23,250 bases of DNA, from IMG/VR virus record IMGVR_UViG_3300050821_014505, positions 1 to 23,250 of that record; one strand, given 5' to 3'. Numbering within the stretch: position 1 is the stretch's first letter; every line of letters begins with the position of its first letter. The position numbers and the translations under genes are program-made. Shown in pieces: positions 1 through 23,250 of this stretch. The notes beneath the pieces are model-generated. The model had not been told where the DNA came from. It made no database searches and worked only from the letters and a program-made list of their open reading frames with translations. Origin of the DNA: a virus.

Positions 1-2
1 AG

Positions 3-494
3 TGTCCTAGGGATGCCCTACGACGTTGCAACCATGTGCAGCCCGACTGGTGCTGTGGCGGCGGCTACAACGCGTCCTGCGATTGTGTATGCCATCGGAA
101 GCCGATTGATACCGCGCCGCGCGACGGGGTGGCCACACGCGGCTGGCACTGGCGAGATACGCAAATTACCGAGCACGCCATGCTCGAAAGCTCACCGGTC
201 GAGACGACCGGCGAGCCTGCTGAGACGATGTTACTCGGTGAAGCAATGAAGCTGCTGGATGATGCAGGATACCCAGCAAGCGATGAATGGAGGCAGCGTT
301 ATAGGCGATTGCGCCAGCTGTACGAGCATCTCCAAAGCTTACCGGAGGAACCGACAGAGCCTCGCTGTCACTTCATGGCATTTCGCCAAGCGCAATTCCA
401 GTGTACTAAGTCTGAAGGTCACGAGGGCTTGCATTCCTGCGGTTTGGCGCCGGAGACGATGCCCACTGAGAACGGGACACCGGAGCAAACATGA
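3..494 (+). CDS. Small Cys/His-containing phage protein, 5' end outside window
   Basis: The reading frame is open from the left edge to a TGA at 492-494, so the gene is probably truncated by the window. A GTG at 36 and an ATG at 180 are internal start candidates, but neither has a convincing ribosome binding site. The N-terminal visible part is Cys-rich (DWCCGGG, then CDCVCH). The C-terminal part carries a C-x3-GHEGLH-x-C pattern (CTKSEGHEGLHSC), which resembles short metal-binding-like patches in small phage proteins. I cannot assign a function. Its stop overlaps the next start as ATGA, so it heads a translationally coupled set of small plus-strand genes, probably accessory or early genes. 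The coding call is fairly good; the true start is unknown. Confidence 0.6.
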   Translation, partial: CPRDALRRCNHVQPDWCCGGGYNASCDCVCHRKPIDTAPRDGVATRGWHWRDTQITEHAMLESSPVETTGEPAETMLLGEAMKLLDDAGYPASDEWRQRYRRLRQLYEHLQSLPEEPTEPRCHFMAFRQAQFQCTKSEGHEGLHSCGLAPETMPTENGTPEQT

Positions 495-622
495 TTACAG
501 CGGATCAACTCGTTGCTCACGCCGTGGCCTGTTGCCGTCGAGCGCAGGCCAGAATCATCGTCAACGAATTGGCGCCCGTCACAAAGCGCGCTGAGGGCAA
601 GACAGCGGACGGTGGACAATGA
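491..622 (+). CDS. 43-residue hypothetical protein, coupled on both sides
   Basis: This is a short frame from an ATG that overlaps the upstream stop (ATGA at 491-494) to a TGA that overlaps the downstream ATG (ATGA at 619-622). Having 4-base stop/start overlaps on both sides is the main evidence that it is translated, since its length alone would not justify a call. The product begins MITADQLVAHAVACCRRAQA and looks like one amphipathic, Ala/Arg-rich helix followed by a short polar tail. There is no recognisable domain, signal peptide or membrane segment. Its function is unknown. It could instead be only a spacer that keeps ribosomes engaged between its neighbours. Confidence 0.5.
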   Translation: MITADQLVAHAVACCRRAQARIIVNELAPVTKRAEGKTADGGQ

Positions 623-987
623 ATTGGCTCGACTCTTTGAAGGTCGGTGACGAAGTGATTGTCCCGTACGGTTGGAATGAGTCTCGCTGCGAACGTATTA
701 CAAAGTCTACCGCGACTCAGATTCACATCGGAACGACCAAATACAGCCGCCGTAGCGGTAGGCAGATAGGCACGGACACATACAGCCGTGCGTTCATTCG
801 TCAAGCTACACCTGAGATGATCGCTAAGGTGAAAGAGCAAATTATGCGCAGCAAGATACAGAATATAAAGTTTGAAAAGTTGCCCATAGACATCATTCGT
901 CAAGTGCTGGCGCTCCTGGAGCCGCATCCAGAGACTTCCTCACCAGATCGGCAACAAGTACAGCACACACAGAGTCAAACCGAGTGA
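619..987 (+). CDS. Hypothetical phage protein (122 aa)
   Basis: The ATG overlaps the previous stop by four bases and follows a GGTGGA-like ribosome binding site. The first part (MNWLDSLKVGDEVIVPYGW) reads like a small beta-barrel, with the 'KVGDEVIV' pattern common to SH3- or KOW-like folds. A basic, Ser/Thr-rich stretch follows (KYSRRSGRQIG), then a helical region at about residues 65-100 and a polar tail. I do not recognise the family, and a nucleic-acid-binding role is only a guess from the basic beta-rich start. The stop overlaps a downstream GTG (GTGA), which continues the coupled arrangement of this cluster. Confidence 0.6.
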   Translation: MNWLDSLKVGDEVIVPYGWNESRCERITKSTATQIHIGTTKYSRRSGRQIGTDTYSRAFIRQATPEMIAKVKEQIMRSKIQNIKFEKLPIDIIRQVLALLEPHPETSSPDRQQVQHTQSQTE

Positions 988-1124
988 AAGCACTGACCAT
1001 TTGCCAGCCCTATGCCGAGCTCATTGCCTGCGGCGAGAAGCGTGTCGAGAATCGGACCTGGCGCACGTCGCTGGAGAAAATTAGTGCCAGCGTTTGTCGG
1101 TATCGAAAAACCGTCACAGAATAG
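984..1124 (+). pseudogene. Truncated ASCH-domain gene remnant
   Basis: A frame starting at GTG (GTGA overlap with the preceding stop) encodes 46 residues. Its first part, KALTICQPYAELIACGEKRV followed by ENRTW, matches the well-known N-terminal signature of ASCH-domain proteins, which have an RNA-binding, PUA-like fold and usually exceed 100 residues. After ENRTWRTS the expected continuation of the fold (a YRGPLLIHA-like strand) is absent. The frame runs into unrelated sequence and stops at 1122-1124. The simplest reading is an internal deletion that removed most of the domain. A functional micro-protein is possible but unlikely because the core strands are missing. The next gene starts 18 bases downstream with its own binding site. 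Confidence 0.6.
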
Positions 1125-1142
1125 TGCGTCCGGGAGTCAAAC

Positions 1143-1610
1143 ATGAGTAGATCAGGTTATACAGACGACGGCGATAATCTCGCGATGTGGCGCGGCATGG
1201 TGGCGAGCGCTACTCGCGGGAGGCGAGGCCAGAGGTTCTTTCGAGACCTGGTCGGCGCTTTGGATGAAATGCCTAACAAGAGATTGATCGCAAAAGAACT
1301 TCGGCGGGAGGACGGAGAGGTATGCGCTATTGGCGCTTTGGGCGTTGCGCGTGGCGTGGATTTATCGAAGATAGACCCAGAATGCCCAGACCAGGTAGCG
1401 CCAGCATTCGACATCGCTGAATGCCTTGCACAGGAAGTCGTCTATATGAACGACGAAAGTTTCGATTGCCACTGGGACAAACGGACTGGCAAGAGCATCC
1501 AATACACGCCAGAGGAGCGTTGGCAAAAGATGCGGGAGTGGGCAGCGAAACAGATACGCGTCACGCCCGAGCAGGCTGGAGCGAAGGAGCTACCGGATAA
1601 TGGAACCTGA
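1143..1610 (+). CDS. Conserved phage hypothetical protein (155 aa)
   Basis: It starts at ATG behind a GGGAG ribosome binding site six bases upstream. The product opens MSRSGYTDDGDN-x4-WRGMVASATRGRRG, then RFFRDLVGALDEMPNKRLIA and DGEVCAIGALGVARG. I recognise this arrangement from small proteins widespread in phages of Proteobacteria, where it has no established function. A C-terminal PEERWQKMREWAAKQIR segment looks helical. No signal peptide or membrane segment is visible. It overlaps the following gene by 11 bases. The family recognition is from memory of the pattern, not from a database search; the coding call itself is strong. Confidence 0.75.
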   Translation: MSRSGYTDDGDNLAMWRGMVASATRGRRGQRFFRDLVGALDEMPNKRLIAKELRREDGEVCAIGALGVARGVDLSKIDPECPDQVAPAFDIAECLAQEVVYMNDESFDCHWDKRTGKSIQYTPEERWQKMREWAAKQIRVTPEQAGAKELPDNGT

Positions 1611-1782
1611 AATCAAAGTCGAATGTTGCAATCCAGACTGTGAATGGAGCGGCTCTGTCAGCGACTGTGTCCACTTCCATAACGATCCAACGAGAAAGCC
1701 CTATTGTCCTGAATGCCAGGAAGTCGTAGAACCGGACAGCGCATCCGGCGCTATTTCTTCGCAGGAACCTGCGACGAAGTAA
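1600..1782 (+). CDS. Small zinc-ribbon-like protein (60 aa)
   Basis: The 60-residue product carries two cysteine pairs: CCNPDC near residues 9-14 and CPEC at about residues 37-40, with Trp/His residues between them. This spacing fits a small zinc ribbon or treble-clef knuckle. Proteins of this size and pattern are common in phage accessory regions, and their targets are usually unknown. The start overlaps the previous gene by 11 bases. The stop lies inside the 3' end of the minus-strand operon, giving a 32-base tail-to-tail overlap (1751-1782). Metal binding is inferred from the cysteines only. Confidence 0.6.
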   Translation: MEPEIKVECCNPDCEWSGSVSDCVHFHNDPTRKPYCPECQEVVEPDSASGAISSQEPATK

Positions 1783-2251
1783 CTGTGGCGGATGGAGACG
1801 ACGTGGTAGTCGTGCTCGTAGTAGTCGTCACAGTGGTCGACACGACAGTAACTGAGGTCGGAGGGTTATCGACAGAGGCCGGGGCCACAACGACTTTCGT
1901 AGCGGTAGAGCTTAGGGCGCTGCACCCTGTCGCATCACATGCCGTCGCTGCGAAGTATAGCGTTGCACCGACTGGCGCGGATGTCGTCACCACGGCGCTC
2001 GTAGCTGTTGCCGGGGCCGTCGCGGACGGGGATGCCGGCACCGATGTAAACGGCGACGTGCCCACATAGATGTTGTAGCCGGTAATGGCATTCTGCGAGC
2101 CGGCCAGAGGCACTCCATTTGCATCCGATGTTGGCGCGGTCCATCCGACCGTCGATGTGACGCTGACAACTGGGGCGGTCTGAGCGTGCGCGACCGTGCC
2201 GATCGTGATCGACAGCAGGGCTAGCAGCAGCAAGGACTCGAGGTGCTTCAA
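1751..2251 (-). CDS. Secreted fibronectin type III-like protein, TTG start
   Basis: The best start is TTG at 2251-2249, because GGAG lies seven bases upstream and overlaps the stop region of the previous gene. No ATG or GTG start fits the signal peptide. Residues 1-23 form a typical Sec signal peptide: MKHLES, a Leu/Ile-rich core, and a signal-peptidase-I-like AHA|Q site. The mature part (about residues 28-130) has an FN3-like pattern: VGWTAPTSDANGVPL, then ITGYNIYVGTS, then LYFAATACDATGCSA. The C-terminus is a Thr/Ser-rich low-complexity tail of about 35 residues ending VPAKK. It is the last gene of the operon, after the lysis genes. The predicted location is periplasmic or secreted. A role in lysis, host conversion or exclusion is a guess. 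Confidence 0.7.
   Translation of the reverse strand: MKHLESLLLLALLSITIGTVAHAQTAPVVSVTSTVGWTAPTSDANGVPLAGSQNAITGYNIYVGTSPFTSVPASPSATAPATATSAVVTTSAPVGATLYFAATACDATGCSALSSTATKVVVAPASVDNPPTSVTVVSTTVTTTTSTTTTSSPSATVTSSQVPAKK
1757..1779. terminator. Weak inverted repeat at the convergent gene junction
   Basis: The sequence CTTC-GCAGG-AA-CCTGC-GAC-GAAG is an imperfect inverted repeat with a three-base bulge, lying where the plus-strand cluster and the minus-strand operon converge. It could serve as a bidirectional transcription stop. There is no T-run on either side and the loop is very tight. It also lies in codons of both genes. I regard it as a weak candidate only. Confidence 0.2.
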
Positions 2252-2253
2252 AG

Positions 2254-2736
2254 TTATTCTCCGAGAGTATAGATAATCTTGCCGCCGAGCCCAGCGGTCA
2301 CCAGCATGAACAGCGTGTCGGGCGTGACCTGGGATGAGGGGAGCGGGCAGGGGTGGAGCAGGGATACCGATTCCAGGGCGCCGTACTGGCACGCAGAACA
2401 GATCCAGTGTCCGGCTTGGTGATCCTGAATGCCAGTGATAAACGACAGGATCGCACCCTTGTCGTACTCGAGGCCGACCTGCTTTCGAAGCCACAGCTCC
2501 CAGGCGGCACCCTCGTACGGGATCTCCACGATGGCGCGGCGCTTCCACTTCTCGTAGTTGGGAGGGCGGATGTGGACGCCTGCGGGTTGTCCGCCGATGG
2601 CATCGGCGCGGGCGCCGAGAAGCTCTCCGGAGGCTAGGACGGCGTCGACGTGGGACCATCCTCCGACCCCTTGCCCGTACCATGCCACCAGCCTGGACGA
2701 CAGGCCGGTGCCTAGGACGAAGGAAAGCCTGATCAC
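2254..2736 (-). CDS. Permuted NlpC/P60 (YiiX-like) papain-fold protein
   Basis: The 160-residue product starts at GTG, overlapping the previous stop as GTGA. It resembles a compact permuted NlpC/P60 family common in phages: a catalytic-type His in GGWSHVDAVL (His29), a strand segment GVHIRPPNYEKW (53-64), LEYDKGAILSF (89-99) and a catalytic-type Cys in HWICSACQ (Cys113). The His-before-Cys order is the reverse of ordinary NlpC/P60 enzymes and typical of the permuted group. Known relatives hydrolyse or acylate peptide or lipid bonds. Which bond this one acts on is unknown, and peptidoglycan is plausible from its position among lysis genes. No signal peptide is visible, so it would need a holin or virion delivery to reach the wall. 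Confidence 0.7.
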   Translation of the reverse strand: MIRLSFVLGTGLSSRLVAWYGQGVGGWSHVDAVLASGELLGARADAIGGQPAGVHIRPPNYEKWKRRAIVEIPYEGAAWELWLRKQVGLEYDKGAILSFITGIQDHQAGHWICSACQYGALESVSLLHPCPLPSSQVTPDTLFMLVTAGLGGKIIYTLGE

Positions 2737-3017
2737 GCTTTCGGCGCGGCCGGCGGCTGCACGACTGGCGCAGTCACCCCAATCTGCTCAATGGCGGCCA
2801 GAAGGTCGGCAATCAGTGGCTCAAGCAACTGAGGCTGAGCGACAGCCACTTTGACGAGCGCCGGGCCCGCCGCGGAAATCAGCCCTGCTTTCGTGGGGTT
2901 GGTCAGTACGCCAATGACGACGCCTTCGAGAGCCGGCGCCACCACCTGCATCTCCTCAGGACCGAGCTGACCCAGCGGCCCCTTCAACTGAGCCGCGAGT
3001 GAAGTGAAAAAGTTCAT
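2733..3017 (-). CDS. Hypothetical protein in lysis cassette (94 aa)
   Basis: It begins at ATG, overlapping the upstream stop as ATGA, and its own stop overlaps the next GTG as GTGA, so it is coupled on both sides. The product opens MNFFTSLAAQLKGPLGQLGP. It has a moderately hydrophobic, Ala/Val/Leu-rich middle (residues 23-60) and ends in a Pro/Ala-rich tail (VVQPPAAPKA). The hydrophobic part is not a clear transmembrane helix. I do not recognise the family. Its place after a holin-like gene and before a papain-fold protein suggests a lysis or envelope role, but nothing in the sequence proves this. Confidence 0.6.
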   Translation of the reverse strand: MNFFTSLAAQLKGPLGQLGPEEMQVVAPALEGVVIGVLTNPTKAGLISAAGPALVKVAVAQPQLLEPLIADLLAAIEQIGVTAPVVQPPAAPKA

Positions 3018-3292
3018 GTAGATTTACCTTGTGGAGTCTGTGAGTTGGCGACGTCTGCTTTGGCCTGGCTCGAAACGACCTCAGGATTGTTCTTAGTCAC
3101 TCTCGCGTGAATCGCCCAGCCAGCATAGGCCATGGCCGCGAGCTGAAGGATGTCATCAACGAGCTGAGCTAAGTCCACGCCCGCAAAGAACTTCGAGAGG
3201 TGCGTGAGAGCTAGAATCTGGATGAGGATGGATAGCGCGAGGCGCCGGATGACCGTCGACTGGTACCACGGAATCGCCGCTTGAGTCTCCAT
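3014..3292 (-). CDS. Holin-like small membrane protein (92 aa)
   Basis: It starts at ATG behind a strong GGAGGGG site. The N-terminus (PWYQSTVIRRLALSILIQIL) leads into a first hydrophobic helix at about residues 15-33. A short Asp-containing turn (VDLAQLVDDI) follows, then a second hydrophobic segment (LQLAAMAYAGWAIHARV) and a charged cytoplasmic-type tail. This 'WYxSxxxxxxL' start, followed by two membrane helices and an Arg-rich end, matches small proteins annotated as phage holins or holin-like in similar lysis cassettes. It lies 33 bases downstream of the lysozyme gene. Holin function is inferred from topology and context only; the XhlA-like protein upstream is a competing candidate. Confidence 0.6.
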   Translation of the reverse strand: METQAAIPWYQSTVIRRLALSILIQILALTHLSKFFAGVDLAQLVDDILQLAAMAYAGWAIHARVTKNNPEVVSSQAKADVANSQTPQGKST

Positions 3293-3325
3293 CGCCCCTC
3301 CCGCCTGCCGAGATGAGGCTGTAGT

Positions 3326-3754
3326 CTATGACAGGAACAATGCTTTTTCGATAGCTCTGCGGCGCTCCAGACCAGGGTCCTCAACCCCGCGCACCTTGTC
3401 CCAGACGGCGAACTGAATAACGGCGTCCTGGGCATCGTTGGCGTTCAGGTCGCGCACCAGAGTCGATTTCTCGAAAGCATCGACACCGATATTGAAGCAC
3501 AGCATCACGAGAGCATCGAACTGATGCTGGGTGAGTGCGATTTTCACCGACCTAGTGACAGATTGCTCACGAGGAGCCACGTCTGACGCCAGCCATATCT
3601 GGGCCTGAAGCAGGCTGTAGCGCTTTCCGATAACAACGTCCTTGCCTGTGTGTCCGTAACCGGCTGTCGGCACGCCACCATCATCAAGATACCCGACTAA
3701 TTCGAGTTTCTCGCAGAAGCAGAGGATGGCGAGCCCGAGGGGCGAGAGCTTCAC
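3326..3754 (-). CDS. Endolysin, T4-type lysozyme (GH24)
   Basis: This enzyme is predicted to cut the MurNAc-GlcNAc bond of peptidoglycan. From the GTG start (GTGA overlap with the upstream stop) the product has 142 residues. The catalytic triad of phage T4-type lysozymes is present with exact spacing: Glu15, Asp24 and Thr30 (E-x8-D-x5-T) in CEKLELVGYLDDGGVPTAGY, followed by GHT. The second lobe has LTQHQFDALVMLCFNIG and a C-terminal GLERRRAIEKALFL, both typical of the family. There is no signal or SAR segment, so export should depend on a holin. An in-frame ATG at 3817 exists, but it would lie inside the upstream gene and add residues before the conserved start, so I prefer GTG. Confidence 0.9.
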   Translation of the reverse strand: MKLSPLGLAILCFCEKLELVGYLDDGGVPTAGYGHTGKDVVIGKRYSLLQAQIWLASDVAPREQSVTRSVKIALTQHQFDALVMLCFNIGVDAFEKSTLVRDLNANDAQDAVIQFAVWDKVRGVEDPGLERRRAIEKALFLS

Positions 3755-3972
3755 TTCATGAACTCCTTCAGGATGAGAACCAGAGAGGACAAGGCTCCGA
3801 TCGCCCCCAGCGCCCACGACACCGTGCGCTCCAAATACCGGATGCGCTTCTCATGGTCGCTGCCAATTTTCTCGATCTCGCGGCGTGAGTTTTCCAACAA
3901 TGCAGCGACCCTTTCGTTGATCACGGGTTGAGCAGCCCCGGTATCGATCAGGCGATGGAGCTGCTCAACCAT
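3751..3972 (-). CDS. XhlA-like membrane protein, holin candidate (73 aa)
   Basis: The 73-residue product has a charged, coiled-coil-like N-terminal region (about residues 18-50, with RREIEKIGSDHEKRIRYLE) and one C-terminal transmembrane helix (WALGAIGALSSLVLILKEF). This is the layout of XhlA/haemolysin-type phage proteins, which act with holins in lysis. It starts at ATG behind GGAG with nine-base spacing, and its stop overlaps the lysozyme GTG. The start codon is the first part of a long perfect-to-near-perfect RNA hairpin, described separately, which may limit translation. A class III holin or another small membrane lysis regulator is also possible. Confidence 0.6.
   Translation of the reverse strand: MVEQLHRLIDTGAAQPVINERVAALLENSRREIEKIGSDHEKRIRYLERTVSWALGAIGALSSLVLILKEFMK
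3926..3970 (-). promoter_or_regulatory. 14-bp mRNA hairpin beginning at a start codon
   Basis: In the minus-strand transcript the arm GGUUGAGCAGCUCC (3970-3957) pairs with GGGGCUGCUCAACC (3939-3926) around a 17-base loop. Eleven pairs are perfect, and three more, including one U-G, extend the stem inward. The first stem base is the G of the AUG of the XhlA-like gene, so the hairpin covers the ribosome landing zone just after initiation. Such a structure could delay or tune expression of the holin candidate. No experimental support is available, and the codons it occupies are ordinary. Confidence 0.55.
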
Positions 3973-3978
3973 GATGCG

Positions 3979-4185
3979 CTACTCCGGGGGTCGAGTTGCT
4001 TCCGAGACCAAGCGGCCCAGGAACTCAAGATCGTCCTGAGTGCCCTGTGCCGCGCCACGAGAATTGATCATCTCGAGACGATCGCGCGCACCAGAGTTGG
4101 TGGGGTAGAAGCGAGGCTTCATTACGAGAGGCAATAGGTCTGCGATCTTCTCGTGCACGTCGTTGATGATTCCTCCAGCGCCCAT
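3979..4185 (-). CDS. Hypothetical protein (68 aa)
   Basis: It starts at ATG behind a strong GGAGG site eight bases upstream, which lies within the end of the preceding gene. The product begins MGAGGIINDVHEKIADLLPL, is mixed helical and charged, and has no signal peptide or clear membrane helix. I do not recognise a family. The next gene starts seven bases after its stop, and the binding site for that gene lies in its last codons. The good binding site and tight packing support a real gene; its function is unknown. Confidence 0.6.
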   Translation of the reverse strand: MGAGGIINDVHEKIADLLPLVMKPRFYPTNSGARDRLEMINSRGAAQGTQDDLEFLGRLVSEATRPPE

Positions 4186-4186
4186 T

Positions 4187-4471
4187 TCACTTACCTCCGC
4201 TGGCTAGGGCAGCTAGTTGCTGAGTCTTTTCTTGCTGTATCTTCTGGTATGGCATCCAGCACGCGAAATTCCCTTCCGGCTTCGGCTCATCATCCTGCAC
4301 GAGAGTCAACGAAGTGAGCTTGAAAGGATCACCATTGTGATCAAATCCGGCGACGTTGATGAGGTGGTCGTTGTGCACGTATGTCACGAATGCCGCCTCG
4401 GGCTGCTTGATGTCCGTCGTATCGTGAGGGCGAATGACCCAGACTACGCGGGCGACTGTTGGTGCAATCAT
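4187..4471 (-). CDS. Hypothetical protein (94 aa)
   Basis: The chosen start is ATG at 4471, because AAGGAAAG lies just upstream and the codons before it are shared with the preceding gene. A longer frame from 4567 would overlap that gene extensively. The product alternates short beta-like segments (VARVVWVIRPHD, AFVTYVHNDHLINVAGFDHNG, FKLTSLTLVQDD) and ends in a charged helix. Two related strands with 'VxxVAGFDxxGxP'-like wording suggest a small beta-sandwich or barrel. I recognise similar small proteins from lysis or tail-end regions of podovirus-like genomes, but no function is established. Confidence 0.6.
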   Translation of the reverse strand: MIAPTVARVVWVIRPHDTTDIKQPEAAFVTYVHNDHLINVAGFDHNGDPFKLTSLTLVQDDEPKPEGNFACWMPYQKIQQEKTQQLAALASGGK

Positions 4472-4472
4472 C

Positions 4473-4841
4473 TCACTTTCCTTTCTGTTTGGAGAATTTG
4501 AACGATTCGGCGTCAGGATTTCCCTGTGGGCCACGCGCGTAGTCTCCTGGCAGTTGCAGGCCCGCACGGTGAGCGACGACAGTCCAGTCGTCCATCTTCA
4601 GTTCGGTCATTCTATACTGCCGCCGGAGATCGTCGTACTTCTCGGCCATATCGGCCTGTCTGGATAGGTTCAGACCCATCACGACTCCACACGCGCCGAT
4701 CACCGCGGCCATGATGACTATAACGACGAGCGTCGCGCCCTCGAATCCAAGTCTCACGTTATTGACGTTCGTCAATCCGCCCTGAGCCCCGGACACCGTC
4801 GTGCAATGCTCGGGATGTACTTGGGTAGGGCCCGGGCTCAA
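4473..4841 (-). CDS. Single-span membrane protein with helical tail, probable TTG start
   Basis: The frame is open far upstream, but that part is antiparallel noise over another gene. The best-supported start is TTG at 4841-4839, which overlaps the upstream stop as TTGA and has an AAAGG site seven bases before it. This gives 122 residues: a polar N-terminus of about 35 residues, one transmembrane helix (GATLVVIVIMAAVIGACGVV) and a charged helical region (RQADMAEKYDDLRRQYRMTE). The topology would suit a spanin or lysis accessory, since i-spanins are membrane-anchored coiled coils, but no family is recognised. Alternative internal starts at TTG or GTG about 90 bases downstream cannot be excluded. 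Confidence 0.5.
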   Translation of the reverse strand: MSPGPTQVHPEHCTTVSGAQGGLTNVNNVRLGFEGATLVVIVIMAAVIGACGVVMGLNLSRQADMAEKYDDLRRQYRMTELKMDDWTVVAHRAGLQLPGDYARGPQGNPDAESFKFSKQKGK

Positions 4842-5272
4842 TGGAATACCTTTCCCTCGAGCCTCAGCGTCCTGTCCTCCACCGCTTTCATCCGCTGAGC
4901 TGACTCCGCCTGAATGTCCGCCTGTCGCGTCTCCATCGAGGCAAGCCTCGAGTCCAGCAATGACATCTCGTATATGAGAGCCGGGATCCCCGTCACAATC
5001 ACGCCAGCGACGACGTTCAGGATCCATTTTTGCCATGAGGGAGGCCTCTCGTGATAAGCGCCTATGTGCAGGGAGGAGGAAGGAGTGTAGTCCGGATCTG
5101 GGCCGCGCTCGGAGTGACGCCGGTTCTCGTTCCGATGGCGCTCGAATATGCCGCACGCCTTCCAAAGTATTGCTGCGGCGCGATCGAGAACGGACTCGTG
5201 ATCCGATGATTTCGATGATGCGGGCGGCGGCGGACGAGGCGAAAGGTCACTGAATATCGTCTGCGCGCTCAT
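4838..5272 (-). CDS. Membrane-anchored coiled-coil protein, spanin-like topology
   Basis: It starts at ATG behind AAGGAA. The 144-residue product has a long polar, Pro/Ser-rich N-terminal part (residues 1-80) and then a transmembrane helix (WILNVVAGVIVTGIPALIY). A heptad-rich segment follows (SLLDSRLASMETRQADIQAE and RMKAVEDRTLRLEGKVFH), probably a coiled coil on the far side of the membrane. A membrane anchor followed by a periplasmic coiled coil is the general shape of i-spanins, which connect the inner and outer membranes during the last lysis step. The long N-terminus is unusual for Rz. No embedded o-spanin lipobox was found, so the assignment is by topology only. It is the first gene of the lysis block. 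Confidence 0.5.
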   Translation of the reverse strand: MSAQTIFSDLSPRPPPPASSKSSDHESVLDRAAAILWKACGIFERHRNENRRHSERGPDPDYTPSSSLHIGAYHERPPSWQKWILNVVAGVIVTGIPALIYEMSLLDSRLASMETRQADIQAESAQRMKAVEDRTLRLEGKVFH

Positions 5273-5334
5273 AGCGTTCCTTTGCCGTCTGGGCTGCGCG
5301 ACAGTGTACAGCTTGGGCTTGGCGCCAGCGATAG

Positions 5335-5961
5335 CTATGTGTATCGGATGATGGCCAGCCCATCATGGCCCGCGGTGGGGTTTATGTTGGGGCTTGAGCT
5401 CCCCCCCATGCCCCCGTTCGTCCCCGTCCCGTTGATGCCGACCGTGCCGGTCGCGCCCGGTCCTCCGGCCTGTCCCGGGCCATTACCGGAAGTGCCCGTC
5501 CCGCCCGTCGTATTGGCTGCATTGCCCCCAGCGGCCCCGCCTCCGGCCCCTCCGGCCCCTCCGCCGGCATTGCTCGCCACTCCACCGGACCCCCCATTCG
5601 CAGTCATGGTCGTGATGCTGAAAGTGCCACTGCTGATGGATGAGGCGCCCCCGTTTCCACCGTTTGTGGGGGATGCGCTGTTTACACCTGCGGCTCCCGC
5701 GGCTCCGATCACAATAGCTAATGTCTTGTTGCCACTGCCCACTACGGATATGGAGGACCGGCTATACCCTCCCGCGCCGCCGCCACCTCCACCTCCTGTA
5801 TTGGTCCCGCCGCCTCCCGCCGCCGCTCCCCAGACCTCCATAACGGCAGTACTTGAGTTAGGAGGTATTGTTTCTGTGTGTGACCCAGCGGCGTTGAATG
5901 TATGAGTTACAGGAGTAAAAGTACTATTTGACCCAAGAAACACATTCAAAATACCCGTCAT
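5335..5961 (-). CDS. Glycine-rich tail tip/adhesin-like protein
   Basis: The 208-residue product starts at ATG, overlapping the tail-fiber stop as ATGA. It has a short beta start (SNSTFTPVTHTFNAAGSHTE), then 'VMEVWGAAAGGGGTNTGGGG' and many Gly-Gly-x repeats with Ala/Asn/Ser. It ends in a conserved-looking strand, GHDGLAIIRYT. This matches glycine-rich phage proteins with a W-G-(A)GGGG entry and a G-x-I-RY(T) exit, whose Gly-rich loops form polyglycine-II-like sandwiches on tail fibers or adhesins. Its position just after the fiber gene suggests it binds the fiber tip and contacts the host. The long plus-strand frame opposite it is a compositional shadow. Confidence 0.7.
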   Translation of the reverse strand: MTGILNVFLGSNSTFTPVTHTFNAAGSHTETIPPNSSTAVMEVWGAAAGGGGTNTGGGGGGGAGGYSRSSISVVGSGNKTLAIVIGAAGAAGVNSASPTNGGNGGASSISSGTFSITTMTANGGSGGVASNAGGGAGGAGGGAAGGNAANTTGGTGTSGNGPGQAGGPGATGTVGINGTGTNGGMGGSSSPNINPTAGHDGLAIIRYT

Positions 5962-6902
5962 GTCAATCCCGAACCACTGATTAGGAATGCGCTCGATGTC
6001 AAGGCAACAACCGTCGCAATTCCAAGGCTAGTTAGAGTCCTATTTCCAGACGAAACTCCGCCGATTGCCCAAAAAATAGTCACCCCAGACCCTTGGGCAA
6101 TGGTAAATGCATTGGTGCCGTTATTTGCGATGATGGTGAACACGTCCCCTGCAGAGAATACAGAGTTTGGTATCGTCAAAGTCTGTCCAGCGGACCCTGT
6201 CAAAACTATAGACTTTCCCCTATCGGAAGTCTGTGCAATATAGTTGCTACTCTGTTGGTTGAATGGAGTTCCCTTGTACCCCAACTCAAGCAAGTTACCT
6301 GCACCGTCATTTCCCTGGACTACGCCGGCGCCATTGACTTCGAAAAATCCGGCAGATCCACTTTGATTCGTACAGAAAATTCCAAAATCTGCGCTTGTTG
6401 TTCCCGCCGCGATCCTTAGTCCAAGTGACTGGCCAGATGTAGAGCTTCCGATTATTGATAATGAGTTGCTATTGGCAGCGCCGTTTACAGTAAGGCCCAC
6501 GCCAGAAGTGGGTGCGCTGATAACAACTGCGCCAGTCCCGCCTATCGTGAGGCGGGAATTTCCTCCGGTCGAAAAACCAATCTGCTGTGCAGTGGAAAGA
6601 GAAAATGCCACTCCCGTCGCGTCTGCAACAGAGAACGTGAGCGCGGGATTGTTCGACCCACCAGTGCGCCCCCAGATAGAAATGTTTCCATCAGTGCCAC
6701 GAGTTAGGTTTAGCTGCTGCTTCCAATTGAGGGTGGCGTTTGGGATGTTTTGCCCGTCAATCGTCAGGCAATTCTGTATTCCCGAAGCGAAGTCGTTGTC
6801 CTCCAAATCGAACTTTGTGGAGGAAATAGGCAGTCCCGAGTTGGCATCATTACCCCAGCTTGGATATGCGCGCGTGTATGTTCCACTACCGTTCCAGGGC
6901 AC
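5958..6902 (-). CDS. Tail fiber-like protein
   Basis: The start is GTG at 6902 with GGTGA close upstream. The 314-residue protein opens PWNGSGTYTRAYPSWGNDAN and continues with PISSTKFDLEDNDFASGIQN. This N-terminal signature is shared by many podovirus tail fibers, and I take it as the virion-attachment part. The rest is beta-rich and Ser/Thr/Gly/Asn-rich with repeating short strands (LTFSVADATG, LTVNGAANSNSLSI, GKSIVLTGSAGQTLTI), as expected for a trimeric fibrous shaft. The end has AFLISGSGLT. No depolymerase or S74 domain is visible here. It is followed directly by the glycine-rich gene, which may supply the tip. Confidence 0.75.
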   Translation of the reverse strand: MPWNGSGTYTRAYPSWGNDANSGLPISSTKFDLEDNDFASGIQNCLTIDGQNIPNATLNWKQQLNLTRGTDGNISIWGRTGGSNNPALTFSVADATGVAFSLSTAQQIGFSTGGNSRLTIGGTGAVVISAPTSGVGLTVNGAANSNSLSIIGSSTSGQSLGLRIAAGTTSADFGIFCTNQSGSAGFFEVNGAGVVQGNDGAGNLLELGYKGTPFNQQSSNYIAQTSDRGKSIVLTGSAGQTLTIPNSVFSAGDVFTIIANNGTNAFTIAQGSGVTIFWAIGGVSSGNRTLTSLGIATVVALTSSAFLISGSGLT

Positions 6903-6909
6903 GAGTCAC

Positions 6910-8430
6910 CTATTGAGAGTTGATATCGTTGACCGCGCCGGCCGCGACAGTGGGGCGGGCGAGAGCGCGAGCGAGCGAGGCTGCGCGCGAAGGCGCGACA
7001 GCGGGGCGAGCTCCGGCTTGTCCCGCTCCGCTGAGTAAGTACGATCGCGCCCCATATCGAGCGGCAGGCCAAGCGGCTCCCGCAACGAGGCCCGCGGGCC
7101 CGAGCGCATGCTCACCGACACCGGCGCCGAGCAGCGTCCCGAACGTATCCAGGTGGTGAATATTGCTCGAGTTCGCCGGTAGATTGGCCTTGGGGAAATT
7201 CACGGCGTGCTCAGCAGAAAGCAGCATACCCCCTGATAGCGGCTCGCCGCGGCGCCACGCAGCTGCCAACTTAATGCCCGAGACGTTGCCGTTTGCGTCC
7301 ATGGCATCCTCGATGGTCGAGGCCTTGGCGTAGGTCTGCCGAGCCTGTCTCATCGCCTGCACGAGATCGGTATACGCCCCGCCAGAGCTTTGCGCGCCCC
7401 GCTCCAGCTGGCTCTCGATGGCGCTGGACACGCCCTTGTAGGCCATCCCGAGCTCGCTATTACCCTGCCTATACGCGTCGCTCGCCTTGCCGCGCAGCAG
7501 CTTGATGGCGGACACCGCCGAGTCACCGGTGAAGTTTGGCTGCAGGTAGGTATCCACGATGCGTTCGACATCGGGATTGGCCGATCCTGGGAAGGACGCA
7601 TTCGAGCCGCGCGTTTCCTTCAGTACCGATGACAGATCGTTCACATATTGGTCGTCTGTCGTGACCGTAGGGATGCCGCGCGCAGCCTCGAACCCCTGGC
7701 CCGCCTCCTTCTTTACCGCCGCCACGGCCTCGGGCGTGAACACTTCTGGCTTCAGTCCGAGGTCCTGCGCCGCGAGTTCGTTGCGCGCGTTCTGGTTGAT
7801 AACGCGCGCCTGGTTTTGCGTCGATTCTTTGCCAGCCACTGTCTCCAGTGCTCGGTTTCCAAGGGCCGGGTTGGTCGTGGATGGCGGCACTACAAAACCA
7901 GCGTCCTGAGCTTCCTTCAAGGACTGCGCGAGCCGCTGCGCCTTCTGCTGATCAGGAGTCATGAAGTTGGCAGGCGCTTTCGCGCCGGGTATTGGCACCT
8001 GTGGCATCATCGCCCCGCCTTCCATGCCGAGCCCTACGCTCATGACCTTCTCTGCCGCCGTCTGTGGCTGGGGCAAATAGGGGTTGAGCGCACGCGAAAA
8101 CTGCTGAGACGGCGCGCTCGGGTCTGGCGTGAGCCATTGGCTCGGATGCTTCATCTGCTCCCAGGTTGCGGAGCGGGCCTGGGGATCGGTGGCGAGCGAG
8201 TACAGGCTATGGCCGACGTCGGCAACTTGGGCGGGAAGGCCGACCGCGCCCTCTATCAATGCTCGAGCAGAGAGGCCCGCACCTCGCTCCAATTGATGAG
8301 CGATGGATGGCGTTTCGGCCTGGGCCTGCTCGGAAGCGGGCTTCTGGATGAGATCCGCGTACGCATTGGCGCCCGCGGCCGGAGGGGCTTCAAGCTGAGT
8401 CACGTTGATCAGATCATCGTAGGCGCCCAT
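6910..8430 (-). CDS. Putative internal virion/ejection protein (506 aa)
   Basis: It starts at ATG within a TAATG junction with the upstream gene. The product begins MGAYDDLINVTQLEAPPAAG and is Ala/Gln-rich and mostly helical. One segment is GLSARALIEGAVGLPAQVAD. Another long helical portion holds AVSAIKLLRGKASDAYRQGN. The C-terminal region is Gly/Ala-rich with moderately hydrophobic stretches (TLLGAGVGEHALGPAGLVAG) and a basic end. Large helical Ala/Gln-rich proteins between the tail hub and fiber genes of short-tailed phages are often internal (ejected) virion proteins that help DNA cross the envelope. That role is inferred from position and composition; I see no enzymatic motif. Confidence 0.65.
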   Translation of the reverse strand: MGAYDDLINVTQLEAPPAAGANAYADLIQKPASEQAQAETPSIAHQLERGAGLSARALIEGAVGLPAQVADVGHSLYSLATDPQARSATWEQMKHPSQWLTPDPSAPSQQFSRALNPYLPQPQTAAEKVMSVGLGMEGGAMMPQVPIPGAKAPANFMTPDQQKAQRLAQSLKEAQDAGFVVPPSTTNPALGNRALETVAGKESTQNQARVINQNARNELAAQDLGLKPEVFTPEAVAAVKKEAGQGFEAARGIPTVTTDDQYVNDLSSVLKETRGSNASFPGSANPDVERIVDTYLQPNFTGDSAVSAIKLLRGKASDAYRQGNSELGMAYKGVSSAIESQLERGAQSSGGAYTDLVQAMRQARQTYAKASTIEDAMDANGNVSGIKLAAAWRRGEPLSGGMLLSAEHAVNFPKANLPANSSNIHHLDTFGTLLGAGVGEHALGPAGLVAGAAWPAARYGARSYLLSGAGQAGARPAVAPSRAASLARALARPTVAAGAVNDINSQ

Positions 8431-10115
8431 TATTTTGCTGTCGGGTCCCAGCCAAAAGCAGACTTGAAATCAGCGAGTGTCTCGGGCCGCTGCTTCAAGC
8501 GCTCCAATGCCGCGGGCGGCGTCGCCTTCTGGGCGAAGTAGTTCGCGAGTGGCTTGCGATTGGCATACCAACTCTCGAAGCGCATCGGATCGCCTCCCTT
8601 GCTGATATAAGTACCGTAGTCCTCAGCCTTCTGCTTCGTGTACTCAGCCTGCTGAGTGTCGAGAGTGGCCAGGCGAGCGAACACGGGCTTCATCTGACTC
8701 GCGGACGGACTCGCATCGTTTGCCAGGATCTGGAATTCAGATGCCGCCGGGTGGCCGCCGAAAGTTGGCTTCAGATTGAGTAGCGGATTGCGCAGAGCGA
8801 ATTTCTTGAGCAACTGAGTATCGGCGACAGTATCGCTGCCCGGAATCCAAGAGGGAGGGACTCCTAACTCCTGCGCCTTGGCGCGCAACTTAGTCAGCTC
8901 ATCGGACAGCGGACCGGTTTCGGCGCCATTGAGAACGCCCAATGCTTCCTTGTTGAAAGCAATGCGCGCGTCGGCGAGATCCGCGTCGGAGCCGTATTTA
9001 TTGACCAGCTCCTCATGCTTTGCCGCGGCATCCTTGAGAAGCTGTGCATGAAACGTATCCGTAGTCTGACCAGGGGTATTCGGAATGGACAGCTTCGGTA
9101 CGCTCGCCCACATGCCTTGCTCGGGTTGTGCGCCCACGGCCTGAGAAGCGCCTCCGCGAACCGATGGTGGAGGCTGAGGCAATGGAGCCTGGGGCGGGCC
9201 GCCCTGGAAGTACTGTTTCTGGCCACCAGGAGCGCCTTGCTGACGAGTCGCCGGGGCAGGAGGAAGAATATCTCCCGGATACGAAAGCTTCCTCACCCCT
9301 CCGCCCATGTCCACTTCCAGAGGGGTATTGGCTTCGCGCGCCGCTGTCGCGGCCCCGGCCTCGGCAGCCTGCCCGGCGATGAGACCAGGCGCGGGCTGAG
9401 TGCCGACGTACTGGCCCTGCTGGTCAAACTTAGGCTCGAAGCCGGGAGGCAGATTGGGGGAGCGGCGCGTGTCGTATCCGCCCTGAGCATTGGGCAGTAG
9501 CGCCATCTCTCCACCGCGCATGGTGATCGTGCCTTTCTTGGTGGCCTCCTGCTGGAGCATCTGCATGGCCCGCTGCTGATTTCCGCCGGCGGCCGCGAGC
9601 GCAGTGCGCCACTCCGGCGTGCCCGCGAGCAGCTCGGCGTACTTTGAAGGGTCGCTCATGTAGGCGCGCATGGCCACGCCGGGCGGTAGACCCGCCGGAT
9701 TCATTGGATTCTGAGGGATTATCTGGGGCTGAGCTGATGGAGCGGCCGCACCCTGCGGAGACGATACAGGCGGGACCTGAGACGATGCGGGCGTCACAGG
9801 CGACGACACTTGCCCCCCAGGGGAGAATGCCTGCATTCCTTGTGAATACTGCTGGGCCATTGCAGGCGCGGCCTGATCGAATCCCCGCTTCGCCATGAGA
9901 GCTTCGGCCAGCTTTGATAGTGCCGCAATCGGGCGCACTCGAGCGGCTTGGTAGTACTTTCCGCCGCCACCCGGCTGCTGAATGTCATTCTGGACCGGGC
10001 TCAGCGAGAATCCCTGCAGAGCCTGAGCGAGCTGCATCTGGCGTTGAGTCTTGAGCCACTGCCCAGGATCGACGCCCGGAGGGATCACGCCCAGCAGACT
10101 GTTATCGGTTGGCAT
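8430..10115 (-). CDS. Putative virion protein, Pro/Gln-rich with helical C-terminus (561 aa)
   Basis: The ATG is part of a TGATG junction. Residues 1-90 are helical (GQWLKTQRQMQLAQALQG, PIAALSKLAEALMAKRGFDQ). Residues 95-150 and about 270-345 are Pro/Gln/Ala/Ser-rich, low-complexity linkers. The C-terminal 200 residues are helical and charged (DAAAKHEELVNKYGSDADLA, then LDTQQAEYTKQKAEDYGTYI), ending in FKSAFGWDPTAK. The gene lies in the tail/internal-protein block, coupled to the next gene by TAATG. By position it may be an internal or ejection protein or a tail component. No lytic transglycosylase Glu motif or other catalytic signature was recognised. Confidence 0.65.
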   Translation of the reverse strand: MPTDNSLLGVIPPGVDPGQWLKTQRQMQLAQALQGFSLSPVQNDIQQPGGGGKYYQAARVRPIAALSKLAEALMAKRGFDQAAPAMAQQYSQGMQAFSPGGQVSSPVTPASSQVPPVSSPQGAAAPSAQPQIIPQNPMNPAGLPPGVAMRAYMSDPSKYAELLAGTPEWRTALAAAGGNQQRAMQMLQQEATKKGTITMRGGEMALLPNAQGGYDTRRSPNLPPGFEPKFDQQGQYVGTQPAPGLIAGQAAEAGAATAAREANTPLEVDMGGGVRKLSYPGDILPPAPATRQQGAPGGQKQYFQGGPPQAPLPQPPPSVRGGASQAVGAQPEQGMWASVPKLSIPNTPGQTTDTFHAQLLKDAAAKHEELVNKYGSDADLADARIAFNKEALGVLNGAETGPLSDELTKLRAKAQELGVPPSWIPGSDTVADTQLLKKFALRNPLLNLKPTFGGHPAASEFQILANDASPSASQMKPVFARLATLDTQQAEYTKQKAEDYGTYISKGGDPMRFESWYANRKPLANYFAQKATPPAALERLKQRPETLADFKSAFGWDPTAK

Positions 10116-10303
10116 CAGCTATGGTCGCCATCTTCAGGCCAATAATTGGCGGGGTAGTTTGTTTCGACTTGAGGCCCATTCTCATTGGTACCCGTGCCCG
10201 GCTGTCGATCCTGAGGGCGCGGAGACGCCTTCGGCCTACGCTTCGCAGCCTTCAATGCCAAAGCCAGTTTCTGTAGGTTAGGTGCCAGCACCGCCGCCCC
10301 CAT
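10115..10303 (-). CDS. Small basic hypothetical protein (62 aa)
   Basis: It overlaps the end of the upstream gene by 26 bases and couples to the downstream gene by TGATG. The product has an Ala/Leu-rich helix followed by a strongly basic patch (LALALKAAKRRPKASPRP) and an acidic, aromatic tail (NYPANYWPEDGDHS). There is no recognisable domain. Its size and charge would fit a small virion or DNA-associated protein, but this is speculation. Support comes from the coupling and from its clean fit between two well-supported genes. Confidence 0.5.
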   Translation of the reverse strand: MGAAVLAPNLQKLALALKAAKRRPKASPRPQDRQPGTGTNENGPQVETNYPANYWPEDGDHS

Positions 10304-10610
10304 CCGGGACGCCCATGCCTGCCGGCGATGGATCGCTGGCGAGGGTAGTGCCTTGAGACGGCGCCGGCGTTTGAGACTGCTGCTGGTTCTGTAGTTGCTG
10401 TTGGAGCTGCTTCTGCTTCTGAGCCCTCAGTAGCGCCACCATGAGCTGGGAAACCCCGTTGACGGCACCCGCCGTCCTATTCGTACCGGCCGGAGCGCCC
10501 GCGCCCAGAGATTGCTGCGCCGCATCAAACCCGGAAAGCGGGCTGGCTCCTCCGAATTGCGACTTGTACTGCGCCAGCATCTGTTGGATCTGCTGTGGTG
10601 ACATCGACAT
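10278..10610 (-). CDS. Gln-rich hypothetical virion-region protein (110 aa)
   Basis: It starts at ATG two bases after the upstream stop. The product begins MSMSPQQIQQMLAQYKSQFG and contains a Gln-rich helical stretch (RAQKQKQLQQQLQNQQQSQT). It ends in a Pro/Gly-rich tail (GVPDGGGGAGT). The composition is like that of the neighbouring virion candidates, with Gln/Ala helices and flexible Pro/Gly linkers. It has no known domain. A small structural or assembly role within the tail block is the most economical inference. Confidence 0.6.
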   Translation of the reverse strand: MSMSPQQIQQMLAQYKSQFGGASPLSGFDAAQQSLGAGAPAGTNRTAGAVNGVSQLMVALLRAQKQKQLQQQLQNQQQSQTPAPSQGTTLASDPSPAGMGVPDGGGGAGT

Positions 10611-10612
10611 GG

Positions 10613-11818
10613 TTATGCTCGTGCGTAATTGACGTAGCGGATGCCGTGCTGATCTTTGGCAACCGCATCAGGGGTGATCTTCTCGGCTTCCTGGGCCAGC
10701 ACGCCGACCTGCTTAGGCTGGTCCTTGCTCTGGAAATTATACCGGTAGGTGTACAGAGCGTTGCCGCGCGGCGTCTTGGCGCCGATCGGCTCGATGTCCG
10801 TCTTGAGGCGCTTGTCAGATGCGATGAAGGCTGCCGCCAGGGTTGCCAGAGCGCCCGTGTCGGCATTCGAGCTCGATACATTGGCGTTGTAGTTGGCGAG
10901 TTCTCCCTGGTACTGGTTCTCAAACGCCTGCATGATATTTGGAGCCGACACACCCCCACTACCGCCGCCGCCCCCGGATCCGCCAGCACTTCCTACTGAC
11001 GCCGCGCCGGCCGGATTACTGCCAATGAGGGAAAGGAAGTTTGCGATTGGGCCGCCCTGCGCCTGATTTACGTCGCTGATCTCTTGTCCCTGGGCAGAGA
11101 GACCCTGCCCGAATGCTTGGTTCTCTGCCTGGGAATACGCGTTGGCCCTATTCGCCTGGAACTCCTGCATGGCATTGTCATAGGCGGGCGTCCCGGGTGT
11201 AGCACCCGAATTGCGTAGCGAGGCGTCCGTCTGTTCTTCCTGCTGGTTCCAATACGGGTCCATGGCTGCCGTCTCGGTGCCATAGGCCGCCTGCATGGCC
11301 TGCGCGCCGAAGAGCCCATTCTGCCCCTCGGACGGCATCTGGTATCCGTTCAGGACCTGCCCAACATTCGCACCGGCCTGCTGACCCAGCCCCTGTGACT
11401 GCAATGCGAGCCCCTGACTACCGGATAGCATTTGTTGCTCAACAGGAGAAAGGCTCTGAGTTTCGGTGTACTGGGGGGCTATCGAGTCGTTTGCGTTGAA
11501 ATCGCCTGTGGGTATCGTCCCGGAGCCGTACCCAGGCGGAGTAGCCCCATACCCTTGCACTCCCCTGAGCTCTCCCCCGGCTGAGGGAATGGGGGCCTGA
11601 TAGGGGGCGGCCGATAATGCGGACGCCCCTGCGCCGCCAGAGGGCGTCGTCCCAATACCAGAAGGGTTGACGCTCCAGGTAGTTGAGCCAAACGGCGTCA
11701 CCTGGTTGACGTCTCCCAAGGCGGCGTTGTAGTTGGCCGCCTGCGTGCCATATTGGTATTGAGCCTGCGCAGACTGATAGGGATCCGGCGCGCTAGGCGC
11801 GGACTTGCTGCTACCCAT
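10613..11818 (-). CDS. Virion protein with C-terminal S74 chaperone domain
   Basis: The ATG lies in a TAATG junction. Residues 1 to about 330 are Gly/Ala/Ser/Gln-rich, with a helical section (NNAMQEFQANRANAYSQAEN is close to the text at residues 210-230) and a poly-Gly linker (GSAGGSGGGGGSGG). The last 68 residues (from about 334) match the intramolecular chaperone of the peptidase S74 family: SDKRLKTDIEPIG, ALYTYRYN, QVGVLAQEAEKITPDAV and GIRYVNYARA. In this family the Ser-Asp start is the self-cleavage site, and the domain trimerises a fiber before being released. The domain is short here and is attached to a Gln/Ala-rich rather than clearly fibrous body. The protein is probably a tail-associated trimer. 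Confidence 0.75.
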   Translation of the reverse strand: MGSSKSAPSAPDPYQSAQAQYQYGTQAANYNAALGDVNQVTPFGSTTWSVNPSGIGTTPSGGAGASALSAAPYQAPIPSAGGELRGVQGYGATPPGYGSGTIPTGDFNANDSIAPQYTETQSLSPVEQQMLSGSQGLALQSQGLGQQAGANVGQVLNGYQMPSEGQNGLFGAQAMQAAYGTETAAMDPYWNQQEEQTDASLRNSGATPGTPAYDNAMQEFQANRANAYSQAENQAFGQGLSAQGQEISDVNQAQGGPIANFLSLIGSNPAGAASVGSAGGSGGGGGSGGVSAPNIMQAFENQYQGELANYNANVSSSNADTGALATLAAAFIASDKRLKTDIEPIGAKTPRGNALYTYRYNFQSKDQPKQVGVLAQEAEKITPDAVAKDQHGIRYVNYARA

Positions 11819-12150
11819 TACATCACCGCCCTCTGGATTGGCCTGGGCGCGCCGCTAGATCCCATTTGACCCAGCGCATTGGCAAGCATCTGGGGGCGAT
11901 TTCCCACAGGGGGTTGTTGACCCTGATTGAGAGGCGGTAATGATCCACCCATAGGCGGTTGCCCAACACCCGGCCGCAACTGCGCCTCCCCTGGCGTCGA
12001 ATAACGAGGCTGCATGTTCGTGATCGGCGCCGACCCCATGACCGGATAGCTGGCGCCGGGGATGCCGCTAGCCGTGCCCGCCGGCGGGCTGTAGGCCGGC
12101 GGCTTCACGTTTCCACCGATCGTCCCGGGTCGAATATTGTTTGCGCCCAT
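11818..12150 (-). CDS. Pro/Gly-rich hypothetical protein (110 aa)
   Basis: The chosen ATG at 12150 has a GGGGCGA site just upstream. A longer in-frame ATG at 12198 would extend further into the acetyltransferase gene. The product is disordered-looking and Pro/Gly/Gln-rich (VKPPAYSPPAGTASGIPGAS, GVGQPPMGGSLPPLNQGQQP). It has a short helical segment near the end (RPQMLANALGQMG). It overlaps the upstream gene by 83 bases in another frame and couples to the next by TAATG. The composition suits a flexible virion linker or assembly protein. The function is unknown. Confidence 0.55.
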   Translation of the reverse strand: MGANNIRPGTIGGNVKPPAYSPPAGTASGIPGASYPVMGSAPITNMQPRYSTPGEAQLRPGVGQPPMGGSLPPLNQGQQPPVGNRPQMLANALGQMGSSGAPRPIQRAVM

Positions 12151-12586
12151 GAAATCGCCCCACATTGAGAAATCGGCACTCCTCGCGGAGCATGCCATAG
12201 ATGATCAGGTCGTCGCCGTTTGGAAGGATGCTGCGCACGAGTCCCTCGCGGATGAAGCCCAGGTGCTCATCGAATCGCTGCGCCGGTAGGTTGCGTGCAG
12301 GCACTACGCCGGTCACACGCCGGCATCCGAGCTGCTCAAAGGGGTAGCGGAACCCCTCCCCGAGGAAAGACTTGCATAGCCAACGGCGTCCGGGAAGAGC
12401 CGCGACATGCATGTGAATATCGGTGCGCGTGTAGTTCTGATAAATCACCCCGGCCAGTAGCGCTCCGGTCTCATTCGCAAGCCCAATCGCTGTGTATGGC
12501 GTAGTCCCAAACTCAAACACGTCTATCTTGGAGGCCACCCATTCCGCGACGCGCTTGTCCTGGTTGGCGATGATGAACCTACCCAT
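12068..12586 (-). CDS. GNAT-like acetyltransferase of phage tail operons
   Basis: The 172-residue product starts at ATG, overlapping the hub gene by eight bases. It shows the GNAT layout: a strand pair (YTAIGLANETGALLAGVIYQ), the central strand DIHMHVAALPGRRWL, a helix with FEQLGCRRVTGVVPARN, and the C-terminal RFDEHLGFIREGLVRSI followed by DLIIYGML. The 'LGFxREG...DxxxYGML' end is typical of GNAT proteins recurrent in podovirus structural operons. GNATs transfer acyl groups from acetyl-CoA to amines; the substrate here is unknown. After EECRFL the frame continues about 30 residues into sequence shared with the next gene, perhaps because an ancestral stop was lost. Homologs, as I remember them, stop near this point. 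Confidence 0.7.
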   Translation of the reverse strand: MGRFIIANQDKRVAEWVASKIDVFEFGTTPYTAIGLANETGALLAGVIYQNYTRTDIHMHVAALPGRRWLCKSFLGEGFRYPFEQLGCRRVTGVVPARNLPAQRFDEHLGFIREGLVRSILPNGDDLIIYGMLREECRFLNVGRFHGRKQYSTRDDRWKREAAGLQPAGGHG

Positions 12587-14216
12587 AGAATAGACTGCCC
12601 TTCTTATATAGGAAGTTGGTGGATTGCCACTTTGCCGTCACGCCGTTGACGTTGGCCTTCATCTGCATGGACGACGAATAGCCCGTGCCGTTGAGACCGA
12701 TCCATGGCTTGACGATCTGCTGGTTGTCTCCCCACAGAGAAGAGTTCCACATCGCAACATTCCATTGCGCGCCCGTCACAGTGGATACCGGGACTGTTTC
12801 GGGAAAGGCCGTCGCGCTAAAGTCGGTCAGTAGGTTGATGACGACTGTGAGAGATCCGCCGACCTGGAATATGGGCTGACACTGCGTGTAGATTTTTAGT
12901 AGCTCTGGGTCTCCGAAATACGAGAATGCCGGCTGAGCGGTGATGATGTATGAATTTCCATCATCACTATTTCCACTGTCTCCCTGTCCAACATATCCAG
13001 CGGCCCCAAAGTAGATGTTGTTGCTCATCAACTCGAAACAGAACGGATTCCAAGATGAATTCAGCTGCCCCCACGTGCTCCAGGCCCCAGAAATCGTATT
13101 CTGTACCCACTCGAAACTCGTCGTGGCAGAGGTCGGCACGTTGACTACGATCTTCTGCCCGGTCGGATATAGGACGACATGCCAGCCGAAGTTTTGTCCG
13201 AATGCCTGCGCATCACTGTTGATGGCCGTCCGGATCTTATCTGTGATGGCGACTGTCGGCTGAGAGCGATCGGTGACAAGGGCCTTCGAAATGGGTATCA
13301 GGCCATCAGTTGTCAACAGTGCTGCATCCGAGCCAATCTTAGCCCATGTCCGGCGCCCTACCGCGAGTGGTGAGCCGATCTGGAAGTGACCCACCTCGAA
13401 CCACGTCGATGACTGGGCTGGATCGAAGCCCTGAAACATCACGACTTCGCCCTGAGTCGAGACGAAGGCGATGTAGTCGGTGATGCCCGCAGAGTTATCG
13501 ACGCTATTGGTCGCAATGCACGCGAGCGATCCGCCCTGGTTGAAATTCGGCCCCATCGGCAGGAGCGTCAGTGCACCGGCGAACACATTTTGAGGCAAGT
13601 AGTACACATTCAGAGTGCCCGCCTGGACGAACCAGAGGCGGCTTTTATACCGAACAACCTGGCTCAGGGATGTGAGCGGGGAAGGTCCGGAAGTCCATGC
13701 GTACGGCGAGCTCGAGCCAGTAATCGAATGCCACGTCCCGTCGTAGATCAGGGGATTGTCAACGCCATTGACCACCACGAGCGCTTCGGCGCTACCCGTG
13801 CCCAACATAGTCCAGTCGTATTGGACGTTGGTGACTGGCTGGACGGTATTACTTACCCCACCAACAATAGCCGCGCCGGCAGAGCCGCCGCCGGCGTTGT
13901 CAACTCTGTATATCGACCCCACTCCGGCAGATATGACGCCAGCATAGAGCTGATTTAGCCCACTCAAGGCGTTGTATGCCATCACCGAGAGAGCGTTTCC
14001 AGTGAAGGTCGCTAGCGTAGATTTACCGCGCCTCAGCTCCACCCAGCTCGGTTGGCAGAACATGTTGTCTAGCACGATGGCGTCCGTCTCGGGCATGTTC
14101 GCCAGGGCGTCTCGTGCGTTGATACCTCCGACTGGCGCTGCGAGCGTATAGCCCTGCGCCTCAGGCTGGGCCGCCTGCTGGAGACGCATCTGGCGGATGG
14201 CGGAGGCGCGCGGCAT
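12579..14216 (-). CDS. Putative tail hub/nozzle protein, beta-rich (545 aa)
   Basis: The product opens with a basic helix (MPRASAIRQMRLQQAAQPEA). It then shows APVGGINARDALANMPETDA followed by IVLDNMFCQPSWVELRRGKS, a signature I associate with podovirus beta-propeller tail proteins. The remainder is a long series of strands with Gly/Asn turns and repeated Trp (YDWTMLGTGSAEALVVVNGV, TDYIAFVSTQGEVVMFQGFD, SFEWVQNTISGAWSTWGQLN), as in multi-bladed propellers such as P22 gp10-type hubs or T7 gp12-type nozzles. Its position directly after the adaptor gene supports a role at the head-tail junction. The specific homology is an inference from pattern and order. Confidence 0.7.
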   Translation of the reverse strand: MPRASAIRQMRLQQAAQPEAQGYTLAAPVGGINARDALANMPETDAIVLDNMFCQPSWVELRRGKSTLATFTGNALSVMAYNALSGLNQLYAGVISAGVGSIYRVDNAGGGSAGAAIVGGVSNTVQPVTNVQYDWTMLGTGSAEALVVVNGVDNPLIYDGTWHSITGSSSPYAWTSGPSPLTSLSQVVRYKSRLWFVQAGTLNVYYLPQNVFAGALTLLPMGPNFNQGGSLACIATNSVDNSAGITDYIAFVSTQGEVVMFQGFDPAQSSTWFEVGHFQIGSPLAVGRRTWAKIGSDAALLTTDGLIPISKALVTDRSQPTVAITDKIRTAINSDAQAFGQNFGWHVVLYPTGQKIVVNVPTSATTSFEWVQNTISGAWSTWGQLNSSWNPFCFELMSNNIYFGAAGYVGQGDSGNSDDGNSYIITAQPAFSYFGDPELLKIYTQCQPIFQVGGSLTVVINLLTDFSATAFPETVPVSTVTGAQWNVAMWNSSLWGDNQQIVKPWIGLNGTGYSSSMQMKANVNGVTAKWQSTNFLYKKGSLFYG

Positions 14217-14219
14217 GCA

Positions 14220-15194
14220 CTATGACCCGAACCCGGTATCCGGCACGTTCTGAGCGTTCAGCAGCCTGATTCCCGATGCCCGAGCATTCAGTGGCAGATT
14301 CCGGCCCATCACCACGCGCCCGGTAACCGTCGCCAGCTTATCGTCGTATTCCTGCCACTCATCCGCGTACGCCATACCGAGCGCCTTGAGCACGCGCCAC
14401 TTGAGAGATAGTGTAATGAGGTCCTCGGGTAGCACCGAGACGTCTGTATCGAGCACAAATGCCGATTGGACGGCAACTGCGGGAGATGCGGCAACCGCCA
14501 CCCAGTTCACGGACGCGTACTCGAATACAAGCTGATCAGATATCGGACTGGCCTGCCCTGTCGGCACGTATGGCGCGGGATTGATCAGTATCTGCCCGTC
14601 CGTGAGCCGGTATCTCAACCGAGGGCCAACAGGGCTGATGCCCGACTTGAGCACCTGCCACTCCTGAGCGTTCACAGGTCCGAGCAGCTGCCAGCGGAAG
14701 TTACGATCCCATCCTGTTTGCGGGATGAAGTAGTTGAGGTCGGACGGCTGCGGATACGCCTCCTGCCCGAACGCGAGCGATGAATCAACGCCCGTGACGC
14801 TGATCGTCGGGACGGTTGAATTCTGGGACATCGTCACAGTGCCAGCGCCGGCATTGACGGATGCCACCATCGAGTCATTGAGAGCGAAAGTGGAGGCGAC
14901 CTGCCACCCAGACTGAACGCCGGCCAGATTCGTGCCAGTGACGTTCGTGATGACCGGAGAGTTAGCGGTGAACGTGCCAGTGAACGGGCCAATTCCGATT
15001 AGGTTGAACAGAAACTGCTTGCGCAGAGGGGGCCAGTGGTCCGCCGCCTTGGTCGCATCCCTCAGCTCAAACCCAGCGCGATTGGCTAGCGCGAACGCCT
15101 TGATGACGTTCGAGTCAGTGTTACCCGCGACGGTCGACGGCGGCGCGAGGCCTATCTCACCGAATGCCTGCTGGACAAGCGTTAGGAGTGACAT
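14220..15194 (-). CDS. Putative head-to-tail adaptor protein (324 aa)
   Basis: The ATG forms a TGATG junction with the upstream gene. The N-terminal helix (MSLLTLVQQAFGEIGLAPPS) and the C-terminal helices (LEDLITLSLKWRVLKALGMA-like region, then ADEWQEYDDKLATVTGR) match tail-tubular-A/adaptor proteins that sit under the portal. A separate beta-rich insertion occupies about residues 70-140 (PFTGTFTANSPVITNVTGTN, ALNDSMVASVNAGAGTVTMS), probably an exposed Ig- or barrel-like domain. An aromatic DLNYFIPQTGWDRNFRWQ section follows, then RLRYRLTDGQILINPAP. The fold call rests on this helical bracket and on its place before the hub gene. Confidence 0.7.
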   Translation of the reverse strand: MSLLTLVQQAFGEIGLAPPSTVAGNTDSNVIKAFALANRAGFELRDATKAADHWPPLRKQFLFNLIGIGPFTGTFTANSPVITNVTGTNLAGVQSGWQVASTFALNDSMVASVNAGAGTVTMSQNSTVPTISVTGVDSSLAFGQEAYPQPSDLNYFIPQTGWDRNFRWQLLGPVNAQEWQVLKSGISPVGPRLRYRLTDGQILINPAPYVPTGQASPISDQLVFEYASVNWVAVAASPAVAVQSAFVLDTDVSVLPEDLITLSLKWRVLKALGMAYADEWQEYDDKLATVTGRVVMGRNLPLNARASGIRLLNAQNVPDTGFGS

Positions 15195-16042
15195 CAGGCA
15201 TCTTCCTTAGCCTCGGCAGACTCGACGATATCGCGCGTGCGCTTAGAGGTTTTCACTGACGCCGTCTTGAGAGGCTGAGGCGCTGGAGGAGCGGCGGACT
15301 GCATCATCGGCACCTGTTGCCGCATACCCTGCGCAAACTGCGCCTGCATGTTCACGATAGTCGCCTCTAGCTGCTTGATCTTCTCGTCCTGGAGATTGAC
15401 CTTCTCCTCGGCCCTGGACGCCTTGGCCTGCTCGCTGGCGACGATGCGATTACGAGCACGCTCGTCAACCGCGGCCCGCGCCAGGTCGCGGTACTTGCGT
15501 CCGCCCATGATGGCTCCCGCATTGGCGTCGGACAGCGCGGCGAGAGCCTCGACCGTTGGAATGCTAAGCAGCTTCAGGGATTCGGCGTACGAGCGCGTAA
15601 CGACGCCCCATTCCTCGATCGGCCATCCGTCATCCGCTTTCTCGCCGCGGCGCATGAAGCGCGCCCAGGCGTTCGGATATTTCGCTGTGTCCGGTCGATC
15701 GCCATTGGCGCACTGCTGCAGCACTTCCCAAGTGGTGTGGTATTCGCCTGACTCGGGATCGATCGCAGTGTCGTACTCGATCCCGGAGGCCAGGGTATCC
15801 CAGACGGTCTTAGAGTTTCCCGGAGCAACGATGCGCACCCAGATCCGATCCTGAAAGATCGGAAATCCCATGCTCTCCGTGAGGTACTCCATCGGATACG
15901 GCTTGATGTAGAACTCAACAATCAACTCGCCGTCGAGACCCGCTCCGCCCTCTCCAGAACGGCCATAAAGCACCCTACTCGAGTCGGCCTTGGGACTTTC
16001 GAGCATGCGCGGTGGCGCGAACTGGGGTAGATCGATACTCAT
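15194..16042 (-). CDS. Conserved phage protein with C-terminal coiled coil (282 aa)
   Basis: The chosen start is ATG at 16042, which overlaps the upstream stop as ATGA; a longer start at 16057 lies inside the enzyme gene. The product begins MSIDLPQFAPPRMLESPKAD. A beta-rich part has GELIVEFYIKPYPMEYLTES and IFQDRIWVRIVAPGN, then WARFMRRGEKADDGWPIEEW. Residues about 200-245 form a charged coiled coil (EEKVNLQDEKIKQLEATIVN). The tail is Pro/Ala-rich and then basic (KTASVKTSKRTRD). I recognise the pattern as a protein often found near the adaptor in podovirus genomes, without known function. A connector or assembly role is inferred. Confidence 0.65.
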   Translation of the reverse strand: MSIDLPQFAPPRMLESPKADSSRVLYGRSGEGGAGLDGELIVEFYIKPYPMEYLTESMGFPIFQDRIWVRIVAPGNSKTVWDTLASGIEYDTAIDPESGEYHTTWEVLQQCANGDRPDTAKYPNAWARFMRRGEKADDGWPIEEWGVVTRSYAESLKLLSIPTVEALAALSDANAGAIMGGRKYRDLARAAVDERARNRIVASEQAKASRAEEKVNLQDEKIKQLEATIVNMQAQFAQGMRQQVPMMQSAAPPAPQPLKTASVKTSKRTRDIVESAEAKEDA

Positions 16043-17970
16043 AGTGATTGTCTCCAACAGAAGTTTGCGCCAACCTCGACCTCTCCAAACACTTCCTCGA
16101 CCGCGCGCTTGACGCCAAACTGAGGATAGTCCGGGTTGTCGTAGTCATGTCCTGAAATGAAGCCGCCCGGTTTTATCTTCGGCAGCCACGCCTTGATATC
16201 CGCTAGGCAGCATTCGTAGGAGTGGTCTGCATCAATAAAAACGAAGTCCAGTGACTCGTCTGCCACATCTTGCGCCGCCTCCAATGAAGTCATTCGCCAA
16301 ACAGATGCGCGGTCTCCGGCGAATCGAACTGCCCCTACTGCGGACTGGCAATAGCCATCCTGCTCGTCCTGATTGAGAGAGCTATGGAAGTCACCAAGAC
16401 CGTCCTCGCCCTTACCGGCCGCCCAAGGATCTACCATCAACAACTTCATATCGATCCTGTTTAGGAGAAGACGCGACGAGAGCGCGCCGGTGAAGACGCC
16501 AATTTCAGCGCCCACTGGGTGAGATGTATCCTTGAGCCAATGAAGTATCTGCTGGGCGCGCTCATCGACAGATAGTGGCTTCAATAGGGATGCAATATGC
16601 GGTATGAGGCCTTCTCCGAACACGCGAATCGTGCAGCCATTTTCTAGGAGTAGCGGAATATGCTCCTTGAAGTCCTCTGCTTGGGTAACCATCCAGGGGG
16701 CGCAGCGGAATGAGCGACCACCTACGCGCACATCGAGCGTCTTTTCGTCATCATTCAGCGGCTGAGGGTAGGCATGGTGCGCATCTTCCGCGTAACTCGA
16801 GTCGAAACCGAATAGGTCTATGTGGCGGTGGCCGAGCAGGTAGGCGAGGACGATGGCCTTCATCCCGACAGTGGTGCCGCCGCCGATGCTCGGGACGCCG
16901 GCCTTGTCCAGTAGGGGTTGGTAAGACGACAGCGCCGCGTGCCAGCAGACCAGACTATCTCCTGCCATCTGTAGTACCGAAGGATGGCACTGAGAGGCGT
17001 AATACTTTGGGCAAAACTCCCCTATGGGCACGAAATCCAAGTTTTCCCGGCGCGCGTCCAGTAGTACATGAGCGTCCGGGATGATCCCATTACGCCATAG
17101 ATAGTCCCACGTGTTTCCAGTGGCATAGACCTTCGCGCCTGACATCTGCATGCCGCGGATGTAAAACAGGTTGTCGGCTAGACTTGGTCCGCCGCCCACG
17201 ATGATCGCGGTGCGCGTGTCATTGCCGGGCTCGACCCATGCGCAATCCCTCTCCATTGCCGACAGCACATTGGCTCGTAGCTGCTCATCCGGCACGTTGG
17301 ACTGCACGACCCACTCGATCGCCGAGCCGCCGCCGACCTTCCAAACTTCAGGTACCCAACCCGAGGTGACCTCGTGAGGACGCGGGTGTCCATGAAAGAA
17401 AACAACCGATGTTCCACGTGGAATTTGCGTGCGGCAGTCGACTTTGTAGCTGCGGAATTTGCCGGGGAATAGATCCTGTAGCCAGTTAGGGCCTTCATGG
17501 ACACGCTCTATCCATGCTTGGTCACCACCCTCGATTATTGGCTTTCCTGAGTCGATCCAGTTCTGCCAGAACCAATCCGCATCCCCTCCTGGCCCGGCCT
17601 CCCACGCCATGACGCTAGACTGCATGCCCTTCGGTCTGTAGGCATCTCGCAAAACGGCGAAATCACCATCGTACCGCGCGATCTCGTCCAACGGCCCGGT
17701 GATGACCGTGTCGAGATCGAAATACAGTACGCGCTCACCCTCCGGAAATGCCTCCGGCGAGAACAGGTAGAGCTTGTTCCACCATCCCTCAACCCCCTCG
17801 GGTAGAGGCTTGGTTTTGATGCCAGCCTCCAACCCGGTGGGATCATCCGTGAAGCACGTGAAGTCACCCGCGAACCCCGCGGGCAGGTTCCGCCGCACCA
17901 TGTCAAACAGGGTGTTGACATACTCAGGGCCGTACAGCTTGCCCCATTTGACGCAACAAACTCTCAACAT
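16039..17970 (-). CDS. Glycosyltransferase-DUF115-methyltransferase fusion (643 aa)
   Basis: The best start is ATG at 17970, with GGAG seven bases upstream. Domain 1 (residues 1 to about 230) resembles a nucleotide-sugar glycosyltransferase: NLPAGFAGDFTCFTDDP, WWNKLYLFSPEAF, and VLYFDLDTVITGPLDE with a DxD motif at 85-87, plus FFHGHPRP near 191-198. Domain 2 (about 254-460) matches DUF115/MptE-like proteins: TAIIVGGGPSLADNL, VYATGNTWDYLWRNGIIPDA, SIGGGTTVGMKAIVLAYLLG and HIDLFGFDSSY. Domain 3 (about 485-643) is a class I SAM methyltransferase of the Methyltransf_24 type: VGAEIGVFTGALSSRLL, LLMVDPW, LDFVFIDADHSYECC and PGGFISGHDYDN. It lies between capsid and connector genes. The target is unknown: virion protein, DNA or host glycan. 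Confidence 0.8.
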   Translation of the reverse strand: MLRVCCVKWGKLYGPEYVNTLFDMVRRNLPAGFAGDFTCFTDDPTGLEAGIKTKPLPEGVEGWWNKLYLFSPEAFPEGERVLYFDLDTVITGPLDEIARYDGDFAVLRDAYRPKGMQSSVMAWEAGPGGDADWFWQNWIDSGKPIIEGGDQAWIERVHEGPNWLQDLFPGKFRSYKVDCRTQIPRGTSVVFFHGHPRPHEVTSGWVPEVWKVGGGSAIEWVVQSNVPDEQLRANVLSAMERDCAWVEPGNDTRTAIIVGGGPSLADNLFYIRGMQMSGAKVYATGNTWDYLWRNGIIPDAHVLLDARRENLDFVPIGEFCPKYYASQCHPSVLQMAGDSLVCWHAALSSYQPLLDKAGVPSIGGGTTVGMKAIVLAYLLGHRHIDLFGFDSSYAEDAHHAYPQPLNDDEKTLDVRVGGRSFRCAPWMVTQAEDFKEHIPLLLENGCTIRVFGEGLIPHIASLLKPLSVDERAQQILHWLKDTSHPVGAEIGVFTGALSSRLLLNRIDMKLLMVDPWAAGKGEDGLGDFHSSLNQDEQDGYCQSAVGAVRFAGDRASVWRMTSLEAAQDVADESLDFVFIDADHSYECCLADIKAWLPKIKPGGFISGHDYDNPDYPQFGVKRAVEEVFGEVEVGANFCWRQSL

Positions 17971-18398
17971 ATAAATTCTCCAATGCCTAGGTGCTTTCTG
18001 GATCTTCTTCTGGAGCATTGGATACAGCACCGCCTGCCAGCATAAAATGCTGTGTTTTCCTCATCCATAGCATGCCCATGCTTGCAATGACTCTGCGGAT
18101 TTGAACTCCTTTGCAAGTTAATGGATGGTCCAGTACCTCTCTGAAAATTTACCCTCTGAGGCACCGCTTCAAGATGCTCTGGATTTACGCAGTTTCTGAC
18201 GTGGCACAAATGGTCAATGACCAATGACCTATCTATCGATTGCAGATTGTGATGCATGCGATAAGCGAAGCGATGAGCGTATTCATTCTCCTGACGCTCG
18301 TTCCTAACTTTCCCGTATCCATTCTGGGAAATGGCGCCTTTCCATAGAACGCATCCCGAAGGGTCAGTGATGCATCGCTTCGCGAATCGCTCAATCAC
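17964..18398 (-). CDS. HNH homing endonuclease
   Basis: It begins at GTG directly after the TGA of the accessory protein gene and overlaps the next start by seven bases. The 144-residue product has the HNH_3-type layout: an N-terminal GCVLWKGAISQNGYGKV, AHRFAYRMHH, and then the nuclease core IDHLCHVRNCVNPEHLEAV with Asp62-His63, Asn72 and His75 as the metal/catalytic residues. Cysteines 65 and 70 are likely structural. A C-terminal zinc-knuckle-like segment is HCKHGHAMDEEN followed by RRCCIQCSRRR. Such proteins nick or cut a conserved site and promote their own spread. The region looks less GC-rich than its neighbours, consistent with acquisition. It is free-standing, since no intron or intein split is seen around it. 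Confidence 0.9.
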   Translation of the reverse strand: MIERFAKRCITDPSGCVLWKGAISQNGYGKVRNERQENEYAHRFAYRMHHNLQSIDRSLVIDHLCHVRNCVNPEHLEAVPQRVNFQRGTGPSINLQRSSNPQSHCKHGHAMDEENTAFYAGRRCCIQCSRRRSRKHLGIGEFIC

Positions 18399-19196
18399 TC
18401 AGGTTCCTTCTAACTGACCGTGGTTGGGATAGTAGACCAGCACCAAGCTCTGGGTGGACGTGGTTGTCGAGGTCGCGAGCCGGCTGCCTAGGATCGCCCC
18501 GCCGGCCGACGCTGTGCCATAGATACGCCCCGCTGTGCCCGACACATAGCCGGCGGTATTGGGGGTGATCTGCACCGCCGTCTTCAACGTCCAGGCGCGC
18601 CCGCTGATCTGGTACCACGCGACCGTGATCTGGTTGGCCTGGGAGGCCAGGCCAGTGCCGTCATAGAGAGGCGTGATGGGATAGACTGTGCCCTGAGTGA
18701 GCGACTGAGCCGTTGCTCCCACTGCAGCGCTCGATATCGCCACAGCGACCGGAACACTCGTCTTCTGGCTCGTGCCCTTCGCGGGCAACGTGGTTATGGA
18801 GTAAGTGGCGTCCCACTGCACCAGAGTGCCGACCGGCAGCGCGTTCGACACCGGATTGCGCAGCGCGATGAACTCGCCCCATCCCAGAGTTGGCTCATAC
18901 GCCGTGATGATTTGGCCCGGCATCGGCGCAAAGATGGGAGCCGGCAGAACGGGGCTCGTGGCCGTACCCGCCGTCGTCGCAGCAGACTCAGGTTTGAGGA
19001 AGACCGTGTTGAAGCCCGCATAGGGTCCAGGCAAGTCCGCCCACACCTTGCCGATGTCGTAGTCTCCCAACTGATTATTCTGCGCCACCCAGTTGTACGC
19101 CACGCCATTCGAGATGCTCTGAGGAAACCCCGGTGGCACGTAGGTCTGTGACGCGAACGGCGAGACCGGGGTCGCTTTGAGTGTGATGATTCCCAT
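18399..19196 (-). CDS. Probable capsid accessory/decoration protein (265 aa)
   Basis: It starts at ATG behind GGAGAG, ten bases after the capsid protein stop. The product is beta-rich and Thr/Ser/Ala/Pro-rich, starting MGIITLKATPVSPFASQTYV. Motif-like stretches include NQLGDYDIGKVWADLPGPYA and WGEFIALRNPVSNALPVGTL, followed by VQWDATYSITTLPAKGTS. A C-terminal series of short strands (GYVSGTAGRIYGTASAGGAI) ends LVLVYYPNHGQLEGT. The gene directly after a major capsid gene often encodes a decoration, cement or head-fiber protein, and the composition fits. I recognise it only as a frequent neighbour of this capsid type; the biochemical role is not shown. Confidence 0.6.
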   Translation of the reverse strand: MGIITLKATPVSPFASQTYVPPGFPQSISNGVAYNWVAQNNQLGDYDIGKVWADLPGPYAGFNTVFLKPESAATTAGTATSPVLPAPIFAPMPGQIITAYEPTLGWGEFIALRNPVSNALPVGTLVQWDATYSITTLPAKGTSQKTSVPVAVAISSAAVGATAQSLTQGTVYPITPLYDGTGLASQANQITVAWYQISGRAWTLKTAVQITPNTAGYVSGTAGRIYGTASAGGAILGSRLATSTTTSTQSLVLVYYPNHGQLEGT

Positions 19197-19206
19197 GTGT
19201 CTCTCC

Positions 19207-19994
19207 TTAAGCGGCCAGGAGGCCCTGGAGGAAGCGATTGCTCGTGGTCATGTTGCCGGCGAACCCGACGAGCTTGACCATCGCGTCCTGGTTGACCGCG
19301 AAACGCTCATCCCCCAGCGGGGCGAAGTTTCGATCCTGGTGTGGCCGGAAGAACAGGTATTTCGTGTTCAAGAAGAACATCGTGTTCACTGGCGCCCCGC
19401 CGCCGAAACCGCCATCCAGTACCACGTCGCAGTTCATGTACTTCAACGTCTGGAAGCCGAGCTCTGCCATGTCCTCATCGCCGATGCGCTGGAGGGCCTG
19501 CAAGCTCTCCAAGTAGTAGCGATAGAAGTTGTTATCGGCAACGATCAGGTCCGGCGCATCCGCACCGCGCACCAACTGCAGGTAAACGCGGTTCATGTAG
19601 GTCTGAATGGTGGCAGTACTCACCGCCGCGCCACCAGTGGTCAGGCCGCTGAAGAATACGTTGCGCCAGAACTGCCAGACCGATGGATCTATACCGCCAA
19701 CAATGCCCGACGAAGGTGTCGCGGAGACAAGCAGCTGCAGGCCACCAATCTGCCGCCCGCCATCAGCAGTACCATTTGAGTAGATGTCGAGAGCGACGTT
19801 GTTTGTGAGGGTCTGCTCGGCGTTCTCGATGCGCCCTTCCAGCAGATCGATGATCGCCTCTTCGCCAGAGTTCTGCAGCATCTCAAGGCCTGAGATGGAG
19901 ACGGCGACAGCGGCCTGAGCATAGTTGTACTCAGCACCCGTGAATACGTCGGACGGGCTAATGTTCAGAACCTCGTACCCGGAATAGCGCTTAT
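19207..19994 (-). CDS. Major capsid protein, exon 2 (residues 66-327)
   Basis: This is the larger part of the major capsid protein. It begins with the last two bases of codon 66, followed by KRYSGYEVLNISPSDVFTGA, AVAVSISGLEMLQNSGEEAI and a long run typical of a podovirus HK97-like capsid family (FWRNVFFSGLTTGGAAVSTA, LVRGADAPDLIVADNNFYRY, YMNCDVVLDGGFGGGAPVNT, RFAVNQDAMVKLVGFAGNMT). The open frame continues upstream to about 20646, but that part is intron sequence and does not resemble capsid protein. Joining to exon 1 at 20720 restores the expected ENGTYKRYSGYE. The full protein would have 327 residues, a normal size for the family. It assembles the icosahedral shell on the scaffold protein encoded just upstream. 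Confidence 0.88.
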
Positions 19995-20719
19995 CAGTAT
20001 TGTTACGGTAGGTATTTAATGGTACCTTCCGGGTGTGACATTTCTGCACACCTCTGCGTGTTACCACGCAGCTCAGAGCACACCTTCCCTTTCGGGGACT
20101 GCACCTGCTCGTTACACACGCACCGCTTGCGCGGGCTTGGCTCGGTATTGCCCTTCCATCTCTGGAGTGGGGTATCCACCGACTTCGCAGTCTTCTCAAT
20201 TCACACTTAGCGGAGAGAGCATGCCTTCTTTTGAGTATTTCGCCGGTCTGTTTGATGGCGAAGGATTCGTTCGCATCGACAATCACTTCCTGCAGCCTGT
20301 CACAGGTAATCCGAGGTACCAGTTGCACGCGGGCATAGCCATGACCCACAAACCAGCCGTCAAACTCTGCTTCGACACTTTCGGCGGGTTTTACAAGGGA
20401 GATGACTGCTTCAAGAAGAAGATGCCGAGTAGCCGCACCATCTACCGATGGTCCGTAGTCAGCAACGGCGCTTACGACTTTCTGAAAGCCATCCAGCCTT
20501 TCTTCATCGTCAAGAAGGAGCAGGTAGATATCGCAGTTGCCTTTCAAGAGCACATCAGGATGTACAAGAGATACATGGTCGGCGCGCATGGAGACCTGGC
20601 ACTTAGAGCCAAGATCTTTGCGGAGCGTGAGACCATGTGCGAACAAATCAGACTCCTGAAGAAAGAAGAATTTCCGTTAGTTGTGAGTGACCCTATTTCG
20701 GCTTAAGCAGCCACGGCAA
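19995..20719 (-). ncRNA. Group I self-splicing intron in the capsid gene
   Basis: The 725-base segment interrupts the capsid gene between T of codon 66 and the AT that completes it. Its 3' part (19995-20220) carries the P4/P5-type core motif of group I introns, CAATACCGAGCCAAGCCC (20150-20133), preceded by GGG. The motif is nearly identical to that of cyanobacterial tRNA-Leu introns. GNRA hairpins flank it: GACU-GCGA-AGUC (20192-20181), CCGC-GCAA-GCGG (20134-20123) and CUGCGUG-GUAA-CACGCAG (20071-20054). The intron ends in G at 19995, as expected. Exon ACCU|U (20723-20719) can pair with AGGGU (20694-20690), placing a U-G pair at the 5' splice site. The full P3/P7 fold was not worked out. A LAGLIDADG gene lies inside on the other strand. 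Confidence 0.87.
20221..20706 (+). CDS. LAGLIDADG homing endonuclease, antisense inside the intron
   Basis: The 161-residue product has one LAGLIDADG motif, EYFAGLFDGEGFV (residues 5-17), with Glu14 in the metal-binding position. Later parts fit the family fold: YQLHAGIAMTHKPAVKLCFD, FGGFYKG, IYRWSVVSNGAYDFLKAIQP and FFIVKKEQVDIAVAFQEH. One motif at this length implies a homodimer of the I-CreI kind, cutting a roughly palindromic site. I chose ATG at 20221 because it follows GGAGAG and puts the motif at the N-terminus. An ATG at 20035 would translate the intron's catalytic core. The gene is on the plus strand, opposite the capsid gene and the intron, so it cannot be read from the structural transcript. 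The stop is 13 bases inside the 5' splice site. Confidence 0.88.
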   Translation: MPSFEYFAGLFDGEGFVRIDNHFLQPVTGNPRYQLHAGIAMTHKPAVKLCFDTFGGFYKGDDCFKKKMPSSRTIYRWSVVSNGAYDFLKAIQPFFIVKKEQVDIAVAFQEHIRMYKRYMVGAHGDLALRAKIFAERETMCEQIRLLKKEEFPLVVSDPISA

Positions 20720-20915
20720 AGGTGCCGTTTTCCTGATAGTTGAGTTCCTGCACGATCGTCCGACCTCCAGACACGGGCTTAACACGCCCCCGTGCCCTGA
20801 GCCGATACAACAGTGCGTTATTTTTTGTTACGTTATCTGCCAACTTTCCCGTGCGATTACGCAGGGTCGTGGTCACGATTTCCGTCATCGTAGCCGACGG
20901 GTTGATGAGTGCCAT
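20720..20915 (-). CDS. Major capsid protein, exon 1 (residues 1-65)
   Basis: This is the N-terminal arm of the capsid protein. The start is ATG at 20915 behind GGGAG with nine-base spacing; an in-frame ATG at 20963 lies inside the scaffold gene and precedes no conserved sequence. The exon reads MALINPSATMTEIVTTTLRN, ALLYRLRARGRVKPVSGGRT and VQELNYQENGT, then the first base of codon 66 (T at 20720). Without splicing, the frame would run five codons into the intron (FAVAA) and stop at 20703, giving a useless 70-residue peptide. The scaffold gene ends 22 bases upstream of the start. Confidence 0.85.
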
Positions 20916-20937
20916 GTATGTATACTCCCGAAAAGGT

Positions 20938-22110
20938 TTAGACGCGCCCTCGAGCATCCTCAAAGGCGGCTTTCAATTCATCGCGAATGGAGCGGGTACC
21001 TGCGCCGTTGGCTTGCGGGGGTGAGCCCGCGCCGGTGCGCAGTGATCCACTCTTACGGCGCGCAGCTTCCGCCTTGCGTCGCTTTTCCTCCGCGGCCTGA
21101 GCGGCGGCTTGCGCCTGCTGCTCGATCGCTTTAGAGGTCTCGGGATGAGCCTTGACGGCGAGTTGATAGGCTTCTTCGAGCGTCGATGCATTCCCCGCCG
21201 ACAGGATGGCGGCCATTAGGCCGTTCACTGTTTCGAAGTGGGGAAAGGCCGGTTGGCCATTTGCATCGAGTTTCGAGCGGAAGGCTTCTACTTCGCTGTT
21301 GACCGCTTGCATCTCCGCTTGTTCGCGCTGCTGCGCCTCGGCCCGCTGGCGAGCCTGAAATCGTTGATCGACGGCCCTATCTACGAGCTGGTCGAGTGGA
21401 ACGTTGGGCTGCTGTGGGTTTTGAGGCTGAGCGCTGGACTGCTGGGGTTGCATCCCCAGTGCCCGCAAATCGACTCCGTTCTGGGCAGCCAGCTGGCGAA
21501 AGATGTTCGCGCGATTGCCCGGGTCGGAATTGTGAATCTGGTTGACGATGCCGAGGAATTCTCGGAACAGGGCGACTGGGTTGCCGCCGCGGGCCTGGAT
21601 CATGGGCGCGAATTCGTTCGCGGCCTGCATGAACTGATTGCCGACGCCACGGATCTCGTCGTGCTCGGTGATGCGGCGGTGAGCTTCCTGCTCCCGGCGC
21701 GCGACGATCTGCTGCGCGGCGGGCGGGAGCTGGGACCAGAGCTGCTTTTCTTGGGCGCTCCAGCTTTGAGGGGCAGGTAGGGCTACTTCGGCAGGTCTGG
21801 ACTCTCCGCCCACTGCCCCCACGGGACTTCTTTGGGCGCCTGTATCGTCTGCTGAAGCTCTTTGCTGATCGGCGGGTACGGCGGCGGCATCTCCACGTGC
21901 GAACTTTCCGTCGGCTCCGCGCTGTCTACCGCCATGTACTTGGTCGGATTCTGAGGTTGAGCCAGATTGGTTAGCGTTCGGTATCCCATCGCCACTCCCA
22001 TCCCTCGCATTGATCTCATCGCGCGCAGCCTCGATCTCCTCGCGGATGCTACGCTCTTTCGGCTCCGGCGTGTCGTCGGCGACGACTTCTTCTTGTGTGC
22101 GCTCAGCCAT
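20938..22110 (-). CDS. Scaffold-like capsid assembly protein (390 aa)
   Basis: It lies immediately upstream of the capsid gene and starts within a TAATG junction. The product is very charged and Gln/Ala-rich. A disordered N-terminal third contains GGRQRGADGKFARGD, then QSWSAQEKQLWSQLPPAAQQ and IVARREQEAHRRITEHDEIR (about 130-165), followed by helices. A coiled region (AIEQQAQAAAQAAEEKRRKA) precedes a basic stretch and the C-terminal helix SIRDELKAAFEDARGRV (374-390). Position, composition and a short basic/helical C-terminus are hallmarks of scaffolding proteins, whose C-terminal helix docks on the capsid protein. A related helix, SIREEIEAAR, occurs at residues 21-30. A protease fusion was not seen. 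Confidence 0.8.
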   Translation of the reverse strand: MAERTQEEVVADDTPEPKERSIREEIEAARDEINARDGSGDGIPNANQSGSTSESDQVHGGRQRGADGKFARGDAAAVPADQQRASADDTGAQRSPVGAVGGESRPAEVALPAPQSWSAQEKQLWSQLPPAAQQIVARREQEAHRRITEHDEIRGVGNQFMQAANEFAPMIQARGGNPVALFREFLGIVNQIHNSDPGNRANIFRQLAAQNGVDLRALGMQPQQSSAQPQNPQQPNVPLDQLVDRAVDQRFQARQRAEAQQREQAEMQAVNSEVEAFRSKLDANGQPAFPHFETVNGLMAAILSAGNASTLEEAYQLAVKAHPETSKAIEQQAQAAAQAAEEKRRKAEAARRKSGSLRTGAGSPPQANGAGTRSIRDELKAAFEDARGRV

Positions 22111-22736
22111 TAGCTCTTATCCCCAACGGTCGGTGCGCCGTTTGTAGTGCAGCAGGAGTTGTGTTGGACGGTCGTGGCCCAGTCGCCGCACCAGTAGACA
22201 CGGCCATCGACTACCTTCCATAGCGTGGGCTTTTTCTTCCAGCACTCGTGGCAGCCGAAGACGTGGCGGGGCGAGCCGCCTTTGCGCACGCCGTAGTTGG
22301 CGACCGAGGCGGGGATGCGCGGCCCGCGCAGCTCGGGATCTCCCGCGTCGATACGCTCCCACAGCCCACAGCTGCCGTACAGCAGGTTGATGGCCAGGAA
22401 GGGGTAGTTGCCGCTGCTGTCCTCTTCCTTGTCGTCGTCGTATACCAGCAGGCAGATATTTCCATGGCGCTGGTTGCAGCGACCGCAGTTGTAGTCTCCC
22501 TTATCGTCGAGAGTGTGAGTGTCACCGCAGAACTCATCTGCGTACTGCCCCTTTTTGGAGGCGCGCATGCGGTTATGATCGACCTGGATGGCCAGCTTCG
22601 GAGTCAGCGCCGCCGGCTGGATGAACATGCCGTTCTTGTCACGGTGGTAATCCACGACTGGGCGCCGCGGCCCGGGCGCGTCACGGTCCTTCTTGTCGGC
22701 GAACGCGGCTTGTAGATCCTCGCGGACGCTACCCAT
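22110..22736 (-). CDS. Cysteine-rich capsid-block protein (208 aa)
   Basis: It starts at ATG, overlapping the preceding gene by eight bases, and ends in a TAATG junction with the scaffold gene. The N-terminus MGSVREDLQAAFADKKDRD repeats the helix found in the scaffold protein. The middle is rich in Cys and aromatic residues: DEFCGDTHTLDDKGDYNCGR then CNQRHGNICLLV. The end has GCHECWKKKP, RVYWCGDWAT and NSCC. A C-x2-C-x6-C group followed much later by VYWCGDWA loosely recalls metal- or iron-sulphur-binding small proteins such as HiPIPs, but the spacing is not a proper match. The function is unknown; a metal site is plausible. Its place among capsid genes suggests an assembly or packaged role. 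Confidence 0.65.
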   Translation of the reverse strand: MGSVREDLQAAFADKKDRDAPGPRRPVVDYHRDKNGMFIQPAALTPKLAIQVDHNRMRASKKGQYADEFCGDTHTLDDKGDYNCGRCNQRHGNICLLVYDDDKEEDSSGNYPFLAINLLYGSCGLWERIDAGDPELRGPRIPASVANYGVRKGGSPRHVFGCHECWKKKPTLWKVVDGRVYWCGDWATTVQHNSCCTTNGAPTVGDKS

Positions 22737-23106
22737 TACGCTCCCTCAACCCGCCCCGCCGAATATCCGGCACGGTGTGCTTGGCGATCGCAGCCTTCAA
22801 ACTCTCGCGCACCTCTTTCTTGGTGACGGTGCGGCGCATCTCACGGGTGGGCTTGATCGGCGCATCTCCTAGCTCAACCAGTCGGTTGCGCTTGAGGAAC
22901 TTGCGATGCTGGTCACGGCTCGTAATGGGTTTGCCCATCATGTCGCCGCCGACGGCGATGTAGGGCTTGATGTCACCGATGCCGACGCAGGGGGAGATGA
23001 CTCGAGTCACGGGGTGGGGATGGTCCGGGGGCACGCGATAGTCCGACATCGAGCGAAAAACCTCGATCTCGCCACACTTCTCGCATTCCCAGACGTACGT
23101 TGGCAT
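22729..23106 (-). CDS. FmdB-like zinc-ribbon protein with phage-type extension (125 aa)
   Basis: The N-terminus MPTYVWECEKCGEIEVFRSM is the start of FmdB-family zinc ribbons, with one CxxC pair at residues 8-11. The second CxxC expected about 20 residues later is not there; the region reads PDHPHPVTRVISPCVG. The phage-type continuation is KPYIAVGGDMMGKPITSRDQ followed by HRKFLKRNRLVELGDAP. The C-terminal part has EVRESLKAAIAKH (about 98-110), which is related to helices in the next two proteins. Proteins of this kind are recurrent upstream of phage scaffold and capsid genes, with no proven role. It overlaps the Cys-rich gene by eight bases. Confidence 0.75.
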   Translation of the reverse strand: MPTYVWECEKCGEIEVFRSMSDYRVPPDHPHPVTRVISPCVGIGDIKPYIAVGGDMMGKPITSRDQHRKFLKRNRLVELGDAPIKPTREMRRTVTKKEVRESLKAAIAKHTVPDIRRGGLRERNG

Positions 23107-23131
23107 TGATTCACCACTGAAACGTAATGTA

Positions 23132-23250
23132 TCACCGCTGAGCTAAAGGTTCGAGGGCCTGATCCCAGTCGATTGCAGGCGGCAGCTCAATGAACGTCCA
23201 TTCAGTTTCCTGCAGTACAGGCCCATGGATTTCAACAGTAAATTCGGTGT
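23132..23250 (-). CDS. C-terminal end of an unidentified gene, truncated by the window
   Basis: The frame is open from the right edge to TGA at 23134-23132 and encodes at least 38 residues. They include EIHGPVLQETEWTFIELPPA and end in IDWDQALEPLAQR. The segment is acidic, with several Trp, and reads like a real protein end rather than random sequence. It precedes the FmdB-like gene by 25 bases, so it belongs to the same operon. In comparable phages a portal gene may lie nearby, but the visible part is too short to identify. Confidence 0.45.
   Translation of the reverse strand, partial: TEFTVEIHGPVLQETEWTFIELPPAIDWDQALEPLAQR

Follow-up and report, generated by a model that had tools for sequence, protein, structure and literature searches.

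Why would a virus carry, among the genes for its head, an enzyme in which two putative glycosyltransferase domains are fused to a methyltransferase, and which molecule would such an enzyme modify? This question is raised by the window analysed here, a stretch of 23,250 nucleotides covering positions 1 to 23,250 of the IMG/VR virus record IMGVR_UViG_3300050821_014505. The reading that we prefer, with a probability of roughly 0.6, is a phage-encoded, Maf-type glycosylation cassette that most likely acts on the head decoration protein of the same phage. The virus is an Mx8-like podovirus whose head operon has the enzyme gene between decoration and connector genes, and the argument draws on the following features.

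12579..14216, minus strand: tail tubular B/stabilisation-like protein, the backbone marker (phrog_5107, E 2e-88; tblastn)
14220..15194, minus strand: SU10-type adaptor/head-tail connector (PF24175, E 1.2e-4, below the cut-off of that model; phrog_6013 tail protein)
15194..16042, minus strand: conserved head/neck gene of unknown function, "u15", Mx8p50-like by position (synteny); its ATG overlaps the enzyme stop (ATGA)
16039..17970, minus strand: GT8-like/DUF115 (Maf-like)/SAM methyltransferase fusion, 643 aa, open frame (PF01973, PF13578, phrog_1962)
16042..16575, minus strand: domain 3 of the fusion, residues 466-643, SAM O-methyltransferase (Methyltransf_24; PF13578, Foldseek)
16585..17292, minus strand: domain 2, residues 227-462, DUF115/Maf_flag10-like glycosyltransferase (PF01973, profile and fold match to Maf)
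17332..17970, minus strand: domain 1, residues 1-213, GT8-like glycosyltransferase (profile and fold matches, motifs)
17964..18398, minus strand: HNH endonuclease between the decoration gene and the enzyme, with a 7-base overlap with the enzyme start (PF13392, phrog_826)
18399..19196, minus strand: 265-aa head decoration protein, whose gene follows that of the major capsid protein (MCP) directly and lies upstream of the enzyme; proposed acceptor (predicted fold, phrog_29386 relatives, lineage)
19207..20052, minus strand: 3' part of the MCP gene (phrog_9953 major head protein, E 1.1e-101; contiguous MCP in locus L002)
20703..20963, minus strand: open frame with the 5' part of the MCP gene (match to the N-terminal end of unsplit MCPs from L002, L005 and L010)

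The initial annotation had placed the gene between capsid and connector genes and had described a 643-residue protein with three domains. The gene order found (MCP, decoration protein, HNH endonuclease, enzyme, u15, SU10-like adaptor, tail protein) agrees with this placement, and the three domains occur in the claimed order in one frame on the minus strand, recognized by PF01973 and PF13578 in Pfam and by phrog_1962 in PHROGs. The 5' and 3' parts of the MCP gene are separated by about 650 bases, and a check of this split for an intron gave no Rfam match. An HNH gene is located at the same place in loci L005 and L017, and L002 has no match to it. As a side observation, phrog_5107 carries an amidase label, and the tblastn matches of 12579..14216 are annotated as phage stabilization or tail tubular proteins.

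The enzyme frame runs from an ATG at 17970 to a stop at 16039-16041. Relatives with 52-80% identity are present in 12/12 confirmed viral contigs (10 full-length, two cut by the contig start) and pN/pS against three relatives is 0.19-0.33, so the frame is not a chance one. By sequence comparison, all three domains are under purifying selection. The enzyme profile has 510 relatives among viral contigs, and among the 50,697 isolate records searched no match spans 80% of the enzyme. The structure predicted for the full 643 residues has a pLDDT of 87.5 and a pTM of 0.50. The highest 19-residue hydropathy is 1.35, which makes a membrane segment unlikely, and we propose that the enzyme is soluble, cytoplasmic and glycan-building.

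The N-terminal domain had been called a DxD-type sugar transferase. This call is borne out by the match of residues 7-211 to the glycosyltransferase family phrog_1962 (E 3.1e-33), and it can be corrected to GT8-like, since the relatives are glycogenins, GlyE and Skp1-GalT (profile match to 6mw5 at E 6.7e-7). The domain contains DLD at residues 85-87, GGDQ at 148-151 and FFHGHPRPH from residue 191, and D85 and D87 are invariant in a 20-row domain alignment. Among the VIA matches listed, the predicted fold aligns with glycogenin (Z 18.0, 195 residues, rmsd 2.8) and LgtC (Z 17.7), so that predicted structure and motif alignment agree on a GT8 fold with a DxD motif. The Pfam GT8 model PF01501 does not match the enzyme at E 0.1, and the domain is therefore termed GT8-like rather than a GT8 member. 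At the other end, PF13578 (Methyltransf_24) matches residues 489-610 at E 7.6e-17. The sugar O-methyltransferases MycF, SpnH, CalS11 and MeT1 rank high among the Foldseek matches of domain 3, and TrmR and other O-methyltransferases tie with MeT1 among its listed VIA matches.

The central domain is recognized by PF01973 (MptE-like/DUF115) at residues 252-395, with an E-value of 3.2e-19 and a score of 69.8 bits, where the cut-off is 34.6. The Pfam name raises the alternative that this domain is a pterin diphosphokinase and no sugar transferase, and the HPPK/MptE structure of M. jannaschii, 8sd5, is indeed found by Foldseek and, weakly, by profile search (E 0.004). Maf (5mu5) is by far the better match, both by profile (E 1.4e-14) and as the best solved fold among the VIA matches listed (Z 21.8, 222 residues, rmsd 3.3), and the partners of DUF115 are sugar enzymes; the pterin function is thus very improbable. 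Sequence and predicted fold support a reading of the DUF115 domain as a Maf-type protein glycosyltransferase. The three-domain layout of Maf, with its degenerate N-terminal Rossmann-like domain, is absent: residues 1-213 are GT8-like, the C-terminal part from about residue 440 to 643 is a methyltransferase and the Maf match is confined to residues 227-462. For this reason, we do not class the protein among the Maf flagellin enzymes.

The candidate acceptor is the protein encoded directly after the MCP. Its model (pLDDT 74.7) resembles capsid stabilising or decoration chains of the phages XM1 (Z 10.3), Sf11 (9.8), TW1 (9.6) and Pam3 (9.2) among the VIA matches listed, and its relatives fall into phrog_29386, labelled "virion structural protein", which includes Mx8p49. 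Predicted fold and position behind the MCP gene are those of phage capsid decoration proteins.

The connection between both genes was followed across related loci. The viral scans took the best 80 of 272, 510, 216 and 110 relatives, and because loci found via the enzyme itself are included, the ratio of loci with and without enzyme is not a frequency. Before the largest trees were built, 15 loci not covering the slot, eight without MCP and four with a short MCP were left out. Of the remaining 285 rows, 224 are non-identical; 53 of these lack a decoration match (46 enzyme-less and seven enzyme-bearing ones) and were kept off the 171-row trees. Typing the decoration proteins by two profiles (decP/decM) was given up as unreliable at depth, since it yielded 18 "P" proteins without enzyme and three "M" proteins with enzyme, mostly at weak scores; trees and nearest-neighbour tests were used instead.

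For 149 non-identical relatives, the closest decoration protein from another tail backbone predicted correctly whether or not the locus has the enzyme in 149/149 cases, compared to 114/149 for the MCP and 107/149 for u15 in the same test. On trees of 104 dereplicated rows, enzyme presence changes twice along the decoration protein, 12 times along the MCP and 14 times along the tail protein, and both the MCP and the tail tree reject a single enzyme clade. With 171 rows, three label changes are needed on the decoration tree and 11 on the MCP tree. A smaller set of 71 rows, in which the decoration row of L075 is probably a non-homologous ORF, gave two changes on the decoration tree and five on the MCP tree, which is compatible with a single enzyme clade (p 0.20); the adaptor tree of 68 rows has four changes and rejects such a clade (p 0.0005). 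In blastp searches with the 53 proteins kept off the trees, all seven from enzyme-bearing rows are nearest to enzyme rows, their closest matches being one another, and 44 of the 46 others are nearest to enzyme-less rows (two without a match). Within the enzyme-type decoration clades, the enzyme is missing in one of 86 loci (L262, a 4.6-kb contig). Across the sequences compared, enzyme presence follows the lineage of the decoration protein and not those of MCP, adaptor or tail. Since the latter trees reject one clade or require many more changes, shared ancestry of whole genomes does not explain the link.

Twenty pairs of loci have MCPs that are more than 85% identical and differ in the enzyme. 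The median identity of their decoration proteins is about 30%, compared to about 65% for u15 and tail B, and at the level of sequence these pairs amount to a cassette swap seen directly. Distances of DUF115 and decoration protein correlate as well (r 0.73, partial 0.45). Serine and threonine make up 21.1% of decoration proteins with enzyme and 17.8% of those without, a difference that is confounded by descent.

Linkage may nonetheless mimic function. Conservation is confined to the flanks (MCP, u15), with a variable interval between them, so crossovers in the flanks could move decoration gene and enzyme together without a functional tie, which weakens both the tree evidence and the swap evidence. 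The decoration gene would then be a mere linked neighbour, and the enzyme could glycosylate another phage protein, such as the MCP, a tail fibre or a head fibre. The enzyme gene does lie amid all the head and tail genes, where flank-driven recombination would carry neighbours along, and u15, on the other side of the enzyme, co-varies with DUF115 (partial 0.32). On the other hand, the enzyme does not follow the lineages of MCP, adaptor or tail B, and flank recombination alone does not easily explain why just one of 86 loci lacks the enzyme, though deletion may simply be rare. We consider a different phage protein as the target unlikely.

Slots with an enzyme also hold further sugar genes, encoding FdtA (L162, L267), a C-methyltransferase (L154, L155, L159), GT2, GT4-like and FkbM proteins. 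Such genes were seen only in enzyme-bearing slots; the enzyme-less slots contain the decoration gene, HNH genes or small ORFs (the 16 longest of 132, inspected by eye). PF01973 matches 28/28 enzyme ORFs that lack the GT8-like domain (E 0.001), and a slot with the GT8-like domain alone does not occur among the 224 non-identical rows. Since DUF115 belongs to the definition of the enzyme label, its occurrence in every cassette is in part built in. Within these slots, as their gene content indicates, DUF115 forms the constant core of a modular enzyme end, whose other parts are exchanged.

The enzyme could instead modify the host surface (O-antigen, capsule or flagellin) and cause superinfection exclusion or serotype conversion, like some glycosyltransferases of temperate phages. 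In the available portions of the sources, flagellin modification is the role for which DUF115 is best known (PMC11339370), and phage glycosyltransferases are able to act on host glycans (PMC12619734). However, the gene is located inside a late head operon, the hydropathy profile argues against a membrane segment, and the tracking of the decoration protein would be left unexplained. An integrase (PF00589) occurs in just 1/12 long contigs, which may be fragments and make this absence weak evidence; lysogenic conversion is therefore unlikely for most of these phages. A host-surface role is accordingly improbable. A function in hypermodification of phage DNA is barely credible. The Maf and GT8 folds are not known from DNA glucosyltransferases, and the tie to a capsid protein would have no explanation. 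Genes of the thymidylate synthase family (base hydroxymethylases) are found in 0/12 long contigs, again a weak absence if the records are fragments, although phage glycosyltransferases do act on modified bases according to the available text of PMC12619734.

Since the enzyme and the decoration protein travel as a pair among many related viruses, both by descent and by exchange, the enzyme probably builds a methylated sugar on the head protein. The initial suggestion that a virion protein is decorated, made from gene placement, thus gains comparative support and is narrowed to one candidate acceptor whose lineage tracks the enzyme, with glycan, methyl group, donor and acceptor status being predictions. 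In the scheme that we propose for activity, order of steps, O-linkage and sugars, the enzyme would be produced late in infection, judged by its place in the head operon, and would modify the decoration protein before or during capsid assembly. The DUF115/Maf-like domain would attach a first sugar from a host nucleotide-sugar to serine or threonine residues, as Maf does on flagellin, the GT8-like domain would add a further sugar, and the SAM methyltransferase would cap the glycan by O-methylation. The nucleotide-sugar pyrophosphorylase family (NTP_transferase) is found in 0/12 long contigs, a weak absence because the records may be fragments, and the donors would therefore need to be host-derived. 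Each related phage would own a unit of decoration protein and glycan, passed on and exchanged as a single cassette. Whether this extends to a large group of Mx8-like podoviruses, most of them uncultivated, is, in our estimate, evenly balanced: these phages would exchange whole "capsid coat" cassettes between backbones, consisting of decoration protein, dedicated Maf-type glycosyltransferase and exchangeable tailoring enzymes (GT8, GT2, GT4-like, O-/C-methyltransferases, FdtA), and would vary the sugar coat of their heads in much the same way as bacteria vary their O-antigen or flagellin glycans.

If this is true, phages have taken over the flagellin-glycosylation fold for a glycosyltransferase dedicated to capsid decoration, and the glycosylation of heads is modular and widespread beyond mycobacteriophages, given the number of enzyme relatives in viral contigs. 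The reading provides a named acceptor candidate and a simple assay. It also raises the question why phages that infect environmental bacteria and face no antibodies would keep swapping their head sugar coat; conceivable benefits are particle stability, attachment to mucus or biofilms, and escape from grazers or extracellular enzymes. Soluble fusions of protein glycosyltransferase and methyltransferase are in addition possible tools for glyco-engineering.

Glycosylation of mycobacteriophage virions was reportedly described by Freeman et al. 2023, Cell Host Microbe. For the mycobacteriophages Che8, Corndog and Myrna, the available parts of the literature state that capsid and tail proteins are modified by glycosyltransferases which the phage itself encodes (PMC12363180, PMC11652166, PMC12619734); these parts mention no Maf/DUF115 core, fused methyltransferase or decoration cassette, and they concern another phage group and host. 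A DUF115-type glycosyltransferase machinery of phages was not found in the searchable literature, mostly papers outside subscription and available in part. This agrees with the initial claim that such a module was not yet described for this phage type, whereas virion glycosylation as such is known.

Partial likenesses exist in other phages. A locus of the Xanthomonas jumbo phage XacN1 matches domain 1 alone (E 3e-26). At least two glycoproteins were detected in XacN1 and phage enzymes were suggested by the authors, as far as the available text goes (PMC5852040); the likeness is confined to the glycosyltransferase domain, and no decoration cassette was shown. PmgQ of phage P1 and HdmD of P7 are likewise related to domain 1 only (about 30% identity, E 7e-14 and 7e-15); PmgQ is labelled as a putative morphogenetic function in some records. 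CcrColossus has a distant DUF115-like gene directly after its tail genes, near methyltransferase and glycosyltransferase genes. The slot holds no annotated glycosyltransferase in Mx8, ppBjS10J-1, BUCT555 or MW202489. Myxococcus phage Mx8 (Mx8p48-p54) shares the order of MCP, decoration-type virion protein, p50, tail proteins and GNAT, and its Mx8p49 matches the decoration family phrog_29386.

The closest parallel is provided by the Maf flagellin glycosyltransferases. On flagellin, the Maf donor is a nonulosonic acid, which may not apply to the phage enzyme. The central domain of Maf (5mu5, Magnetospirillum) belongs to the same Pfam family, PF01973, and has the same predicted fold. Its N- and C-terminal domains are different ones, according to the available text of PMC11339370, whereas the phage enzyme is flanked by GT8-like and methyltransferase domains and has a capsid decoration protein as its proposed acceptor. 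The likeness that we propose is that of a soluble enzyme adding sugars to serine or threonine residues of a protein that forms a surface array.

The window is a viral contig of 23,250 bases, whose minus strand between about 23100 and 2250 carries the late operon of a podovirus. Its head gene order, i.e. major capsid protein (MCP), virion structural protein, p50, tail proteins and GNAT, is shared with the Myxococcus phage Mx8. The features relevant here are:

12068-12586, minus: GNAT acetyltransferase (phrog_4470)
12579-14216, minus: tail tubular B/stabilisation-like protein (tail B)
14220-15194, minus: SU10-type adaptor
15194-16042, minus: u15, conserved head/neck gene, Mx8p50-like by position
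16039-17970, minus: three-domain enzyme, 643 aa (GT8-like, residues 1-213; DUF115/Maf-like, 227-462; SAM methyltransferase of Methyltransf_24 type, 466-643)
17964-18398, minus: HNH endonuclease
18399-19196, minus: head decoration protein, directly after the MCP gene and upstream of the enzyme
19207-20963, minus: MCP
20035-20706, plus: ORF without a Pfam match

The enzyme gene overlaps both neighbours, the HNH gene at its start and the beginning of the following gene at its stop (ATGA), and the protein lacks a likely membrane segment. Most loci keep the GNAT gene within their tail gene group, and acetyltransferase genes occupy the corresponding place in Mx8 (p53), BUCT555 and ppBjS10J-1. Compared with the contiguous MCP genes of the viral loci L002, L005 and L010, the MCP gene of the window is split by about 650 bases, for which no Rfam intron match was found; L006 and L007 carry insertions in the corresponding part. 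Tail B is interrupted or partly duplicated in L006, L008, L010 and L013, and query residues of about 110-166 are matched twice in L008 and L010.

The initial annotation had proposed a fusion of a sugar transferase, a DUF115 domain and a methyltransferase, and this was confirmed by domain profiles and the predicted structure. A domain 1 profile built from 20 sequences matched Skp1 galactosyltransferase (E 6.7e-7), GlyE and glycogenins in the PDB, with alignments spanning the DxD and the late glycine/proline motif, and the domain 1 model resembles glycogenin (Z 18.0, VIA). Domain 2 matches the Magnetospirillum Maf protein 5mu5 by profile (E 1.4e-14) and by structure (Z 21.8, VIA); PF01973 has been described as the central domain of Maf, resembling the sialyltransferase Cst-II (PMC11339370). 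For domain 3, the sugar O-methyltransferases MycF, SpnH, CalS11 and MeT1 rank high in Foldseek, but under VIA other O-methyltransferases tie with MeT1. The low pN/pS values of the whole enzyme (0.19 versus L005, 0.23 versus L002, 0.33 versus L006) and of domains 1, 2 and 3 (0.196, 0.188 and 0.187 versus L005) show that all three parts are maintained.

The enzyme was present at the same place in 12/12 contigs found with the protein query, within the extent of each contig. A search with a 24-enzyme alignment, of which the best 80 of 510 viral matches were kept, showed a profile-recognised decoration ORF between MCP and enzyme in all new loci reaching the MCP except L165, where the ORF exists unrecognised by the profile. 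The enzyme itself is modular. Among the ten other fusions first examined, the C-terminus was FkbM in five, Methyltransf_24 in three and devoid of a methyltransferase in two. The 92 non-identical enzyme loci comprise 39 with the GT8-DUF115-MT24 architecture, 12 with GT8-DUF115-FkbM (in one of them the GT8 match is broken into two pieces), 28 with DUF115 but no GT8-like domain, 16 of these having Methyltransf_23, and 13 minor forms or loci clipped by contig ends. In some loci the slot, the interval between MCP and u15, holds further sugar genes or domains, which include FdtA (L162, L267), C-methyltransferases (L154, L155, L159), fused GT2 domains (L155, below cut-off; L162, L267), GT4-like and separate GT8-like genes (L202, L224; matches below cut-offs) and a separate methyltransferase (L202, L269). 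In 132 loci without the enzyme, the median gap between MCP and u15 is 675 bases, and the 16 gaps exceeding 1300 bases contain decoration ORFs, HNH-type ORFs or small ORFs. In two contigs a DUF115 domain lies upstream of the MCP (L268, 1208-1915; L269, 1855-2562), and L269 has another in the usual slot.

The model of the decoration protein (pLDDT 74.7) resembles capsid-stabilising or decoration chains of solved phages (XM1, Z 10.3; Sf11, 9.8; TW1, 9.6; Pam3, 9.2). The window protein had no match in a PHROG search and no relative among 50,697 isolate phage records; phrog_29386, 'virion structural protein', was matched by 6/8 tested family members, including Mx8p49. The Ser+Thr fraction is 0.211 in enzyme-type decoration proteins (85 rows) versus 0.178 in the others (86 rows), a sequence difference that would be compatible with O-glycosylation, though descent confounds it. 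In one subgroup, small Ser/Thr/Ala-rich ORFs lie between enzyme and u15 (L114, 9124-9525; similar in L115-L124, L163 and L164, two in tandem in L164) and possibly encode further decoration or fibre proteins.

Co-inheritance of enzyme and decoration protein was assessed by counting changes of the label 'enzyme present' on trees of MCP, decoration protein, adaptor and tail B. Among the first 80 MCP-found loci (the best 80 of 272), the enzyme was present in 32, absent in 38 and undecidable in 10. With 71 rows including the window, the label changed twice on the decoration tree and five times on the MCP tree, and four times on the adaptor tree (68 rows); a single enzyme clade was rejected by the adaptor (p 0.0005) but not by the MCP (p 0.20). 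After two more MCP scans, the decoration and MCP trees showed 3 and 11 changes (171 rows); with tail B included, decoration, MCP and tail B showed 1, 11 and 14 (149 rows) or 2, 12 and 14 (104 dereplicated rows), the last set rejecting a single enzyme clade for tail B (p 7e-47) and MCP (p 9e-85). A tree-free test took, for each of 149 loci, the nearest protein among loci with tail B below 50% identity: the enzyme state was matched by the nearest decoration protein in 149/149, by MCP in 114 and by u15 in 107. Restricted to MCP below 60% identity, the counts were 139/149 for decoration protein, 78 for tail B and 49 for u15. Twenty pairs with MCPs above 85% identity have unlike enzyme states; in these, median identity is 0.29-0.31 for the decoration protein, 0.65-0.69 for u15 and 0.64-0.69 for tail B. 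The seven enzyme loci whose decoration ORF went unrecognised have one another as closest relatives. Over 56 rows, DUF115 distances correlate best, within the set of structural proteins, with those of the decoration protein (0.73; partial correlation 0.45), followed by u15 (0.67), tail B (0.66) and MCP (0.37).

This pattern could reflect pure hitch-hiking, with both genes moved together by crossovers in their flanks: the interval is variable but bounded by two conserved genes, MCP and u15, so that homologous crossovers would tend to carry it over as a block. The rarity of enzyme loss inside the enzyme-type decoration clades (1/86 rows, L262), in spite of their deep divergence, argues by inference against pure hitch-hiking. 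DNA modification and serotype conversion are less likely roles of the enzyme; in 12 long contigs, which may be fragments, thymidylate-synthase-family genes were found in none and an integrase in one. Next to the decoration gene, slots both with and without the enzyme repeatedly carry HNH endonuclease genes (window, L194, L197, L201, L334, L312; Pfam check of the window and L334 copies), which could drive exchange of the slot.

The sole detectable DUF115 relative in the isolate collection is gp126 of Caulobacter phage CcrColossus (E 3e-3; one phage, present as two records). Its gene sits right after the tail genes; the next five genes include those for a nucleotide-diphospho-sugar transferase, a methyltransferase and a glycosyltransferase of family 9, after which come the lysis genes. 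A very different phage carries a comparable late-gene glycan cluster (gp126-gp131) between tail and lysis genes. The GT8-like domain has relatives in PmgQ of P1 (NC_005856.1, 81476-82120) and HdmD of P7 (NC_050152.1, 83857-84501), and by this kinship the 'morphogenetic function' of PmgQ may be virion glycosylation. Our literature search found no paper linking DUF115 to phage glycosyltransferases. Glycoproteins were detected in the Xanthomonas jumbo phage XacN1 (PMC5852040). Because virion glycosylation by phage enzymes is established for the mycobacteriophages Che8, Corndog and Myrna (PMC12363180, PMC11652166, PMC12619734), and the literature search found no description of such a glycosylation cassette for a decoration protein, virion glycosylation, which is probable here, would be an already known outcome reached by new enzyme machinery and a new genetic logic.

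Follow-up and report, generated by a model that had tools for sequence, protein, structure and literature searches.

The window (the whole stretch of DNA analysed, a 23,250-base virus record) carries its structural genes on the minus strand. Among them, the major capsid gene, recognised by its match to phrog_9953, is in two pieces separated by a 725-nt insertion (Table 1). The splice junctions were placed by comparison with intronless capsid relatives. Joining the end of exon 1, ...GGCACCT/, to the start of exon 2, /ATAAGCGC..., gives G-T-Y-K-R-Y-S-G-Y, matching those relatives. The original prediction had described positions 20221-20706 as a homing endonuclease encoded antisense to its own intron and host gene; that interval holds the plus-strand endonuclease reading frame, and the minus-strand intron around it is larger.

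Table 1. Features of the interrupted capsid gene in the window. A slash marks a splice junction.
Feature	Position	Strand	Basis
Major capsid exon 1 (M1 to the first base of codon Tyr66)	20720..20915	-	phrog_9953 positions 3-66, E 1.7e-19; junction via intronless relatives
Major capsid exon 2	19207..19994	-	phrog_9953 positions 66-327, E 1.1e-100
Group I intron, 725 nt	19995..20719	-	splice T/TTGCC...ATACTG/AT, NGTYKRYSGY restored
Catalytic core P3-P9.1 and 3' end with terminal G	19995..20192	-	five-intron alignment, pair counts
P3, 5' strand	20187-20192	-	five-intron alignment
P7	20106-20110 with 20076-20080	-	five-intron alignment
LAGLIDADG homing endonuclease gene, 161 aa, between 5' splice site and P3 (peripheral part)	20221..20706	+	phrog_5046, homologues, I-CreI-like fold
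Shine-Dalgarno-like GGAGAG, upstream of endonuclease ATG	20212..20217	+	sequence
Terminator-like hairpin ACGGCA-AAGG-TGCCGT with TTTT, after endonuclease stop, across exon 1/intron border	20713..20733	+	hairpin scan

Eighty close capsid relatives were fetched with exon 2, and nearly all were intronless at the window's site. Only one of the 80, L004, had an intron at exactly this position, while L007 and L023 carried other introns. A search with the single endonuclease sequence found no homologues; a profile search with a two-sequence endonuclease alignment yielded three more loci, L225, L226 and L227, all of them same-family introns in capsid genes. Splicing at the junctions restores a conserved capsid motif at two sites, one shared by the window, L004 and L225 and the other, near an N-T-(D/K)-Y motif, shared by L226 and L227. 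In all five cases exon 1 ends in U and the intron ends in G (T/...G/).

The group I core and its strand

The 3' parts of the five introns were aligned, and a 46-pair structure (P3, P4, P5, P6, P6a, P7, P8, P9 and P9.1) was drawn by hand on those same sequences. All 222 of 222 cells were paired, a percentage that is partly so by construction, as the same sequences were drawn and counted; slid controls of the structure gave 31-42% pairing. Twenty-one pairs were changed on both sides, compared with a shuffled mean of 10.3, and 0 of 500 shuffles reached as high a count. This double-change count is stronger evidence for the core than the paired percentage. P3, P4, P5, P6a, P7, P8, P9 and P9.1 paired in 5/5 sequences, P3 and P7 covaried, and P3 occurred as four different sequences, every one fully paired. 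The sequences thus have a P3-P8 core in which P7 and P3 form a pseudoknot, one criterion for a group I intron.

The RNA strand of the core is that of the capsid gene, because only that strand accommodates the GNRA loops, the G-U cells and the terminal G. A core on the plus strand, the finding that the original prediction had named as fatal to it, was ruled out by the covariation, the GNRA loops and the terminal G. Its central claim, that the endonuclease gene lies on the plus strand and the intron core and capsid exons on the minus strand, was borne out by the reading-frame match, the phrog_9953 exons and the five-intron covariation with its 21 double-changed pairs.

RF00028 of Rfam, which is a detection model and not a biological criterion for a group I intron, gave no match to the window, even at E<=10, and none to L225-L227. 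It scored the experimentally spliced capsid intron of LittleE at 30.7, below its cut-off of 50, and matched other introns with antisense endonucleases on the sense strand (L023, 54 bits; L138, 52 bits; L084, 92 bits). The exact core pattern with GAGCA found a match in L004's contig alone. A search for P1, together with folding, gave short guide-sequence candidates that were inconsistent between family members, and a convincing P1 with a U-G wobble was not found. Separately, it was observed that the intron start is complementary to the upstream exon bases and co-varies with them (20713-20728 in the window, with equivalents in L004, L226 and L227). Judged from the sequence, this border complementarity may terminate transcription of the antisense gene or belong to P1, or it may do neither.

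It is very improbable that the capsid gene is simply broken, by a free-standing homing endonuclease cassette or some other insertion, and that its capsid-strand RNA does not self-splice: the absence of an Rfam match to the window and of a consistent P1, and the existence of free-standing relatives of the phrog_5046-like gene in annotated phages, have to be set against an essential capsid gene, codons exactly restored at two sites in five phages, double changes that include P3 and P7, the T/...G/ ends and the splicing in vivo of the analogous LittleE intron (PMC3706429).

The antisense endonuclease gene

The plus-strand reading frame matched phrog_5046 (E 1.7e-24), a family labelled 'HNH endonuclease' in PHROGs, and contains the LAGLIDADG motif YFAGLFDGEGF; Pfam gave no match at E<=0.1. 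The AlphaFold model (pLDDT 85) had I-CreI variants as its best PDB matches (E ~1e-7, TM about 0.65). AGLFDGEG was invariant in the five intron endonucleases, and the model has the LAGLIDADG helix with its acidic residue and the alpha-beta-beta-alpha-beta-beta fold. The enzyme is probably an I-CreI-like homodimer.

The endonuclease frame was intact in 5/5 introns, the copies in L004, L225, L226 and L227 being 32-46% identical to that of the window. Among the five homologues, codon position 3 of the antisense frame differed most (0.56-0.71 versus 0.36-0.48 at positions 1 and 2). Decay of the reading frame, which the original prediction had also held up as a possible refutation, was ruled out by these intact homologues and by the third-position bias of the changes. 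The prediction had further proposed comparing endonuclease orientation in related phages, and the antisense layout of the window was kept in L004, L225, L226 and L227, all in capsid genes. Because five homologues are intact, this layout appears to be a stable, selected feature of the intron family and not a product of degeneration.

Sites equivalent to the Shine-Dalgarno-like sequence were AGGAG in L225 and GAGGAG in L226; those in L004 and L227 were weak. Our own scan found two terminator-like hairpins with TTTT in the 23 kb of the window, including the one after the endonuclease stop, and a stricter built-in terminator scan of the region listed none. The equivalent hairpin in L004, ACGGG...CCCGT followed by TTTT, differs from that of the window by a compensatory change and is likewise made of exon and intron bases. 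A scan for sigma-70-type promoters near the endonuclease gene, on both strands, gave none.

These signals bear on the possibility that the intron splices and the endonuclease is a silent antisense relic, unexpressed or without a role in homing. A gene with no recognisable promoter nearby, lying on the strand opposite a late gene that is probably highly transcribed, would suit such a relic, and in T4 the transcript of segD, antisense beside gene 23, was judged vanishingly low (PMC2988022). The relic is nevertheless unlikely, given five intact homologues with substitutions mostly at third codon positions, conserved LAGLIDADG residues and Shine-Dalgarno-like sites before the starts.

Related introns and published systems

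An antisense endonuclease within a phage intron had been put forward as unusual. This was put too strongly: in mycobacteriophage LittleE (JF937101; Pope et al. 2013), the capsid gene is interrupted by a group I intron that carries the bottom-strand LAGLIDADG gene gp14 and whose splicing was demonstrated by RT-PCR (PMC3706429). The window has the same three elements, a major capsid host gene, a group I core and an opposite-strand gene of phrog_5046 (E 9.8e-40 for gp14, about 1e-39), in a different order: the LittleE core (559-762 of L246) is 5' of the endonuclease gene, and the window core is 3' of it. The P7 segment is GACUA in LittleE and GAGCA in the window, and in a pairwise comparison of gp14 with the window endonuclease the LAGLIDADG motif alone aligned. 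Because the order of core and gene is opposite and the proteins align over the motif only, the two introns appear to have been assembled separately, though they are of one kind.

The statement that antisense endonucleases are known from nuclear rDNA introns was correct, and there both expression and cleavage are established (PMC9548176). The Didymium enzymes I-DirII and I-DsqI are, like that of the window, antisense to ribozyme and host gene; they have their own transcript, and cleavage was shown for I-DsqI. They differ in being His-Cys enzymes of eukaryotic rDNA, with a proposed pol II promoter and spliceosomal introns (PMC9548176, PMC3073962). The td, nrdB and nrdD introns of T4 (I-TevI, II and III) are phage group I introns with homing endonucleases, but those genes are sense and of the GIY-YIG or HNH type, and T4 delays their expression through late promoters and hairpins that sequester the ribosome-binding site (PMC2988022). 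The original prediction had suggested that antisense coding may separate homing from capsid synthesis in time; the promoter scan near the endonuclease gene offered no sigma-70-type candidate for such timing, and in T4 a delay is achieved with sense-encoded enzymes. The 'hidden HNH' insertion of ShiLan was rejected as a case of the same kind, since the authors of that work report nothing that points to a group I intron and describe the endonuclease as out of frame (PMC11855218).

A scan of the collection for a related core gave at least 119 stretches, many of them phage introns. Antisense endonuclease genes with Pfam or PHROGs support were found, among the matches listed, in capsid genes in L004 (phrog_5046, 3.3e-22), L023 (HNH_5, 3.9e-9) and L138 (HNH_5, 4e-12), in another capsid family in L163/L184 (HNH, 6e-7; host assigned via the near-identical L124, phrog_1357) and in a DNA polymerase gene in L084 (phrog_12434, 1.6e-16). 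Ten other antisense reading frames near cores had no matches in PHROGs. At least 18 loci had a sense gene 3' of the core (17 with Pfam or PHROGs matches, two of these below the Pfam curated cut-off, plus L124), and two among the matches listed, L083 and L105, had one 5' of it. Three kinds of intron with antisense genes are inserted in one conserved capsid motif, at Tyr66 (window, L004, L225), Tyr69 (L138) and Tyr72 (L023), three codons apart and in every case following the T of a TAY codon. In L149, two separate group I introns apparently interrupt the capsid gene (about 5900-7620).

Orientation, mobility and interpretation

It is about an even question whether the antisense orientation has any selected meaning of its own, for a cassette might enter an intron loop either way round and persist if the core is spared. 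Both orientations occur in the capsid introns of close relatives: in L007, at 2878-3750, a capsid gene 96% identical to that of the window is interrupted around codon 29 by an intron-like insertion with a sense GIY-YIG-like reading frame. L124 and L163/L184 share a capsid-locus intron, in flanks that are 99.6% identical, and an antisense HNH cassette is present in it in L163/L184 but absent from it in L124; the core is at 6734 in L124 and at 6820 in L184, and L124 has a sense LAGLIDADG reading frame (phrog_11023) 3' of its core. Against an orientation without meaning, orientation tracked position among the matches listed, with 5 antisense and 2 sense genes 5' of the core and 0 antisense and 18 sense genes 3' of it (Fisher p 0.0004, for related loci in a pattern-biased sample whose reading frames were selectively screened). 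That antisense orientation goes with a position 5' of the core is a lead only, and LittleE contradicts it, its antisense gene being 3' of the core. An orientation without meaning is compatible with the reading that we favour.

We consider it most probable, at roughly 85%, that the locus is a mobile group I intron of the capsid gene, with an antisense endonuclease that homes into intronless alleles and a layout kept by selection. The window and L004 are 96% identical in the capsid exon 2 protein, 46% in the endonuclease and 90% in core DNA. The mismatch suggests that the endonuclease part has been exchanged or evolves very fast, and the low endonuclease identity beside the high capsid identity, together with the sporadic presence of the intron, fits mobility. 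From sequence and covariation, the ribozyme at the 3' end of the intron would remove it from the capsid pre-mRNA and so restore the reading frame. The endonuclease would be translated from a separate plus-strand RNA, as suggested by the Shine-Dalgarno-like site and by the terminator-like hairpin that the window has in common with L004. By analogy with its family, the enzyme would then cleave capsid alleles that lack the intron, close to the junction, and repair would copy the intron in.

A broader proposal is that several unrelated lineages of introns and endonucleases have converged on antisense coding as a solution for introns of late capsid genes, with synthesis of the enzyme uncoupled from the capsid mRNA. 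The uncoupling is suggested by the gene's own translation start and also by the terminator-like hairpin that the window and L004 have where exon 1 meets the intron; as a whole the proposal is speculative and we hold it to be rather doubtful.

The layout is not new in kind, the LittleE precedent having been published. What is new is its conservation across an intron family, its recurrence, the position 5' of the core and the clustering of insertion sites, which turn a single published curiosity into a recurring phage gene layout. One capsid family has introns with sense GIY-YIG, antisense LAGLIDADG and antisense HNH genes, and introns free of endonucleases, at clustered sites. The near-identical pair with and without the antisense gene is a natural comparison, and such comparisons make it directly testable when and how antisense intron endonucleases are expressed.

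Two further genes were observed among the structural genes of the window, both on the minus strand. One, at 17964-18398, is a free-standing HNH endonuclease gene (HNH_3, 4.5e-7; phrog_826, 2.5e-37), and the other, at 16039-18030, encodes a 663-aa protein with matches to glycosyltransferase, MptE-like and methyltransferase families.
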